Of a DNA stretch of 64,000 nucleotides, positions 1 to 64,000 are shown in pieces (the first letter of the stretch is position 1; every line of letters begins with the position of its first letter). The position numbers and the translations under genes were made by a program. A model generated the notes under the pieces. It did no database searches. It was not told where the DNA came from and worked only from the letters and a program-made list of their open reading frames with translations. Origin of the DNA: Corynebacterium auriscanis (GTDB taxonomy: Bacteria > Actinomycetota > Actinomycetes > Mycobacteriales > Mycobacteriaceae); contig NZ_CP047046.1 in NCBI RefSeq assembly GCF_030408435.1, positions 1,966,572 to 2,030,571 on the forward strand. The letters run 5' to 3'.

Positions 1-14
1 TTTTATAATAAGTA

Positions 15-43
15 TTGACCCCTTTTTGTTTCTAACCTAAAAT
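15..43 (+). promoter_or_regulatory. Putative sigma-A promoter of the secreted-peptide gene, with a DtxR-like half site
   Basis: TTGACC at 15-20 and TAAAAT at 38-43 are separated by 17 nt, a near-consensus vegetative promoter. CTAACCTAA at 32-40 equals one arm of the corynebacterial DtxR iron-box consensus and overlaps the -10 region, but the other arm is absent, so iron control is only a suggestion. The transcript would have a leader of about 100 nt before the GTG at 152. A second possible -10, TATAAG at 127-132, lacks a clear -35. Confidence 0.45.
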
Positions 44-151
44 AAGCTACATGGTTGACCGGCCAGAAACCAAGCGGCCTCCACACGCCACACTGGTTTA
101 CCATGCCTAACTAGCCTTTTACATTCTATAAGGTTAAAAAAGACGGAAGAA

Positions 152-736
152 GTGAGGGGCTACCACCATAGGAGATACATCAAGCAGACGAGCTACATAG
201 CTTTACTAATTGCAGCGATTGCTCCACTAACGACAACGTTGAACTCAGAAGCTAATGCGTTTACTGCTCAATCAACACAGGCGGAAGCAGCGCAAATAAG
301 TCGCCCCTCTCCGAATGAAGTGAATCCACCTAAAACGGATCCTCAAGCAGAAGACAACTTGACGTTGAAGATACGAATCCTTCGAAAAAGCCCTGGCTTC
401 TTAGAATTATTGCGGGACTATTCCACAAACCCTCACGATGATCTCACAAAGTTAGCTGGAGTTTTGACCCTCGAGCAAACGAGGGACTTCGTGGAAAAAA
501 CCAGAGGAAAGCGCTTCAAGGTTTCCCCCGATGAAGCTGTCGAGATTTCTCTCGTCGACGATAACGGGGTCCACTTCAGATCAGCTAGGAACAAGTGTTG
601 GAAAGGATATGTTGGTATTGCAGCATACACAACGGTTAGCGCTTTCTACTGTGGGTTAACCGGACCTGGGGCGCCACTTTGCGGCATCGGAGCCGCTATC
701 GCTGGCGACAATGTTGACTGGCATAAGAACTGTTAG
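152..736 (+). CDS. Secreted bacteriocin-like precursor protein (unrecognised family)
   Basis: I do not recognise the family. The 194-residue product starts at GTG with only a weak upstream ribosome-binding site. It has a typical signal peptide: basic HHRRYIK, hydrophobic core about residues 13-30, and a probable cleavage after ANA at residue 36. A polar charged region (about 37-147) follows. The C-terminal 46 residues are different: glycine- and alanine-rich, hydrophobic, with four cysteines (149, 167, 177, 194), the last being the final residue. A secreted precursor with a compact Cys/Gly-rich hydrophobic tail is the usual architecture of a class II-type or halocin-C8-like antimicrobial peptide released by proteolysis. 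This is inference from architecture, not homology. The next gene encodes a two-helix membrane protein suitable as an immunity partner. The DNA is clearly more A+T-rich than the rest of the window, suggesting acquisition. A non-toxic secreted protein remains possible. Confidence 0.6.
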   Translation: MRGYHHRRYIKQTSYIALLIAAIAPLTTTLNSEANAFTAQSTQAEAAQISRPSPNEVNPPKTDPQAEDNLTLKIRILRKSPGFLELLRDYSTNPHDDLTKLAGVLTLEQTRDFVEKTRGKRFKVSPDEAVEISLVDDNGVHFRSARNKCWKGYVGIAAYTTVSAFYCGLTGPGAPLCGIGAAIAGDNVDWHKNC

Positions 737-759
737 ATTCCAGGGGATGAAAAAAGGCC

Positions 760-999
760 ATGTTGCAAGACCAAACAAAGCTTCGATCGTTGGCGGCTAG
801 TTTGATACTGAGCATCCTATGTGGGCTAGCCCTCTCCTTCTGGCTCAGTAGTGATTCCCGACTAGCCCTCCTAATAAGTTTCACCGTCGTCATTTTCATC
901 GTTGATCAGTTAACGGGCATTGGGTCAAGGATCCGGACCAGTTCCAGTAGCTCAACAGAGCATCGCCCAGACATAGACAAGACAACCCCTAGAAGCTGA
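760..999 (+). CDS. Small two-helix membrane protein, possible immunity protein
   Basis: The 79-residue product starts at ATG behind a purine-rich GGGGATGAAAAAAGG site, 23 nt after the preceding stop, so the two genes are probably co-transcribed. Two hydrophobic segments (about residues 11-30 and 34-50) are joined by a short polar SSDSR turn. A serine-rich, charged C-terminal tail follows. Small two-helix membrane proteins directly downstream of secreted peptide precursors are common immunity proteins, which is the basis for the suggestion. No family is recognised. An ordinary small membrane protein of unknown role is the alternative. About 170 nt without a gene follow, up to the terminator of the convergent phosphatase gene. 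Confidence 0.5.
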   Translation: MLQDQTKLRSLAASLILSILCGLALSFWLSSDSRLALLISFTVVIFIVDQLTGIGSRIRTSSSSSTEHRPDIDKTTPRS

Positions 1000-1123
1000 A
1001 TAGGCGCTACTACCCTCACCAACTGCACCGCCCCGCGCGGAGGGATAAAAAGCGTATCCCGTTCCCTTTCTTCGACGAACATGACGAGCCCCGAAGGTAA
1101 GGAGGCGATAAGACCCTTGCCCC

Positions 1124-1164
1124 CAAAAAATGGAAGCCGCCACCACCCATTGACGGTGGTGGCG
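1124..1164 (-). terminator. Rho-independent terminator of the PAP2 phosphatase gene
   Basis: A perfect 10-bp stem, CGCCACCACC at 1138-1147 with GGTGGTGGCG at 1155-1164, encloses a 7-nt loop. On the minus strand it is followed within a few bases by TTTTTT (1124-1130 read in reverse). It lies 12 nt beyond the stop of the phosphatase gene. Confidence 0.8.
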
Positions 1165-1176
1165 ACAGTGGCCGGT

Positions 1177-2433
1177 CTACTTAAGAACCGTAACCGAACC
1201 ATTCGGATTCACCCGAACGTTGGCTGCCATTGCGGCGGCTAAGTTCAGACGGTGCCAAGAACCACTGCGGGACTGATCGTCGAGCGGGTAACCAGATGGA
1301 ATTGCTGTCTGGCGCAGAATGGACACGCGCTGTGCGTAGGTCAGACGTGGGAACTTAGCCTGCAGCAACCCCGGTGCAGCCTGCGGAACGATCATTGGCG
1401 CGTTATTGCGCTTGATCTGCTTAAAGCCCATGGTCATGCGCTGGGTGTATTCACGAACTGCCTGGTCGGTGGATCGGTAAGCCTTGTCACTTGCAACCAC
1501 CTTCTGCAGCGGACGTCCCGCGCGCCACTGAAGTTCCGCACGCAACTCAGCTGCTGCCTGCTTGATCGCAGAACGCATCTTGGGATCATTCCAGCGGTCA
1601 GCTGCAGCCGCCGTACCCGTCATACGACCACCAATGACATCGAGCGGGTAATGCACACCCATCACCATGCGGTTATAACCAGCCTCGGAACCACGGGCGA
1701 GGATCTGCGGAGCCAGCTCTGGCAATTCCATCGCCAACAAGGTGGTCACCCACGTTGCCTGGTTAGTATGACCGGACGGGAACGCCTTGGAGGTTCCGTA
1801 AAAATTGCGCGGTCCGGACTGATACTTCTTGATACGCTTTGGCGCCACCACGAATGGGCGATCGTAACCGAAATACTCTTTCTCAACGAAGGTGGACGAT
1901 GCCAATCCGCCCGCGCGAGCTAGGTAGCCATTGCCCAAAAGGAACGTGGTCTTTGGCAAACGGTTTTCGCGCAAAGCTGCGCGGAAGTGGCCGCCGAGTT
2001 CCGCCCCCAGAGAGTCTGCCACTGCGTTGAGAACACCGTCACGATCCGCTGCGGCATCCATCTGCGCGCGCTTGATGGCAACAGGATTATTCGCTGCGGC
2101 ATTGTTGACCCGAACCGTGGTCTCCAGGTTCTGTTTCATAACGTCCGGCCGGGTCTTACGCAGTCCTTCAAATCCCCGAATGACATCCAAGTACACACCA
2201 TATGGGTGCGAGCTGACATCGGAAACATACCCGCCCAAGTACTCAGGGCCGAACGGGCGGGGAATCGGGGCGCCGCGGTGCTTGACGGGCGCAGGGAAGC
2301 CTGGCAGCGCCTCGCTACCCGCCACGGCTGGGACGTTGCCAATGCTGGCAGCCTCGGCCGGCGCGACCACTAGGGGCGCCGACACGGACACAGTCAATAG
2401 TGCAGCCCCCAGGCTGCGACGAATCTTCTTCAC
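1177..2433 (-). CDS. Secreted PAP2-family acid phosphatase
   Basis: The 418-residue exported phosphatase of the PAP2 / class A acid phosphatase superfamily hydrolyses phosphomonoesters or lipid phosphates outside the membrane. It begins with a signal peptide (KKIRR, hydrophobic core, cleavage near AEA at about 28). All three signature blocks are present: K185-x6-R192-P193, PSGH at 219-222, and R255...H261...D265, with H222 and H261 as the expected catalytic histidines. The start is GTG at 2433 with GAAGG six bases upstream. Residues 290-418 form a charged extension that I cannot assign. The gene stands alone, ends in a strong terminator and is convergent with the peptide cassette. The substrate cannot be told from sequence. 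Confidence 0.85.
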   Translation of the reverse strand: MKKIRRSLGAALLTVSVSAPLVVAPAEAASIGNVPAVAGSEALPGFPAPVKHRGAPIPRPFGPEYLGGYVSDVSSHPYGVYLDVIRGFEGLRKTRPDVMKQNLETTVRVNNAAANNPVAIKRAQMDAAADRDGVLNAVADSLGAELGGHFRAALRENRLPKTTFLLGNGYLARAGGLASSTFVEKEYFGYDRPFVVAPKRIKKYQSGPRNFYGTSKAFPSGHTNQATWVTTLLAMELPELAPQILARGSEAGYNRMVMGVHYPLDVIGGRMTGTAAAADRWNDPKMRSAIKQAAAELRAELQWRAGRPLQKVVASDKAYRSTDQAVREYTQRMTMGFKQIKRNNAPMIVPQAAPGLLQAKFPRLTYAQRVSILRQTAIPSGYPLDDQSRSGSWHRLNLAAAMAANVRVNPNGSVTVLK

Positions 2434-2580
2434 TTTAAACCTTCGCCATTCAGTACTCGCCTTGAAAGCATTCAGATAAATGCGTTTGAACCGTATCAGT
2501 ACCCAAGGACCGAAAGATGAAAATCAGATGAAATTGAAGTGAACCGATGCTCCGCAGCGCGGTTGCTGCATTGCTCCAGG

Positions 2581-2689
2581 CCTCAGCCCAAGCAACCTCC
2601 AGGCTCCAGACCCCCCAACCTCCAGACCCCCCCAACCTCCAGGCTCCAGACCCCCAAACCTCCACGCCTCAGCCCAAGCAACCTCCAGG
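2581..2689. repeat. C-rich degenerate direct repeats upstream of feoA
   Basis: A 23-bp block beginning CCTCAGCCCAAG occurs at 2581-2603 and again at 2667-2689 (86 bp apart). A 22-bp block beginning AACCTCCAGG occurs at 2594 and 2634 (40 bp apart). The whole 350-nt space between the phosphatase start and feoA is pyrimidine-rich on this strand. Proline-rich reading frames here lack start signals and look non-coding. Confidence 0.75.
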
Positions 2690-2750
2690 TCTCAGCTCCA
2701 CCCACCGCCAGACTCCAGCCCCGTTCCAAAAAACTTAGGCTTCCCTCTTC

Positions 2751-2784
2751 TTAGGTGAGGGTAAGTTGAGTTACAATCCAGCTA
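2751..2784 (+). promoter_or_regulatory. feoABC promoter: DtxR-type iron box overlapping a leaderless promoter
   Basis: TTAGGTGAGGGTAAGTTGA at 2751-2769 matches 13 of 19 positions of the corynebacterial DtxR consensus TTAGGTTAGSCTAACCTAA. The -10 element TACAAT lies at 2772-2777, and the ATG of feoA begins 6 nt later at 2784, so transcription should start on or beside the start codon. The iron box covers the -35/-10 spacer, the classic repressor position. The site match is direct; regulation by DtxR is inferred from the known control of corynebacterial iron genes. Confidence 0.65.
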
Positions 2785-3032
2785 TGAATACAGAAGCGCC
2801 CACCTGCCTTACCCAACTGGGCCTCAACTGCACAGCTCAAATCTGCAGCGTCGACGATTGCGCAATGAGCCGCAGCACCTGCCGGCGCCTCGCGGAACTA
2901 GGCCTCCGTGCCGGCCAATCCATCACAGTTGTACAAAAGATCGCCGGCGGCGGCCGGATCGTGAAAGCATCATCCGTTCGGTACGCCCTGGACAAGCAAC
3001 TCGCCAGCGCCATTCAAGTACGCACGGCATAG
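2784..3032 (+). CDS. feoA: Ferrous iron transport protein A (FeoA)
   Basis: The 82-residue cytoplasmic SH3-like FeoA protein supports the FeoB Fe(II) permease. The family pattern is visible: a short N-terminal CSVDDC segment, then a LAELGLRAGQSITVVQK core ending in a glycine-rich turn and KASSVRYALD. I chose ATG 2784 because it lies 6 nt after a good -10 (leaderless transcript). An upstream in-frame TTG at 2766 lies inside the iron box. feoB follows after 14 nt. Cysteines near the N terminus (positions 7, 14, 18, 23) are more numerous than in enterobacterial FeoA, and their role is unclear. Confidence 0.85.
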   Translation: MNTEAPTCLTQLGLNCTAQICSVDDCAMSRSTCRRLAELGLRAGQSITVVQKIAGGGRIVKASSVRYALDKQLASAIQVRTA

Positions 3033-3046
3033 CGACGGAAAAACCA

Positions 3047-5065
3047 ATGTCAAACACAGTACCGTTCAACGGATCCAGCTCGGGGCATAGCTCTGCCCCC
3101 ACTAGCCAACACACCTCCCACGCACGCAGCACAAGCACACCGACTGCTACCCACCTCACCAGCTGTCACTCAGACAGCCACGGCGATATTGCCCCGGAAG
3201 GTGCCCCCGTTATCGCGCTTGTCGGCGCCCCCAACGCGGGAAAATCCACACTCTTCAACGGGCTGACCGGCGCCAAGGCCCAAATGGGCAACTGGCCAGG
3301 CACAACGGTTGAGGTCAGCCGCGGTGCGTGGAAGATCGACCCCATCTGCGATGTGATCGACTTCCCCGGCGCCTACTCGCTCGATCCCATCAGTCCCGAT
3401 GAAGCCCTCACCCGCGAGCTCATCATCGACTGTGCCATCGAAGAGCGCCCAGACCTCGTGATGGTTGCCGTGGACGCCTCCGCGCTCAGTCGTAGTCTGT
3501 ACATGGTCGCCCAGCTCGCGGAGCAAAGCCATCGCCTACTGTTGGTGCTCACGAAAACGGATGTGGCCGCCACCATGGGAACCCCCGTAGATGCCGAAGC
3601 TCTATCGCACGCAGTTGGTGCGCCGGTCGTTGAAGTGGATCCTCGGCGTCGAAGTAATTTGGCGGCCGTAGGCGAAGCTGCCAAAGCTGCATTGCAGCAA
3701 GAACCCGCTACCCGCCGTACGGCCACAGCCACCGAGGAATTCGAACTGGCCGATGAACGCTTCACATGGATCGACGAGGTCACCGAACATGCGATCCTCC
3801 CCAGCGGACCAGCAGTCAGCTCCACCACGTCGGAGAAGATCGATCGCTTCGCCCTTCACCCAGTTTTCGGCCCCCTGCTCTTCCTTGGTGTCATGTGGCT
3901 GGTTTTCCAAGTCACCACCACCGTCGCCGCCCCGCTCCAAGACGGCCTGGATACCCTCTTTACGGGCCCTGTTTCCAGCGCCGCCACGACACTCCTGGAC
4001 ACGATCGGCCTGCGGCATCGGTTCTTCCAAGGACTGATCGTAGATGGCCTCATCGGCGGAGTGGGTATGGTTCTGACGTTCGCACCCCTGATGGCACTAA
4101 TGTTCGTGCTGTTGGCAATCCTGGAGGATTCGGGCTACATGGCCCGAGCGGCCGTGGTGACTGACCGCGCAATGAAGCTCATCGGCTTGCCCGGCAAGGC
4201 CTTCATCCCGCTGATCGTGGGCTTCGGTTGTAACGTACCGGCGATCTCAGCTACGCGTGTGCTCGCCAGTCCCCACCAACGCATTCAGACTGCGTTGCTG
4301 GTGCCATTTACCTCATGTTCCGCGCGCCTGACGGTGTACGTGATGTTGGCTGCCACATTCTTCCCCAATCACGCGGGCAACGTGGTATTCCTCATGTACG
4401 TCATCTCCATCGCCCTCGTAGTTGGCATCGGCTTCCTGATGAAAAAGGCCTTGTGGCGGAAGATAGGCAACGACCCGTTAGTCATCGATTTGCCGACATA
4501 CCAGTTCCCCGGTGCGCGACTGGTACTTTCCGTCGCGTGGGTTCGCCTGAAAGGCTTCCTCAAGACCGCCGGTGGCATCATCGTGGTGACCGTGATCGTG
4601 GTGTTCGCTCTTCAGGCCACGCCCGTCCGCGGTGAGGCAGGCTTCGCCGATGAGAACCTCGCCCCACAGGACAGCGCATACGGCGCCATCAGCCAGACCG
4701 TTTCCCCCATTTTCGCTCCGGCCGGCTTTGATTCATGGTCCCTCACGGGCCCCTTGATCACGGGTTTTGTGGCGAAAGAAGCGGTGATTTCGTCGTGGGC
4801 ACAGACGTACGCTCTCGAGGAGGATTCCCCCGACCTATCGACGGCGGTGCGCGCGGACTTCGAGGCGGCGTCGAACGGCCATCCACTAGCAGCGGTGTGG
4901 GCGTTTATGCTATTCCTGCTGGCCTACACCCCGTGCGTGGCCACGATCGCGGCGCAGCGGCGGGAGATCGGTTGGCGGTGGACACTCGCGGGTATCGGCA
5001 TCCAGCTCACGACCGCGTGGGTACTGGCCGTGCTGGCGTTCAACCTGTTGAAGATTTGGCTGTAG
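3047..5065 (+). CDS. feoB: Ferrous iron permease FeoB
   Basis: The 672-residue FeoB GTPase-permease brings Fe(II) across the cytoplasmic membrane. The N-terminal G domain has G1 GAPNAGKST (60-68), G3 DFPG (105-108) and G4 TKTD (169-172). The membrane part, from about residue 275, contains the two gate-type repeats, including the GFGCNVPAI segment with its conserved cysteine. The first 50 residues are an unusual Ser/Thr/His-rich extension that might bind metal (inference). I chose ATG 3047 because a purine-rich site precedes it by a few bases; a longer frame back to 2858 would overlap feoA heavily. The gene sits between feoA and feoC (7-nt gap) and is presumably repressed by DtxR when iron is plentiful. 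Confidence 0.93.
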   Translation: MSNTVPFNGSSSGHSSAPTSQHTSHARSTSTPTATHLTSCHSDSHGDIAPEGAPVIALVGAPNAGKSTLFNGLTGAKAQMGNWPGTTVEVSRGAWKIDPICDVIDFPGAYSLDPISPDEALTRELIIDCAIEERPDLVMVAVDASALSRSLYMVAQLAEQSHRLLLVLTKTDVAATMGTPVDAEALSHAVGAPVVEVDPRRRSNLAAVGEAAKAALQQEPATRRTATATEEFELADERFTWIDEVTEHAILPSGPAVSSTTSEKIDRFALHPVFGPLLFLGVMWLVFQVTTTVAAPLQDGLDTLFTGPVSSAATTLLDTIGLRHRFFQGLIVDGLIGGVGMVLTFAPLMALMFVLLAILEDSGYMARAAVVTDRAMKLIGLPGKAFIPLIVGFGCNVPAISATRVLASPHQRIQTALLVPFTSCSARLTVYVMLAATFFPNHAGNVVFLMYVISIALVVGIGFLMKKALWRKIGNDPLVIDLPTYQFPGARLVLSVAWVRLKGFLKTAGGIIVVTVIVVFALQATPVRGEAGFADENLAPQDSAYGAISQTVSPIFAPAGFDSWSLTGPLITGFVAKEAVISSWAQTYALEEDSPDLSTAVRADFEAASNGHPLAAVWAFMLFLLAYTPCVATIAAQRREIGWRWTLAGIGIQLTTAWVLAVLAFNLLKIWL

Positions 5066-5072
5066 GTGCGCG

Positions 5073-5348
5073 ATGGGTCCTTTAAGCAAAGTGATGCAAT
5101 GTGTGTCCGAAGGGGTCACGACAGTCGGTGAGATTGCTCGCCGCACTGGTCTTTCTGCCTCTACCGTCGACGCCGCCCTGCTCCAACTGGAACGCATGGG
5201 CCGGGCGCGCAAAGTCACGGAGACGATGGCCTGCAGCGGTGCCTGCGGGGGTTGCGACGTAGACTGCGGGTCGCGCAGCGACGGCGCGGGGCCAGGGGGC
5301 AGCGCGGGTACGGTGACGATCCTGAAGTTGGGCCACCGACCGGCGTAA
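5073..5348 (+). CDS. feoC: FeoC-like winged-helix protein with four-cysteine loop
   Basis: The 91-residue product begins 7 nt after feoB. Residues 4-50 form a small winged helix (GEIARRTGLSASTVDAALLQLERMG), typical of FeoC-like proteins. It is followed by a wing-loop cluster with cysteines 54, 58, 61 and 65 (CSGACGGCDVDC), the place where FeoC proteins bind an Fe-S cluster. FeoC is thought to regulate or stabilise FeoB according to iron or oxygen state. The tail after residue 66 is low-complexity Gly/Ser. The last codons (TVTILK region) are duplicated in the DNA beyond the stop, see the repeat entry, so the C terminus may have been shortened recently. Confidence 0.75.
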   Translation: MGPLSKVMQCVSEGVTTVGEIARRTGLSASTVDAALLQLERMGRARKVTETMACSGACGGCDVDCGSRSDGAGPGGSAGTVTILKLGHRPA

Positions 5349-5480
5349 GAGCCGGGGGGCTGAGGTGGGGCCAGGAAGTGGGACGAGTACGGTGACGATC
5401 CTGAAGCTGGGGGCGCCGGCCCGCGTAGGGGCCGGGGTGCTGAGGTGGGGCCAAGGGGCGGCACGGGTACGGGGACAGGC
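5287..5480. repeat. About 79-bp tandem duplication of the feoC 3' end
   Basis: GTACGGTGACGATCCTGAAG at 5308 recurs at 5387 (79 bp apart), and GGGTACGGGGAC at 5465 begins a third, decayed copy (80 bp later). The intervening CCGGC...GGGGCTGAGGTGGGGCC segments are also repeated. The first copy lies within the last codons of feoC and spans its TAA; the later copies are non-coding. Confidence 0.8.
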
Positions 5481-5485
5481 ACAGG

Positions 5486-5593
5486 TGAAATAGTTACGGA
5501 CTTACCAACAGCCACCTCAGGTGGAATAGTTAGCGACCTACCCGCAGCCAGCCCAAGTAAAACAGTCACCGACCTACCAGCAGCGGATTCAAT
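5486..5593. repeat. Three 36-bp degenerate repeats downstream of feoC
   Basis: Units begin at 5486, 5522 and 5558, each containing a form of (A/G)AATAGTTA.CGACCTACC. The period is 12 codons. Differences between units fall largely at silent positions of the frame that reads a V(T/S)DLP(T/A)A motif, the same frame as feoC, which hints at decayed coding DNA. The rest of 5349-5756 holds no gene that I can support. Confidence 0.65.
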
Positions 5594-5756
5594 GCCTACC
5601 TCAGGGTGCGGGGGCCGTTGGGGAGCAGCGGCTAGGTCTCCCCTCCCCCAGAAAGCAGAACGAAACGCACCACCAAGCACCTCCCACGCGCATCTCGTTC
5701 TGCAAATCGAAGTGCGCCCGCGGGGATCACTGTGCAATTACCCTGCAAACGCAGAA

Positions 5757-5792
5757 GAACCCCTCGATCTTCGTACGAAGATCAAGGGGTTC
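5757..5792 (-). terminator. Long hairpin downstream of the initiator tRNA
   Basis: A 36-nt near-perfect inverted repeat has outer arms GAACCCCT / AGGGGTTC and an inner palindrome GATCTTCG / CGAAGATC. It lies just past the tRNA 3' end on the minus strand and is followed there by TTCTGCGTTT. It is probably the tRNA transcript terminator; it could act on either strand. Confidence 0.7.
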
Positions 5793-5800
5793 ATATTTTG

Positions 5801-5874
5801 TAGCGGGGGCAGGATTCGAACCTACGACCTCTGGGTTATGAGCCCAGCGAGCTACCGAGCTGCTCCACCCCGCG
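5801..5874 (-). tRNA. Initiator tRNA-fMet (anticodon CAU)
   Basis: The minus strand folds as a full cloverleaf. The acceptor is CGCGGGG / CCCCGCU, with a non-pairing C1 x U72 end, and anticodon stem CTGGG / CCCAG carries loop CTCATAA. The T arm is GTAGG-TTCGAAT-CCTGC. The unpaired 1-72 position and three consecutive G-C pairs next to the anticodon loop (29-31/39-41) are the hallmarks of the initiator rather than the elongator methionine tRNA. The discriminator is A73. The 3' CCA is not encoded (CAA follows), so it must be added enzymatically. Confidence 0.93.
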
Positions 5875-6170
5875 ACGGGTGCATGACCGGAACAAACCGT
5901 CCCTGTCAGCGACGTTTACAACTGTAACCCAAAGGTCGGTAGAAGTGAAATCGCCTGCTCAAGACCACATCTAATTCGAATTCGCGAAGCCACGGCAGAG
6001 TGCGAACAGGAGCCTCACATTAATCGGGGTTCGAGCAGTCATCGCGCGATCCGAAGCAGAGCGGGCGGGCGCTGGGAGAATCAATGGGGCTGATGGGCAG
6101 GCTCGAAAATCTGCCACGGCAAGCACGAGCCCATGCCGACCCAGCCGGGCCCAGCTCGCCCCAACCGTCG
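5875..6170. other. Gene-free interval between tRNA-fMet and the UPF0182 gene
   Basis: These 296 nt contain no reading frame with a credible start and no obvious terminator. The promoter of the minus-strand tRNA should lie just above 5874, but I see no convincing -35/-10 pair. Confidence 0.5.
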
Positions 6171-9100
6171 CTAACCGTTGCGCTTTTCCTGCAGCTCCGC
6201 CACTGCCTTATCCAGCTCGTCCAGTGCCTTACCGAACTCCTCGAAGGATCCGCTCTGGCGCGTCTCCTTCACCTTGTCCATCGCGTCGCGAACCTTCTTC
6301 TCCGGCGTGGTATCCACGTTCGCGCCGTCGCCCTGGGCCTGGGCGCCCTTCTCGTCATCCTTGCTTTCCGCGCCTTTGTCGCCCTTGCCGCCCGTGTCAC
6401 CCTTGTCAGTTTCGCCACTGGGGTTCTTGACACTACCATCGACCTCCTTGATGTCGGTCGCAGCCGAAGCATCAATGCCAACTTGGCTCAGTGCCTCCGC
6501 AATCGTCGGTGCGTAACCCACCTGGCCCTTGTAGCTGACGAGCACACGCAGCAACTTCGGGAACGCCGAATCCTGCCCCTTACGCTCGGAGTACACCGGC
6601 TCCACGTACAGGATCTGACCATCGCCCACCGGTAGGGTCAGCAGATTACCGTTCTTCAACTCGTTGGAGCCCTCCAACAGGGTGCGCTCCCGCGCAATCT
6701 CACCAGAGGACATCATCGTGTCCTGTGCCTGCGCCGGCCCCTGCGTCTGCGTATTCGTAGGCAGCACACGAACGTAGATCTTTCCGTAATTATCCGGGTC
6801 GCTGGAAACCGTCATGTGGGACGCGAGGAATTCTCGGCGCAGACCGCGGAAGGGGGACGTCAGCTGGAAGGAAGCCTTTCCCGTTACCGGATCAGCGGCC
6901 ACCAAGTAGTACGGTGGCTGTGCCAAATCAGAACGATTCTTCGGCGCGGTGGGATCCGAAGGCACAGACCAGAAGGCGTCGTTCTGGAAGAAGACCCCGG
7001 GATCGGAAACGTGGTACTTGGCGATCAGCTCGCGCTGCACCTTAAACATGTCCTCAGGGAAACGGAGGTGGCTGCGGAGGTCATCGGAGATCTCGCTCTT
7101 GGGCTTAACCACATCCGGGAACGCCTTGCGCCAAGCCTTCAGCACCGGATCCTTATCGTCAAATTCGTATAGGTCCACACTGCCGTCATACGCATCCACC
7201 ACAGCCTTCACCGAGTTACGGATGTAGCTGACGTCATTGGAAACAATCTGATTCTGGTTCACGCCGCCCGGATTCGTTGCATCCGCGGTCGTATCCGTCA
7301 GCGACATACGCTGGGAGTACGGCAGGTTGTCCAAGGTGGTGTAGCCATCCACGATCCACTTGATCCGACCATCCATCACCACGGGATACGTCTTAGAATC
7401 CGTCGTCAGCCACGGAGCCACCTTGTGCACGCGTTCGCGGGGATCGCGCTCAAAGAGGATCTTGGACCCATCACCGATCCGGTCGGTCAACAACATGTTC
7501 ATCGACTCGAAGTGAATGGAAAACATCAGGCGGTTGAAGTAGTTGGAAACGTTCACCCCGCCCTTGCCTGTGTACGTGTAGTTCTTCGCGTCCGTATCGT
7601 ATTCCAGATCCTCATCCGTGCCGCGGTTAGCCACGATGGCGTAATCGGAATTCGCCTGAGTAGAAGAAGCGATAACCGGACCGAAGTAGATACGAGGCTG
7701 TGGCAGGTCCACGCGCAGCTCGCCGTCCTGCTTACCTGATTCGTTGGATTGCAGGTCAGCCGTGGTGTACACAGGGTACCCACCACGGTCGGAACCAGCT
7801 TCGCGAGCCACCGCATCTACCTTGCGCGCAGGAGCCGCAATGAAACCATTGCCGTGGGTGTACACCGTGTGCCGGTTCAGCCAGTCCGTCTGGTTCCCCG
7901 TCAGCGCATTGGGGTCCAACTCACGGGCAGCCACCACGAAGTCGCGCATCTTGCCATCCACCTGGTACCGGTCGATGGCCAGCTCCTTCGGGAACCCGTA
8001 GAAGTTGCGCAACTGCTTTTGCTGCGTGAACGTGGGGTTCAGGATCTCGGGATCCAGCAAGCGGATGTTGGACAGAGTTTCATCGTCTTGAGCGATGGAC
8101 TTCGTGTCCTTAGCATCGTCGCCCTCGGAAGCGCCCCACTTCTGGTCGTACGTCACATGGTCATCGCCAATGTTGTAGGCGAATCGGGTGGCCTCAATAT
8201 TGCGGCCGATGTACTCGCGCTCCTTTTCCGCACGGTTGGGCGAAACGGAGAACTGCTCCAACACCAACGGCCATGCCACACCGATCACAAGGGTGGAACC
8301 AACCATCAGCGCTACCGCCAAGGCCGGGATACGCAGGTCCTTAATAACAACGGTGAAAAAGAACAGGGCAGCGACGAACAAACTGATAACCAGCATGACA
8401 ATCTGCGCGGGCAGCTTGGCGTTGATGTCGGTGTACGAAGCACCAGTAAACGTCTGATGGGCCGTATTCATCAAGGCGTAGCGCTGGAACCAGTACCCCA
8501 CTGCCTTCAAGACGATCCACGCCCCGGCAATAACCGCCAACTGTCGGCGGGCTGGTACGGAAATCTTCGCCTTCTCCCCCAACCGCGGGTTACCCGTCGT
8601 GATGGACCCCAGCAGATAGTGTCCTACCGCATTGATGACGAAGGCGAGAACCAGCAGAATGCTGAAGGTGCCCAGTATCAATTGCAGCATGGGCAGATTA
8701 AACGCGTAGAACCCTAGGTCCTTTCCGAACTGCGGGTCGTTGACCCCAAAGGGTTCGCCGTTGAGGAACATCAACGCGGTCCGCCAGTTATTTTGTGCCA
8801 CAAGCCCCGTGATCAAACCAACGAAAACGGGCACTCCCACCAGAAACGGCCGCAGGTTCTTCCGAATCAGTGGCCGCAGCTCCACCAGGGGCGAATCGCT
8901 GGACATTGCCGATCCCGGATTTGGTTTAGTGCGGTAGGCCAAAAAGGCTGCCAGCCACGCCAGCAGCGCACCCACCAGCCCAAAAACAACGAACAACACG
9001 ATGCGGGCCACCAGTACATTCAGGAACACACCGGAGTGTTCCACAGACCTGAACCATGTGAAATCCGTGTACGTGCGCACGAGGACGGGGATAAGGAAAA

Positions 9101-9200
9101 ACGCCGCAGCGATTATGGCAGCGAGAGCTCCCAGGATCTTCGAGCGGCGCGAGGGGGAGGTTCGGTTCGGGGAGGAACCGGGACGTTTTGGAGTCGACAT
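6171..9200 (-). CDS. UPF0182 family integral membrane protein
   Basis: The product is about 1009 residues, of the UPF0182 (COG1615) family that is widespread in actinobacteria and of unknown function. The N-terminal third contains roughly seven hydrophobic helices, the first being the GALAAIIAAAFFLIPVLV segment. A large extracytoplasmic region follows, with family landmarks such as RNFYGFPKELAIDRY and FNRLMFSIHF. The C terminus (after about 920) is highly charged and low-complexity. I prefer ATG 9200 over the in-frame TTG at 9206. Its partner across the intergenic region is the divergent PPA1309 gene, and the same neighbourhood (UPF0182 next to a PDZ-S16 protease) occurs in mycobacteria. Confidence 0.9.
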   Translation of the reverse strand: MSTPKRPGSSPNRTSPSRRSKILGALAAIIAAAFFLIPVLVRTYTDFTWFRSVEHSGVFLNVLVARIVLFVVFGLVGALLAWLAAFLAYRTKPNPGSAMSSDSPLVELRPLIRKNLRPFLVGVPVFVGLITGLVAQNNWRTALMFLNGEPFGVNDPQFGKDLGFYAFNLPMLQLILGTFSILLVLAFVINAVGHYLLGSITTGNPRLGEKAKISVPARRQLAVIAGAWIVLKAVGYWFQRYALMNTAHQTFTGASYTDINAKLPAQIVMLVISLFVAALFFFTVVIKDLRIPALAVALMVGSTLVIGVAWPLVLEQFSVSPNRAEKEREYIGRNIEATRFAYNIGDDHVTYDQKWGASEGDDAKDTKSIAQDDETLSNIRLLDPEILNPTFTQQKQLRNFYGFPKELAIDRYQVDGKMRDFVVAARELDPNALTGNQTDWLNRHTVYTHGNGFIAAPARKVDAVAREAGSDRGGYPVYTTADLQSNESGKQDGELRVDLPQPRIYFGPVIASSTQANSDYAIVANRGTDEDLEYDTDAKNYTYTGKGGVNVSNYFNRLMFSIHFESMNMLLTDRIGDGSKILFERDPRERVHKVAPWLTTDSKTYPVVMDGRIKWIVDGYTTLDNLPYSQRMSLTDTTADATNPGGVNQNQIVSNDVSYIRNSVKAVVDAYDGSVDLYEFDDKDPVLKAWRKAFPDVVKPKSEISDDLRSHLRFPEDMFKVQRELIAKYHVSDPGVFFQNDAFWSVPSDPTAPKNRSDLAQPPYYLVAADPVTGKASFQLTSPFRGLRREFLASHMTVSSDPDNYGKIYVRVLPTNTQTQGPAQAQDTMMSSGEIARERTLLEGSNELKNGNLLTLPVGDGQILYVEPVYSERKGQDSAFPKLLRVLVSYKGQVGYAPTIAEALSQVGIDASAATDIKEVDGSVKNPSGETDKGDTGGKGDKGAESKDDEKGAQAQGDGANVDTTPEKKVRDAMDKVKETRQSGSFEEFGKALDELDKAVAELQEKRNG

Positions 9201-9313
9201 GCTCAAGGTTGCTCAGGTCTCCATCAGGGTTAGTCAATTAGCAAACGTGCCCCCAGAATACGTAAAATCCAGCTCGAACCATAAATCTCTTTATTGCGGA
9301 AAGGCACCTACCC

Positions 9314-9835
9314 ATGTCCCTCGACCTGCACGACGATCGTATCCTCAACGCCGCTTTACGCGAAGCTGTTGATTTCGTGCACGCCGAGGGGTGGGACCAA
9401 CCAGCCACGCTATTCGCTCTGGTGCCTTTTGCTTTGGTTGCCGACGCCCTCGAGCTCGAAGACGGCGCCAATCCTTTGGCTCTCGTGGTCCAGGAAGACG
9501 TACCGGATCACATCCAGCCGGGGTCCGAAGAACTCGGAGAATTTATTGCGACCGTCACGTGGCCGGAACAGGTCGTGGGCGCGATCGTGGCTCAGGAAAT
9601 CACTTTCGTGAATTCCGCAGAGGGCGCCGACCGCACGCCGCGCGCCGCGCGGCTATTTTCCGGAATCCTCGACGACCGCAATGGATCGGGTGCCGAGCGC
9701 AGCATTGTGCAGTTGCGGCCCACGGACGAACAACTCGCAGCTGACCCGTTCGCGCAAGACAAAATCGAGCTGATGGGCGGGGACGATTTGGCGCCGGGCG
9801 TCATCGCAACCCTGCGGCACACATTCGCCGAGTAA
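9314..9835 (+). CDS. PPA1309 family protein
   Basis: The 173-residue acidic cytoplasmic protein resembles the actinobacterial PPA1309 family (function unknown). Supporting features are the length and the sequences LREAVDFVHAEGWDQPATLFALVP near the N terminus and LRPTDEQLAADP in the C-terminal half. The ATG at 9314 follows GGAAAGG. A TAAAAT at 9263-9268 is a plausible -10. The last codons (RHTFAE and stop) are duplicated 71 bp downstream as non-coding DNA. It is divergent from UPF0182 and convergent with the S16 protease gene. Confidence 0.8.
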   Translation: MSLDLHDDRILNAALREAVDFVHAEGWDQPATLFALVPFALVADALELEDGANPLALVVQEDVPDHIQPGSEELGEFIATVTWPEQVVGAIVAQEITFVNSAEGADRTPRAARLFSGILDDRNGSGAERSIVQLRPTDEQLAADPFAQDKIELMGGDDLAPGVIATLRHTFAE

Positions 9836-9920
9836 TCGGCCAGTTCCGCGTGGGTCGCGCACACCACCGCAGCCATCGTGTTGGGTGGCACACATTCGCC
9901 GAGTAATCGGCCAGTTCCGC
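9816..9920. repeat. 34-bp direct repeat carrying the PPA1309 gene end
   Basis: A 34-bp block starting GGCACACATTCGCCGAGTAA is identical at 9816-9849 and 9887-9920, period 71 bp. The first copy holds the last six codons, the TAA and 14 bp of 3' flank; the second is purely intergenic and abuts the stop of the convergent gene. Confidence 0.92.
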
Positions 9921-9930
9921 CGAGTGACCT

Positions 9931-11031
9931 CTAGCTGCCGGTGCAGACCTGTGGTTCCTCGCCCGCATTCAGTTTATTGAGCTGGTCGACCGCGGTCGTG
10001 AGCTTATCGACCTTTACCAACTTAATTCCCTTGTCCTGCACGGAATCCGGGATGGTGACGGCCTCTGCACAGTTGTCCTCGGGAACGAGGAAGACTTTGG
10101 CTCCCGCATCTGCGGCGGCCGCGATCTTGTGCGTGATACCTCCGATGGGCCCCACATTGCCCTCAGAATCGATGGTTCCGGTGCCGGCGATGAACTTCCC
10201 GCCGGTGAGTTCCCCCGGGGACAGCTTGTCCACCACCGCGAGGGAGAACATCAACCCAGCCGAGGGGCCACCGATATCGTTGAGGTTGTAGTTCACGCGC
10301 ACATCACCGGCAGGCTGAGCCACGCTGGTTACACCCAAGAATGCCTTGGGGCCTTTCGCTCCCTGTGGGAGGAACTCCTTGGGGGTTTCCGCGAGCTTCA
10401 CCTCGACCTCTTGCGTACGGGCGTGCCGCAGCACCTTGATCTTGACGGTTTCGCCCGGCTTCCGCGCCCCGATCTTCTTGGCTAGGTCGGCGGGCACGGT
10501 GATTTTCTCCCCTCCCACCTCGGTGATCACGTCGTTGACCTCCAGCACGTCCTTGGCGGGGCCCTTATCGCTCAAGTCCACCACCATGGTTTCCATGGGA
10601 CGGTTCAGGTACTTCATTGCCGCGCTTGTAGCGTTCGACTCACTCGCGGCGAAGGCTGCATTGTTTTGTTCCTGCACCTGCTCCGGACTCACTCCCGAAG
10701 GAAAAACCTGCTCGATGGGAACCAGAGTGTCATCGGTAGCGATCCAACGCCCCAGCGCCTGTGCCAAGGTCATGTTGGTGCGCACCGCAACGGTTGTCAT
10801 GTTGAGGTTGCCACTGGTTTTGTCGACCTCCGCTCCGGAGATCTCCACCACATCTTTGCCGTCAACGTTCCCCAACGTATTAAAAGTCGGTCCCTTACCT
10901 TGGGCTGCGTAGGGAACGGTCAGGTCAATATTCGTGCCGGGTACCTGTGGCAATCCCACGAGGGAGGCCAGCACCACGACGGGTACCGCGCCAAGCACGA
11001 CGGTCCTGTTACGACGATTCCAAAAACTCAC
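9931..11031 (-). CDS. Membrane-anchored PDZ domain / Lon-type (S16) serine protease
   Basis: The 366-residue YlbL-type protease has one N-terminal membrane segment (about 10-28), a PDZ domain (about 148-205) for substrate tails, and a C-terminal Lon-like S16 domain. The catalytic dyad is visible: Ser257 in GGPSAGL and Lys302 in GGITHK. It faces the cell exterior and probably degrades or processes envelope proteins; no specific substrate is known to me. The start is GTG at 11031. The gene is divergent from the Zincin_2 gene across 138 nt. The pairing with UPF0182 and Zincin_2 neighbours matches mycobacteria. Confidence 0.88.
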   Translation of the reverse strand: MSFWNRRNRTVVLGAVPVVVLASLVGLPQVPGTNIDLTVPYAAQGKGPTFNTLGNVDGKDVVEISGAEVDKTSGNLNMTTVAVRTNMTLAQALGRWIATDDTLVPIEQVFPSGVSPEQVQEQNNAAFAASESNATSAAMKYLNRPMETMVVDLSDKGPAKDVLEVNDVITEVGGEKITVPADLAKKIGARKPGETVKIKVLRHARTQEVEVKLAETPKEFLPQGAKGPKAFLGVTSVAQPAGDVRVNYNLNDIGGPSAGLMFSLAVVDKLSPGELTGGKFIAGTGTIDSEGNVGPIGGITHKIAAAADAGAKVFLVPEDNCAEAVTIPDSVQDKGIKLVKVDKLTTAVDQLNKLNAGEEPQVCTGS

Positions 11032-11169
11032 CTGTTATACCTTAGTGCCTTGGCACGACGACACGAATGGACCGCACGACTACGCGCGTGTTCACATTCG
11101 CGCGCCAAGTAACTGTATGTTCGCTACCAGCGCACACACACGACCAGCGCAAACCGGTACGGTGGTAGC

Positions 11170-12585
11170 ATGAGTAAATTCGGTTTCGGATCCAACGGCT
11201 CAGATGACGATTCCGAGGACGACCGCAGGGACGATAACCACAACGATCCCTTTGGATTTTTCTTCGGTGGCAACATGGGCCGTGGCCACATGGGCGGCAA
11301 CATGGGTGGTGGAAACATGGGTGACCTGTTCAACCACATCGGCTCTATGCTCAGCGGTTTCGGTGCGGATATGAACAGCCCTGAAGGCAAGGGCAGCGTG
11401 AATTATGCGGTGGCCGAACGCATCGCCCGGCAGCACATTGCGCAAGCCCAGAAGGATAAGCGGCCCGAATCCACCCAGTCCCAGGCCGTCGCAGAATCCG
11501 TGCGCCTCGCGGAACTGTGGCTGGATGAAGCCACTCCCCTTCCCGCCGGCGCGTCCAGCTCCGTGGCATTCGGCCCCGTGCAGTGGCTCGAAGAAACCCT
11601 GCCCACCTGGAAGCGGGTTATCACTCCCCTCGCCGACAAGCTAGGGGATGCTGCGCTCACCGGTATGCCGGAAGAGCTCCAAGGGCAGCTGGGACCGATG
11701 GAGGGAATTCTCAAGCAAATCAACTCCATGAATTTCGGCACCCAACTGGGGGCCACCTTGGGAGAAATGGCCAAGGACGTGGTGCATTCGACCCAGTGGG
11801 GCGTGCCGCTGGCCAACGGCAGCACCGCTGCGGTGTCCACGGCTCACTTGGACAGCGTGGCGTCGAAACTAGGCTGCGAAAAGCAGGAAGCCCTGATTTA
11901 CCTCGCCGCCCGCGAAGCAGCCCACCACCGACTTTTCCAGCACATTCCATGGCTGGAGGAGCGCCTCATCCTGGACGTGGAGGAATACGCGGCGGGCCTC
12001 ACGTTGGATGATTCGAAGATGCGGGACGCAATGGGCGAGTTCAATCCCGAGTCCATGGGCGACCCAGCGCGTATGCAGGAGATGATGGACAAGCTCCAGG
12101 GCCAGGACCTCTCCCCTGAGGTGGTCAGCACCAATGCGCACGCCCGCGAGCGTTTGGAAACCAGCCTGTCCTTGATTGAGGGGTGGGTGGACTACGTGGT
12201 CGGCACCGCACTGGAAGGGCGCATTCCCAATGCCGCAATGATCGGCGCCGCGTGGAGCTCGTTCCGCAACAATGGCTCCCCGGCAATGGATGCGCTGACC
12301 AAGGCCGTCGGCATCAGTTTCACGGCTCCAAAAGCCAACGAAGCTGCGGACCTGTGGCGTCGACTAGAAGAGGCCGTAGGCCAAGACCGCCGCGACAAAG
12401 TATGGGATCATCCCGACTTCCTTCCGGTAAGCTCTGACTTGGACAATCCCGCCGCCTTCATCGGGCACGTGGCTCTCGATGACAAAGAAATGGAAGACTT
12501 CAACCCCATCAGCGAAATCGAGAAGCTCGAGGCCGAGATGAAGAAGCGGATCGAAGGGGAAGACAAGGACGATAATCAAAACTAG
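11170..12585 (+). CDS. Zincin_2 family putative zinc metalloprotease (DUF2342)
   Basis: The 471-residue cytoplasmic protein has a Gly/Met/Asn-rich acidic N terminus (residues 1-70) followed by the conserved helical DUF2342/Zincin_2 domain. The family motif EAAHHRLFQHIPWLEE (249-264) resembles a degenerate zincin helix, with H252/H253 and H258 as possible metal ligands. No proteolysis has been shown to my knowledge. The -10 TACGGT at 11158-11163 is 6 nt from the ATG, so the mRNA is probably leaderless. The E1-like gene starts 18 nt after its stop, a linkage also seen in mycobacteria. Confidence 0.85.
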   Translation: MSKFGFGSNGSDDDSEDDRRDDNHNDPFGFFFGGNMGRGHMGGNMGGGNMGDLFNHIGSMLSGFGADMNSPEGKGSVNYAVAERIARQHIAQAQKDKRPESTQSQAVAESVRLAELWLDEATPLPAGASSSVAFGPVQWLEETLPTWKRVITPLADKLGDAALTGMPEELQGQLGPMEGILKQINSMNFGTQLGATLGEMAKDVVHSTQWGVPLANGSTAAVSTAHLDSVASKLGCEKQEALIYLAAREAAHHRLFQHIPWLEERLILDVEEYAAGLTLDDSKMRDAMGEFNPESMGDPARMQEMMDKLQGQDLSPEVVSTNAHARERLETSLSLIEGWVDYVVGTALEGRIPNAAMIGAAWSSFRNNGSPAMDALTKAVGISFTAPKANEAADLWRRLEEAVGQDRRDKVWDHPDFLPVSSDLDNPAAFIGHVALDDKEMEDFNPISEIEKLEAEMKKRIEGEDKDDNQN

Positions 12586-12603
12586 GGGCATCCTGGGGGG
12601 ACA

Positions 12604-13428
12604 ATGCTCTTTTTACCGACGACCACGTCGGTGATTGCCCGGCCGGGTGTGGGACTGCAGTTCCACATTCTGCCGGAGCACGCCGTGATTCTGCCGCTGC
12701 CCACGACCGTTCGGATTGGGCAGGTTGCACACGTTATGCTGGGCTGTCGCTTGGGTTCGGAACGCTCCACCGTGATCGCTAACCTTGGATACTGTGGTAT
12801 GGATACGGCGGTCGCCACGGACATCGTGGGTGAACTTATTCGCGCTCGGATCCTGCTGCCCAAAGCGCCACCGGCTCAGGTGCGGTTGTTGCACACGGGG
12901 CAGTTAACTTCCGCCACGCACGCTGCATTGTTGGCCAAGGATATCGACGCCCACATGGTCAGCCTCGACGCCACCACCAGGTCCACCAGCACCTTATTGC
13001 TTGGGGGCATGGTGTTTCCGCCCGGTGACGTACAGTTTTCCCTCATGGCTCATCGCGTGCCACACCTTCCCTTTGGGGTCATCGACGAGCGCGTGGTGAT
13101 CGGTCCCTTGGTCGTGCCAGGAAAAACCGCCTGCCTATCATGCTTCGACCAGCATTATCGACAATTCGATGCTGGGTGGCGGGGCGTACGGATGCAGGCC
13201 ACCGCGCGGCCGGCGGGTGCGGCAGCAACGGCTTCGACCGTGGCGGCCACGATTGTGGCGGAGTTAGTGCACCGGCATATGCTGCAGTGGATCGCTACGG
13301 GTCGGCCCGACGAAGGTATTCCCGCTGCCTTGATTGGCCGCACCATCTTGGATCCCAGTACGGGCCGCAGCGAGGTCACCCACGTGGCGCCTGCCACGGA
13401 TTGTCCGGTGTGCCGGTTGGCGGGTTAA
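12604..13428 (+). CDS. E1-like / cyclodehydratase-type protein with paired CxxC zinc site
   Basis: The 274-residue product is related to the ThiF/E1-like 'bacteriocin biosynthesis cyclodehydratase' proteins. Family traits are a winged-helix-like N-terminal part, the phrase VVIGPLVVPGKTACLSC, and two CxxC pairs (177-180 and 267-270) that would form one zinc tetrad. No YcaO enzyme, precursor peptide or exporter is nearby, and the gene is conserved beside the Zincin_2 gene in relatives, so it is more likely a housekeeping protein of unknown function than a RiPP enzyme. The ATG follows a strong TGGGGGGAC site. Its 3' end is part of an 83-bp tandem repeat. Confidence 0.75.
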   Translation: MLFLPTTTSVIARPGVGLQFHILPEHAVILPLPTTVRIGQVAHVMLGCRLGSERSTVIANLGYCGMDTAVATDIVGELIRARILLPKAPPAQVRLLHTGQLTSATHAALLAKDIDAHMVSLDATTRSTSTLLLGGMVFPPGDVQFSLMAHRVPHLPFGVIDERVVIGPLVVPGKTACLSCFDQHYRQFDAGWRGVRMQATARPAGAAATASTVAATIVAELVHRHMLQWIATGRPDEGIPAALIGRTILDPSTGRSEVTHVAPATDCPVCRLAG

Positions 13429-13594
13429 CTACGTGTACTCGGGCTAACGTCCATCTCGAGTCATCATCCCCGCCATCACGTGTGCGCCCGGTGTGCCGGT
13501 TGGCGGGTTAACTACGTGTACTCGGGCTAACGTCCATCTCGAGTCATCATCCCCGCCATCACGTGTGCGCCCGGTGTGCCGGTTGGCGGGTTAA
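13405..13594. repeat. 83-bp tandem repeat (2.3 copies) at the E1-like gene end
   Basis: Copies begin at 13405, 13488 and 13571 with CCGGTGTGCCGGTTGGCGGG. The first two 83-bp units are identical by eye, and the third stops after GGTTAA. The first 24 bp of each unit are the last codons (CPVCRLAG end) plus the TAA, and the rest is 3' flank. The arrangement is A-B-A-B-A. The spacers are identical, so it is not a CRISPR. Confidence 0.95.
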
Positions 13595-13637
13595 TTACGC
13601 AGCCTCATCAAGATTCATCCACGACAGGCGTGAATTC

Positions 13638-15710
13638 CTAAGCGTAGTTCGCCACGATCGACACAATGTCTTCGCCGAACTGCTCCGCCTTCACCGGACC
13701 AATTCCAGATACTTGGACTAGCTGCTCCAGCGAGGTGGGCTGATCGGCAACAATGGCCTTCAACGTGGCATCGGTAAACACCACGTAAGGTGGCACCCCG
13801 CGCTGTTTGGCAACGCCCAAACGCCACTGCCGCAATTCCGTCACTAGCACATGGTCATTATCCGGAGCATGCAATCCGCACCGACCGATAATTTTGAATT
13901 CAGGTGTGGTCAGCCTGGACCCGCACACCACACATGCATTCTTCGGTGCACCGCTGGTGGTAGAAGATGAATCCCGCGTGGCGTCGGCCCCATATTCTGG
14001 AACGAGGCCATCCAGAAAACGGGTGCGGCGGCGATTGGCGCGACCGCCCTCCCGGCGCGCTTGGGACCACGACAAGTGCAGGTGCTCCCGCGCACGCGTA
14101 ACGCCCACGTACATCAGGCGGCGTTCCTCCTCGATGGCCTGCGCGGAACCCGCGCCCTTGAGCGCCAAGTGGAAAGGCAAGGTACCCTCCACGAGCCCCA
14201 CGAGGAACACCGCATCCCACTCCAGCCCCTTAGCCGAGTGGATACTGGCGAGGGTCACACCCGAGACTCGCGGGGGATTCTTCGACTCCGCACGTTCGCG
14301 CAGCATGAGCATGATGGCGCGCAGGGAGAGCTCGGGGTTGTCCTGGACCATCTCCCCAATGAGATTGGCCAGCGCATTCAGCGACTGCCAGCGTTCGCGC
14401 TCCTGCGCGCCGCTGGGTTCCTTCTGTGTAAAACCAACCAGGTGCAGGGCCGCGAGGGCCGCATCGTAGACCTCCCCTGGTTGCGGATCGAAACGCTCCG
14501 CAGCGCGGAACAGGGCTTGCATGCCTTCGGCGACTTCGCGACGATTGAAAAAACCCGCGCCGTTTTTGACTTGGTAGGGGATGCTGAGGTCAGTCAGCGC
14601 GTTTTCAAACAGCACCGATTGCGCGTTGATCCGGTACAGCACGGCGATCTCGCTGGTTGGCACACCCGCCGCGATGAGATCGCGAATGCCCTCGGCCACG
14701 GCTTTGGCTTCCGCGGCTTCATCGGCATATTCGTGAAATTCCGGTTCTGCGCCTGCGGGGCGCTGGCCCACCAGCTGCAGCCGGGATCCGGCGATACGGC
14801 CCTGGGCTTTTTCGATGATCTTATTCGCGAGTTCGACAACCTGCGGCGTGGAACGATAGTCGCGCTGCAGGCGAACCGTCGTGGCTTCAGGGAAACGCCG
14901 CGTGAAGTCCAACAGGTACTCCGGGGTTGCACCGTTGAAGCTGTAAATCGTCTGGTTCGCATCGCCCACCACCGTGATATCGTCGCGGTCCCCCAACCAG
15001 GCATCCAACATCCGCTGTTGCAGCGGGGTGACGTCCTGGTACTCATCAACGACAAACGTGCGGTACTGCGAACGGAATTCTTCCGAGATCCCCGCGTTTG
15101 TTTCCAAGGCAGCGGCCATGTGCAGCAGCAGGTCATCGTAATCCAGCAGGAATCGTTCTCCGGTTACCTTGATCTGCTCGTAGGCTTGGAAAACTCCCAC
15201 GAACTTATCGGCATCCACGGGGCAGTCGCGGCGGTTGGCATCCATGACCTTGGGGTAATCCTCGGGCACAACTAACGAAGATTTCGCCCACTCAATTTCG
15301 CCAAGCAGGTCCATCAGCATGGTCTTGTTGGTTTCCAGCCGCTGACTGCGGGCTGCTCGTGCCACGAGGGGGAACTTGTTCTCGAGGAATTCCCATTCCA
15401 CCCCTTCGGCATAGCGTGGCCAGAAGTATTTCAATTGACGCATGGCCGCGGAGTGAAACGTGCGCGCCTGTACTCGGGGGACGTTCATGCGCACCAAGCG
15501 CTCGCGAAGCTCCGCTGCGGCGCGGTTCGTGAACGTCACGGCGAGCACGCGATCGGGGTTGACATAACCGCCTTCCACCAAATGCGCAATGCGGTGGGTA
15601 ATGGTTCGTGTCTTTCCGGTGCCGGCGCCGGCGATAATAGCCACGGGCCCCCTTTGGGCCGTGGCGGCGCGGAGCTGATCGGGGTCCAGCCCAGCTAGAA
15701 TATCCGTCAC
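13638..15710 (-). CDS. uvrD2: ATP-dependent DNA helicase UvrD2
   Basis: The 690-residue SF1A 3'-5' DNA helicase belongs to the actinobacterial UvrD2 type. Walker A is GAGTGKT (28-34), the Walker B region contains VVDEYQD, and motif VI is MYVGVTRAREHL. After the helicase core come a tetracysteine motif (CVVC ... C in GRCGLH) and a C-terminal HRDC domain (last 75 residues), which together define UvrD2 against UvrD1. The start is GTG at 15710, overlapping the K+ channel stop by 3 bases, which implies translational coupling. The role is in DNA repair, and UvrD2 is essential in mycobacteria. Confidence 0.93.
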   Translation of the reverse strand: MTDILAGLDPDQLRAATAQRGPVAIIAGAGTGKTRTITHRIAHLVEGGYVNPDRVLAVTFTNRAAAELRERLVRMNVPRVQARTFHSAAMRQLKYFWPRYAEGVEWEFLENKFPLVARAARSQRLETNKTMLMDLLGEIEWAKSSLVVPEDYPKVMDANRRDCPVDADKFVGVFQAYEQIKVTGERFLLDYDDLLLHMAAALETNAGISEEFRSQYRTFVVDEYQDVTPLQQRMLDAWLGDRDDITVVGDANQTIYSFNGATPEYLLDFTRRFPEATTVRLQRDYRSTPQVVELANKIIEKAQGRIAGSRLQLVGQRPAGAEPEFHEYADEAAEAKAVAEGIRDLIAAGVPTSEIAVLYRINAQSVLFENALTDLSIPYQVKNGAGFFNRREVAEGMQALFRAAERFDPQPGEVYDAALAALHLVGFTQKEPSGAQERERWQSLNALANLIGEMVQDNPELSLRAIMLMLRERAESKNPPRVSGVTLASIHSAKGLEWDAVFLVGLVEGTLPFHLALKGAGSAQAIEEERRLMYVGVTRAREHLHLSWSQARREGGRANRRRTRFLDGLVPEYGADATRDSSSTTSGAPKNACVVCGSRLTTPEFKIIGRCGLHAPDNDHVLVTELRQWRLGVAKQRGVPPYVVFTDATLKAIVADQPTSLEQLVQVSGIGPVKAEQFGEDIVSIVANYA

Positions 15711-16786
15711 TGTTGCAGCGCCTCCTCCGGGCCCGCGTTAGAACGAACGAAGAGAATGCGATCACCGGGTTCAATGGTTTCAGCTTCCACGGAGTCGATT
15801 CGGTATAGCTCACCGGAGCGCACCACTCCCAAGACCACGTCTTCCAAGACTCGCGGGTTGCCACCCACTTCTTCTTCACGGACCAGGCGTTCTGCGATGG
15901 AGAAGCCTTCGTCCGGGCTCAACAGATCCTCCATCATCTCGGTCACGGACGGAGTGACGGTGGCAAGCCCCATCAGTCGGCCCGCGGTTTCGGACGAAAC
16001 GACCACGGAATCGGCCCCTGATTGGCGCAGCAGGTGGGAGTTATCGGCCTCGCGCACGCTGGCCACGATCATGGCCGACGGCGCCAACTCGCGCACGGAC
16101 AGCGTAATGAGAACCGCCGTATCGTCTTGGTTGGGGGCGATAACAACGGCCCGTGCCCTGTTCACTCCCGCTAGTCGCAGCACGTCAGAGCGAGTGCCTG
16201 AGCCTACAACGGTGACCAGTCCCTTCGCTTCGGCGTTTTCCAGCACGTCTCGATCGTCATCGATGACGACAATCTGGTTCGGGGACACACCATCGGCCAA
16301 AAGTGCGGCAATAGCGGAGCGTCCCTTGGTTCCGTAGCCAACGACAACCGTGTGGTTACGCACTTTCTTCCTCCATCGTCTGAGTTGGAACGTTCTACGA
16401 GATTCCTCGGTGAGCACGCTCAATGTCGTACCGACGAGGAGGATCAGGAACACCACACGCATTGGCGTAATGATGATGATGTTAATTAATCGGGCTTGCT
16501 GTGTCACCGGGGTAACATCGCCGTAACCCGTGGTCGATAGTGACACGGCCGCGTAATACAGAGCATCAACGAAAGTTTTGATGTCGTTGTACCCATCGCG
16601 ATCAACATAAGCGATTAACGCATTAAACAACAACAGGGCCAACGCGTATCCCATTCTCCGAGTGATAAGCAACCACGGCGATTGCACCACGGGACTGGGG
16701 ATACGAAGAATGTTCAGCAGTGAGTGCGCCGGAAGCTCATCAACTTCCGTGCCCGTTCGAAAACGGTCGCGCATACCGTCATTCAT
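15707..16786 (-). CDS. Potassium channel with TrkA-type (RCK) regulatory domain
   Basis: The 359-residue protein has two membrane helices flanking a pore loop with K+ selectivity filter TTGYGD (85-90). A cytosolic RCK/TrkA-N Rossmann domain follows (VVVGYGTKG, then VIDDD), and then a TrkA-C region. It conducts K+ under control of nucleotide or ion binding. Downstream coupling to uvrD2 and an upstream adnB neighbour match the mycobacterial order. The start is ATG at 16786. A second ATG in frame (residue 5) is possible. Confidence 0.9.
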   Translation of the reverse strand: MNDGMRDRFRTGTEVDELPAHSLLNILRIPSPVVQSPWLLITRRMGYALALLLFNALIAYVDRDGYNDIKTFVDALYYAAVSLSTTGYGDVTPVTQQARLINIIIITPMRVVFLILLVGTTLSVLTEESRRTFQLRRWRKKVRNHTVVVGYGTKGRSAIAALLADGVSPNQIVVIDDDRDVLENAEAKGLVTVVGSGTRSDVLRLAGVNRARAVVIAPNQDDTAVLITLSVRELAPSAMIVASVREADNSHLLRQSGADSVVVSSETAGRLMGLATVTPSVTEMMEDLLSPDEGFSIAERLVREEEVGGNPRVLEDVVLGVVRSGELYRIDSVEAETIEPGDRILFVRSNAGPEEALQQ

Positions 16787-16815
16787 GCAGTGGCCTCACT
16801 AACGTAGTTCGAACT

Positions 16816-19800
16816 TTACTTCGCGGGATCGGTCAAAAGCTGTTCGATCTCCCTAGCAGAGGGTAGCTTATCTGGCTCTACCGTTTCGTTGGCCTGCACG
16901 TAATGGAACGCCGCGCGTACCTCCGAAACGGGTACTTCTACCCCGAGTTGAGAGCTCAAAACTTGTGCCCATGCCAACCGGTACACGGCCAACTGCATCT
17001 TGGCTGCGGACATGTCTTCACCGGTGGGCTTTTTACCAGTTTTCCAATCCACGACCATCCAGCCCTTCGTTGGGTCATCGGAGAAGTGGAAAACGGCGTC
17101 GATCCGACCTTCAAACACGTGCCCAGCCAATGAGACAGAATACGCCCCTTCGATACTGGCAGGTGTGCGTGCGGCCCATTCGGATTGCAGGAACCGTTCT
17201 TTTAGACGTTCCAGCGCTGGGTCTTGCAACGTAGCATCCGAGGCTCCGGGCAATTGTTCATCATCGAGCAACGTGACGTGGTCGTAATGCTGTTCTACCC
17301 AGTTGTGGAACGCCGTACCTCGCTTGGCGTATGGCTTGGGTTCTAAAGGCACTGGACGTCGACGCCGCCTCGCGAATTCCGCCCGGTCACGCCGCAGGCC
17401 CACGGCTTCCGTGGCGGTGAGCCGCACGTCCAGCGGAATCTCGATCTTTGCGGTTTCTTCCACGCGTAACTCTTGGATGAGCTGCGCTGTTTCCACGTCC
17501 CAGCTTTCACCGGTAGTCGTGGCCGTGGATGAAGCAGCTGGCTGAATTGCGCCCTGCGGAGAGCCCTGCTTCAGGGCTTCTAGTGCCTGGCGCACTAACT
17601 GTGCGCCTTCCTCGGCACCAGGACGGGCGCTCAACAAAGGAGCTGCGGAGCGAGGCCAGGGTGCTGCATTCCCCACCCGGGCCGGTGCTTGTTGCAGTTC
17701 GTCGATCAACGCTTGGCGGATGTCATTGAATGCGAGGACATCGTTCAGCATGAGGTTGCGTTCGCGCCCGCCTGGCTGAGGATTTGATGGATCGGCCGGT
17801 TCGAAATCTGCTTCCTTCTTGCGGAGCTTGCCCAGCGGTGACCACACGGGCACGGTCTCAATAGTTTTAATCTCCTCCGCGGCTTTCCACCGTGTGCCCG
17901 CGGCTTCGAATAACGCATTGCGAAGCAACACCAGCCCCACAGAAGGGTCCTCGAGTGATTTACTGCCTTCACGGTACGCAGACCCGCTGACCAGTAACTT
18001 CTTTTTGGCGCGGGTGATGGCCACGTAGAACACGCGGTCGTCTTCTTTGGCTTCAAAACGGTTGTATTCCTGTTTGAAGCCTGCGACACGTTTGGAGTGA
18101 TCCGACCGTTTTTCCACCCCCGAAAGGTCCAAGACGGGCATAGTCGCCAGCCCCTCGAATGCTTCCGCGTCACCACGTAAGTGCGTGGGCAATCGAGTGG
18201 CATTGTCGGTCCATTTGTAACCGCGCGTAGTGGGTGCTTCCGCATCGGTGTAGGTTCCTCGGCCCGCGTGTGGCACGGCCACGAGGTCCCACTCCAGTCC
18301 CTTGGACTTGTGCACGGTGAGGATTTGCACCAGATTGTCTTTCTTCGTGACCTCGCCGGTTTCTAAGCCATCCTCTTTGTCCTTGGCGGCCATAAGGTAC
18401 TCCACGAGGGTGCTGGCGCTGGCCCCGGAGATCTCGCTAAACCCGCGCACAATTTCCGCAAATCGATCGAGATGACTGGTGCCAATGGAGTATTCGGGTG
18501 CGGAATACCACCGGGTGAGTACCTCGGTTCGCACGCCTAGCATCCGCTCGATGTCCGCCACAAGGTCTGGCAGGGACTTCGACATACTGTGACGGCGCAG
18601 GAACCCCAGCTCCGCGGACAGTTGCTCTAAACGAGTTGCCCCTACAGGGGACATTCCGAAACTTGTGGCTTCACCCAAATCCGCGAGGGCGTCGCCTAAA
18701 CCGACTGTGCCCGCTACCGGGTCTTCGAGTACTCCTTGTAGTTCCTCCCGCAAGTTCTGTCCGGGTTTGGTGGCACGGTTAGCCCCGGAACCACTCGGGA
18801 CTTGTGCAGGATTATCCAGCCGCTCAAACACATCCGCCAACGGTTGTAGGCGCTGGTCAGCTGGCCCCGTGGTGTGTTCCGTCTCAACTTGTGCGTGCTG
18901 CAGTTGTTTCGCACGATCGGACAGTGCTTTGATATCCGCGGCTCCCAAGGCCCACCGGGTGGATGTGATCAACCGCAGTATGGCCTCGTCATCGCTGGGA
19001 TCGACAAGCACGCGCAAGGTAGACAACACTTGCTCTACTTCAGGCATTTCCAACAGGCCTGGTCCTGCCGACATTTCGGCCGGAACACCTAGCTCTCGCA
19101 GGGCTTCGTAGATAGGCACGGCGTCGGCATTGCGGCGAACCAGAACGGCGGCGGAAAACGGTTTTGCCTGATCGGAATCTGTCCAAGCCTCCCAGTGTTG
19201 TGCCACATGCTGCGCAAGCCAGGTGATTTCTTGTTCTTTATCGTCGTGAAAAGCCACCCGCACGGTGCCTTCATCGGATCCGGCGCGTGGTTTCAGTTCG
19301 GAGACCAATGGCCGATCTTCCATCGACCAGCGCGAGACGACGTTCGCCAACGTCAACACCGTGGAGGGATTGCGCCACGAGGTTGTCAGCTCGAGTTTCT
19401 GTGCCGGCGAAAAGTCTGCCCGGAATTTCTCCAAGTTCGAGGCCGTGGCACCACGGAACATGTAGATCGATTGCATCGGGTCACCCACTGCGGTGACCGC
19501 CAATCCGGGGTCTTTACCTTCCCCAAACAGCGACCGCAGCAATACTCGCTGAGCTTGGCCTGTGTCTTGGTACTCGTCCAGCATCACGACCCGGAAGCGC
19601 TGGCGCTGTTCCTCTCCTACGCGTGGATGTTTGGTGGCCAATTCAGCAGCAATAGACATCTGCTGATCGAAAGTCATCAGGTCGCGCTTTTGCAGCGTGT
19701 TCCGGTATTCCCGCACTAACTCGAGCAGCTCAATGCGTTGTTTCTGTGCGTTGTGGAACTTCTGATTCTCGCCGCTGAGGTAATCCGGTTCCTTCTTCTT

Positions 19801-20490
19801 CGTCGATTCCAATCCCTCGAGATCACGCATAGCCGACAGGGATTCTTCTTTAATTTGGTCCACATCGACCAGGTGGCTTTGCGCCTCATTCGATAGCGCC
19901 TGCACATCGGAGATCACCGATGGAATGGTCTTGTCAACGCTCAGGGTGCCACCGTAATTCGTCACCACTTCTCTCGCGATCAACCACTGTTCGGCATCAC
20001 CGATAATCCGTCCAGCTGGCTCCATCGGGACCAGCAAGCCGTATTCACGCACAATGGTGCCGGCGTAAGAATCGTAAGTCGCAATGGTTGGCGCCACATT
20101 GCTCAGCCACCGGCGCCGCGGATCATCTGCCGCCAATGCGCCGAGGTACAGTTGCGAATTCGCCAGCGTTTCCAAGCGACTACGCACGCGGTGGGCTAGT
20201 TCGCTGGCTGCCTTTCGTGTGAACGTCAAACCCAACACCTGTTCGGGGCGCACGTAACCGTTAGCGACCAGCCACACCACTCGGGCCGCCATAGTTTCGG
20301 TTTTCCCAGCGCCTGCCCCCGCAACCACCAGGAATGCACCGGAGGGCTTAGAGCCAATGACCTGCGCTTGTTGATCGGTCGGATTGGGATACACGCGCAG
20401 TGAGGCATCTGATTGGTCCAGCCCCATGCCATCACGAATGAAGCCGGCGATTTCTTCTGGCGTGAAAATAGCGCGATCTGCATCCAGCAT
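16816..20490 (-). CDS. adnB: AdnB-like subunit of the AdnAB helicase-nuclease
   Basis: The 1224-residue protein joins an N-terminal UvrD-type motor (Walker A GAGAGKT, 58-64; DEYQD; QSIYMFRGA) to a C-terminal RecB-family nuclease (GTAFHNWVEQHY; VVDWKTGKKP near 1150, the D-x-K catalytic pattern). In mycobacteria AdnAB resects double-strand breaks. AdnB is the lead motor with a nuclease. The ATG follows directly on the TAG of adnA (no gap), so the two subunits are translationally coupled. The gene name rests on architecture and position. Confidence 0.88.
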   Translation of the reverse strand: MLDADRAIFTPEEIAGFIRDGMGLDQSDASLRVYPNPTDQQAQVIGSKPSGAFLVVAGAGAGKTETMAARVVWLVANGYVRPEQVLGLTFTRKAASELAHRVRSRLETLANSQLYLGALAADDPRRRWLSNVAPTIATYDSYAGTIVREYGLLVPMEPAGRIIGDAEQWLIAREVVTNYGGTLSVDKTIPSVISDVQALSNEAQSHLVDVDQIKEESLSAMRDLEGLESTKKKEPDYLSGENQKFHNAQKQRIELLELVREYRNTLQKRDLMTFDQQMSIAAELATKHPRVGEEQRQRFRVVMLDEYQDTGQAQRVLLRSLFGEGKDPGLAVTAVGDPMQSIYMFRGATASNLEKFRADFSPAQKLELTTSWRNPSTVLTLANVVSRWSMEDRPLVSELKPRAGSDEGTVRVAFHDDKEQEITWLAQHVAQHWEAWTDSDQAKPFSAAVLVRRNADAVPIYEALRELGVPAEMSAGPGLLEMPEVEQVLSTLRVLVDPSDDEAILRLITSTRWALGAADIKALSDRAKQLQHAQVETEHTTGPADQRLQPLADVFERLDNPAQVPSGSGANRATKPGQNLREELQGVLEDPVAGTVGLGDALADLGEATSFGMSPVGATRLEQLSAELGFLRRHSMSKSLPDLVADIERMLGVRTEVLTRWYSAPEYSIGTSHLDRFAEIVRGFSEISGASASTLVEYLMAAKDKEDGLETGEVTKKDNLVQILTVHKSKGLEWDLVAVPHAGRGTYTDAEAPTTRGYKWTDNATRLPTHLRGDAEAFEGLATMPVLDLSGVEKRSDHSKRVAGFKQEYNRFEAKEDDRVFYVAITRAKKKLLVSGSAYREGSKSLEDPSVGLVLLRNALFEAAGTRWKAAEEIKTIETVPVWSPLGKLRKKEADFEPADPSNPQPGGRERNLMLNDVLAFNDIRQALIDELQQAPARVGNAAPWPRSAAPLLSARPGAEEGAQLVRQALEALKQGSPQGAIQPAASSTATTTGESWDVETAQLIQELRVEETAKIEIPLDVRLTATEAVGLRRDRAEFARRRRRPVPLEPKPYAKRGTAFHNWVEQHYDHVTLLDDEQLPGASDATLQDPALERLKERFLQSEWAARTPASIEGAYSVSLAGHVFEGRIDAVFHFSDDPTKGWMVVDWKTGKKPTGEDMSAAKMQLAVYRLAWAQVLSSQLGVEVPVSEVRAAFHYVQANETVEPDKLPSAREIEQLLTDPAK

Positions 20491-23400
20491 CTAGATCACC
20501 CTTTCGTTGGTATTGAAGGCAGGACAAAGGAATTTATAACCGCATTTGTCGCAGTGTTTTCCAGGCGTGGGCGTTAATTGGGGACCATTGGAACGCTCGG
20601 CCAGCTGCAATGCCCGCGCCCGAAAATCTTCGTCGGCAGCATCATTGCCGTCGGTACTAATTTGTTCCCGGGTGGTCACGGATTTAGCACCGGCACTCGG
20701 ATAGACCAGTTTCGCACCCAGTGGCCGCCATTTATCTCGGTCCTCGCCCATTGCAGGGTCATTGGCCCTAGCCTGCAACAAGTATTGATAAGCCCGGAGT
20801 TGCGGTGATTCCTTGGCCTGATCCAAAGAAATGGGAGAACTGCCCGACTTGAAATCGATCACCCAGGTCCCCAAGGTTGAACCATCGGAATCGGCCGTCC
20901 GCGCTTGAGTAATCAGCAAATCCGCACGTCCGGACAACAGAACCTCTATCCCGTCGTCCGTGCTGCCAATAGTGGTACGCAGGATCTGCTCGGCCACAGC
21001 CCTTTCGTTCTTGGCGGGATCCAACCCATCTAGTTGACCGCGCATCCACGTATGCAACCGCCCAATGCCCTCGGTCCACTTGTGCAACAGCGATTCCGTT
21101 CGCCACCCCGCGTGCGTGGAGACTTCTGGGATCACAACGTCCACAATCCGCAGGGCCTCTTCCAAGCTCAGCCCGTGAACAAATCCTTCGGCGATCGCGT
21201 GCACCATTTCGCCCACACGCATCGCTTCTGTGCGTTCCTGTTCACCGCTGTTGCGATCCAAGAACGCGCGCAGCACACATTCCTCCATGCGCTCCATTTG
21301 CGAAGGGCTCAACCGGATTTGCTGAGGATTAATCACCTGATCCGTGGATCCTTCGGCCATGCCCCACCATTGCTCCGGGTGTGCGCCGAACACACCGTGA
21401 TCCGCCAGTCGCGCCAGGTTCCGGGCGGCTGCTACCCGCTCGTGGTGTGGCCGGTCTTTATCTGTCACGGCATCACGTAGTTCCGCCACCATTGGTTCTA
21501 CGGCTAGCACGCGTGGCAGCTCGGGGGCTTCCGTCACTGGGATCTCGGCGTGAGTCGCCTTTTGTTCCGACGCACCTCCGCCCACAATTTCTTGAATGAA
21601 GCGGGAGGGCTCTAATCCTTCATCGCCGGTGTTGTTCACGGCTGTGACCACCGTCGCGCCACGCGACCGAGAAATCGCCAGCAGGAACAAGCGCCGTTCC
21701 TCTGCGATAGTTGCGGCGATTCGGCTAGCGGTAATCTCCGCGAGCGAGGGCATTCGCCCTGCCTCGCCCATATTGTGATCCAGAAGGTCCACGAGGTCCA
21801 GTTGGCTGAACAGCCCTCCAACGGTAGGGCTGGTCGTTGGCCACGTATCTTCTTGTACTCCCGCGACAACAACAAATTGCCATTCCTGCCCAGCAGCACC
21901 GTGGGCAGGCAGTATTTCCACCGCATTGGGTTGTACCCCCCGCCGGTCGCGCCCGCCCGTGGGCAGTTCTTGAGCTCGTACGTCTTCTACGAACGTTTTC
22001 ACGCTGGCATGAGGATTGCGTTCTACGAAGTCACCCACTAGGTCGAAGAGGTTCATGACAGCATCGAGATCCTGATCCGCCTGGGCGCCTACGGTTCCCC
22101 CTCGCAGCGCGCGGTTTTGCAGCGCGCTAGATAGCTCGGTGGCTTGCCATATCCGCCACAGCACAATTTCCGGCCCAGCGCCTTCTTGTTGAGCTTCCCG
22201 ACCCGCGCGGAGAACCCGAGTAACACGCTGGAATACCTCTATTTCTCGGGTGCTGAAGAATTCAACAACCCATTCCGGCGCATTCTCCCCGGTGTTGAGG
22301 TACCAGGCTAAATAATCAATCGCTTGAAAAGGCCGCCCATTGGGTAGCGACTGCCGAGCTTCTTCGTTATCCCTCAACCGCTGATTGCGCACGGCTTTGG
22401 CTACCGCTCGTTCCAGGCGACGAACCATGACGGCATCGGCGCCACCTACGATGCTCTCCAGCAACAATTTCAACTCTGTCGGCTGCAGTGGCTGATATGT
22501 TGCCTGCACGGCCAGCAACAGCAATTCCACCAAGGGTTGTTCTGCCAGCACTATGGACGTGGAATCCACCTGCACGGGCACCCCGTGGTTCATCAGGACC
22601 CGTCGCAGTGCCGGGATGTCCCCTACAGAGCGCACGATGACGGCCATATCTCGATACTCAGTTCCCCGCGCTTGTTCACGTCGCAGCGCATCAGCCACGG
22701 CTAGGTTGTGGGAGGTATTAGTGGGTGCGATGACGCAGCTCAGGCCCCGATCAGCATCATCGGTTCCACGCACGGGCATGCGTGCGGGTTGATACGGCAG
22801 GCGTTTCTGCAATTGATTCACGGCCCGGCAGGTCTGGTCGGTCACACGGTGGGAACGGCTTAAGACTATCCGCGACGTGCCGGCACTCGGCATGCCCTTC
22901 GCCAAGGCTTCAGGCGAGCCATTCACCGATTCACGCGCCGAATCGCGTGCTGAGCCCTCGGCCGAGCGCGCGTATTTGTTCAAAAATGCCTCATCCGCCC
23001 CTCGGAAGTGGAACACGCATTGGTCCGGATCACCCGCAATCGCCACCCGCTCTGCGGCCGGGATAAAGAACTCAATAAACCGACCCGCGGCGGGGTCCAG
23101 GTTGTGGGCATCGTCGACCAGCAGCAACTTAACTTGACCGATGCGCCGCTGCATCTGCGGGGATTCGGATGCTGCATCCATTGCCTGATTGGCCTTGTGC
23201 ATCAATTCGGAGGCATTGACATCCACGGCGCCAGCGAGGTTGGCGATACCTTGGTACTCGTGCAAGAATTCCGCTGCCGCAGTCCACATCGGCCGGTTGT
23301 ATTCCTGTCCCAGCCGGTGCAGCTGCTCCCTACCCACACCGCGTTCCGTGGCACGCAGCAGTACATCACGCAGTTGCCTGGCGAACCCCACATAACCCAC

Positions 23401-23940
23401 GGCTTCCCGAACGTCCTCGGGCCACGGCCCCGTTCCCGTCGCAGCATGTTCGCGCAATAATTCGCGAATAATGATGTCGTGCTCCGCACCACTGATCAAC
23501 CGCGGCGCCACCTGCTCTTGCTCCACCATATGCGCGCGGTAGAACGCGAAAGTCCACGAGTGTACCGAGCGCACCATCGCGCCCGTACCCGCATACTGAT
23601 CGCCATCGGATAACGCATGAAAGATTTCGTTCCTCACCCGAGTGGCGGATTCCTTGGACGGCGTGACGAACATGATCTCGTCCACCAACCCACCAGCGCG
23701 GATGTGGGCCAGCGCGGCGTCGATCAAAAAAGAAGTTTTACCCGTGCCGGGGCCACCCAACACAGCAAACGGCCGTGAGTAGTCCACAGAAGGTTCGTGA
23801 GCGATGAATTGCGCGGCCAGCCCATCAAAAACGCGGTGGGACCAACCGGAGTGCGGGCTGGAGGAAACCAGCGTGACCTCCGGATTTGCCCCCGCACCGA
23901 TGCGCCGGGCCAGTGGGGATACCTCGTGTGCTTCAACCAT
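20491..23940 (-). CDS. adnA: AdnA-like subunit of the AdnAB helicase-nuclease
   Basis: With the chosen start (ATG 23940) the product is 1149 residues; the open frame extends to 24132, but the extra segment reads across the next gene and is Arg/Gly-rich noise. Walker A is GGPGTGKT (62-69). The UvrD-like motor is followed by a RecB-type nuclease with VIDFKSGSSP. One cysteine in MEECVLRAF before the nuclease core and three at the end (HCDKCGYKFLCP) form the pattern of an iron-sulfur staple seen in AddB-type nucleases. It partners AdnB in double-strand break resection. No strong ribosome-binding site is visible, so the start is uncertain by about ten codons. Confidence 0.85.
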   Translation of the reverse strand: MVEAHEVSPLARRIGAGANPEVTLVSSSPHSGWSHRVFDGLAAQFIAHEPSVDYSRPFAVLGGPGTGKTSFLIDAALAHIRAGGLVDEIMFVTPSKESATRVRNEIFHALSDGDQYAGTGAMVRSVHSWTFAFYRAHMVEQEQVAPRLISGAEHDIIIRELLREHAATGTGPWPEDVREAVGYVGFARQLRDVLLRATERGVGREQLHRLGQEYNRPMWTAAAEFLHEYQGIANLAGAVDVNASELMHKANQAMDAASESPQMQRRIGQVKLLLVDDAHNLDPAAGRFIEFFIPAAERVAIAGDPDQCVFHFRGADEAFLNKYARSAEGSARDSARESVNGSPEALAKGMPSAGTSRIVLSRSHRVTDQTCRAVNQLQKRLPYQPARMPVRGTDDADRGLSCVIAPTNTSHNLAVADALRREQARGTEYRDMAVIVRSVGDIPALRRVLMNHGVPVQVDSTSIVLAEQPLVELLLLAVQATYQPLQPTELKLLLESIVGGADAVMVRRLERAVAKAVRNQRLRDNEEARQSLPNGRPFQAIDYLAWYLNTGENAPEWVVEFFSTREIEVFQRVTRVLRAGREAQQEGAGPEIVLWRIWQATELSSALQNRALRGGTVGAQADQDLDAVMNLFDLVGDFVERNPHASVKTFVEDVRAQELPTGGRDRRGVQPNAVEILPAHGAAGQEWQFVVVAGVQEDTWPTTSPTVGGLFSQLDLVDLLDHNMGEAGRMPSLAEITASRIAATIAEERRLFLLAISRSRGATVVTAVNNTGDEGLEPSRFIQEIVGGGASEQKATHAEIPVTEAPELPRVLAVEPMVAELRDAVTDKDRPHHERVAAARNLARLADHGVFGAHPEQWWGMAEGSTDQVINPQQIRLSPSQMERMEECVLRAFLDRNSGEQERTEAMRVGEMVHAIAEGFVHGLSLEEALRIVDVVIPEVSTHAGWRTESLLHKWTEGIGRLHTWMRGQLDGLDPAKNERAVAEQILRTTIGSTDDGIEVLLSGRADLLITQARTADSDGSTLGTWVIDFKSGSSPISLDQAKESPQLRAYQYLLQARANDPAMGEDRDKWRPLGAKLVYPSAGAKSVTTREQISTDGNDAADEDFRARALQLAERSNGPQLTPTPGKHCDKCGYKFLCPAFNTNERVI

Positions 23941-23975
23941 GGTGTCAAGTATGGCATCCGTCCACGACACTCCAC

Positions 23976-24857
23976 TTAAGTCTGTTCGATTTTGGCGGCC
24001 ACGACGTCCGCCACCCGTAACAAGCCGGGCAATGCCTGCGGATTCGCTTGGTCCCCCAACATGGCATGCGCAAACAGGCGGTACATCGCCGCGCGTAAGG
24101 CCAGCTGATTGAAATCGGGCACATGGCCCCACCGCTGCAGCAGCGCATCAGGGGCGTTCCCCCAGGCCATACAGTCCACGATCAACAGTGCGACCGACCA
24201 CCCCGCGGGATGATGGGCCGGAACGAAATCGGTGATCACGGGATCCGCAGCCCCGTCGAAAATCACGCATCCGGCCACGTCACCGTGCACCACCTGATCT
24301 GGAGCCCCCAGTTCCTTGCGCAATCCCACCAGCGACATCGCCTTTGCCAGTGCCTCCGCTTGCCCTGCCGATGGAATGGAATCCGCGCCCAAAACTTCAG
24401 TGATATGGACCGTTGGATCCTCGGCGAAAGTAGCGGTATCGGCCGCGGAAAACGGATCCCGCAGCGGATTCTCGTCCATTACCGCCGGCCATGGAATTCC
24501 CCGCAGGGCTTCGTTCAGGCGCAATGCGGCCGCGGCCATTTCGTCAAACCGGGGCGCCCTATCACCGGACATGAAAGTCCGCGCGCGCCACCCCGACACG
24601 CTAAAGCGCCCGTCGCTGGACGAAATCGGCCGAGACACCGTAACCCCCGCGGGGCGGACTTTTGCCATGACCTTCGCGATCCAGGCTGCCCGCGCAGGTT
24701 CGTCCGCTGGCGAGAGCACCGCTCGGTCGCAGCGCCAGCCCCCGCTCCATTCCTCGTCTAACTGCACTGGGTGGGCCGACGCCACGCCATAGCTGGCCAA
24801 GATATGCGCCGGAACTTGGGATTCGTGGGTCCCGTCTTGAGGGTAATCAGCAACCAC
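23976..24857 (-). CDS. TIGR02569 family protein, phosphotransferase-like fold
   Basis: The 293-residue actinobacterial protein looks like TIGR02569. The segment VVHGDVAGCVIFDGAADPVITDF resembles the catalytic HGD...N/...DF loop of aminoglycoside phosphotransferase-like kinases, but the usual Asn is replaced, so kinase activity is doubtful. The substrate is unknown. GTG 24857 overlaps the preceding stop by one base. Its end lies 35 nt before the chosen adnA start, so the DUF3152-TIGR02569-adnA-adnB genes probably form one operon. Confidence 0.75.
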   Translation of the reverse strand: MVADYPQDGTHESQVPAHILASYGVASAHPVQLDEEWSGGWRCDRAVLSPADEPARAAWIAKVMAKVRPAGVTVSRPISSSDGRFSVSGWRARTFMSGDRAPRFDEMAAAALRLNEALRGIPWPAVMDENPLRDPFSAADTATFAEDPTVHITEVLGADSIPSAGQAEALAKAMSLVGLRKELGAPDQVVHGDVAGCVIFDGAADPVITDFVPAHHPAGWSVALLIVDCMAWGNAPDALLQRWGHVPDFNQLALRAAMYRLFAHAMLGDQANPQALPGLLRVADVVAAKIEQT

Positions 24858-25861
24858 TATTTGCTCCTTCCCGGGAGCCTATTTCCGCCTGGTTTATCCA
24901 GTGGGAAAACCCAGGGGTTCGGACGGCATGTTTTGCCGTCGTTGTCGTAGACCTCATCCGGGTTGATCTTGTATAACTCACTGTTTTTCAAGCTCAGGGT
25001 TTGCTGCATCATGATGGGCGCCAGGTCGCCCGTTTTCTCGCAGCCCACGTGCGCGGGGTAGCCGATGCCGTGGCCAACCTCGTGGTTGATCATGTACTGC
25101 CGGTATCCCCCCAGGTCACCCTCAAATGGGACCGCGCCGCGCACCCAACGGGATTCGTTGAGCACCACACGATTGCCCTCTGGCATGTAACAGCTGGTCT
25201 CCAGCTTGTATTCGTTACCACATACCTGGTGCGTGGTTTCCGCACTCGTCAACTGAACCCGTAAATCCGGATTCTTTTCCTTCGAGCCATCCACGCGCTG
25301 GAACGAAAACCTTTTGTCCCCGATCCATGATTTCGGGTTGGACAAGGTAGCTTCCACCATCGCGGCAAACCCATCATCACCGCCGTAGGCGGACGCATCG
25401 ATGGTGTCTTCGACCTCAACAACATACGTGTAATGGTCTTCGCGACCCTCACCGGCTTTTTTGCCGTCGCCCGCAACAGTGCGGTACTTGCCGCTACCTT
25501 TGTTCGTGTACGGCCCACCGGGTGGCAGCTCCCCCAGCGTGACGTTGCTCAGGGTTCCCGCCGGAATCGGCTGGTCGGTGCGATGTGGCGATTCGGATCC
25601 ACCCGTGGACTGGTGGTTCTCGGCGGCGTGGGTCTGCGTGGCGTCGTCCCCCTTAGAGCCCTGAATGCTGATCACAATAAGTAGAGACACCACAACAAAA
25701 ACCGCCGCCAGCACCGCTACCCAATGCGAACGGGCCCACGTCGCAACGGTGTGCTGGGTGGGCCTATCGGGTTCCGGTATAGCAAAGCGAGGATGTTCCA
25801 CGGGTGCTTTCTTCAAGGGGATGAACCGATCATTCGCACCTCGGGTGAGGTTCTCACCCAA
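24857..25861 (-). CDS. Membrane-anchored DUF3152 protein with zincin motif
   Basis: The 334-residue protein has a cytoplasmic tail of about 45 residues, one transmembrane segment (47-66) and an extracytoplasmic domain. That domain contains HEVGHGIGYPAH (260-271), a metzincin-like HExxHxxGxxxH pattern, and a following conserved cysteine (274). Two more cysteines (214, 224) may form a disulfide. DUF3152 is actinobacterial and presumed to be a zinc peptidase acting in the envelope; no activity is established to my knowledge. The start is TTG 25861, with little alternative and no strong ribosome-binding site. Confidence 0.82.
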   Translation of the reverse strand: MGENLTRGANDRFIPLKKAPVEHPRFAIPEPDRPTQHTVATWARSHWVAVLAAVFVVVSLLIVISIQGSKGDDATQTHAAENHQSTGGSESPHRTDQPIPAGTLSNVTLGELPPGGPYTNKGSGKYRTVAGDGKKAGEGREDHYTYVVEVEDTIDASAYGGDDGFAAMVEATLSNPKSWIGDKRFSFQRVDGSKEKNPDLRVQLTSAETTHQVCGNEYKLETSCYMPEGNRVVLNESRWVRGAVPFEGDLGGYRQYMINHEVGHGIGYPAHVGCEKTGDLAPIMMQQTLSLKNSELYKINPDEVYDNDGKTCRPNPWVFPLDKPGGNRLPGRSK

Positions 25862-25887
25862 GGCCGAGCGAAGGAAGTGCCAAGGTC

Positions 25888-25913
25888 AAAAATACGGGGT
25901 CGCCTCTAGGCGA
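25888..25913 (-). terminator. Terminator of the DUF3107 gene
   Basis: The palindrome TCGCCTCTAGGCGA (25900-25913) is followed on the minus strand by CCCCGTATTTTT. It lies 18 nt after the DUF3107 stop and just above the DUF3152 start, separating the two transcripts. Confidence 0.7.
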
Positions 25914-25931
25914 TTCTTGAGATGAATCTCT

Positions 25932-26153
25932 TTAGATGAAACCGACGGATGTCTTGTTCTCCGCACCGAACTCCACGTATGCGACTTGGTCTCGAACCAG
26001 GAGGTAGCGGGCACCCTTGGCCCCCTCAACCACGGTGGTATCGTCTTGGCTGCCGAGGAACTGCTGCAGCTGGTTAACGACCTCTTCTTGACCCTTTTCG
26101 GTCGTGATGTTGAGCTCGCGGGAATTGTGCTTAAAGCCGATCTTGATCTGCAT
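25932..26153 (-). CDS. DUF3107 family small protein
   Basis: The 73-residue cytoplasmic protein MQIKIGFKHNSRELNI... matches the short actinobacterial DUF3107 family (M. tuberculosis Rv3208A-like), function unknown. The ATG at 26153 follows AAGGAAGG-like purines. It is divergent from the DEAD-box helicase gene and has its own terminator. The order DUF3152, DUF3107, DEAD helicase is conserved in mycobacteria. Confidence 0.85.
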   Translation of the reverse strand: MQIKIGFKHNSRELNITTEKGQEEVVNQLQQFLGSQDDTTVVEGAKGARYLLVRDQVAYVEFGAENKTSVGFI

Positions 26154-26247
26154 AAGGAAGGTTTGCCGTCCTTTTCTCGTTGGGCTTGCAGTAATGTTTC
26201 CATCATACCCACACCGTTCGTGGCCCCGTCAGGCCCCGCATGGAGAA

Positions 26248-27525
26248 ATGAAACGAGCAGAGAGGAACCCCCCAACCTTGTCCCCCAGCGAGCACCCATC
26301 CTTCCTGAGCTTGGGAGTCGCCGCAGAGATTTGCGATGGCCTCGCCACTCGTGGCATCACACACGCTTTCGCGATCCAGGAGTTGTGCCTCCCTCTCGCT
26401 TTGGCTGGCAAGGATCTTATCGGGCAAGCTCGCACGGGCATGGGCAAGACCTACGGTTTTGGCATCCCCTTGTTGGACCGGGTTTTTGACGACGCCCACG
26501 TGACTCCACCCGACGGCACTCCCCGGGCGCTGGTTATTGTTCCCACACGCGAATTGTGCATTCAAGTGGCCGACGACCTGACCATCGCCGCTCAATTCCT
26601 CCCAGACCTCGATGTACTGGCGCTGTACGGCGGTGTGAGATTCGAAACCCAGATTGACCAGCTTCATCACGGGCGCGCCGACGTTGTGGTGGGAACGCCC
26701 GGTCGCCTATTGGATCTTCACCGACGGGGTGAATTGCTACTCGGCAATGTGGAGATCGTGGTCCTCGACGAAGCCGATGAGATGCTGGACCAGGGATTCT
26801 TAGAGGATGCCCAGGCTCTGATTGCAGAAACTAACGACAACCGCCAGATGATGTTATTTTCCGCCACCATGCCGGGGCCGATCATGGCACTATCGCGGAC
26901 TTTTATGCACCATCCCGTGCAGATCCAGGCAGATCAGGCACAGACGCAACAAACCCACACCACCACGGTGCAACTGGCTTTCCAATCGCACAAACTGGAT
27001 CGTATGAGCGCCCTAGCCCGCATCTTGCAAACCCCTGGCCGCGGCCGAACGATCGTGTTCACCCGCACCAAGAAGCAGGCAGCGTTCGTGGCCTCCGACC
27101 TAGGCCAGTTGGGCTTTGCAGTTGGCGCGGTGCATGGCGATATGAAGCAGGCTGAGCGCCAACAGTGCCTAGAGGCCTTCCGCAACGGCACGGTCGATGT
27201 CATGGTGGCAACCGATGTGGCCGCCCGCGGTATCGACGTTGAAGATGTCACCCACGTGATCAACTACCAAAGCCCCGAGGACCCCCGCGCCTACGTGCAC
27301 CGCATTGGCCGCACAGGGCGGGCCGGCCACACAGGCATGGCGGTTACCTTGGTCGGTTGGGACGAAGTAGATCGGTTCAATTCCCTCTGCGAGATTTTAG
27401 AGCTGGACTTAACGAATCCACCCCAGTGGTTCTCCTCCTCCCCGGAATTCCTCGAGGCCTTCAATCTGCCATCTGACGTTACCGATCGCGTGGGGTCACC
27501 CCGCCGCGTGTTAGGAACCCGTTAG
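26248..27525 (+). CDS. DEAD-box ATP-dependent RNA helicase
   Basis: The 425-residue SF2 RNA helicase has a full motif set: Q-motif region GITHAFAIQ, ARTGMGKT, PTRELC, TPGR, DEADEM, SAT, ARGID and HRIGRTGRAG. It corresponds in position to the mycobacterial rhlE-like gene and probably acts in RNA structure remodelling or ribosome assembly. The frame is open back to 26104, but that part overlaps the divergent DUF3107 gene. ATG 26248, with GGAG close upstream, gives the usual N terminus. The beta-propeller gene starts 4 nt after its stop. Confidence 0.9.
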   Translation: MKRAERNPPTLSPSEHPSFLSLGVAAEICDGLATRGITHAFAIQELCLPLALAGKDLIGQARTGMGKTYGFGIPLLDRVFDDAHVTPPDGTPRALVIVPTRELCIQVADDLTIAAQFLPDLDVLALYGGVRFETQIDQLHHGRADVVVGTPGRLLDLHRRGELLLGNVEIVVLDEADEMLDQGFLEDAQALIAETNDNRQMMLFSATMPGPIMALSRTFMHHPVQIQADQAQTQQTHTTTVQLAFQSHKLDRMSALARILQTPGRGRTIVFTRTKKQAAFVASDLGQLGFAVGAVHGDMKQAERQQCLEAFRNGTVDVMVATDVAARGIDVEDVTHVINYQSPEDPRAYVHRIGRTGRAGHTGMAVTLVGWDEVDRFNSLCEILELDLTNPPQWFSSSPEFLEAFNLPSDVTDRVGSPRRVLGTR

Positions 27526-27529
27526 CCCT

Positions 27530-28792
27530 ATGTCCCCCAGCCGGTTTTCCCTCCCCTCTCCCGAGCGCCGCACACACGGCGACATTATCGCCTCCGCGCT
27601 CATCGCTGCTGGCCTGTTGATGGGAGGCGTGGGTGTGTGGCTGACTTCCGACGCCCACAGTGTGGAACACCACGTTGCCAAAGACAGCTCAGCGGTCCTC
27701 GCAACAGGAAACGCGGAACTGCCTCAGCGCCCACGTGAACTGTGGACCACAACCACCCTAGGGAAAGACTTGGTGGTGGACCAAGAGGGCGTCGTCCAAG
27801 TAAACGGAACGAAGGTCCGCATGTTGGAAGCTGCCACCGGAGCCGAACGGTGGAGTTACGACAAGGGCGAAGACGTGTGCGCGGTAACCAAGGGTTGGGA
27901 TAAAACAACCGTGGTTTTTCGTGGCCCCAAGGGGTGTGGCCAGGCAATCAGTTTTGATAGCAAGACGGGCCAGTACTGGAGCGCGCGCGACAGCATCGCG
28001 CCCGACGACGTTGCGAGCTTCCGCAGCGAGGACATCATCGGAATTCTTTCGCCCGCGCGTTTAGAGACGTGGCGCAGTGATCTGGTGCGCACAGTGGAAG
28101 TGGGAAAGATGCCTACACCCGTAAAAGTGGGCAAGCAGGAATATACACACTGCAACTTCACGTCCGTGGGGACGGCGGGCACACTGCTGGCGACCGTGCA
28201 GGAGTGCCCTGGAGAGAAGGACGGCAAGAAGTACGCGCGTTTGCTCAACACCACGCCTGAGGATTCAGATGCCCCGGAATCGTGGCACGTGTACCGCGTT
28301 CCAGCGGGCAGTGAAATAATCGGCGCGAATGAACACCGCGCCGCGATTGCGATACCCGCGGCGAGCGGAAAGAAAGCACGTATTCAGTCGCTGGATAAAG
28401 AAGGCCACTTTGAGGAATTTCCCGTAGACGTTGGACCGGATTTGCATCAGCGCTTGCAGAATCATGATTCTGCACCTTTCCAGCCCCTGACGATCCACAC
28501 CGGCAGCATGGCTGGGTGGTTTAATGGACGAGCTCTGGTGGCGTTAAACCCGGAGACGTTCCGGCCATTGTGGACCCTACCCGGGGCACAGGGGGTAGGA
28601 ACCGTGCTCAACGGAAAGCTTGCCGTGCCCATGCGAGACAACGGTATTGCGTTGGTAGATCCATCATCCGGAAAAGTGGAACGTACCATTGGTGTAGATC
28701 GTGGCGGGTACGAAGGCCCTATTGAGATAGCATTCACAGGGCAAACGATTCTTGAGAAGCGGGGCGAGAAGGTCGTCGCGCTGGGTGCGTAG
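27530..28792 (+). CDS. Membrane-anchored PQQ-like beta-propeller protein
   Basis: The 420-residue protein corresponds to mycobacterial Rv3212-type proteins. One membrane helix (about 19-39) is followed by an extracytoplasmic domain with repeating blade-like segments (LEAATGAERW, FDSKTGQYW, LNPETFRPLW, VDPSSGKV). These resemble PQQ/quinoprotein-type propellers but have no enzyme signature. Three cysteines (about 124, 139 and 207) could make disulfides. The ATG follows the helicase stop by 4 nt, so co-expression is likely. The function is unknown. Confidence 0.78.
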   Translation: MSPSRFSLPSPERRTHGDIIASALIAAGLLMGGVGVWLTSDAHSVEHHVAKDSSAVLATGNAELPQRPRELWTTTTLGKDLVVDQEGVVQVNGTKVRMLEAATGAERWSYDKGEDVCAVTKGWDKTTVVFRGPKGCGQAISFDSKTGQYWSARDSIAPDDVASFRSEDIIGILSPARLETWRSDLVRTVEVGKMPTPVKVGKQEYTHCNFTSVGTAGTLLATVQECPGEKDGKKYARLLNTTPEDSDAPESWHVYRVPAGSEIIGANEHRAAIAIPAASGKKARIQSLDKEGHFEEFPVDVGPDLHQRLQNHDSAPFQPLTIHTGSMAGWFNGRALVALNPETFRPLWTLPGAQGVGTVLNGKLAVPMRDNGIALVDPSSGKVERTIGVDRGGYEGPIEIAFTGQTILEKRGEKVVALGA

Positions 28793-29114
28793 ACGTTCGC
28801 AGGTAGTGGTGCAGCTTCCGTTCTCATAGGCTTATGGGCAACTAAACTCAAATTGCTCTGGTGTGAGCTTCGTCACTTTTTTGATTTATCTCTAGCGCTG
28901 GCGCTATTTCCGTGCGATGATTCTTCAAGTAACCGCAAAGAGGCCATGAGGTTAACGAAAGGCAAACTTCGTTAAAAGCCCTCCTCTTTCATCCGGCGTA
29001 AAGCTACAGCGATCACGCTGCCCATCTCGCCGCACACCCATTTTACGACGGATTCCCATCCGCGGGTTTCTACGTGCCCGCACAGAAAGCACCTCAACGA
29101 AAGGAACATTGATC
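28793..29114. promoter_or_regulatory. whcE upstream region with two palindromes
   Basis: This 322-nt gap holds TAGCGCTGGCGCTA (28893-28906), a 14-bp palindrome followed by TTT that may end the beta-propeller transcript. It also holds a perfect 8-bp inverted repeat, TTAACGAA (28952-28959) with TTCGTTAA (28968-28975), separated by 8 nt. The latter looks like an operator for a dimeric regulator of whcE. I could not fix a promoter; TAAAGC/TACAGC near 29000 are weak -10 candidates. Confidence 0.5.
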
Positions 29115-29381
29115 ATGGATTGGCGCCACAAGGCTGTATGTCGCGATGAAGACCCAGAGCTGTTCTTCCCGGTAGGCAACTCCGGTCCAGCTCTCGCCCA
29201 AATTGCAAAAGCGAAGTTGGTCTGCAACCGCTGCCCAGTAAGCTCCCAGTGCCTGTCGTGGGCTATTGAGTCCGGCCAGGATGCCGGCGTATGGGGAGGC
29301 ATGTCCGAGGACGAGCGTCGGGCACTGAAGCGCCGCAACAATCGCGGTCGCACCCGCACCCGTACTCGCCTGAGCCTCTAA
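29115..29381 (+). CDS. whcE: WhiB-family Fe-S regulator (WhiB1 / WhcE)
   Basis: The 88-residue WhiB-like protein has four cluster cysteines (C9, C37, C40, C46), the turn GVWGG (58-62) and a basic DNA-contact tail (RRALKRRNNRGRTRTRTR). WhiB proteins bind a 4Fe-4S cluster and the primary sigma factor and respond to redox or NO. Its position beside rshA-sigH is that of whcE in C. glutamicum and whiB1 in mycobacteria. ATG 29115 is preferred: AAAGGA lies 9 nt upstream, against an in-frame TTG at 29109. Confidence 0.9.
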   Translation: MDWRHKAVCRDEDPELFFPVGNSGPALAQIAKAKLVCNRCPVSSQCLSWAIESGQDAGVWGGMSEDERRALKRRNNRGRTRTRTRLSL

Positions 29382-29457
29382 TTACCGGTTTTTCCGCCGT
29401 GGCAGATAAGCTGTAGCGGTTAAAGGTTCAACCCCTCAATCCACCAAAGGAGCTGCA

Positions 29458-29532
29458 ATGAGCAAGCGTGGCCGTAAGCGTAAGGATCGCCGCAAGAAGA
29501 AGGCAAACCACGGAAAGCGCCCAAATTCCTAA
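29458..29532 (+). CDS. Ribosomal protein bL37 (24 residues)
   Basis: A 24-residue, extremely basic peptide (MSKRGRKRKDRR..., ending NHGKRPNS) matches closely what I recall of mycobacterial bL37, a small actinobacterial large-subunit ribosomal protein. It has a strong site AAAGGAG before the ATG and a strong terminator 25 nt after the stop. It lies directly after the whiB1-type gene. It is below usual ORF cut-offs and easily missed. Confidence 0.9.
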   Translation: MSKRGRKRKDRRKKKANHGKRPNS

Positions 29533-29556
29533 AGCGCCCCGTGGATGAGATCCGCC

Positions 29557-29605
29557 AAAGCCCGGATGGTTTCCTTGTTTCACCCAAGGAGTCATCCGGG
29601 CTTTT
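29557..29605 (+). terminator. Rho-independent terminator of bL37
   Basis: A 12-bp stem, AAAGCCCGGATG (29557-29568) with CATCCGGGCTTT (29593-29604), is followed by TTTTT. Its loop contains a second hairpin, TCCTTG / CAAGGA. The interval from here to 29727 shows nothing else. Confidence 0.92.
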
Positions 29606-29727
29606 TAGCTGCGCTATGCGATAGTTGAGGAGCAAAAAGTGTGTCCGCTCGGCACTGCGCTGCCGCGCACCATCCAGCACAATTTCGAACTCTGGCCGGC
29701 CCGCCAGCTGCCGGCTAGCTGCCGGCC

Positions 29728-29988
29728 CTAGTTTTCGTAACGGCGGACCTCGTAACGCACCCGAAGCTGTGTGGTAATCCGAGTGCGGAGGTCACTCGGT
29801 GCAGGCTGCGAACAACACGAACGCAGTAACTGCCGAACCTGCTGCTCCAATCCCAGCGCCTGCAAGCATTGGGGGCACTCGTCAACGTGGCGTTGCAACT
29901 CGGCACGCGCTTGTGGCCCCCCAGTGCCGTCGACGTATTCATACAGCACTTCGAGAAGCTCCTCACACTTATTCTTTGGACCGGTCAT
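29728..29988 (-). CDS. rshA: Zinc-binding anti-sigma factor of SigH (RshA/RsrA type)
   Basis: The 86-residue zinc-associated anti-sigma factor has the ZAS signature HVDECPQC (H34, C38, C41) plus C8, which together form the redox-sensitive zinc site. An extra adjacent pair C58-C59 is unusual. Under thiol oxidation the protein releases SigH. ATG 29988 overlaps the sigH stop by 4 bases (ATGA), the standard coupling for a sigma/anti-sigma pair. The mRNA reads from the SigH-type promoter upstream of sigH. Confidence 0.92.
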
Positions 29989-30656
29989 CGAACGTTCACC
30001 TCGTCTTTCCTAGCGACCGCAGAGTTCTTCTTCTGAATAGCAATGCCGTGCTCGGCAGCCACATCCTTTAGTGCTACACGCAGCCTCTTCCGGCCACGGT
30101 GCAAACGGCTCATGACCGTTCCGATCGGGGTGTCCATAATTTCCGCGATCTCTTTGTAGGGCATACCCTCCACGTCTGCGTAGTAGACAACCATCCGGTA
30201 GTCCTCCGGCAGATCCATCAGGGCCTGCTGAATACGGGAATCCGGTATCAGCTTCAATGCCTCTACCTCGGCGGATTGCAATCCCACTGAATCGTGAGAC
30301 GCGCTTTCAGCCATCTGCCAATCCGTCATTTCATCAGCGCTTTGTTCTGCCGGGCGGCGCTGCGCCTTCCGATACGAGTTGATGTACGTGTTCGTCAGAA
30401 TCCTGTACATCCACGCCTTGAGGTTGGTCCCCGGCTTAAACGACGCGAAAGCGTTGAAGGCCTTCATGTACGCATCTTGAACAAGATCCTGCGCGTCGGC
30501 CGGGTTGCGAGTCATCCGCAAAGCTGCACCATACAACTGGTCAAGCAGCGGCAGCGCATCGCGCTCAAAGCGATGCAAAAGGTCCGCATCGCTTTCACCC
30601 GGCGCACGATTCAACTCGCCGTCCTGGCGAGCGCGCTCAGTGTTTTCCACGGTCAT
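29985..30656 (-). CDS. sigH: ECF sigma factor SigH (SigR type)
   Basis: The 223-residue group IV sigma factor has region 2 ([41 protein letters not shown]) and region 4 ([41 protein letters not shown]). It directs the disulfide and heat stress regulon (thioredoxin and mycothiol genes). I chose ATG 30656 because AAAGGGA lies 4 nt upstream; the open frame runs to 30737 without a site. It is coupled to rshA. A SigH-type promoter lies upstream, giving positive feedback. Confidence 0.93.
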
Positions 30657-30680
30657 GTAATCCCTTTCTGGACTACTCGG

Positions 30681-30709
30681 GTTAACGTGTGCTGCCCCCA
30701 TTGTATTCC
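30681..30709 (-). promoter_or_regulatory. SigH-dependent autoregulatory promoter of sigH-rshA
   Basis: On the minus strand GGAATA (30704-30709) and GTTAAC (30681-30686) are 17-18 nt apart, fitting the corynebacterial/mycobacterial SigH consensus GGAAT-N16-20-GTT. It lies 25 nt above the chosen sigH start. Confidence 0.72.
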
Positions 30710-30837
30710 TGACGGCAATTCGCGCGTTCCCCCTCATTGCTAGTATTGGATCTGGAGTAACTATTCCGCAATGCCGTTACGCATTCTGGAGCCCCCCACT
30801 CGGCGCTGGCGCGAGCTCCCCCGCAGTCACTCTGTTC

Positions 30838-31506
30838 CTAACCACCGATCAATTCCGCGTAGTTGTTCGATACGTTGCCCACTGCCCTATCTGCCTTGCG
30901 ACTGGATAGCGCCCTAACAACGCCCTCCCCCGCAGGAGTCGCAGCCAGTTCCCGCATCTCCGACGACCCCACCGTCGCAGTCAGCCAAAACTCCCACTGG
31001 TCCGGTGTCAGAGCTTTCGGCATCCGATTGTGCAGCCATTCCATGCCCGGCGGGGCGTCGGTGGTGATGATGGTGGAATGCAATCGGCCGTCAACAACCT
31101 TGCATAGGCCGACCATCCACAACGGCTCTCCATCCTCCCGAGCGGTGAAATACGGTTGCTTTCCGCTCGGCTCCGCGCGCCCCTCGGGATCGGTAGTCGT
31201 CCACTCGTACCAGCCATCCATGGGGAAAAGGCAAGTCAGGCTACCGCGAAAAGTTGGTTTCTCGAAAGCCGTTTCCCCTCGGGCATTAAAAACCGTGCGC
31301 GGTGGATAACCCCAGTGCGCAGGACCGATGGCCGGCTGCCCGTGGAACATGCGGGCAATGGGAACCACATGGGTGGGGGCAATATTGTAATTCGGTCGCT
31401 GATTGCCGCTGGCGTAGCTACCTACTATTCCGACGCCCGGCAGCTCCCGTTCCAGACCTTTGACTAGGGTCTCGGTTGTGCTGAAAAGGACATATCGACC
31501 ACACAT
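30838..31506 (-). CDS. SRAP (YedK/HMCES) abasic-site crosslinking protein
   Basis: The 222-residue SOS response-associated peptidase-family protein forms a protective DNA-protein crosslink at abasic sites in single-stranded DNA. The diagnostic start M-C-G-R-Y is present with catalytic Cys2, together with NYNIAPT, NARGET and DGWYEW. The frame opens further upstream to 31557, but only the ATG at 31506 exposes Cys2 after Met removal, which fixes the start. It is divergent from aroA (58-nt gap). Confidence 0.93.
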
Positions 31507-31564
31507 GCCCCCATTATGCCCATCGGTATGCCCACATGACCGCCAATGTTGGCACAATGGAGCT

Positions 31565-32854
31565 ATGTCTGAGCAATTGTGGTCCGCCCCTCATGCCTCT
31601 CAACCCATCGAGGCTGAAGTTCACATTCCTGGTTCCAAATCCATTACGAACCGGGCGTTGATCCTTGCCGCCTTAGCGCAAGGCCCTTCCACTATTCACG
31701 GAGCACTATTAAGCCGGGACACTGAACTAATGATGGAGTCCCTACGCCAACTGGGAACCCAGATCCGAACGGACGGCACCACTGTGCACGTCGTGCCGGA
31801 ACCACACCTGACCGGCGGCGTGGTGCATTGCGGGCTGGCGGGCACGGTCATGCGGTTCGTCCCGCCTTTAGCCGCACTCGCCGAGGGTACGGTGGAATTC
31901 GATGGCGACCTGCAGGCACGGAAACGCCCTATGGCGACCACGCTGGATTCACTGCGCGCACTCGGTGCGGAAGTCGAAACGATCAGCGACGAAAACCCCG
32001 ACGGCCTCCCGTTCCTCATTCACGGTAGTGGCCACATAGACGGCGGGGAAGTAAAAATCGACGCCAGCGCGTCCTCCCAGTTCGTCAGCGGCCTGCTGCT
32101 CGCCGGGGCACGCTTCACCAACGGCGTGCGCGTCACGAACGTAGGCAATGCCCTGCCCAGCCAGCCGCATGTGGAAATGACGTTAGAAATGCTGCGCATG
32201 GCCGGGGTCAAGGTTGAGTCCAGTTTCAACGAATGGATCGTTCACCCGGGCCCCATCCAGGGGCGCACGTGGACCGTAGAGCCAGACTTATCAAATGCCA
32301 CACCCTTTATGGCCGCTGCGGCCGTCACAGGCGGAACCGTCCGCATCGGCAACTGGCCCCAGGCCACAACTCAGCCAGGTGATCAGTTCCGTGTGCTATT
32401 GGACGACATGGGTGTGACATGCGAATACCGAGCCCACGATTCCAGTTTGGAGGTCCGCGGAACCGGCGCTCTTAAGGGCATCACGTGGGACATGCACGAT
32501 ATTGGTGAATTGACACCCACTGTGGTCGCTCTCGCCGCACTGGCCGATTCCCGATCCCACCTTTATGGCATCGCGCACCTGCGCGGACATGAGACGAATC
32601 GTTTGGCGGCACTGTCGGCCAACATCAATGCCCTCGGCGGGCGCGTGCAGGAAACGGAGGATGGTCTCATCATCGATCCGGCTCCGCTGCACGGTGGCCG
32701 CTGGGAATCCTACGCGGATCACCGCATGGCCACCGCAGGGGCCATCATCGGGCTGCGCGTGGAAGGTATTGAGGTTGAGGATATCGACACCACCGCGAAA
32801 ACCCTGCCGGGTTTCCGCCTTCGCTGGGCGGAAATGCTGGGACTGGAGCGGTAG
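31565..32854 (+). CDS. aroA: 3-phosphoshikimate 1-carboxyvinyltransferase (EPSP synthase)
   Basis: The 429-residue enzyme makes EPSP from shikimate-3-phosphate and PEP (sixth step of the shikimate pathway). Family signatures are [16 protein letters not shown] near the N terminus, [17 protein letters not shown], and [17 protein letters not shown] near the C terminus. ATG 31565 lies 6 nt after CACAAT (31553-31558, with an upstream TG), so the transcript may be leaderless; the frame upstream overlaps the divergent gene. rsgA starts 1 nt after its stop, so the two are co-translated. Confidence 0.95.
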
Positions 32855-32855
32855 T

Positions 32856-33857
32856 TTGGCCCGTCGCAATTCCCGCCAATGGGATGAATCCGATGTCCGC
32901 ATCCGTCCAGGTAAAGGTTCACGCCCCCGCACTAAAGACCGCCCCAGCCACAATGATGCGGAACTGGGTATGGTGGTCAGCCGCGATAGAGGTCGCTGGG
33001 GTGTAGTTCTCGACGATTCTGGCACGCTGGTCACGTGCATGCGTGCCCGCGAGATGGGCCGTACTGCCGTGGTGGTCGGTGACCGCGTGGGGGTAGTTGG
33101 GGATACCAGTGGCAAAAAGGACACCCTAGCGCGGATCGTGCGCTTAGAGGAACGCCATTCGGTTCTGCGGCGCACTGCCGACGACACGGATCCTTACGAG
33201 CGCATTGTTGTGGCGAATGCGGACAACCTGTTGATTGTTACGGCCGTGGCCGATCCCCCTCCGCGCGCGGGCTTTGTGCAACGCGCGTTGGTGGCGGCAT
33301 TTGTGGGCGGCTTGCAGCCAGTGCTGTGCCTGACGAAAACCGACTTGGCGGATTACCGCGAGTTTGCCGCGGAGTTCGATGCCCTCAACGTTCGGGTTCT
33401 CACCTGCGGGGTGGAAGACGAACTGGCAGATTTAGAACGTCTCATCACCGGTCACGTCAATTGTGTGATCGGGCATTCCGGAGTAGGAAAATCCACCTTG
33501 GTCAATCGCCTGGTTCCCACTGCAGAACGGGCGACTGGTGAGGTCAGTGGCGTGGGCAAAGGCCGTCACACCTCCACACAATCAGTCGCATTAGAGCTGC
33601 CCACGGGCGGCTGGATCATCGATACCCCGGGTATCCGGAGTTTCGGACTAGCCCATATCAACCCCGATGCCGTGGTCAACGTGTTTGATGATCTGCGCGA
33701 AGTCATCGAACTTTGCCCAAGGGGATGCACGCACCTAGGACCACCAACCGATCCCGAATGCGCACTTGATCGGTTGGAAGGGGCTTCCGCGCGACGGGTG
33801 GCCGGAGTGCGGCAGATGCTCGAAGCCCTGCGCAGCAACAATGAGTGGGAGATGTAG
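32856..33857 (+). CDS. rsgA: Ribosome small subunit-dependent GTPase A
   Basis: The 333-residue circularly permuted GTPase acts in late 30S assembly. The motif order is the permuted one: G4 TKTD first, then G1 GHSGVGKST, then G3 DTPG. A C-terminal zinc knuckle (CPRGCTH...C) follows. The start is the unusual TTG at 32856, one base after the aroA TAG, with GGAGCGG upstream. It gives MARRNSRQWDESDVR, the family's usual beginning. Confidence 0.93.
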   Translation: MARRNSRQWDESDVRIRPGKGSRPRTKDRPSHNDAELGMVVSRDRGRWGVVLDDSGTLVTCMRAREMGRTAVVVGDRVGVVGDTSGKKDTLARIVRLEERHSVLRRTADDTDPYERIVVANADNLLIVTAVADPPPRAGFVQRALVAAFVGGLQPVLCLTKTDLADYREFAAEFDALNVRVLTCGVEDELADLERLITGHVNCVIGHSGVGKSTLVNRLVPTAERATGEVSGVGKGRHTSTQSVALELPTGGWIIDTPGIRSFGLAHINPDAVVNVFDDLREVIELCPRGCTHLGPPTDPECALDRLEGASARRVAGVRQMLEALRSNNEWEM

Positions 33858-33889
33858 GCGGCAGTGGACATCGAGCCGCGCGGGCTGCG

Positions 33890-33965
33890 ACTGTTATACT
33901 CGCCCCCCCTAGCACCAATCGCTCCGTGGGAGGGGCACAGGTGGCATTCCCAAAGGTTGCAAAGC
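33890..33965 (+). other. Orphan promoter-leader-start module without a gene
   Basis: TATACT at 33894-33899 (after TGT) is followed by a G/C-rich inverted repeat (GCCCCCCCT ... GGGAGGGGC, about 33902-33937). A GTG with a strong GGGAGGGG site comes next. The frame from that GTG gives about 38 residues running antisense into brnE and resembles nothing I know. It looks like the 5' remnant of a lost gene. Confidence 0.4.
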
Positions 33966-33976
33966 CCGTCGCTACG

Positions 33977-34279
33977 CTAAATCCAGAACACCGTTACCGA
34001 GAACGCAACCATGCCTGCCACAAACGACAGCAGGGTGTTGCCGTACCGGATCTCTAATAACAACGCGACCACAGCGCCAATGCCCAGACGTATGGCTTGT
34101 TGGCTCGACTCCGCCCCCAGGAACGTATAGACCACGAGAATGACCATGATGCCCAAAGGCATGTGAGCTGCGACTTGGGCCATCGTCCCATCGGGAGATA
34201 TCCGCGACGAGAGTTTCACGGGGATGTATCGCAACAAAAAGGTCAACAACGCGGCGATGAGAATTGACGCAACCATCAA
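33977..34279 (-). CDS. brnE: Branched-chain amino acid exporter small subunit (BrnE/AzlD)
   Basis: The 100-residue AzlD-family membrane protein has three to four hydrophobic helices (MMVASILIAALLTFLLRYIPVKL at the start). Together with BrnF it forms the exporter for isoleucine, leucine, valine and methionine known from C. glutamicum. ATG 34279 overlaps the brnF stop by 4 bases (ATGA). It is convergent with rsgA. No lrp regulator gene is seen beside it, unlike in C. glutamicum. Confidence 0.9.
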   Translation of the reverse strand: MMVASILIAALLTFLLRYIPVKLSSRISPDGTMAQVAAHMPLGIMVILVVYTFLGAESSQQAIRLGIGAVVALLLEIRYGNTLLSFVAGMVAFSVTVFWI

Positions 34280-34968
34280 GCCTGCGACCTCTTTTCATGT
34301 GTCACGATCCCGTAGACGATGGCAATGAAAAGAAGCATGGCCACGATCAAGAAGTAATCCTTTGGCAGCAAGAGCGCTGGGATCATCGCAACAAGAGCTG
34401 CGGCCATGATCATCCCGCGGTGGCTCGTTTGCGTGAATGAGCCATAGGACAGGAGTACAAACAGTCCCGTCAACGCGAAACTGAAGCCATCGAAGGACTC
34501 CGGAATGAAGGTCCCCAGTACGGCACCCGCCGCAGCGCCCGAAACCCAATAGAAATGATTGGCCATCTCGGCTGCAATCAATTCCTGTTCACTTTGAGGA
34601 TTATATCCCCCGTTGATCAACGCATATGTTTCATCAGTAAGGGCGAAGGGACCATAGATACGCGTGAACCTATTCCGCAACAGGGATTGAGGAAAAGAAA
34701 ACGCATACAGTGCATGCCGGCTGTTGACCAATAGAGTACTGGTCGCTATGTGGAGCAACCCTGCCCCTCCAGCGATCATGCCCAGCAATAGAAATTCCAT
34801 AGAGCCCGCGTACACCAGAAACGCCGTTAACGGCGCAACGTATAGGGGGAACCCCAGAAACGTGGAATACGCCCCCAGTGCCATTCCCAACGGTATGTAC
34901 CCCATCGCTACAGGAGCAGTAGCGCGCAGGGCGGTACGCGTGGTCTTATTTAACTCTGCTCGATTCAT
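34276..34968 (-). CDS. brnF: Branched-chain amino acid exporter large subunit (BrnF/AzlC)
   Basis: The 230-residue AzlC-family permease carries GYIPLGMALGAYSTFLGF, YAGSMEFLLLGM and NSRHALYAFSFPQS, the family's conserved blocks, and about seven membrane helices. It works with BrnE (4-bp gene overlap). The start is ambiguous: ATG 34968 has AAGGA directly against it, while a TTG at 34977 is in frame; either gives almost the same protein. Confidence 0.9.
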   Translation of the reverse strand: MNRAELNKTTRTALRATAPVAMGYIPLGMALGAYSTFLGFPLYVAPLTAFLVYAGSMEFLLLGMIAGGAGLLHIATSTLLVNSRHALYAFSFPQSLLRNRFTRIYGPFALTDETYALINGGYNPQSEQELIAAEMANHFYWVSGAAAGAVLGTFIPESFDGFSFALTGLFVLLSYGSFTQTSHRGMIMAAALVAMIPALLLPKDYFLIVAMLLFIAIVYGIVTHEKRSQA

Positions 34969-35022
34969 TCCTTGCAAAATCTAGGTCATCACAGGTGCTG
35001 TCGGAAGGCGCACCATTCAAGT

Positions 35023-35203
35023 ACATCAGTTCAACCGAAAACGGCAGCTCTTTGCAGTCTCCGCCATCGGGTTGTGGTGACCTGCGGCACGGTCACATCA
35101 GTTCAACGAAAAACGGCAGCTCTTTGCAGTCTCCACCATCGGGTTGTGGTGACCTGCGGCACGGTCACATCAGTTCAACCAAAAACGGCAGCTCTTTGCA
35201 GTC
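35023..35203. repeat. 72-bp tandem repeat (2.5 copies) at the DUF6912 gene end
   Basis: Units begin at 35024, 35096 and 35168 with CATCAGTTCAAC(C/G). Read on the minus strand, the unit starts with the last codons of the gene (CKELPFLVELM), continues through its TGA and about 35 bp of 3' flank, then repeats. Copies differ at only a few positions. The array is A-B-A-B-A. Confidence 0.95.
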
Positions 35204-35683
35204 GTACCAACTCATCAAGTTGTCTTCGCAATCACCGATCGCCAGTTCAGCATCCTCATCGCCTAAGTCCGCGGCGTCGACCAAATCGATAGCCCGTGCA
35301 GTCGCCTCTTCGGCATCAGCATCGTCCACATGGATGGCGGCGATTTGTGGCACGGTGAGCCGGGGTGGGTTCAACCGAACAACTGATTCACCGTCTTCCG
35401 GGTGGAGAGTCACAGCGGAGCTATCTATATCGGCACTGATCACCACACGGCGGTGCGGGAAACGCTGCTCGTCACCGATTGACAGCAGGCGCAAGGATGC
35501 CTTTGCTGCGTCGAGAAACGCGCTATACGCCAGCTCTTCCTCGTCTCCCCCGGTGTAGTACTCCCGAACCGCAGGAGTCAGTGCGAAAGCCACCGCAGAG
35601 CGCACGGGGTGCTCACCCTCGCGGTGCAACGCCGCCAAAATGTCAAACGTTGCGGGGATGTATACACGCATGGTTTTGGTCAT
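35165..35683 (-). CDS. DUF6912 family protein
   Basis: The 172-residue acidic cytoplasmic protein MTKTMRVYIPATFDILAALHREG... resembles the actinobacterial DUF6912 family, function unknown. Conserved-looking segments are PVRSAVAFALTPAVREYYTGGDEEELAYSAF and RRVVISADID. ATG 35683 follows AGGGCCCG; an ATG four codons later is possible. The HAD gene lies 8 nt upstream, suggesting one transcript. Its 3' end is the source of the adjacent 72-bp repeat. Confidence 0.72.
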   Translation of the reverse strand: MTKTMRVYIPATFDILAALHREGEHPVRSAVAFALTPAVREYYTGGDEEELAYSAFLDAAKASLRLLSIGDEQRFPHRRVVISADIDSSAVTLHPEDGESVVRLNPPRLTVPQIAAIHVDDADAEEATARAIDLVDAADLGDEDAELAIGDCEDNLMSWYDCKELPFLVELM

Positions 35684-35691
35684 AACGGGCC

Positions 35692-36102
35692 CTAGAACTC
35701 ACCTTCCAGCCCAAACAAGCCCGCGATCTCCACGACGGCCCGGTCGAACTGTTGGTAGTACACGCCAATCATGCCGCTATCCACAGCACCACGCACATTC
35801 AGGATGTTGTCATCGACGAGAACTAGGTCGTTGACCGGCAAATCCAAGCGCTTTGCCGTGATGCCGAAAATCTTCTGATCCGGCTTTTCCACTCCGACCT
35901 CGCCGGACAGCACCACCGCGTCAACGTAGCCACCTTCCAGCCACGTGCGGATCGGCGCCGCGCCAGCCCCACCCGGATCATTCGACAGGATAGCGGTAGA
36001 AATCCCCTCGGCTTTGGCGGCAGACAACAATTTGCGCCACCGACGGCGATCTTCTTCGGCGCCGTCAAGGACACCACAATAATCAACTACTAATCCACGC
36101 AT
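35692..36102 (-). CDS. HAD-like hydrolase
   Basis: The 136-residue HAD-superfamily protein has motif I VVDYCGVLDG (residues 5-14), motif II ILSND, motif III lysine in EVGVEKPDQKIF and motif IV LVLVDDN. The nucleophile Asp is present, but the +2 position, usually Asp in phosphatases, is cysteine. Together with the very short cap this makes ordinary phosphatase activity uncertain. ATG 36102 begins right before motif I. The longer frame to 36147 has no good start. It is probably co-transcribed with DUF6912. Confidence 0.8.
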   Translation of the reverse strand: MRGLVVDYCGVLDGAEEDRRRWRKLLSAAKAEGISTAILSNDPGGAGAAPIRTWLEGGYVDAVVLSGEVGVEKPDQKIFGITAKRLDLPVNDLVLVDDNILNVRGAVDSGMIGVYYQQFDRAVVEIAGLFGLEGEF

Positions 36103-36238
36103 AGGCTCAATTGTGCCAAACATTGCCCTGCGAAGTTGCGTGCCCACCGCTTATACTGGGCTGCGATGCGAAGTCGGGGGACTTCCACCGCCATTTTCTT
36201 GGCGCTGACCATGGCTTTCACAATTCGGGGGCATATTC

Positions 36239-36817
36239 GTGAATCAACTGACAGGCTACGTTTACTTGCGCAGACCCGCACCCATTCACCCGACAGCACC
36301 GCGCACAATAACCCCGGAGCCTGGTCCGCCCCCGCCACAGGAAACTACTGAGCCACGCGTCCCCGCAACGTCACCAGCGGCCGCCCAGAAGTTCGCAGTG
36401 ACCACGACACACGAAACTGCCACGTCGCCAGCAGCCACACCACCTGCAGAACCCTCCACTCCCTGCGGAGGAGCACCCCACCCCGTCGTAGGGCGCCTAT
36501 TGACCTTCTGGCTCGAAGCTCTCGCGGGCCGTCGCTCCATAAAATCCCTGCAGCGGGCACCCTTCACCCCCCTTGCTCTGGCAGATCTTGAGCGTACTGT
36601 TGCACGGGAGCGGGGCACCATGGCGGCGTCGGGAATAAAAAGCCTGCATATCCAACCCGGTGATGGCGACCGGCGAACCAGGTTTTGTGCGTCGGTAGTG
36701 TTCGGAAACCGGGTGCGGGCGGTGGTGGGGACCCTTTCTTGGCGACGCCTCGATCCGCGCATAAGAAAACCCCAACGCACCCACGCGTGGCACGTTGAGG
36801 TTATTCAAGTGATCTGA
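36239..36817 (+). CDS. Rv3235 family protein
   Basis: The 192-residue protein has a Pro/Thr/Ala-rich disordered N-terminal half (to about 80) and a C-terminal domain (FWLEALAGRRSIKSLQRAPFTPLALADLERTV ... RVRAVVGTLSW). That domain fits the Rv3235 family found beside secA in actinobacteria; its function is unknown. GTG 36239 has GGGGGC six bases upstream. A TATACT at 36152-36157 precedes it by about 80 nt, and a leaderless ATG at 36166 in another frame would give a 61-residue overlapping product, which I doubt. It is convergent with secA. Confidence 0.7.
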   Translation: MNQLTGYVYLRRPAPIHPTAPRTITPEPGPPPPQETTEPRVPATSPAAAQKFAVTTTHETATSPAATPPAEPSTPCGGAPHPVVGRLLTFWLEALAGRRSIKSLQRAPFTPLALADLERTVARERGTMAASGIKSLHIQPGDGDRRTRFCASVVFGNRVRAVVGTLSWRRLDPRIRKPQRTHAWHVEVIQVI

Positions 36818-36841
36818 AGGCCTCGGAATCAGTGGCCGAAA

Positions 36842-39451
36842 CTATCCACCGATGATCTGCTGGCGCTTCTGGGAGACGTCCTTAGTCTCGTGGTGCTCGG
36901 CAGGATCATGGACCTGAATGTTGCCGCGGGACTGCGCGACCTGGTTACGGACCAGGAAGAGCTGGCGAACTGTTTCCTCCTTGATGCCGTCCTTCATCCG
37001 GTTAAACATGTCGCCACCTTCGCGCTGGTACTCCACTAGTGGATCGCGCTGCGCCATTGCACGCAGGCCGATGCCTTCCTTCAAGTAATCCATTTCGTAG
37101 AGGTGCTCGCGCCACTTCTGGTCCACCACGTTGAGCAACACACCGCGCTCGATGCCGCGCATCTGCTCGTCATCACCGGATAGCTCGGCAACGTCTGCTT
37201 CGAGCCGGTCGTACTGCTCGTTGGCATCCTTCAGTAGGGCTTCGCGCAGCTGATTCGCGCTCAGCTCGCCCTTCTTGCCGTACTCTTCGCCTTCCACGAG
37301 GGACTCGTGGGTCATGGATGGCCCGTACAGGGATTCCAACGCGGTCCACAGTTTATCCAGATCCCAGTCCTCGACGTACCCCTCGCGGGTCTCGAAATCC
37401 ACATACGCGCTGATCGTGTCGTCGATCATGCCGCGGATCTGCTTTTCCACATCCTCACCCTCGAGGATCTGGCGGCGTTCACGGTAGATCACCTTGCGCT
37501 GCTCGTTCATGACCTCGTCATACTTCAAGACGTTCTTGCGCATCTCGAAGTTGGCACCCTCCACCTGAGACTGCGCACCCTTAATCGCGTTGGTCACCAT
37601 TTTGGAATCGATGGCCTCGTGATCCGGGATGTTCAAACGAGTCATCATGGCTTCCATCGTCTGCCCCACAAAGCGGACCATCAGGTCATCGCGCATGGAC
37701 AGGTAGAAGCGGGTCTCACCGGGATCGCCCTGACGGGCCGAACGACCACGCAGCTGGTTATCGATACGACGGGATTCGTGGCGCTCCGTACCCAAGACGT
37801 ACAGGCCGCCGGCCTTGCGAACCTCTTCAGCTTCCTTCTTGGACGCCGCCCGGACCTTCTCGATCTCGGTATCCCAAGCCTCTTCATAAGCCTCTGGGTT
37901 TTCCACGGGATCCAAACCGCGCTCACGCAAATTGATGTCCGCGATGATGTCCGGGTTACCACCCAGCACGATGTCCGTACCGCGGCCAGCCATGTTGGTA
38001 GCCACGGTCACTGCACCACGGCGACCTGCCTGAGCGACGATCTCCGCTTCCTGCTCGTGGTACTTAGCATTCAGCACATTGTGCTTAATGCCACGGCGCT
38101 GCAGCAGCTGGGAAAGGTATTCGGAACGCTCGACGGAGGTCGTACCAACCAGCACCGGCTGCCCCTTCTCCACGCGCTCAGCGATATCGTCGGCCACTGC
38201 TTCGAACTTCGCCTCCTGAGTCTTGTAGATCAGGTCAACGTTGTCCTTACGCTGATTGGTCTTGTTCGTTGGAATCGGAGCCACATCCAGCTTGTACGTG
38301 GACTTCAGCTCAGCCGCCTCGGTCTCCGCGGTACCAGTCATACCGGCCAGCTTGTCGTAGAGACGGAAGTAGTTCTGGAGGGTCACGGTCGCCAGAGTCT
38401 GGTTCTCGTTCTTGATCTCCACATTTTCCTTGGCCTCAATAGCCTGGTGGATGCCCTCGTTGTACCGACGACCGTCCAGAATGCGGCCTGTGAACTCGTC
38501 CACGATGACTACCTCGCCATTGCGAACAATGTAGTCCTTATCGCGGGTGAAAAGCTCCTTAGCCTTGATGGAGTTATTAAGGTAGCTAACCAGCTGGGAG
38601 TGCTCAGGAGCATACAGGTTCTCGATACCTAGGTGATCCTCGACGAACTCCACTCCCTCTTCCTTGATACCGACGGTCTTTTTGCGCTCGTCGATTTCGT
38701 AGTGGATGTCGCGGGTCATCTTGGGAGCAATTCGGGCGAAGGCACTGAACCACTGGCTGGAACCGTCGACGGGACCGGAAATAATCAGCGGGGTGCGGGC
38801 CTCGTCAATGAGGATCGAGTCAACCTCATCGATGATGGCGTAATTGTGGCCACGCTGTACCAAGTCATCCAAGCTGTGCGCCATGTTGTCGCGCAGGTAG
38901 TCAAAGCCGAACTCGTTGTTCGTACCGTAGGTGACATCCGCGTTATACGCCTTGCGGCGCTCTTCAGGGCGTTTTTCTGACAAAATAACGTCCGTGGACA
39001 GACCTAGGAAGCGGTGTACACGGCCCATCCACTCGGCATCACGCTTAGCCAAGTAGTCATTCACGGTCACCACGTGCACGCCCTTGCCGGACAGCGCGTT
39101 GAGGTATGCGGGCAGCACACAAGTCAGGGTTTTGCCCTCGCCCGTTTTCATCTCGGAAACATAGCCGAAGTGCAGGCCAGCACCACCCATAATCTGCACC
39201 TTGTAATGCTTCTGCCCCAGCACACGCCACGAGGCTTCACGTGCGGTGGCGAAGGCATCGAGCATGATGTCGTCCAAGCTCTTGCCGTCCTCCTGCACGA
39301 GCTTCTTGAACTCATCGGTCTTCGCCCGCAACTCTTCATCGCTCAGTTCGGAGTACTTGTCTTCCAGAGCCATGACTTGCTCGGCGATTTTGTCGAGGCG
39401 CTTAACAGCGCGACCTTCGCCCATGCGGAGAATCTTCGAAAGTCCTAGCAC
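36842..39451 (-). CDS. secA: Preprotein translocase ATPase SecA
   Basis: The 869-residue SecA1 motor drives Sec-dependent export through SecYEG. Visible landmarks are MKTGEGKT (Walker A), [51 protein letters not shown] and [10 protein letters not shown]. The C terminus ends QQIIGG without the cysteine-rich SEC-C zinc tail, as usual in corynebacterial SecA1. GTG 39451 is chosen because AAGGA lies 10 nt upstream and the result, [19 protein letters not shown], matches the normal SecA beginning. The frame remains open to 39520 from a TTG. Confidence 0.95.
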
Positions 39452-39586
39452 GTCTGAGGTGTCCTTATCTTTGTGGGTTAAAACGTTGTTATTGAGCCCT
39501 AGCTTAGGAGCCCCAATCAATGGTTTCTCATATTACCCTCATTGAGCGCTTGTGCTAACCAGCGTGGCGTCGCTCAAAGAAAGAAA

Positions 39587-39622
39587 GCCCCATCCACCCA
39601 AAAAAACCGGGGAGGAAGGGGC
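39587..39622 (-). terminator. Terminator between hpf and secA
   Basis: On the minus strand GCCCC...TCCCCGG-T7-GGG...GGGGC forms an imperfect hairpin followed by TTTCTTTCTTT. It lies 43 nt after the hpf stop. Confidence 0.6.
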
Positions 39623-39665
39623 GGCAACGGGTGTCAGGGGATCCTACGACAACCCGCCATTGCAA

Positions 39666-40334
39666 TTAGGCCTTGTCGGTTTCCAGAGAAATCAAACCGT
39701 AGTCGAATGCGTGACGACGGTAGACGACCGAAGGCTGGTTGGTCTCTTCGTTAATGAAGAGGTAGAAATCGTGGCCCACCAATTCCATCTCGGAAAGTGC
39801 GGCATCCACCGTCATTGGCTCAGCCTTGTGGACCTTCTTACGAACAACCTGACCTGGCTTGAACTGATCCTCATAAGGATCGATATCGTACTTGCCAGGC
39901 TTGTCCTCGGCCTGATCTGGTTTGGCTTCTTCAACCAGTGCGGCAGTGGTCTCGCCAATACCCTTGGGCGCGCGGTGGCCGGCCAGAGAAATCTTACGGC
40001 GAGCCTTCACCTTGCGCAGGGAGCGCTCCATGCGACCGATGGCAACCTCGAGTGCTGCGTAGAAGGAATCTTCCTTTGCCTCGGCGCGAGCCACATGGCC
40101 TTTACCGGTAGCGGTGATCTGGATGCGATCGGACTCATCCGAACGCCGTGGGTTGGCTTCGTGTTTCAGCTCTACGTGGAAGTAGGTCAGGGTTGGATCC
40201 AGTCGCTCAATCTTGGCCAGCTTGCCCTTCACGCGTTCCGCGAAGTGCTCGGGCACCTCAACGTTTCGGCCGGTGATTTCCACCTGCGCTTCTGGTTCCG
40301 TGCGTTCTTCGGCTGCGAACTTATCGGTCGACAT
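39666..40334 (-). CDS. hpf: Long ribosome hibernation promoting factor
   Basis: The 222-residue long-form HPF has an N-terminal S30AE/RaiA domain (VEITGRNVEVPEHFAERVKGKLAKIERL ... RIQITATGKGHVARAEAKEDSFYAALEVAIGRMERSLRK), a linker, and a C-terminal dimerisation domain (VDAALSEMELVGHDFYLFINEETNQPSVVYRRHAFDYGLI). It dimerises 70S ribosomes into inactive 100S particles in stationary phase. The ATG at 40334 follows GGGAGG. The order comF, hpf, secA is the standard one in actinobacteria. Confidence 0.95.
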   Translation of the reverse strand: MSTDKFAAEERTEPEAQVEITGRNVEVPEHFAERVKGKLAKIERLDPTLTYFHVELKHEANPRRSDESDRIQITATGKGHVARAEAKEDSFYAALEVAIGRMERSLRKVKARRKISLAGHRAPKGIGETTAALVEEAKPDQAEDKPGKYDIDPYEDQFKPGQVVRKKVHKAEPMTVDAALSEMELVGHDFYLFINEETNQPSVVYRRHAFDYGLISLETDKA

Positions 40335-40621
40335 TTCAACCTCCCAGGTCCTGCTCCCCAGGCTGTGTAGCCGGTTTGCTATTCAGCCGTTTCAGGGGAA
40401 CTTTGCTTCCACTTTGAGTTTACCGACAATTCACCACGGCGGGTGCGGAGCACCCCATTTAATCCCATTAAATAACGACAGATTCCAATTTTGGTACCAG
40501 CTAGTGTCACCCCGCAGGCCACGTTAATGCTCCGGGTTAATGCTCCGGTATTGGTTTTTCTCACTTTTCTGTGGTTCGTTCCTCCCGGCCCGTGGCATCC
40601 TCCCCCCCACCACCCGGCACC
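40335..40621. other. Intergenic region between hpf and comF
   Basis: These 287 nt should hold the hpf promoter on the minus strand. A short direct repeat, TTAATGCTCCGG, occurs twice near 40524 and 40537. No gene or clear terminator is visible. Confidence 0.45.
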
Positions 40622-41344
40622 TCACACACCCGCGAGCGTCAGAACTGCTGCTACATGCACCCCCTGCCCACGCAAAGCCAAGCTCAACTGACCAACAGTC
40701 GCGCCCGTGGTGCATACGTCATCGATGATGACCACGGACCCCTCCGGCCGCACGTATTGTCGCACCGCCAACACAGCGACAGGATCTATCCGGAGGTGCC
40801 GTGCCACATTCAACCGGCGTTGATGCTTGTTCAGCCCCACGGAATCCGGGGCGCGGTCATCCAGCCACGAAACGGAAAATACCCGCGCGTTCGGCCACAC
40901 AGCCACGGCCTCGTGCGCCATCCGAGACACCACATCCCCTTCACGTTGACGAGCCGACGCGCGGCGAGTCGGCGCAGGAATCACCGCCACCGGCGCCACA
41001 CGCGGATCGTGCACCACTCCCCTTGCCGCCACGTGTCGCAGCCCCTGCCGGAACACCCGACCGCCTATTGTTATCGCGGCTGGCCGTAGCCTGTCCTTTG
41101 CTGAAAGCACTAATGCTCTCCGCACACCACCATAGGCACCGGCTGTATATATTCCGACGCCCACCGCCCCCAGCACCGGTGCGCTCCACCGTTCCCACGG
41201 TTTCAGCAATTCCAATTCGCAAGCTTCGCACAATTGATGTGTAGCTAAACGTTCGTCTCCCTCGACCACGCTGCCACAGCACACACAATCAGCACGCAAC
41301 ACCAAGTTTGCTGCCTCATGCAACCACAACCGCCACTGCCCCAT
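40622..41344 (-). CDS. ComF family phosphoribosyltransferase-like protein
   Basis: The 240-residue ComF-type protein has an N-terminal zinc-finger-like pair (CVCC at 20-23 and CEAC near 39-42) and a C-terminal PRTase domain with the PRPP-binding motif VVIIDDVCTTGATV (about 205-218). In competent bacteria ComF helps DNA uptake; in actinobacteria the role is not established. ATG 41344. It lies between lpqB and hpf as in mycobacteria (Rv3242c). Confidence 0.87.
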   Translation of the reverse strand: MGQWRLWLHEAANLVLRADCVCCGSVVEGDERLATHQLCEACELELLKPWERWSAPVLGAVGVGIYTAGAYGGVRRALVLSAKDRLRPAAITIGGRVFRQGLRHVAARGVVHDPRVAPVAVIPAPTRRASARQREGDVVSRMAHEAVAVWPNARVFSVSWLDDRAPDSVGLNKHQRRLNVARHLRIDPVAVLAVRQYVRPEGSVVIIDDVCTTGATVGQLSLALRGQGVHVAAVLTLAGV

Positions 41345-41492
41345 GCGGCACTCCCCCTTATTTTGACGGCTCCCTTAGACCCGTTCGCTGCGTATTCTCC
41401 CCTTGTACTATCTCTACGCTAGTAGGCCGAGTGCGTGCGTGCGACGTGGAGGCACACGCGAGCAGAGGCGCTACCCCTCTGCAATTAGAGGT

Positions 41493-41539
41493 GTGTGCCC
41501 ACGCCCGCGCATAAAGGTGGTGTGCCCACGCCCGCGCAT
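41493..41539. repeat. 20-bp direct repeat just downstream of lpqB
   Basis: GTGTGCCCACGCCCGCGCAT occurs at 41493-41512 and 41520-41539 (27-bp period), beginning 17 nt past the lpqB stop. It is another example of duplicated sequence in a 3' flank. Confidence 0.9.
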
Positions 41540-41556
41540 TCACAAGCGCACACAAA

Positions 41557-43284
41557 CTAATAAGCCAGCAGCGGCACTGCCCGCTGAGACTGCAGCGAGG
41601 ACACTTCGCGCCAGAAACGGGTCTCCTCGTCATCAAAGCGCAGCTTCATCAGTGCACGCGCATCTGTTGCATAAATCGTGTCTCGTGTACTGGCCACGCT
41701 CACCACTGGAGCCGACAGATTTTGCGCCGACAACTGCGTGACCACCGATCCATCCATGGCGACATTGAACACGGGGGCGTCGTTAACCCTGGTCCCTACA
41801 ATGAGCGAGCCGTCAACGTGCCAATCAGCCGTAACGGCCGTATCACCCAGTTGGCTGGCGACCTGCATGGGTTTACCCAGCCTTAAGGTGCGGTTCTCAC
41901 CGGTTTCTAGCACGCTAACGTACACCCGCCCGTCGATGATCATTACTGCTCGCGCACCGGAATGAGACACTCGGAACACACTGATCCGGCCTTTGTCCCT
42001 CAAGAGGGAATCCAACGCCCCTGTATCCACTTCTGATTCGGACAGCAGGCCGCTGGCTGTGTTGCGCGCCAGCCGAATGATCTTTTTGCCATCGGCGACG
42101 GTGTACAGGGCATTGCCATCGGGTGCCCAGCTTGGGCGGGTCAGGGACTTCGCTCGAGTTGCGGTTAGCGGTACTTCATCTTCCTCCCCCACCATCAACC
42201 GGCGCTGATCATCACCGCGGCCCACGACGGTCGCAAAGATAGCGCCTCGCGGAGATACCGCAGCGGATTCCACCCACACTTGCCGCAACCAACCACCGAC
42301 GGCATCGGCCTTGCCCGAATCCACATTCTGGTAGATCACTCCGTTGCTGACCGCGCGCAGTGGCACCTCGACTGCCACGTTCGGATCGTATTGGCTGACG
42401 TCCTGTAGCATCACGCCATCTGGACGGTCAGAAAGAAGCGGGGAGCCGTCGGCCTTGATTTCGTAGGGGCCACGCACATCGGCCGAAGCCAATGTCCAAA
42501 TGATTTGCGCCGCCACCAGTTTGCGCACGTCAGCCGACAGGTCAGTGACACCGGAAAGCTCCACGGAGAGTCCTCCTTGATCCGAGCGTGCCACCTGAGC
42601 CGTCGCGCCCTCGGGCAGCAGTCGCTTGACCCCATCGGCGAGGGCCGGCTGAGGGCCCGCCGTGAGCAGAGAAATAACCGAAGCCCCTGGCGACTGCTGC
42701 CGCGTGTACACCCATCGCCGATCAGGTACTAACGAGGTGGCTTCCGGGTTGAAGAAGTAAATCGGCCGCGATTCGTACGCCCGTGTGAAGTCCACCCGAT
42801 CCATCACCACGGCATTAGGCAGGTTGTTCACGCGCCATTCATCGCCGGATTTCACCAGTTCGTACGTGGTTTGGAACGCGGTATATTCGGGCTGGTACAC
42901 CCCGCCCACGCCCAAGCGCCCCACGATATTTCCTCGCACTTTGTACGTGATGTGGTCAGCGGTCGCCTCTCCGTCGGAGGCAATATCGATGCGGTCCAGA
43001 ATCAGCACCGTCTTTTCCGAATCCCACCGGTCGCTAGCCTCTTGGGTCAAAAACTGGCGCGCTGCCTCGTGCCGGGACAACGGGTGAGCACTGGCTGCGA
43101 AAAGGTCACGCAGCAGCAGGTCGCTGGGTTGATTCTCACGGGGTTTGGGCACATCCACCTGGCTCGGCGCGGGCGCGTAGGAGCTGATGGCCTCCGGCGT
43201 GGACTTCCCCGGCAAAGTAGTACATCCCGCTACCAATGACAGGGCACTACACGCACAAATCACTGTGGTCAGGTTTTTCTTCAT
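41557..43284 (-). CDS. lpqB: Lipoprotein LpqB
   Basis: The 575-residue lipoprotein has signal KKN..., hydrophobic core and lipobox LVAGC with the lipidated Cys21. A GerMN-like middle domain (about 200-320) and a C-terminal beta-propeller-like domain follow. LpqB is the accessory protein of the MtrAB system and modulates MtrB signalling for cell-wall and division genes. ATG 43284 overlaps the mtrB stop by 4 bases (ATGA), indicating coupling. Confidence 0.95.
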   Translation of the reverse strand: MKKNLTTVICACSALSLVAGCTTLPGKSTPEAISSYAPAPSQVDVPKPRENQPSDLLLRDLFAASAHPLSRHEAARQFLTQEASDRWDSEKTVLILDRIDIASDGEATADHITYKVRGNIVGRLGVGGVYQPEYTAFQTTYELVKSGDEWRVNNLPNAVVMDRVDFTRAYESRPIYFFNPEATSLVPDRRWVYTRQQSPGASVISLLTAGPQPALADGVKRLLPEGATAQVARSDQGGLSVELSGVTDLSADVRKLVAAQIIWTLASADVRGPYEIKADGSPLLSDRPDGVMLQDVSQYDPNVAVEVPLRAVSNGVIYQNVDSGKADAVGGWLRQVWVESAAVSPRGAIFATVVGRGDDQRRLMVGEEDEVPLTATRAKSLTRPSWAPDGNALYTVADGKKIIRLARNTASGLLSESEVDTGALDSLLRDKGRISVFRVSHSGARAVMIIDGRVYVSVLETGENRTLRLGKPMQVASQLGDTAVTADWHVDGSLIVGTRVNDAPVFNVAMDGSVVTQLSAQNLSAPVVSVASTRDTIYATDARALMKLRFDDEETRFWREVSSLQSQRAVPLLAY

Positions 43285-45020
43285 GCTTTACCTTCCTCGC
43301 CGTCTTTTGGTTCGACGCCCCCTTCAGCCCGCGGAGACTCGTTCTTTGCACCCTCGTGGGCGTCGACGGAAAAAGTGCGATCGATGTCCAGTGGCAACGG
43401 TGCCTCTTCGGTTTGATTACCTGCAACCAGTGGCAACGTCAGGCGGAAGCAAGCACCTACACCCGGTTCACCCGTAGCTTCGAGGCGACCTCCGTGCAGC
43501 CGGGCATCCTCTTGCGCAATGGCCAGCCCCAATCCGGTGCCACCCGTGCGGCGCTCGCGGGATGGGTCGGAGCGCCAGAAACGGTTGAATACCAGGTCCT
43601 CCTCACCTGGCTTTAACCCCACACCATGGTCCACCACGGAAACCGCCAGGGCCGTCTTGCCCACAGCCATGGTGACAATAATCGGTTTAGCTTCGGAATG
43701 ATCCACCGCGTTGGCAAAGAGGTTACGCAAGATTCGCTCCACGCGGCGAGAGTCAATTTCCACCATGACGGGTTCTTCGGGCAGGTTCACTTCGATGGTT
43801 GTACCGATCTCCTCGGCGATGACGTGCACCTGAGCCAAGGCCGAGCGGACCACGCCCCGGGCATCCACGCGCTCACGGGACAGGTTAGCCACACCGGCAT
43901 CGTGACGGGAGATTTCCAGCAGGTCGCCCAACAGTGTTTCGAAGCGATCGAGCTCCTTGTTCATTAACGCAGCGGCGCGGGCGGTGAGCGGATCCAGGTT
44001 CTCCGCATTGTCGTTGATCAGATCGGCGGCCATGCGCACGGTTGTCAGCGGGGTGCGTAGCTCGTGAGAGACGTCCGACGTGAACTGCCGCTGCAGCGAT
44101 CCGAATTCCTCCAAGTTGCGGATCTGGGTGGACAACTTTTCCGCCATGTCGTTGAAGCTGATGGCCAGGCGGGCGACCTCGTCGTTGCCCGTGACCACCA
44201 TGCGTTCGCGCAAGTGCCCCGCAGCAAAACGCTCTGCGATACGTGAGGCGGTACGCACCGGGGTGGTTAGCTGCTGTGAGAAGACCCATGCGATGACTAC
44301 GAGCAGTACCAGCAACACGATTGCACCGGCGGTCAGCAAGCCACGCATGAGCGACAGCGTGGTCTCCTCTGCCTCTAGGGGCATGACTAGGTACAGCTCT
44401 AGACCGGAGATCTCCGACGAGACCGGAGTTCCGATGACCAGCGCCTTATAGGATCCGCCAGGGCCGGCAAATGTTTCGTATTGGTAGGCTACTTGCCCCT
44501 GCTGCACGAAACGGCGCAATTCGTTGGGAATCTTTGCTGACGGCGGGGCGATAGTTTCCCCGTCGTTGACATCCCGGGCTATCAAAACCGGGTCATACAC
44601 CGCCGTAGATGATTGATCCACGCCCCCGGAACGATCAGCCAGAACTGCGCGAGCCGAACTTAACCGAACGTCAACAGGGTTGGAGGCATCGGAGGAATTG
44701 ATTTGCTCCTCCACGGCCACACGGGCGCGATCCAGTTCCTCGGTGGCGGCGGAGTACTTGGTGTTCAGCAATTGCTGCCCCACGAAGCTGATCAGCACGA
44801 AACCGAGGATCACGGTGACCAGCAGGGAGGCCAACAGCACACTGCCGATCACGCGGAGTTGGATGGAGTTCTGCCACCGCTGAGCGAAATACTCCACGGC
44901 ACGCCGAACCGTGGTCATGGGCCGCTGCGCGAAACCTTGCCACAACTCTTTCGAGTTGCGGGGTTCGGGCGTGGCCACAGCCACTGCTGTACCGGGATTC
45001 TTGCTCTGCTCTGCAGTCAC
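43281..45020 (-). CDS. mtrB: Two-component sensor histidine kinase MtrB
   Basis: The 579-residue membrane kinase has TM1 (56-80), an extracytoplasmic sensor of about 145 residues, TM2 (229-247), a HAMP domain, a HisKA domain with phospho-accepting His319 in SDVSHELRTP, and a HATPase domain (NLFANAVDHSE, DHGVGL, GGTGLGLAI). It phosphorylates MtrA and controls envelope and osmostress genes. GTG 45020; lpqB overlaps its end. A Glu/Asp-rich tail follows the catalytic domain. Confidence 0.95.
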   Translation of the reverse strand: MTAEQSKNPGTAVAVATPEPRNSKELWQGFAQRPMTTVRRAVEYFAQRWQNSIQLRVIGSVLLASLLVTVILGFVLISFVGQQLLNTKYSAATEELDRARVAVEEQINSSDASNPVDVRLSSARAVLADRSGGVDQSSTAVYDPVLIARDVNDGETIAPPSAKIPNELRRFVQQGQVAYQYETFAGPGGSYKALVIGTPVSSEISGLELYLVMPLEAEETTLSLMRGLLTAGAIVLLVLLVVIAWVFSQQLTTPVRTASRIAERFAAGHLRERMVVTGNDEVARLAISFNDMAEKLSTQIRNLEEFGSLQRQFTSDVSHELRTPLTTVRMAADLINDNAENLDPLTARAAALMNKELDRFETLLGDLLEISRHDAGVANLSRERVDARGVVRSALAQVHVIAEEIGTTIEVNLPEEPVMVEIDSRRVERILRNLFANAVDHSEAKPIIVTMAVGKTALAVSVVDHGVGLKPGEEDLVFNRFWRSDPSRERRTGGTGLGLAIAQEDARLHGGRLEATGEPGVGACFRLTLPLVAGNQTEEAPLPLDIDRTFSVDAHEGAKNESPRAEGGVEPKDGEEGKA

Positions 45021-45079
45021 TGTTGCCTGTCTACATCCTTGTTGGTGGATAGCGAACGGCGGCGGGCGCTCGCGAAAAG

Positions 45080-45754
45080 CTATTCGCCTGTCTTGTAACC
45101 CACACCACGCACGGTCTGAATGATGCGTGGGTCATCCGGGTCGACCTCGATCTTCGATCGCAGGCGCTGGATGTGAACGTTGACCAACCGGGTATCGGAA
45201 CTCTTACGGTAACCCCATACTTTTTCCAGCAGCTCCTCACGGGTGAATACCTGCCGGGGCTTCGACGCCAACGTAACCAGCAAGTCAAACTCGATGGGTG
45301 TGAGTGGAATCTCCTCGTCCCCGCGAGTGACCTGGTGGCCCGAGACATCGATCGTCAGACCGGAGATCTCCAGTTTTTCGGGCTTTTCATCAGTGTTGCG
45401 CCGCAGACGCGCACGCACGCGAGCCACCAGCTCCTTGGGCTTGAATGGCTTGTGCACGTAATCGTCAGCGCCCGATTCCAAACCGAGAACCACATCGACG
45501 GTATCCGTGCGTGCGGTGAGCATCACGATAGGAACCGTGGAATCCTCGCGAATAGCGCGACAAACATCCACACCGTTCATGCCGGGCAACATCACGTCCA
45601 GCAAAATCAAGTCCGGGTTGTTCTCCCGGGCAGCCTTCACGGCCTCCACACCATCGCCTACCACAACGGTGTCAAAACCCTCGCCCTGCAAGACGATGGT
45701 CAGCATCTCCGCGATGGCGGGATCGTCGTCAACAACCAGAATCTTTGGTGCCAT
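45080..45754 (-). CDS. mtrA: Response regulator MtrA
   Basis: The 224-residue OmpR/PhoB-type regulator has a receiver domain with acidic pocket D9-D10-D11 and phospho-acceptor D53 (LLDVMLPG), Thr80 region MLTARTD, Lys102 in HKPFKPKEL, and a C-terminal winged helix (KPRQVFTREELLEKVWGYRKSSDTRLVNVHIQRLRSKI). It lies between tmk (10 nt upstream) and mtrB (59 nt downstream). A candidate MtrA site occurs at 48750-48768 in this window. Confidence 0.96.
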   Translation of the reverse strand: MAPKILVVDDDPAIAEMLTIVLQGEGFDTVVVGDGVEAVKAARENNPDLILLDVMLPGMNGVDVCRAIREDSTVPIVMLTARTDTVDVVLGLESGADDYVHKPFKPKELVARVRARLRRNTDEKPEKLEISGLTIDVSGHQVTRGDEEIPLTPIEFDLLVTLASKPRQVFTREELLEKVWGYRKSSDTRLVNVHIQRLRSKIEVDPDDPRIIQTVRGVGYKTGE

Positions 45755-45764
45755 AGGACTTCAC

Positions 45765-46466
45765 TTACTTTCCATTGTCGTCAGCGAGGGTGTCTTCGTG
45801 GGATAGCTTTCCCGCGATGGTATCCACCACGGTGTGTGCACATTGTTTCACGTCAGCTCCATGATCGAAATTCACCACGAGCCATTCACTGGCCCAGCTG
45901 TCCTGAGCCAACCGGCGGTAAGCAGCCACCGTATCTACTTGCAGTTGAGAATTCGCCTCGTAGCGGTCTTGCGCGCGGGTGGAATCCTCGTGCGCCCGGT
46001 GCGCCACGCGGTCTTGGGCCACGTGGGCGTCGACATCCACGAGGACCTGCAGGTCTGGAGACGGCGAACCTAGCGTGCCGAACTCTAGGTCAGCTACCCA
46101 GTCGACGACTGCAGTAGCGGTCGTGGGATCCGAACTGGAATGTAACCGAGCCGAGGAATACGCCGCGTTGGATGCGACGTAACGGTCGAGGATGAGCACG
46201 TAGCCATCCGCGGAAAAGGCGGCGAGGTCCTCGGCGACCTCTGCCCGGTCGAGTGCGAACATGGTAGCCATGCCGTGGACGGATTCCAGCAGGTCACCCA
46301 TCTGGCCGTAGAGGGCAGCTTGAGCCAACTGGGCGTGGATCGATTGCTCGTAGCGGGGAAACCCTACGCGGGCAACGGGAATCTCGCGGGCAATGAGCTC
46401 TTCTTCCACGGCCGTGACCAGCGTGTTTTTACCTGCGCCATCCACACCTTCGAAGGCGATGATCAT
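45765..46466 (-). CDS. tmk: Thymidylate kinase
   Basis: The 233-residue dTMP kinase converts dTMP to dTDP. The P-loop GVDGAGKNT (7-15) and the DR(Y) motif LILDRYVASNAAYSS are clear. The P-loop ends in Lys-Asn-Thr rather than Lys-Ser/Thr-Thr, akin to the variant seen in mycobacteria. The protein is slightly longer than the usual 205-215 residues. ATG 46466 lies 36 nt after the sahH stop, so sahH-tmk-mtrA-mtrB-lpqB are probably read together. Confidence 0.9.
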   Translation of the reverse strand: MIIAFEGVDGAGKNTLVTAVEEELIAREIPVARVGFPRYEQSIHAQLAQAALYGQMGDLLESVHGMATMFALDRAEVAEDLAAFSADGYVLILDRYVASNAAYSSARLHSSSDPTTATAVVDWVADLEFGTLGSPSPDLQVLVDVDAHVAQDRVAHRAHEDSTRAQDRYEANSQLQVDTVAAYRRLAQDSWASEWLVVNFDHGADVKQCAHTVVDTIAGKLSHEDTLADDNGK

Positions 46467-46502
46467 AAGGTGCGGCTCCTTACTGGGTTGCGGATCTTTG
46501 TT

Positions 46503-47990
46503 TTAATAGCGGTAGTGCTCGGGCTTGAATGGACCTTCCACGTCCACGCCGATGTACTCTGCCTGCTCCTTGGTGAGCTTGGTGAGCTGCCCACCCAGTG
46601 CTTCCACGTGAATCCGCGCGACCTTTTCGTCCAAGATTTTCGGCAGACGGTAAACCTCGTTGTCGTAGTTGTCAGCCTTGGTGAACAGTTCAATCTGCGC
46701 GATCGTCTGGTCCGCGAAGGAGTTAGACATCACGAACGAGGGGTGGCCAGTGGCGTTTCCAAGGTTCAGCAGCCGCCCCTCGGATAGCACGACGATGCTG
46801 ACCTCGCCACCGTTGGCTGCAGGGAACGTGAATTCGTCGACCTGTGGCTTGATGTTCACGCGTTTAACGTCATCCCGGTGTAGCAAGCTGGCCATATCGA
46901 TTTCGTTGTCAAAGTGGCCGATGTTTCCCAGAATCGCGTGGTCCTTCATCATCTGCATCTGTTCGAAGTTGATGATGCCGAAGTTCCCGGTGGCGGTGAT
47001 CACAATATCTGCTTCCGAAATGGCATCTTCCACCGTCACGACGGAGAATCCATCCATCAGAGCCTGAAGGGCGTTGATGGGGTCGACCTCGGTAACTTTC
47101 ACACGTGCGCCCTGGCCGGCGAGTGCTTCGGCGCAGCCCTTACCGACATCACCATAGCCACAGACCAACACGTTCTTGCCGCCGATGAGCATATCGGTGG
47201 CGCGGTTGATGCCATCCAGCAGGCTGTGGCGGGTGCCATAGCGGTTATCGAACTTCGACTTGGTAACGGCATCGTTGACGTTCATCGCCGGGAATGGCAG
47301 TACACCCTGATCGGCGAAATGGTACAGGCGGTGTACGCCGGTGGTGGTTTCCTCGGTCACACCACGAACAGTTTGAGCCGACTGGGTCCACACACCGCGG
47401 TCGTTGTTGAAGGTGCGGGTGAGCATGGCGAGGAATGCCTTGTGCTCGTCGGAATCCTCATCGGTAGCATCCGGAACAACGCCCGCGGCCTCGTATTCCT
47501 TTCCCTTGATGACAGCCATAGTGGCATCGCCACCGTCGTCCAGGATCATGTTGGCGTGAACACGGTTGCCATCGGCATCGGTGCCCCACTGGAAGATCTG
47601 CTCGAGGCACCACCAATATTCATCGAGGCTTTCGCCCTTCCATGCAAACACGGGCACACCCTGCGGTTCTTCGGGTGTACCCGCACCCACTACGATGGCT
47701 GCCGCCGCTTCGTCCTGCGTGGAAAAAATGTTGCACGATGCCCAGCGGACCTCGGCGCCCAACGCCGTCAGGGTTTCGATGAGTACGGCAGTTTGCACCG
47801 TCATGTGGATGCTACCGGCGATGCGTGCGCCCGCTAGGGGTTGTTCTTCTGCATATTCACGGCGCAGCTCCATCAGACCGGGCATCTCGTGCTCCGCGAG
47901 ACGGATCTGGTGCCGTCCGGCTTCTGCCAGGTGCACGTCGCGAACTTTGAACTCGAGGTTGCCGATGCGGTCGACGGAAAGGTCAGTCAT
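46503..47990 (-). CDS. sahH: S-adenosylhomocysteine hydrolase
   Basis: The 495-residue NAD-dependent enzyme splits S-adenosylhomocysteine into adenosine and homocysteine, relieving inhibition of methyltransferases. Visible are [15 protein letters not shown], the NAD site [15 protein letters not shown], an actinobacterial insertion (about 150-190), and the C terminus [12 protein letters not shown] 47990 has AGGAG 13 nt upstream. A five-codon ATG frame (48000-47983) overlaps the start and might be a tiny leader. No S-adenosylhomocysteine riboswitch was recognised. Confidence 0.96.
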
Positions 47991-48130
47991 GAGTCTGCAT
48001 TTACTCCTAGTACGGGGCGGGCTATGTAATGCGCGTTTATTCTAGCGCAGCGCCTCGACACGACGTTTTAGCGCAGTGCCCCGATCGCGAATTGCAGAGC
48101 TCGTGTGGCAATGAGGTGGCCCTAGCTCTC

Positions 48131-48204
48131 TAGCTCAGCAGCTAACTAGCTCAGCGCTTCCGTAGCTATCTAGCTCAGCGCCTCCGTAGCTATCTAGCTC
48201 AGCG
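48131..48204. repeat. 24-bp tandem repeat of a gene end
   Basis: TAGCTCAGCG(C/C)(C/T)TCC starts at 48147, 48171 and 48195, exactly 24 bp apart, with a shorter relic at 48131. On the minus strand each unit re-encodes the end AEALS-stop of the gene ending at 48194, so the array adds copies of the last codons and TAG beyond the true stop. Confidence 0.92.
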
Positions 48205-48565
48205 CCTCCGCGTAGGTTTCCAGCCCTTCATATGCTTCGTCGCCTGCGCGCTCCAGTTCCTTGTCCAGCAACTGCGCGCTGAGTTCCTGCAGGCTGGTTT
48301 CGCAGCTGCCGATATGGCTGCGAATGAAGCTGTAATCCTCTGCAACCACGCCAGAACTAAACGGTGCCCCACTCCAGATCGCAGCCACGCTGGCAGCGCA
48401 CAAACCGTTGAGATATTCCACGTCATCTGGGGATTCAGTGCGCAGTCCCAAGTTCACAGCATCCTCAAGGGCCTCGTACAGGTCCTGTTCGTCGAGGTCT
48501 GCGAGCTCGTCGAGAAAATCAATATTGTCCTGCTCTGCAAAGATGTATTCATCCCAGCTACTCAT
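48194..48565 (-). CDS. DUF4259-like small acidic protein
   Basis: The 123-residue acidic protein has an N terminus (MSSWDEYIFAEQDNIDFLDELADL) resembling DUF4259 proteins, whose function is unknown. Helical, Glu/Asp-rich, no membrane segment or signal. ATG 48565 follows AGGAAGGG. It lies upstream of sahH but about 200 nt away with the repeat array between. The match to DUF4259 is from the N-terminal pattern only. Confidence 0.6.
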   Translation of the reverse strand: MSSWDEYIFAEQDNIDFLDELADLDEQDLYEALEDAVNLGLRTESPDDVEYLNGLCAASVAAIWSGAPFSSGVVAEDYSFIRSHIGSCETSLQELSAQLLDKELERAGDEAYEGLETYAEALS

Positions 48566-48711
48566 TGTTGACCCTTCCTCATATCAGCCTGTGGGAGCTT
48601 GTTTAACGAATGCAGTTTTCCGGCACCGTTGCAGTATTGCAGTCGCGGCGGCCGAAGTTTCGACACCCACTCTAACCTTTTTCTTTTCGACGCCACGTGC
48701 TGTTTTAACCC

Positions 48712-48768
48712 TTGCCAAATAGGACGGTCGTGGTAAGCTCAAAGAGTATTTGTGACCAAATTGTGACC
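48712..48768 (+). promoter_or_regulatory. Promoter with candidate MtrA direct-repeat box
   Basis: TTGCCA (48712-48717) and an extended -10 TGGTAAGCT (48731-48739) lie 16 nt apart. Just downstream, TTGTGACC occurs twice, at 48750-48757 and 48761-48768, one helical turn apart. The complement is a GTCACA direct repeat, similar to the loosely conserved MtrA motif of mycobacteria. In this place bound protein would block transcription of the gene at 48871. The leader would be about 120 nt. The rest of 48566-48870 shows nothing else. Confidence 0.55.
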
Positions 48769-48870
48769 TCGCTTCGAGCTTTCCATCCGTATTCCCCACA
48801 TTGAATCGAACGCGAGCAACACTACAAAACAACGTTTTTCTAACAGACACCACACATCAGGAGCAGGTCC

Positions 48871-49803
48871 ATGGACAAAGAGCGGAACCACCCCGCTCGC
48901 CCCGCCGAGCGCACCGAAGCTACGCCGCAAGATAGCGGCGAGCAGTCGAGTGGTCGTCGTTTTATCGCCGGCTTCGCGACGGTCGGTCTTGGCCTGGCCG
49001 CAATTGTTGCCGTGTGGTCGTGGCAGTCCACTGGTTCCGACCACTCTGCGATGAAGGGGGCATCCCCAGCCAGCCAAGAAGCCGCCTCAATTTCGACTGG
49101 GCACCCTACGAATCTACCCCAGGGTTCCCATGAGACCGCGCGACCTGATCACCGCGATCACGCAAACTTGCCTTCCGAGGCCAGCACTGGAATGTCAGAT
49201 GAAACCAAAACGGGCGGCAAGCGGGGTTCGGGCATTGCCGCATTAGGGCGCGATCCGTACCTTCCGCCGAATGCGTGGGACGGTTCCCGCTCCAACGGCC
49301 TAACTGGCCCTACCGAAACGGTGCAGCTGTCCCCGGTGAACCCAGTTGAGGGCGGGCAGACGCAAAATAACCAGCCGCTGAATCCCGGCACTGCGAGCAA
49401 CGTTCCGGCTCCGCAGGCGCCGTCGTCCACACCGACTGCACCCCAGGGCCAAACGGGCAACGGTCAGCAGCACATCCCGACCATCCCCGGCCTTCCCACG
49501 CAGTGGGTGCCCACAGATATTCCTCTGCCTATCCCGAATCAAACTAAGCCTACGAATCCCGCCAACACCGCTCAGCCCACCCAACCAAGTTCAGATAGTG
49601 GTGCCACGGGCACGGCAAAGCCGATGCCCACCCAGCCGGGAACTACGGGGACTCAGCACCCGGAGCAGACGAACGAGCCGACGACCGCTCCTCAAACAAC
49701 GGATACGGTGGCTCCTCAACCCCCATCACGCCATGGCCCCTGGCCTATTCCGAATTGGGGTTCCGCTGTCAACAACGTAACTGACACGACGGAAACCCAG
49801 TAA
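48871..49803 (+). CDS. Membrane-anchored Pro/Thr-rich extracytoplasmic protein
   Basis: No family recognised. The 310-residue protein has a charged cytoplasmic N terminus, one membrane helix (about 30-50), and a long disordered outside region dominated by Pro, Thr, Gln, Gly and Asn. Such cell-wall-spanning low-complexity proteins are common in corynebacteria. The ATG follows CAGGAG. A promoter with a putative MtrA box lies upstream. The last 25 codons are duplicated downstream in a 79-bp repeat that includes the stop. Confidence 0.75.
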   Translation: MDKERNHPARPAERTEATPQDSGEQSSGRRFIAGFATVGLGLAAIVAVWSWQSTGSDHSAMKGASPASQEAASISTGHPTNLPQGSHETARPDHRDHANLPSEASTGMSDETKTGGKRGSGIAALGRDPYLPPNAWDGSRSNGLTGPTETVQLSPVNPVEGGQTQNNQPLNPGTASNVPAPQAPSSTPTAPQGQTGNGQQHIPTIPGLPTQWVPTDIPLPIPNQTKPTNPANTAQPTQPSSDSGATGTAKPMPTQPGTTGTQHPEQTNEPTTAPQTTDTVAPQPPSRHGPWPIPNWGSAVNNVTDTTETQ

Positions 49804-49884
49804 GCCACGCCATGGCCCCTGGCCTATTCCGAATTGGGGTTCCACTGCCAACAACGTAACTGACACGACGGAAACCCAGTAAGC
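49727..49884. repeat. 79-bp tandem duplication of a gene end
   Basis: The 79-bp unit CACGCCATGGCCCCTGG...CCCAGTAAGC is present at 49727-49805 and 49806-49884, differing at only a couple of positions. The first copy contains the last codons and TAA of the gene ending at 49803. Immediately beyond, CGCAATCCCGCGCG is itself repeated (49891 and 49923). Confidence 0.95.
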
Positions 49885-49969
49885 ACTGTACGCAATCCCG
49901 CGCGGTTTTTTTAAACGCTGTGCGCAATCCCGCGCGCAGCTTGCAGCGCCGGAGCCAACCGGTGAAATC

Positions 49970-49998
49970 AAAGCACATGCATGCTGCTTTCACTTTTT
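49970..49998 (+). terminator. Terminator in the convergent 48871-gene / manA interval
   Basis: AAAGCA (49970-49975) and TGCTTT (49985-49990) form a stem around a 9-nt loop, followed by CACTTTTT. The U-run overlaps the manA stop codon on the other strand. Confidence 0.6.
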
Positions 49999-51166
49999 AG
50001 TGTTTGCCCACCCTGGCGACAAATGCCCGGCCGCTGACCTGCACGGTGGCATCATTTGCTCCCACCCACGCGGCCTCAGCCGGGGCCAAAGAGTTGCCAT
50101 CGACAATCACAGAATCGTCAACGCTCAGGATGATCGCGGGCCCCTCGACCTCGTGCCGCAGCCCTGGCTTGAGCCACTGCAAGTCGAACTCTGGAGCCGG
50201 GGTGAGGTAAAAACCCTCCGCATCGGCTCGCAACGTTGGATCTGCAAGGGGTTCACATGACACGAGAGACATCAGCTCAGCAACATCAATGTGCTTGCTG
50301 GTCAGACCACCGCGCAGCACGTTATCCGAGTTCGCCATAATCTCCACCCCCAAGCCACTTAAGTAGGCATGCAGCTGGCCTGCCGCCAGGTATATCGCAT
50401 CACCCGGTTGGAGCGTGAGGTGATTGAGCAGCAGTGCCACCAGGATTCCTACATCCCCGGGGTATTCCTCCGCAATGGTGGCGATGCCGCGGAGGGTGCG
50501 CACCATCCAATCGGGGAGGCCTGCTGCCCCGCCCACGAGGTCATGGACGCGGGGCAGGAGGGCGTCGAGAAGAAGGGATAGATCACCCGAATCTAGGGTA
50601 AAGAACCCTTGCAACACCGACCGCATCCCTTGGCCATTGGGGCTGCGCTGCAGTTGAGCAGTGAAAGGAGCGAGGGGGGCAACATCGAGGATGTCGAACA
50701 GCTCGAGGGTGCGCGCGACCGGACGGAAACCTGCTAGTACATGGAACTCCGTGAGGGCGACCAACAGCTCGGGCTTGTGGTTATCGTCCTTGTAGTTGCG
50801 GTGGAAAGCATCGGGGGGCACGCCCTCCGCGTTTTCACGGGCAAACCCCTCTTCTGCCTGCTGCTTAGTGGGATGTACCTGGATGGACAGGGCGCGGTCC
50901 GCCGCCAGCAATTTCAGCAGGAAGGGCAGGCGACCGTAGCGCAGCGCGACGTCATGGCCGAGAGTGGCCTGCGGGTCCTGCTGGATCAGGTCGAGGAGGG
51001 TCGTGGGGCTTTGCGCCGAAGCCAACTCGCTGGGACTACCCGGGTGTGCGCCGAACCACTTTTCAGCTTCGGGCTTCTGGGAAGGCACAGTACGGCCCTC
51101 CAGCTGAGCAAGGGCCTGTGTGGAACCCCAGTCGTAGTTGCGAACCTTTCCTCGCAAAATTTCCAC
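49997..51166 (-). CDS. manA: Mannose-6-phosphate isomerase
   Basis: The 389-residue type I phosphomannose isomerase (zinc enzyme) interconverts fructose-6-P and mannose-6-P, feeding GDP-mannose synthesis for lipomannan, lipoarabinomannan and PIMs. Motifs are the start LRGKVRNYDWGS, LSIQVHPTKQQAEEGF and the metal-binding DNHKPELLVAL. ATG 51166 follows AGGGAGGG-like purines, 32 nt after the pmmA stop. Order and direction match an operon pmmA-manA. Confidence 0.94.
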   Translation of the reverse strand: MEILRGKVRNYDWGSTQALAQLEGRTVPSQKPEAEKWFGAHPGSPSELASAQSPTTLLDLIQQDPQATLGHDVALRYGRLPFLLKLLAADRALSIQVHPTKQQAEEGFARENAEGVPPDAFHRNYKDDNHKPELLVALTEFHVLAGFRPVARTLELFDILDVAPLAPFTAQLQRSPNGQGMRSVLQGFFTLDSGDLSLLLDALLPRVHDLVGGAAGLPDWMVRTLRGIATIAEEYPGDVGILVALLLNHLTLQPGDAIYLAAGQLHAYLSGLGVEIMANSDNVLRGGLTSKHIDVAELMSLVSCEPLADPTLRADAEGFYLTPAPEFDLQWLKPGLRHEVEGPAIILSVDDSVIVDGNSLAPAEAAWVGANDATVQVSGRAFVARVGKH

Positions 51167-51198
51167 GTCTGTTTCCCTCCTTAACGAATGCGAAGCGA

Positions 51199-52602
51199 TT
51201 AGGCCCGAATGACAGCGAGGGCTTCGTCGACGATCGTGTCGACTTCGTCGGTCGTTGGGGCTTCCACGTTGAGGCGCAGCAGGGGTTCGGTGTTCGAGGC
51301 GCGGACGTTTAACCAGGCACCGCCGGTCAGCTCGATCGTCACGCCATCCAGCCGGTCCGTGGATCGCGTGCGGTCGGCGAAGGCCTGCACCACTGCCTCG
51401 GTACGGCCCTCTTGATCGGCTACCTGGGAGTTAATCTCGCCCGATGCCTGGTAGAGCTCGTACGCCCGCTTCAATTCGGACAATGGCTTATCCTGCCCGC
51501 CTAACGTTGCAAGGACGTGCAGAGCGGCCAACATGCCCGAATCGGCGTTGAAGAAATCGCTGAAGTAGTAGTGCGCGGAGTGCTCGCCACCAAAGATGGC
51601 CTGGGATTCTGCCATTTGAGCCTTGATAAACGAGTGCCCCACGCGGGTACGAACAGCCACGCCACCATGCTTTTCCACCAATTCCGGTACGGACTTCGAG
51701 GTGATCAGGTTGTGAATGATCGTGGCACCTTCGTTGGACCGCAGGTAGCGTTCGGCGATCATCGCGCAGATCGTGGACGGGGAAACGGCCTGGCCATTTT
51801 CATCCACAATGAAGCAGCGGTCGGCATCACCGTCGAAGGCGATACCCAGATCCGCACCGACCTCCACGGTGAACTTCTGTAGGTCCACCAAGTTCTTGGG
51901 GTCCAGCGGGTTGGCTTCATGGTTGGGGAAGTTGCCATCCAACTCGAAGTACAGGGGGTGTAACTTCAGTGGCAGGCCCTCAAAAACTGCGGGGACGGTC
52001 AGGCCACCCATACCGTTGCCGGCATCTACAGCCACAGTCAGCGACCGAATATCGAGGTCGACCAGATCCTTGAGGTAGGCGGCATATCCCTCCAGGGCAT
52101 CCTCGGTGCGGTGAGTTCCTTGGCCCCCATCGAAGCCGGGTATACCGTTGACGAGCTCATCCGAGATCCGCTGCAGACCCGAATCCTGGCCCACCGGGCG
52201 TGCACCGGCACGGCACAGCTTGATGCCGTTGTACTTAGCAGGATTGTGGGATGCGGTGAACATGGCACCAGGGCAGTCCTTCACGCCCGAGGCATAGTAC
52301 AACTCATCGGTGCTGCACAGCCCGATGCCGATGGTATCTAACCCTTGGCTGTTCACACCGCGTGAGAAAGCTTCAGCCAAAGCTGGCGAGCTATCGCGCA
52401 TATCGTGGCCCACAACGACCATGGCTGCGCCTTCGTCACGCATCAAGCGTGCGAAAGCGGCCCCCACCGCTGCGACAAATTCCTCATTGAGCTGACCGGC
52501 CTGGTCGCCCACCACGGCGCGGACGTCGTAGGCCTTGATCATGGCCGCGACGTCCTCGCGGGACCATGTTTGGTGCTGTCCGGTTGCCTGTGCGTCCGTC
52601 AT
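51199..52602 (-). CDS. pmmA: Phosphomannomutase / phosphoglucomutase
   Basis: The 467-residue alpha-D-phosphohexomutase converts mannose-6-P to mannose-1-P. The catalytic phosphoserine is S118 in TASHNP, the metal loop is AFDGDADR, and the sugar loop is GEHSAHYYF. ATG 52602 is preferred over ATG 52641 because AAGGACG lies upstream of the former. It works between ManA and the GDP-mannose pyrophosphorylase at 54.5 kb. Confidence 0.93.
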   Translation of the reverse strand: MTDAQATGQHQTWSREDVAAMIKAYDVRAVVGDQAGQLNEEFVAAVGAAFARLMRDEGAAMVVVGHDMRDSSPALAEAFSRGVNSQGLDTIGIGLCSTDELYYASGVKDCPGAMFTASHNPAKYNGIKLCRAGARPVGQDSGLQRISDELVNGIPGFDGGQGTHRTEDALEGYAAYLKDLVDLDIRSLTVAVDAGNGMGGLTVPAVFEGLPLKLHPLYFELDGNFPNHEANPLDPKNLVDLQKFTVEVGADLGIAFDGDADRCFIVDENGQAVSPSTICAMIAERYLRSNEGATIIHNLITSKSVPELVEKHGGVAVRTRVGHSFIKAQMAESQAIFGGEHSAHYYFSDFFNADSGMLAALHVLATLGGQDKPLSELKRAYELYQASGEINSQVADQEGRTEAVVQAFADRTRSTDRLDGVTIELTGGAWLNVRASNTEPLLRLNVEAPTTDEVDTIVDEALAVIRA

Positions 52603-52660
52603 GGTGGAATTCGTCCTTATATGGTCGGTAAAAGTTGTCATTGTGAAAGCGTGGCACTAG

Positions 52661-52682
52661 GCCCGAGCATTAGCTCTCGGGC
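52661..52682 (-). terminator. Hairpin after the DUF3499 gene
   Basis: GCCCGAG and CTCGGGC form a 7-bp stem with an 8-nt loop 22 nt beyond the DUF3499 stop. There is no U-run, so it may be a weak terminator or an RNA-stabilising hairpin in a transcript reaching pmmA. Confidence 0.4.
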
Positions 52683-52703
52683 TCCCCACGGCTTATGTGA
52701 AGT

Positions 52704-53135
52704 TTAGCGTTTCGGCGAGACAGTCCGTAGATGCCTACGCGGAGCACTGGTGGGCAGGTTGCGCTTAGCCGGGTGGTGCCCGGTGGGCTGTGGCAGGTCT
52801 TCCCTGCGAGTGATCCGAGGAGTATCCGTTGCCGCGGATTCCTCAGCGCCGTCAGCCTGGCTATCGTGAGCTTGCTGCACCGCACGGGCCAGCGCGAGCA
52901 GTTCTTCTTCGTCTGCTTCGTCGTTGAGCTCGATCGGATCATCGTTGAACTCGAGAGTCCAACCCTGCGGGACTGTCGTGCGCTTAGCGTGGCTATCACA
53001 CAGATTCCACTGGTGCGGGTTATCGCCCGCCTTCAGTGGCCCGACGATAGCCCGCTGCTCGGAGTAGTTGAACTCCAAGGTCGCCACGGCAGGTTTGGAG
53101 CACCCCGGGCGAGAACATTGTCGGATGAAAGTCAC
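52704..53135 (-). CDS. DUF3499 family protein
   Basis: The 143-residue protein of the actinobacterial DUF3499 family has a zinc-ribbon-like N terminus (CSRPGCSKPAVATLEFNY ... NLCDSHAKRTTVPQGW), an acidic middle and a basic tail. The function is unknown; in mycobacteria it lies between manB and whiB2 as here. It is divergent from the next gene across 39 nt. ATG 53135. Confidence 0.85.
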   Translation of the reverse strand: MTFIRQCSRPGCSKPAVATLEFNYSEQRAIVGPLKAGDNPHQWNLCDSHAKRTTVPQGWTLEFNDDPIELNDEADEEELLALARAVQQAHDSQADGAEESAATDTPRITRREDLPQPTGHHPAKRNLPTSAPRRHLRTVSPKR

Positions 53136-53174
53136 GCCCAGTATTCTAGCTTGTGTGGTCTAGACTATTGACCC

Positions 53175-53636
53175 ATGGGACATGACACGCGCGTAAGACG
53201 GGACCCGCGGGGGCGGGGAATGCGAGGAATCTTTCTGCCTGAGCTGCCGCGATACAAGACTCGATCGGAAATGTTCGACGCGCGTGTCCTAGACGCATAC
53301 CAGCCGCTGCACGAGCGTTTTGAGGCTGAGCTTGCTGGTTTGGATGTCGCAATCGACGTGGTCCCCCGCATGCGCCTGAACGCCGGGCATTCTCAGTGGC
53401 CAGAAGACGTCGTTGCCGATGGCCCTGTCCCCCTTGGCCGGCTAGTGCCCGCAGGGGTTGACCGCTCTGGCCAGCCCACGCGCCCACGGTTGATTATTTT
53501 TCGACGCCCCGTTGAACAGCGGACCAAGACGTCCTTCGAACTCCAGGAGCTGCTGACGTTAATCTTGACCAAGCTCATCGCAGTATACCTGAACGTCACA
53601 CCGGAGACTATCGATCCGAAGTTTTCGTGGGAGTAA
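53175..53636 (+). CDS. Metallopeptidase-family (Zincin_1-like) protein lacking HExxH
   Basis: The 153-residue protein is homologous to the mycobacterial Rv3259 type annotated as metallopeptidase family. Shared phrases include WPEDVVADGPVPLGRLVPAGVDRSGQPTRPRLIIFRRPVEQR. The helix where active members carry HExxH reads ELQELLTLILTKLIAVYL, with no histidine, so it is probably not a protease. TAGACT (53161-53166) ends 8 nt before the ATG, suggesting a leaderless mRNA. It is divergent from DUF3499. Confidence 0.8.
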   Translation: MGHDTRVRRDPRGRGMRGIFLPELPRYKTRSEMFDARVLDAYQPLHERFEAELAGLDVAIDVVPRMRLNAGHSQWPEDVVADGPVPLGRLVPAGVDRSGQPTRPRLIIFRRPVEQRTKTSFELQELLTLILTKLIAVYLNVTPETIDPKFSWE

Positions 53637-53760
53637 CCTATAAACGCAAAGCACAGAAAAAGTGGCGCTCCGTCGTAGGCCACCGAATTAACTCCGCACC
53701 ACTGACTTACCGAGGTGGTGCTGCACCGCTGACTGAACTGAATCGGCTCTGGGCAGCTAA

Positions 53761-54126
53761 CTAGCCCAGCCGCTTCTTCAACCGGCGCCGCTCGCGCTCG
53801 GAAAGCCCACCCCAAATACCGAAGCGCTCATCATGTTCCAGAGCGTATTCAAGGCATTCGTCGCGAACCCCGCACGCTTGGCAGATGCGCTTAGCCTCAC
53901 GGGTGGAACCACCCTTTTCCGGAAAGAATGCTTCCGGATCCGTCTGCGCACACAGCGCCTGTTCCTGCCAGTCCTGCTCTACGGCATCGAAGAGCAGATC
54001 GAAGTCCTGAGTCAGGTCGAATAGGTTGCGCTTAGGCGCGTTGCTTTCCACGTCAGTCTCCCGCTCCACTGCGACAGAGCCATCAGCGAAGAGGCCACTC
54101 AGGGCCGTTTCTACTGATTTATCCAC
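53761..54126 (-). CDS. whcD: WhiB-family regulator WhiB2 / WhcD
   Basis: The 121-residue WhiB-like protein has C59, C82, C85 and C91 for the 4Fe-4S cluster, GIWGG (103-107) and the basic end RERRRLKKRLG. An N-terminal extension of about 50 acidic residues distinguishes it from WhcE, as in WhiB2/WhcD. It acts with WhiA-type regulators in septation and cell-division control. ATG 54126. It has an unusually long leader of about 125 nt. Confidence 0.9.
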   Translation of the reverse strand: MDKSVETALSGLFADGSVAVERETDVESNAPKRNLFDLTQDFDLLFDAVEQDWQEQALCAQTDPEAFFPEKGGSTREAKRICQACGVRDECLEYALEHDERFGIWGGLSERERRRLKKRLG

Positions 54127-54259
54127 AGTGGTCTCCTAACTGCGCGTCCTACACGTTTGACAGCCAACCAGTTGAACCCGAAAGCCCGCTACTGGGTGTG
54201 ACGTCACTTCCCCATGATGAGGAACACGACTTTCCTGCACGATCATTACTACAGTGAAG

Positions 54260-54288
54260 ATTACACACTGGTAATTACATTGCGTCAA
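54260..54288 (-). promoter_or_regulatory. Candidate whcD promoter
   Basis: On the minus strand TTGACG (54283-54288) and TGTAAT (54260-54265) are 17 nt apart; TAATCT two bases further is an alternative -10. The rest of the 54127-54517 gap is A+T-richer than its surroundings and contains no gene I can support. Confidence 0.5.
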
Positions 54289-54517
54289 CCTTTGGGAAAG
54301 TTCCCCACTCCCCATGCGTCACATCAGTAACATCAGGCGCAGAATCGTTTGAGGCCAAAATCAACAGGAGCAAGCAACGACCACGATATAGCGCACCCCC
54401 ACACCCTTTAACCACAATATCTAGTGCAAAATCTCGATATGAGATTGATAGACCACAAGATATTGAGAAATTTCTGGGAATTTTCTGCTCCGGTGGCTTT
54501 TCGCCCTCCTTTTGGGT

Positions 54518-55624
54518 CTAGACGTCCGAACTGAAACGCAATCCGCCGTCCGGAATCTGCACGCCCGGCCACACTCGAGCACCCCCGAGGAGTTCACAAC
54601 GCGCACCAATGACTGCCCCTTCACCGATGACACAGTCCACCAGGTGGGCCCGCGCACCGATGCGCGCACCTGGAGCCACCACGCAACGCTCCAAGGTGGC
54701 GCCCGCTTCGATGTGCACACCATCCAGCACCACCGAGGTATCAATGCGCACACCCGCGCCAATTTCAGCACCGCGCCCAATCACAGTTCCACCCAATAGG
54801 AGCGCTCCCCCGGCGATGGCGCTGGATTCATCCACGAGCGCTTCACCGTGACGGCCCTTGATCAGTGGTGATGGAGCAATGCCACGCACGAGGTCAGAGG
54901 AGCCCCGAACGAAGTCCGCTGGCGTTCCCATATCGCGCCAATACGACTGGTCAACGTGACCGAACACGCGCTTGCCTTGTTCCAGCAGTCCTGGGAACAC
55001 CTCACGCTCCACCGACACAGGCCGACCGGCCGGGATCTCCTCAATGATCTCGCGGTTGAAAACATATGAACCCGCGTTGATCTGATCCGTCGGTGGGTCC
55101 TCGGTCTTTTCCAGGAATGCCGTTACGCGGCCATTGGAATCAGTTGGCACGCAGCCAAACGCACGGGGATCGCTTACACGGAGCAAATGCAAAGTGACAT
55201 CCGCCTGCTGCTCCACGTGGGTGCGCAGCACTTCCCCCAGGTCCGTACCGCCCAGCACATCACCATTAAAGACCATCGCACGATCATGCCGTAGGCGACT
55301 AGCGACATTGCGGATTCCCCCGCCCGTACCCAGTGGTTCATCCTCCACCACGTACTCGAGCTCGAGCCCCAAATCCGAACCATCGCCGAAGTGCTCTTCG
55401 AACACCTCAGCCTTGAATGACGTACCGAGGATCACGTGGCGCATACCGGCTTCCTTGATGCGCGCGAGGAGGTGCTCCAAGAAAGGTGCGCCCGCCACCG
55501 GCAGCATGGGTTTAGGGGTGGCGTTCGTCAGGGGCCGCAGTCGAGTTCCCTTGCCTCCGACGAGAATCACAGCATCCGTGTTCTGGGCAAGTTCCTGCGT
55601 CGCGATCTGGCGATCTGCAACCAT
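54518..55624 (-). CDS. Mannose-1-phosphate guanylyltransferase (GDP-mannose pyrophosphorylase)
   Basis: The 368-residue sugar nucleotidyltransferase has an N-terminal Rossmann-like catalytic domain starting AVILVGGKGTRLRPLT and a C-terminal left-handed beta-helix of hexapeptide repeats (IGRGAEIGAGVRIDTSVVLDG). It is called manB or manC in relatives (Rv3264c) and makes GDP-mannose from mannose-1-P and GTP. ATG 55624 is chosen because GAAAGG precedes it by 12 nt and lies inside the longer TTG-initiated frame. Specificity for GDP-mannose is inferred from context. Confidence 0.87.
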   Translation of the reverse strand: MVADRQIATQELAQNTDAVILVGGKGTRLRPLTNATPKPMLPVAGAPFLEHLLARIKEAGMRHVILGTSFKAEVFEEHFGDGSDLGLELEYVVEDEPLGTGGGIRNVASRLRHDRAMVFNGDVLGGTDLGEVLRTHVEQQADVTLHLLRVSDPRAFGCVPTDSNGRVTAFLEKTEDPPTDQINAGSYVFNREIIEEIPAGRPVSVEREVFPGLLEQGKRVFGHVDQSYWRDMGTPADFVRGSSDLVRGIAPSPLIKGRHGEALVDESSAIAGGALLLGGTVIGRGAEIGAGVRIDTSVVLDGVHIEAGATLERCVVAPGARIGARAHLVDCVIGEGAVIGARCELLGGARVWPGVQIPDGGLRFSSDV

Positions 55625-55775
55625 CGTCCAATTCAGCCTTTCATTCAAAATGGTCGTGGCTGGCGTCGAGTAAAGGCATTAGCTAGAACCAAAAACCCTC
55701 GGCGACCTTGGTAACAATGGTCAACCGGTGCAACAAGCACACCGCAATTAACCACTGCAGCCACAATTGCTCGAC

Positions 55776-55791
55776 AGGAACACTAGTTCCT
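55776..55791. other. Palindrome upstream of the GDP-mannose pyrophosphorylase gene
   Basis: AGGAAC-ACTA-GTTCCT is a perfect 6-bp inverted repeat in the 278-nt gap between the pyrophosphorylase start and the wbbL stop. It could be an operator; no regulator can be named. Confidence 0.4.
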
Positions 55792-55902
55792 ATGCCTGAC
55801 AACCTCGGTGCTCCACGCCGGTGCGTCATGCAAATTGTTATCGAAACGTCACATCCAACCGCCGGTGGGAGCGCTGAACGACGACCTCACCTAGGGCGCG
55901 CG

Positions 55903-56778
55903 CTACCGCTTCGCCAAAGCCAGCGCCAGCGCTATCTGCCCTCGCAGTTTCAGCCCGACCTTCAGCACTAGTCGTAGCGGAGCCTTCCAGGGACCGGGGT
56001 TGCGATCAGCCAAGAACCGATACGCACTCTCGTGGTGGGCGGGCAGCACAATATCCGGGTGCTTGCCGGCCGAATGCCCCTTGGCGTGCGCGATATGGGC
56101 CTCTGGGGTGTAAACATTCAGCCAGCCCGCCTTACCCAAACGGTCTCCCAGATCCACATCTTCCATGTACATGAAGTAGCGCTCATCGAATCCGCCTACG
56201 GACTCGAAAGCATCCCACCGCATTAAAACACAGGACCCCGACAACCAGCCGGTCGTCTTCTCGCGCGTCATATCGGCATCGGCAAGGTAGCGTTTCGTCC
56301 ATGGGTTCCCGGGCCAGATGGGGGCCAGTAACGCATGCCCAATTCCGCTGCCCAGTTCCGGCACCCGGCGCGCGGAGGGATAAATGCTGCCATCGGCCTC
56401 ATCGATACGCGGCCCAACAGCTCCGGCTCGCGGATGTGCGCGAGCCACCTGCAGCATCGTGTCGATGGCACCGGGCTGGAACACCACATCAGGGTTGGAG
56501 ATCACGAAGAACTCGCCGTCCACTTCGCCTCGCTCGCGGGCCTCGCGCAGCCATCGCACTCCGCAGTTCATACCTGCGCCATAACCCACATTGCCGCCGG
56601 AGTACACCAATTCTGCCAACCCTTGGGCCTCTGCAGCTTCCGGCGCCCCATCCGTGGATCCATTGTCCACCATCACCACCCGCGCTCCCTGTGACGCAGC
56701 TGCGCCCGTGGATACCAAGAACTTTTCTAGGTATTCCCCCGGCGAGTAGGTGACGGTAATGATTGCAATCGGTGCCAT
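55903..56778 (-). CDS. wbbL: Rhamnosyltransferase WbbL (GT2 family)
   Basis: The 291-residue GT-A glycosyltransferase has IITVTYSPGEYL, VVMVDNGSTDG, the metal motif SNPDVVF (DxD-like) and GWLSGSCVLMRWDAFESVGGFDERYFMYMEDVDL. In this position (after rmlD) it is the enzyme adding rhamnose to GlcNAc-PP-decaprenol to form the linker joining arabinogalactan to peptidoglycan. ATG 56778. It lies 6 nt after the rmlD stop. Confidence 0.92.
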   Translation of the reverse strand: MAPIAIITVTYSPGEYLEKFLVSTGAAASQGARVVMVDNGSTDGAPEAAEAQGLAELVYSGGNVGYGAGMNCGVRWLREARERGEVDGEFFVISNPDVVFQPGAIDTMLQVARAHPRAGAVGPRIDEADGSIYPSARRVPELGSGIGHALLAPIWPGNPWTKRYLADADMTREKTTGWLSGSCVLMRWDAFESVGGFDERYFMYMEDVDLGDRLGKAGWLNVYTPEAHIAHAKGHSAGKHPDIVLPAHHESAYRFLADRNPGPWKAPLRLVLKVGLKLRGQIALALALAKR

Positions 56779-56784
56779 GTCAGG

Positions 56785-57744
56785 TCACCATACAGCAGCT
56801 TTTTCCCGCAGTGTTTCGCGCCACGCAGGCAAAGGGGACAGTCCCCAGGTCTCCCATTCCGCCAAGCTCAGTACGGAATTCGCCGGGCGTCGCGCAGGGG
56901 TTGGGTATTCGCTCGTCGGGATGGCGGACACGCGTTGGGGATCGTGCCCGGTGGCTGCAAATACCTCCCGAGCGAACTCACACCAGCTGGTCGGTTCCCC
57001 ATTGCCTGTCGCGTGCAAGACCTGGGGCAGGGCTGCACCATCGGCTAAGGCTTCTGCCACTTCTTTTATTGCCGACGCCACCAGCTGCGCGTGACTTGGG
57101 CGGCCGAATTGGTCGTTCACCACGTTCGGGTTCACGCCGCGGCGTGCCAACCGCAACATGGTGGATGCGAAGTCCTTGTTGGGGTGTTCGGGCCCGCTGT
57201 ATACCCAAGCGGTACGCACAACGTGCCCCCCGAAATGGAGGACGGCCCGCTCTCCCTCGGCTTTGGCGCGGCCGTAGGCATTCACGGGTTGAACGGGATG
57301 GGTGGTGGAGTACTCCTGCCCCACCGGTAGTTGCCCATCAAAAACGTAATCCGTGGAGATATGCACCATGGGTATCCGCATGTGCTGACAGTGCTGTGCA
57401 AGCCAACCCGGCGCGACGGCGTTGACGCGGTGGTTGAGAGTGGCCCCGGTATCGCTTTCAGCCGCGTCCACCGCGGTAAACGCAGCGCAGTTGATCAGCG
57501 CGGTCGGGCGAGAGGAGGGCGTCGACAACGAAGGGAGAGGTTGATGTGCAGCCTCCGTGGAACCAGACGTAGCACCCCCAAGCCGGTTGGGCGCGAAAGA
57601 AGGAAAAGAAGAAAAAAACTGCTCCACACTCTTCTTCGACGACAGGTCCAGCTGCGTGCGATCGACAGGGATGGCCGCGGGGCCGAACAATTCCGTAAGG
57701 AAACTTCCCACTTGGCCATTACAACCGACCACGATGAATGACAT
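56785..57744 (-). CDS. rmlD: dTDP-4-dehydrorhamnose reductase
   Basis: The 319-residue SDR-family enzyme performs the last step of dTDP-rhamnose synthesis. NAD(P) motif GCNGQVGSF, then NCAAFTAVDAAE, STDYVFDG and the catalytic YGRAKAEGE (YxxxK). Between the Rossmann start and NCAAF lies an unusual low-complexity insertion of roughly 30 residues (Ser/Pro/Thr-rich). ATG 57744, with GGAAGG 12 nt upstream. It is divergent from the LCP gene across 98 nt. Confidence 0.92.
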   Translation of the reverse strand: MSFIVVGCNGQVGSFLTELFGPAAIPVDRTQLDLSSKKSVEQFFSSFPSFAPNRLGGATSGSTEAAHQPLPSLSTPSSRPTALINCAAFTAVDAAESDTGATLNHRVNAVAPGWLAQHCQHMRIPMVHISTDYVFDGQLPVGQEYSTTHPVQPVNAYGRAKAEGERAVLHFGGHVVRTAWVYSGPEHPNKDFASTMLRLARRGVNPNVVNDQFGRPSHAQLVASAIKEVAEALADGAALPQVLHATGNGEPTSWCEFAREVFAATGHDPQRVSAIPTSEYPTPARRPANSVLSLAEWETWGLSPLPAWRETLREKAAVW

Positions 57745-57842
57745 GACGCGCCACACCTTCCCGATACGTTTAAGGATTTTCCGCCGACAGCGCGTAAAGT
57801 GTACGCGAACCAGCTACCCCTGATAATCGCGAGAGTACGTCA

Positions 57843-59531
57843 ATGAATTACGACAACCGTCCGCGTCGCTCCCGACACATTCAAGCAGCGCCCACCGGTC
57901 CCGAAGCTAGGCAAATTGGTCCCCGCCCAGCTCGCGGTGTTTTGGCAGCTGTGTCGGCAGCGTTGTTGGCCTTCACGGGCGTGGGGTACGCCACCATTGG
58001 CAACTTGAATAACGAATTAGCGGAGGCCAACAACCTGGATCTGGGTAACTCCCCCGATGGCGCGACGGATATTTTGCTGGTCGGTGTGGATTCTCGTACC
58101 GACGCTAAAGGCAATCCTCTAAGCCAGCAGGAAATCGACATGCTTCGTGCGGGCGAGGAAGAAGCCACGAATACCGACACGATGATTCTCATTCGCGTGC
58201 CGAATGACGGCAGCTCGGCAACGGCGGTTTCCCTGCCGCGCGATACGTATGTGAAAACCCCCGATCAGGGAAATATGAAGCTCAACGGTGTGTACGGCAC
58301 CGCGAAATTCGAGAAGCAACAGGCCCTGGAGCACAACGGGGAAACCGATAAAGCGAAAATCGATAAAGAATCCACGGAGGTCGGCCGCCAGGCGTTGATT
58401 TCCACAGTGGCTGATCTGACGGGAATTACCGTTGACCATTATGCAGAAATCGGACTTTTGGGCTTTGTCCTGTTGACGGATGCGGTCGGTGGCGTGGATG
58501 TTTGCCTGAATAAGGCCGTGGATGAGCCTTTGTCTGGCGCCAAGTTCCCGAAGGGTCGCCAACGCTTGGGTGGTCCAGACGCGCTGAGTTTCGTACGCCA
58601 GCGCCATGAGCTGCCCCGCGGCGACCTTGATCGCATTACGCGTCAGCAGGCATATATGGCGTCGCTTACCAGCCAGATCCTGAGCTCGAAAACTTTGACT
58701 AACCCCTCCGCAATCTCCAAGATCAACAATGCCGTCCAGCGTTCGGTCGTCTTGGACGAAGGCTGGGACGTCATGGGACTGGCTACTCAGATGCAAAACC
58801 TGTCTGGTGGCAATGTGAAATTCCAAACAATCCCTGTCACCTCCATCGATGGCACGGGCGATTACGGCGAATCGATCGTAACCGTCAACACCAAAAAGGT
58901 CCACGAATTCTTCAGTGACTTGCTGGGCAACAAGCAGGCAGAAAAGCCCGAACAAACCCAAGAAAAGAAGCCCATTACGGATTACAAAGCCGAGGATTAC
59001 ACCGTCTCCGTCAGCAATGCCAGCGACATTCCAGGACTGGCGGGACGGGTTTCCACGCTGACAACGGATTATGGGTACAAGAGCGGCAAGGTAGGCAATT
59101 CACCACAGGCCGGTGTGTCCGAATCACAGGTCAACGCCAAGGACGAAAACGATCCGGCAGCGCGCGCATTGGCGAAGCAGCTAGGTGGGTTGAAGGTCGT
59201 GGAGGACACGTCCCTGAGTGATAAGGAACTGGCCGTGACGTTGTCGGGCACCTACGCGGGCCCGGGATTCCTCGAAGGCTCCGCGCAGCTGCTGCCGCCG
59301 GATGACCCGAACGTCGGCACCCTGACCGCAGGTATGAAAGATCTTGACGGTGACGGCATTCCCGATGGTGATTCCTCTACTGGCTCCACCGGTACCTCTG
59401 GGACCGATTCCTCCGCGGGCGCGGAAAAGGATTCTTCCGCGGTCGTCGGCTCCGAGGGATCCATGGGCTTGGACGAGAAGGAAAAGCAGCCCATCGATGC
59501 CGGTGGCGATGGCCCAATGTGTGTGAACTAG
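57843..59531 (+). CDS. LytR-CpsA-Psr (LCP) family cell-wall ligase
   Basis: The 562-residue membrane-anchored LCP protein probably transfers arabinogalactan onto peptidoglycan. It has a membrane helix (about 32-52) and an LCP catalytic domain with ILLVGVDSRTD, DTMILIRV, SLPRDTYV and the Arg-rich RQRHELPRGDLDRITRQQ. A LytR_C domain follows (about 380-480). Its C-terminal tail contains DLDGDGIPDGD, an EF-hand-like calcium loop, then a Ser/Gly/Thr-rich end. GATAAT at 57822 is a likely -10. The linked rmlD and wbbL genes support an arabinogalactan role. Confidence 0.92.
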   Translation: MNYDNRPRRSRHIQAAPTGPEARQIGPRPARGVLAAVSAALLAFTGVGYATIGNLNNELAEANNLDLGNSPDGATDILLVGVDSRTDAKGNPLSQQEIDMLRAGEEEATNTDTMILIRVPNDGSSATAVSLPRDTYVKTPDQGNMKLNGVYGTAKFEKQQALEHNGETDKAKIDKESTEVGRQALISTVADLTGITVDHYAEIGLLGFVLLTDAVGGVDVCLNKAVDEPLSGAKFPKGRQRLGGPDALSFVRQRHELPRGDLDRITRQQAYMASLTSQILSSKTLTNPSAISKINNAVQRSVVLDEGWDVMGLATQMQNLSGGNVKFQTIPVTSIDGTGDYGESIVTVNTKKVHEFFSDLLGNKQAEKPEQTQEKKPITDYKAEDYTVSVSNASDIPGLAGRVSTLTTDYGYKSGKVGNSPQAGVSESQVNAKDENDPAARALAKQLGGLKVVEDTSLSDKELAVTLSGTYAGPGFLEGSAQLLPPDDPNVGTLTAGMKDLDGDGIPDGDSSTGSTGTSGTDSSAGAEKDSSAVVGSEGSMGLDEKEKQPIDAGGDGPMCVN

Positions 59532-59565
59532 CCTTCACGTGGACGGGGATTGTCTGCACGCGCGC

Positions 59566-59631
59566 ATGAACCAACCCCAGCGCCAGCATGAACCAGCCCC
59601 AGCGCCAGCATGAACCAGCCCCAGCGCCGCG
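59566..59631. repeat. Three 22-bp repeats, each with an ATG, before the TIGR03089 gene
   Basis: GCATGAACCA(A/G)CCCCAGCGCC begins at 59565, 59587 and 59609. The ATG of the first copy opens a 15-codon frame whose TGA overlaps the ATG of the third copy (ATGA). The third ATG is in frame with the downstream gene, offering a 12-residue longer start (MNQPQRRARLGH). Confidence 0.9.
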
Positions 59632-59645
59632 CTAGGCTGGGCCAC

Positions 59646-60455
59646 ATGGATTTCCTTTCGGAGCTGCTCTCTGACCCAGCCACCCCGCGCCTCACGACGT
59701 ACACCACCCACGGACGTATGGAGCTCTCGGCGCAAACCCTCGCCAACTGGCAAGCCAAAGTTGCGAACCTCCTTACCGGCATCGGTGCACAACCGGGTGA
59801 TGTGGTTGTGCTGGCGGCCTCCGCATCGTGGCAACCGGCCGTCATCGCACTCGGGGCATGGAAAGTCGGCTGCGCCGTCGTTTCGTCTTTCGCCGAGCTC
59901 ACCGAGGCACTTCGTCCTGCTACCTCTGTACCCGACGCCGCCCCGGCCCCCACAGGACGTTTAATCGCAGTCTTTACCGACGATGCCGACATCGTGGAAA
60001 GTGACGAAGCCACAGATGCAGAGGAAATCTACTTGCTATCCAATGATCCGTTTGGGCGGGGCGTAGAGGAATCCGGCGGGGATGTGCCGTTCGGCGTGAA
60101 TGATTTCTCACCCGAATTGCGCGTGCAGCCCGATGCATTTATGGGGTTAGACATCCCGCGGACAACCTCGGACGGTTTATTCGTTACCCAGGGCCTTACC
60201 GCTGGAGAATACCTAGCTCGCGCCCGGTCGCAATGGGCAGACGAGCACCCAAACGCGGAAGTAGCGGCACCCTCTGCCGCTACTTCCGCTCCCCGCGCAG
60301 CGTTCAGCCCTTGGGCAGACACCCAGGGGCTGGCTGTCGCTTTGGAACCGCTCGCTGCCGGTGGATCCACGGTCATGGTGGATACCGCGGGGGTTAGTGA
60401 TCTGACAAAGGTTCTGGAATCAGAGAAGGTTACGGCCAACACGTTAGAGAGTTAA
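59646..60455 (+). CDS. TIGR03089 family protein (AMP-binding-like)
   Basis: The 269-residue actinobacterial TIGR03089 protein is related to the N-terminal part of AMP-forming acyl-CoA ligases (TYTTHGRMELSAQTLANWQAKVANLL ... VVVLAASASWQPAVIALGAWKVG). It lacks the adenylate-forming core motifs, so it is probably not an active ligase. ATG 59646 lies 7 nt after TAGGCT (59633-59638), pointing to a leaderless transcript. It follows the LCP gene as in mycobacteria (Rv3267-Rv3268). Confidence 0.85.
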   Translation: MDFLSELLSDPATPRLTTYTTHGRMELSAQTLANWQAKVANLLTGIGAQPGDVVVLAASASWQPAVIALGAWKVGCAVVSSFAELTEALRPATSVPDAAPAPTGRLIAVFTDDADIVESDEATDAEEIYLLSNDPFGRGVEESGGDVPFGVNDFSPELRVQPDAFMGLDIPRTTSDGLFVTQGLTAGEYLARARSQWADEHPNAEVAAPSAATSAPRAAFSPWADTQGLAVALEPLAAGGSTVMVDTAGVSDLTKVLESEKVTANTLES

Positions 60456-60615
60456 CACGCTGTGCCGGCCCCTACCCTGTCGCCCACCTACCCCCGGCAC
60501 CGTGGTGATCGGCTACGACAGAACTCGAATAGTTACCGAACTGCGCCTGCTGTGTCACACGCCTGCGCTCACCCACCCCGCGTCGCGGTGAACAGCTGCG
60601 GTCAAACGCGGGCGC

Positions 60616-61365
60616 TTATCGAACATCCGCCCGGGAATTGCGCCAGAACCCTAGGACGAGCAGCGCGATAACCCAGATGGCCAGCACGGTGACGGAGAAG
60701 GTGGGCGTCAAGAAATCGGCACCACGTTCGGGAATGAGGTACCACTTATCGATGTCCTGCATCGTGCGGGCAGGAAGGAACTTAGCCAGAGTTTTCAGCA
60801 GGGAGACATTGCTGCCAACGCTCATGATGAGTGGTTCGATAACCAACATCCACACCAGTGGCAGGCCCACAGCTGCTACGCGGGAACGCACGATCGCGGC
60901 GATGCCGATTGCCAGCAACGCAAAGGCCAGAACCCCGCCGAAGGTGGTAGCTAGAGACACACCCTGCTCCGGCTTGAACTCAGCGCCCGGCCACACCGTG
61001 ACCATCAAAATGGTGAGCGCAACAGCAATAGCCACCGTGACGGCAAGGAAAACAACTGAGACCACTGCGCGCGCCCCCAGCCAATTCCAGCGGGATCGCT
61101 CGGTCAGGAAGGCCTGGGCGTGCATCTTTGAAGCGATTTCACCCGCGGTGCTGGAAGCACCAAAAATCACTGCGATCATCTGGGTGATCATGCCACCCAT
61201 CAAAAGGTCAGTCCACGTCACGGCGTTTTTTTCAGTGGCAAAAGCCAAGTAGAGGAAGACCGGGCCGCCGATCGATCCGCCGAGGAGGATGAAGTAAACC
61301 AACGTGCTGCGCAAAGTCAGCAGCTTGGTGGTTTCGGATTTGAGTGCTGCAAGAAAACTGCTCAT
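60616..61365 (-). CDS. ABC-2 type transporter permease
   Basis: The 249-residue membrane protein has about six hydrophobic helices and the ABC-2 permease pattern, starting MSSFLAALKSETTKLLTLRSTLVYF and with AGEIASKMHAQAFLTERSRWNWLGARA. It pairs with the ATPase 43 nt upstream to form an exporter of unknown substrate. A neighbouring NarL-type two-component system suggests regulated efflux, for example of antimicrobial peptides (inference). ATG 61365 after AAGAAGAACA. Confidence 0.87.
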   Translation of the reverse strand: MSSFLAALKSETTKLLTLRSTLVYFILLGGSIGGPVFLYLAFATEKNAVTWTDLLMGGMITQMIAVIFGASSTAGEIASKMHAQAFLTERSRWNWLGARAVVSVVFLAVTVAIAVALTILMVTVWPGAEFKPEQGVSLATTFGGVLAFALLAIGIAAIVRSRVAAVGLPLVWMLVIEPLIMSVGSNVSLLKTLAKFLPARTMQDIDKWYLIPERGADFLTPTFSVTVLAIWVIALLVLGFWRNSRADVR

Positions 61366-61408
61366 GAGAAGTGTTCTTCTTTCGTTGCTGAAGGGTTGTT
61401 AGGGAAGG

Positions 61409-62365
61409 CTAGTTCTGTACTTGTCCGGTGCGGTATTCCTGCGCGCTGGAGGTGGCCGCTAGGAATCGCTGCTCCAAGTTCGCCTGTTCGGAAACCAGTT
61501 TGGTGACCAAGAAATTCTCCTCCAGCGCGGTGCGCGCCACCAGTTCCCGCAGTTGTGCCTCGTTTAAATCTTCAGGCAAGCTGATCTGCACCGTCCGCGG
61601 GTGCTGCAGCTCCACTTGCAATCCCTTGGCCTGCAGCTTCTCGCCCAGCAGCACAGCTTCGCGGCATTCCACGCTAACCGTGGCGCCACCGGCGAGGAAT
61701 TCGTCCATGGAGTACTCACCGATCATTTGGCCCTTGCCGATCACAACCAATCGATCGGCCGTCAGCTGCATCTCGCTCAGCAAGTGGGAGCTCACCAACA
61801 CGCTTCGTCCCTCTCCCGCCAAGGCGCGGATAGTATTGCGCATCCACGTCACACCTTCGGGGTCCAACCCGTTAACCGGCTCGTCCATAATCAGGTGCTG
61901 GGGATTCCCCAATAGGGCCGCTGCCAATCCGAGGCGTTGCTTCATTCCCAGTGAATACCCGCCGGCTTTCTTCTTGCCTGCCTTCGTCAGGCCCACGATT
62001 TCAAGGCATTCATCTACGCGCTTATCGTCGATACCCGCGCCGTGAGCCAGCACCCGCAGGTGGTTGCGCCCCGACCGCGCGGGATTGAACCAGGTGGCTT
62101 CCAACACGGAACCCGCGATGCTGGACTTGTTCGCCAACCCTGCGAATTCACCGCTGTAGGACTGACCATTGCGGTAGTTGCCGCTGAAATTCACATGTCC
62201 CGCGGATGGTTGATCCAACCCCAGCATGCAGCGCATGGTCGTGGACTTGCCCGCCCCATTAGGCCCCAGGAAGCCAGTGACCTGCCCATCGGGCACATGG
62301 AATGTGAGGTCGGAAAGGACTTTGTTTTTGCCGTAGCTCTTGCTGAGCTTTTCTACTGTGATCAT
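61409..62365 (-). CDS. ABC transporter ATP-binding protein
   Basis: The 318-residue ATPase has Walker A GPNGAGKST, a Q-loop region, signature YSLGMKQRLGLAAAL, Walker B LIMDEPVNGLD and H-loop VLVSSHLLSEMQ. The C-terminal 90 residues are the regulatory extension typical of the DrrA/CcmA-like exporters. ATG 62365 with a GGGA site; an upstream frame to 62452 has no support. It feeds energy to the permease downstream in the same operon. Confidence 0.92.
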   Translation of the reverse strand: MITVEKLSKSYGKNKVLSDLTFHVPDGQVTGFLGPNGAGKSTTMRCMLGLDQPSAGHVNFSGNYRNGQSYSGEFAGLANKSSIAGSVLEATWFNPARSGRNHLRVLAHGAGIDDKRVDECLEIVGLTKAGKKKAGGYSLGMKQRLGLAAALLGNPQHLIMDEPVNGLDPEGVTWMRNTIRALAGEGRSVLVSSHLLSEMQLTADRLVVIGKGQMIGEYSMDEFLAGGATVSVECREAVLLGEKLQAKGLQVELQHPRTVQISLPEDLNEAQLRELVARTALEENFLVTKLVSEQANLEQRFLAATSSAQEYRTGQVQN

Positions 62366-62500
62366 GATTCCCAGTGTGCTGGTTTGCCCTGGGTTTCCAC
62401 ATCGGCCCAGCGGATGATTATTGCCCGTCACCCGTAGAGTGGAGGCCGTCATACCCTGGTATGAGAATCCCCGACGCGGTATCCCGAGTCCCTTCCCCCA

Positions 62501-62604
62501 TGCATAATTCCCCCGCTCTGCTCACTGCGGTATCACCCAACCGGCACCGGCCACAGCGGCCCAGGCTACCGTGCATAATGCCCCCGGTTAGCTCACTGCG
62601 TTAC
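62501..62604. repeat. Diverged 71-bp duplication after the response-regulator stop
   Basis: GCATAAT(G/T)CCCCCG...GCTCACTGCG(G/T)TA at about 62502 recurs at 62572, 71 bp apart, with several mismatches. The copy nearer the gene starts 1 bp past the response-regulator TAG. It is an older version of the gene-end duplications seen elsewhere. Confidence 0.75.
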
Positions 62605-63369
62605 CTATTGCGCTAACAATTCCTCTTGGCTGACCAAATGCTGCTTCAACGCGAACAGCACCGCATGCACCCTGTCGCGCGAGGCGGTCTTCGTCAGGAT
62701 CCGGCCCACGTGAGTCTTAACGGTCGGCAGGGAAATAAAGAGTTCCTCGGCGATTTCTTGGTTGCTCCGCCCGGTAGCAATGAGGCACAAGATCTGCCGC
62801 TCCCGGGGCGTCAGCGGATCGGGAAGTCCCAGGTCGTCGTCCAAACCCGGTTTCTCTTCTGCTGCCTGGTCGCTGGTCTCACTGGTTTTCTTTTGTACCG
62901 ACGCCCCGCTTCGCCCATCCCCGTTCCCCTCTGTCCGCAGGCGCCGCATGAGTTTCGCTGTTGCAGCAGGGCTAATGACCGCGGTGGATTCTCCTACCGT
63001 GCGCACTGCTTTGATGAGCTCCTCGGGATCGGCATCCTTGAGTAGAAAGCCACTGGCGCCCGAAGTTACCGCACCGAAGACGTAATTATCGCTATCAAAG
63101 GTGGTCAATACGACCACACGGGTCGGCTGACCCGCGGGCCCTGTGGGTGCCTGCTCATCCAAGATTTTTTGGGTTGCAGTAATCCCATCCATGGTCGGCA
63201 TCTGTACATCCATCAGGATGATGTCAACAGGATGACTGCCCGCAAGGTCGGTGGCTTCCGCCCCGTTGGAGGCTTCCCACTCCACAGTGATGTCTTCTTG
63301 GCTTCCCAGTACCATTGCAAAACCCGCACGCACGAGTTGCTGGTCATCCGCCAAACCCACGGTAATCAT
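62605..63369 (-). CDS. NarL/LuxR-type response regulator
   Basis: The 254-residue regulator has a receiver domain (D8, D9, phospho-acceptor D54 in LMDVQMP, K107-type LLKDADPEELI) and a C-terminal LuxR HTH (LTPRERQILCLIATGRSNQEIAEELFISLPTVKTHVGRILTK). The linker between them (about 140-190) is longer and more acidic than usual. ATG 63369 overlaps the TGA of a preceding mini-ORF (ATGA), and GAGGGAGG lies 10 nt upstream. The partner kinase lies 253 nt upstream across tandem repeats. The ABC exporter downstream is its likely target. Confidence 0.93.
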   Translation of the reverse strand: MITVGLADDQQLVRAGFAMVLGSQEDITVEWEASNGAEATDLAGSHPVDIILMDVQMPTMDGITATQKILDEQAPTGPAGQPTRVVVLTTFDSDNYVFGAVTSGASGFLLKDADPEELIKAVRTVGESTAVISPAATAKLMRRLRTEGNGDGRSGASVQKKTSETSDQAAEEKPGLDDDLGLPDPLTPRERQILCLIATGRSNQEIAEELFISLPTVKTHVGRILTKTASRDRVHAVLFALKQHLVSQEELLAQ

Positions 63370-63389
63370 AGCCGCACTGCCTCCCTCAT
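63366..63389 (-). CDS. Mini-ORF 4 (7 codons) overlapping the regulator start
   Basis: ATG AGG GAG GCA GTG CGG CTA TGA; the stop overlaps the regulator's ATG as ATGA. Its second and third codons are the regulator's Shine-Dalgarno sequence. Translation is not shown; the arrangement suggests coupling. Confidence 0.4.
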   Translation of the reverse strand: MREAVRL

Positions 63390-63391
63390 AC

Positions 63392-63460
63392 TCACTCGCT
63401 CCCGTATAACTTAACCAGCCCGCCGGCCCGCGCGCTGCACCGCCGCACGGCCTCCCTCAT
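63392..63460 (-). CDS. Mini-ORF 3 (22 codons) in the 71-bp repeat array
   Basis: Starts at the ATG overlapping the stop of mini-ORF 2 and ends at TGA, two bases before the ATG of mini-ORF 4. The GGAG is 9 nt before the ATG. The sequence begins MREAVRRCSARAGG. Confidence 0.4.
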   Translation of the reverse strand: MREAVRRCSARAGGLVKLYGSE

Positions 63461-63531
63461 ACACACTCGCTCCCGTATAACTTAACCAGCCCGCCGGCCC
63501 GCGCGCTGCACCACCGCACGGCCTCCCTCAT
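63457..63531 (-). CDS. Mini-ORF 2 (24 codons) in the 71-bp repeat array
   Basis: Same sequence as mini-ORF 1 (begins MREAVRWCSARAGG, ends LYGSECV). Its ATG overlaps the TGA of mini-ORF 1, and its TGA overlaps the ATG of mini-ORF 3. Confidence 0.4.
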   Translation of the reverse strand: MREAVRWCSARAGGLVKLYGSECV

Positions 63532-63602
63532 ACACACTCGCTCCCGTATAACTTAACCAGCCCGCCGGCCCGCGCGCTGCACCACCGCACGGCCTCCCTC
63601 AT
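63528..63602 (-). CDS. Mini-ORF 1 (24 codons), 20 nt after the kinase stop
   Basis: ATG at 63602 has GGAG 9 nt upstream (in TTGGAGCGAGTG). No internal stop. It ends in TGA overlapping the next ATG. The peptide is basic with two cysteines and matches no family I know. Confidence 0.4.
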   Translation of the reverse strand: MREAVRWCSARAGGLVKLYGSECV

Positions 63603-63622
63603 ACACACTCGCTCCAACTGTC

Positions 63623-64000
63623 TTACCCGGCCAGCGGTATCGTAGCGGTCACGTTCCAACCACCAGGGAACAGGGGGCTTGCACCCCAGGTGGCCTTCCC
63701 TCCATGAATTCGGACGCGCTCTGCGATTCCGGTCAACCCTCGCCCTGATCCATCCATGGCATCTTCGCCGGGCGCGTTATCCACGGTCACGATGACGGAA
63801 TTCGGTTCCCACAATAGTTTTACCCGCACTTCTACAGCCCCAGCATGCTTCAGCACGTTCGTGAGCGATTCTTGAACCACACGGTAAATCGTCAACCCTC
63901 GGACCTCATCGACCGTGCGCTCTGTACCTTCCGTTTTAAAGGTGGCATGGGTGCCGGACCTATTGGCGTCGGAAATAAGATCCCCCAAGCCCGAAACACC
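63623..64000 (-). CDS. Sensor histidine kinase, NarL-partner type (C-terminal part; runs off the window)
   Basis: The frame is open to the last base of the window, so only the C-terminal 125 residues are seen. It has the end of a HisKA_3 domain (GLGDLISDANRSGTHATF), then an HATPase domain with the N-box VVQESLTNVLKHAGA, VDNAPG (G1) and GRGLTGIAERVRIHGG (G2). The family phosphorylates LuxR-type regulators, here the gene 253 nt downstream. The stop TAA at 63623 is followed after 20 nt by the first mini-ORF. Confidence 0.92.
   Translation of the reverse strand, partial: GVSGLGDLISDANRSGTHATFKTEGTERTVDEVRGLTIYRVVQESLTNVLKHAGAVEVRVKLLWEPNSVIVTVDNAPGEDAMDGSGRGLTGIAERVRIHGGKATWGASPLFPGGWNVTATIPLAG

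Follow-up and report, generated by a model that had tools for sequence, protein, structure and literature searches.

The window, that is, the whole stretch of 64,000 nucleotides that was analysed, belongs to a genome of 2,599,172 bases in one contig. Near its end, a sensor kinase gene and a response regulator gene lie on the minus strand, with a gap of 253 nt between the kinase stop codon (TAA, 63625-63623) and the regulator start codon (ATG, 63369). The pair has the composition of a NarL-type two-component system, a HisKA_3 kinase adjoining a regulator with a receiver and a LuxR-type HTH domain (Pfam matches above cut-off), and among the matches listed, neither protein has an NCBIfam equivalog at cut-off. 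The kinase gene extends past the window end (428-aa frame, L114 4195-5481). An identical regulator is present on 15 contigs. The gap holds a tandem array which TRF reports with a period of 71, 3.4 copies, and 98% matches. The features, in the direction of transcription, are:

63623..64000, minus strand: sensor kinase gene, 3' part, with HisKA_3 and HATPase_c domains
63372..63615, minus strand: tandem array of a 71-bp unit, 3.4 copies (TRF)
63612..63615, minus strand: GGAG, 9 nt 5' of the ATG of mini-ORF 1 (read from the sequence)
63528..63602, minus strand: mini-ORF 1, 24 codons, ATG at 63602; its TGA overlaps the ATG of mini-ORF 2 (ATGA)
63457..63531, minus strand: mini-ORF 2, 24 codons, ATG at 63531; its TGA overlaps the ATG of mini-ORF 3 (ATGA)
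63392..63460, minus strand: mini-ORF 3, 22 codons, ATG at 63460; its TGA is followed by 2 nt and the ATG of mini-ORF 4 (TGAGTATG)
63366..63389, minus strand: mini-ORF 4, 7 codons, ATG at 63389; its TGA overlaps the regulator ATG (ATGA)
63541-63544, 63470-63473, and 63399-63402, minus strand: GGAG copies ahead of mini-ORFs 2-4 (read from the sequence)
63380..63385, minus strand: GGGAGG within mini-ORF 4, 10 nt 5' of the regulator ATG (read from the sequence)
62605..63369, minus strand: response regulator gene, NarL type, 254 aa, with Response_reg and GerE domains
61409..62452, minus strand: ABC transporter ATPase gene (domain scan over 61409-62365)
60616..61365, minus strand: 249-aa frame, next 3' of the ATPase gene

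Counted from the kinase stop codon, the four mini-ORFs start at +20, +91, +162, and +233 and the regulator at +253, all with ATG and each with a Shine-Dalgarno (SD) core. Three of the four links are overlaps of the ATGA type (-4) and one is a +2 gap; mini-ORF 1 opens 20 nt past the kinase TAA. A same-frame GTG two codons 5' of every mini-ORF ATG is an alternative start. The GGGAGG within mini-ORF 4 is likely the ribosome-binding site of the regulator. The coordinates given in the initial annotation, the 71-bp unit, the ATGA overlaps, the gap at TGAGTATG, and the final ATGA at the regulator start were all re-read as claimed, and the GGAG motif 9 nt ahead of each mini-ORF ATG was borne out on the sequence. 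The annotation had assigned a frame of 24 codons to each unit, which holds for mini-ORFs 1 and 2. Mini-ORF 3 has only 22 codons because a T-to-A difference creates the early TGA of TGAGTATG.

The ABC transporter genes (60616-62452) lie directly 3' of the regulator and are possibly its targets. The 249-aa frame, which has no Pfam or NCBIfam match, is likely the partner permease of the ATPase.

The chain had been described as MIRU-like by the initial annotation. MIRUs have a size of 40-100 bp and occur in 41 places in M. tuberculosis H37Rv, as stated in the available part of PMC2734929. One of their sites is the senX3-regX3 gap (Supply et al. 1997, as cited in excerpts of PMC12548453, PMC2734929, and PMC7884335). 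The end-to-end design of the mini-ORFs does match MIRUs as reviewed in the accessible text of PMC12548453. Membership in that family was not supported, and it was rejected as the main reading: all three matches of the unit in its own genome are inside the focal array, and no near-full-length relative turned up in the other genomes searched. A dispersed family within the genome was likewise rejected, as an nhmmer search with the unit over 864,000 sampled bases of the genome retrieved no copy outside the focal array. The annotation had also proposed a search of the unit against corynebacterial genomes. Among 241 other Corynebacterium genomes (E <=0.01, up to 3 candidates scored per genome), 49 had matches, none of them longer than 49 nt; in a sample of 199 further genomes from the order (E <=0.001, up to 4 candidates scored per genome), 24 had matches, none longer than 40 nt. 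A true MIRU, descended from the mycobacterial repeats and inserted at a start codon, would fit with respect to size class (PMC2734929, in part), the -4 stop-start overlap (PMC12548453, likewise in part), and the two-component operon setting. We nevertheless consider such a descent highly improbable, given a unit which is confined to one locus of its own genome, has no further copy in the 864,000-base sample, and has a near-full-length match in 0/241 and 0/199 of the other genomes.

The orthologous kinase-regulator junctions of 37 other genomes were compared; this set includes L007 and L011, in which the short upstream frame is perhaps not that of a kinase. None of the 37 junctions carries a tandem repeat. 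The initial annotation had counted absence of the array from close relatives as one part of what would speak against its reading, and this part is what we find. In the five nearest relatives, in which the regulator is 70-80% identical, the junction gaps are 95-131 nt, without repeats and not of the ATGA type. A -4 start is available at 11 of the 37 junctions. In three of eight other junctions examined, one upstream frame (GTG/TTG start, no repeat) has its end at -4 relative to the regulator start, so that the last link alone is not special.

Tandem arrays (period 40-150, at least 85% matches) were surveyed in 60 stretches of 20 kb plus the window, totalling 1,264,000 bases or 48.6% of the genome. 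There were 53 arrays, which corresponds to 41.9 per Mb, versus 4 arrays in 400,000 bases (10.0 per Mb) in the nearest relative, G180, none of them between same-strand genes. Short tandem arrays are thus about four times denser in the host genome than in this relative. As the host genome is rich in short tandem duplications, the simplest view is that the focal array is such a duplication. The array looks like a locus-specific tandem duplication rather than a dispersed MIRU, because its unit occurs nowhere else in the genome, has no match longer than 49 nt in the 241 other Corynebacterium genomes, and is missing from 37/37 junctions. Judged from the sequence, the chain of mini-ORFs is real and well-formed and, as far as searched, specific to the species and the locus.

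Two arrays elsewhere in the window (13405-13599, 83-bp unit; 49727-49884, 79-bp unit) have a first unit which contains the 3' end of a gene including its stop codon, so that the gap carries a further copy of the gene tail while the protein is unaltered. A 50-bp array with 2 copies (L147 1804-1901) has a single ATG link, which is antisense to the flanking genes.

There is a serious rival to a reading as a ribosome relay. According to this rival, 40-150 bp duplications are frequent in this genome, the array is a neutral minisatellite, and the chain is the chance result of a unit length of 3n+2 together with one ATGA, leaving the mini-ORFs idle. The array density, when compared to that of G180, and the absence of the array from all 37 other junctions both favour it. 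We see this as a real possibility, although we lean against it, and the bearing of chance was addressed by shuffling. The unit was permuted with dinucleotides kept and placed between the real flanks (4,000 shuffles per setting), and success was defined as a complete kinase-to-regulator relay of at least two mini-ORFs. When ATG or GTG starts were allowed, 21.3% of the shuffled units gave a complete relay, which favours a neutral origin. With ATG starts only, the value fell to 2.0%. If an SD core was required at each start, a condition picked after the finding was known, complete relays were obtained in 0.15% (ATG) or 0.95% (ATG/GTG) of the shuffles. This rarity argues against neutrality, as does the frame, which is open on the coding strand from 20 nt past the kinase stop exactly to the regulator start.

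The test was extended to the six sampled arrays which, by a crude ORF-based gene call, are located between genes of the same strand. With ATG/GTG starts, two of the six have a complete relay (the focal array and L151), with 0.85 expected from shuffles; with ATG only, one was seen versus 0.37 expected. Once the SD core was required, again chosen with the finding in hand, one relay was seen (the focal one) versus 0.011 (ATG) or 0.029 (ATG/GTG) expected. A separate test for ATG links in 38 arrays from 864,000 bases gave three linked arrays versus 1.75 expected, and a value of 0.078 for the focal array. In the L135 array, a relay path exists once TTG starts are permitted and is gone with ATG/GTG. 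A plain mini-ORF chain is therefore compatible with chance. A chain with a ribosome-binding core at every start is not easily obtained by chance. Overall, the relay goes beyond chance only in part.

The second complete relay connects a permease gene with an ABC ATPase gene:

L151 6509-6656 (genome ~2,186,510-2,186,660), plus strand: 74-bp unit, 1.9 copies, permease/ABC ATPase junction

Its chain runs from the permease stop (TGA/ATG) through 25 codons, TGA/GTG, another 25 codons, and TGA/GTG to the ATPase start. The L151 mini-frames seem to have been inserted into a coupled junction with the coupling left intact, because the permease and ATPase genes are directly joined by ATGA in the four homologous junctions read (L215, L216, L217, and L219, of five loci that also include L218; ATPases 50-53% identical). 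The shuffled L151 unit gives a relay in 26% (ATG/GTG) or 15% (overlaps only) of the cases, so that this relay is not rare by chance. By nhmmer, nothing but the L151 unit itself scored above the inclusion threshold in the 864,000 sampled bases. The likeness between the focal and the L151 unit is not significant, with 5.7% of 1,000 shuffles being as good.

A further array (L149 7106-7358, minus strand; 74-bp unit, 3.4 copies) is located at a junction which, judged from the translations, is between a methionyl-tRNA synthetase-like and a transporter-like gene. It has 24-codon frames joined by TGATG, and, under the rule applied, its chain misses the start codon of the transporter-like gene.

For the focal locus, we propose that the four mini-ORFs of the array relay ribosomes that terminate on the kinase gene to the regulator start, each unit serving as a natural fore-cistron, and that the unit arose by tandem duplication here alone. 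We rate the prospects of this proposal as about even. In such a relay, kinase and regulator would share one transcript. Ribosomes finishing the kinase would restart 20 nt 3' at mini-ORF 1 and would then advance through the units by termination-reinitiation. The 7-codon mini-ORF 4, a short frame which contains the SD sequence of the next gene and has a stop codon overlapping the next start, could act as the fore-cistron that holds the regulator start open. The 71-bp unit would have been born by tandem duplication at this locus only, and the number of units would be predicted to shift the regulator yield per kinase, up or down. As each mini-ORF start has its own SD core, fresh initiation inside the array is possible, too.

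Precedent comes from C. glutamicum, where engineered fore-cistrons with an internal SD sequence and a stop-start overlap raise expression (PMC10367133 and PMC7251831, both in excerpt) and where a mutated start or SD sequence of the fore-cistron lowers it (available text of PMC10367133). The predicted opening energy is 10.3 kcal/mol at the regulator start and 5.8-8.2 kcal/mol at the four mini-ORF starts; among 31 ORF starts that have an SD core, these values rank at the 71st and the 26th-42nd percentile, respectively. A higher value at the regulator is expected if it needs delivered ribosomes; the modelled difference is small. The relay is also favoured by its rarity in shuffles when every start must have an SD core, by a coding strand on which the scan of the array gave no terminator-like or sigma-70-like site, and by the second relay at L151. 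Several observations stand against the relay. Not every link is an overlap, as the step from the kinase to mini-ORF 1 spans 20 nt and that from mini-ORF 3 to mini-ORF 4 spans 2 nt, and the relatives manage without the array at 37/37 junctions. In addition, with GTG allowed, 21% of the shuffled units complete a relay, and over the six arrays two relays were seen versus 0.85 expected.

The array might instead act as an RNA or DNA structure, its GC-rich units folding and slowing ribosomes or nucleases, or holding a promoter or operator of the regulator. The junction RNA has a predicted folding energy of -114.7 kcal/mol (z -2.10), slightly better than that of shuffles, 6 of 200 of which fold equally well. 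The fold pairs unit with unit, however, which is to some degree open to any tandem repeat. A scan of the array for terminators and for this one promoter type gave neither a terminator-like nor a sigma-70-like site on its coding strand, and Rfam had no match up to E = 1 for positions 63000-64000. We consider a structural role unlikely.

If the relay works, the regulator-to-kinase ratio, which is important in two-component signalling, would be set by a short repeat whose copies are easily gained or lost. The MIRU layout would then be a design that is reachable from scratch and not the heritage of one family, and the locus would provide a test bed for how far termination-reinitiation can pass bacterial ribosomes. 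The sampled half of this one Corynebacterium genome holds two complete relays, the focal one and L151. A broader idea, which we offer as speculation and would sooner doubt than accept, is that tandem mini-cistron relays arise repeatedly from unrelated sequences wherever minisatellite-prone genomes duplicate operon junctions, and that the unit count might be an evolvable dial for protein ratios, independent of MIRUs.

Literature searches on repeats, MIRUs, or coupling, in Corynebacterium or generally, returned no Corynebacterium case among the matches listed. The focal array resembles MIRUs in having a 71-bp intergenic unit, in its site between kinase and regulator, and in unit ORFs coupled at -4 (three of four links). 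According to the accessible part of the review PMC12548453, the ORF of a MIRU unit is coupled to the gene that follows it at -4, and the unit slips into a coupled junction with the coupling kept. MIRUs are scattered while the focal unit was found at one place, and no near-full-length relative turned up among the 241 and 199 other genomes. Insertion at a coupled start codon fits L151, where the coupling stayed intact as the review describes for MIRUs, better than the focal junction, whose relatives have gaps of 95-131 nt and not ATGA.

VNTR3239, located 5' of fpg1 in M. tuberculosis, is also an intergenic tandem repeat, and its length correlates with the expression of the next gene. Its effect was measured as mRNA, and a mini-ORF relay is not part of its description in the available text of PMC2734929.

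The bicistronic design which works in C. glutamicum (PMC10367133, in excerpt) shares with the focal array a short frame that contains the next SD sequence and has a stop codon overlapping the next start. It is engineered, with a single fore-cistron after a promoter, whereas the focal array has four natural ones, arranged in series after a full gene. The junction type itself is identical to that of ordinary -4 (ATGA) operon coupling, as available at 11/37 of the other kinase-regulator junctions. What distinguishes the focal locus is that the overlap is repeated, via mini-ORFs that bridge a 253-nt gap.
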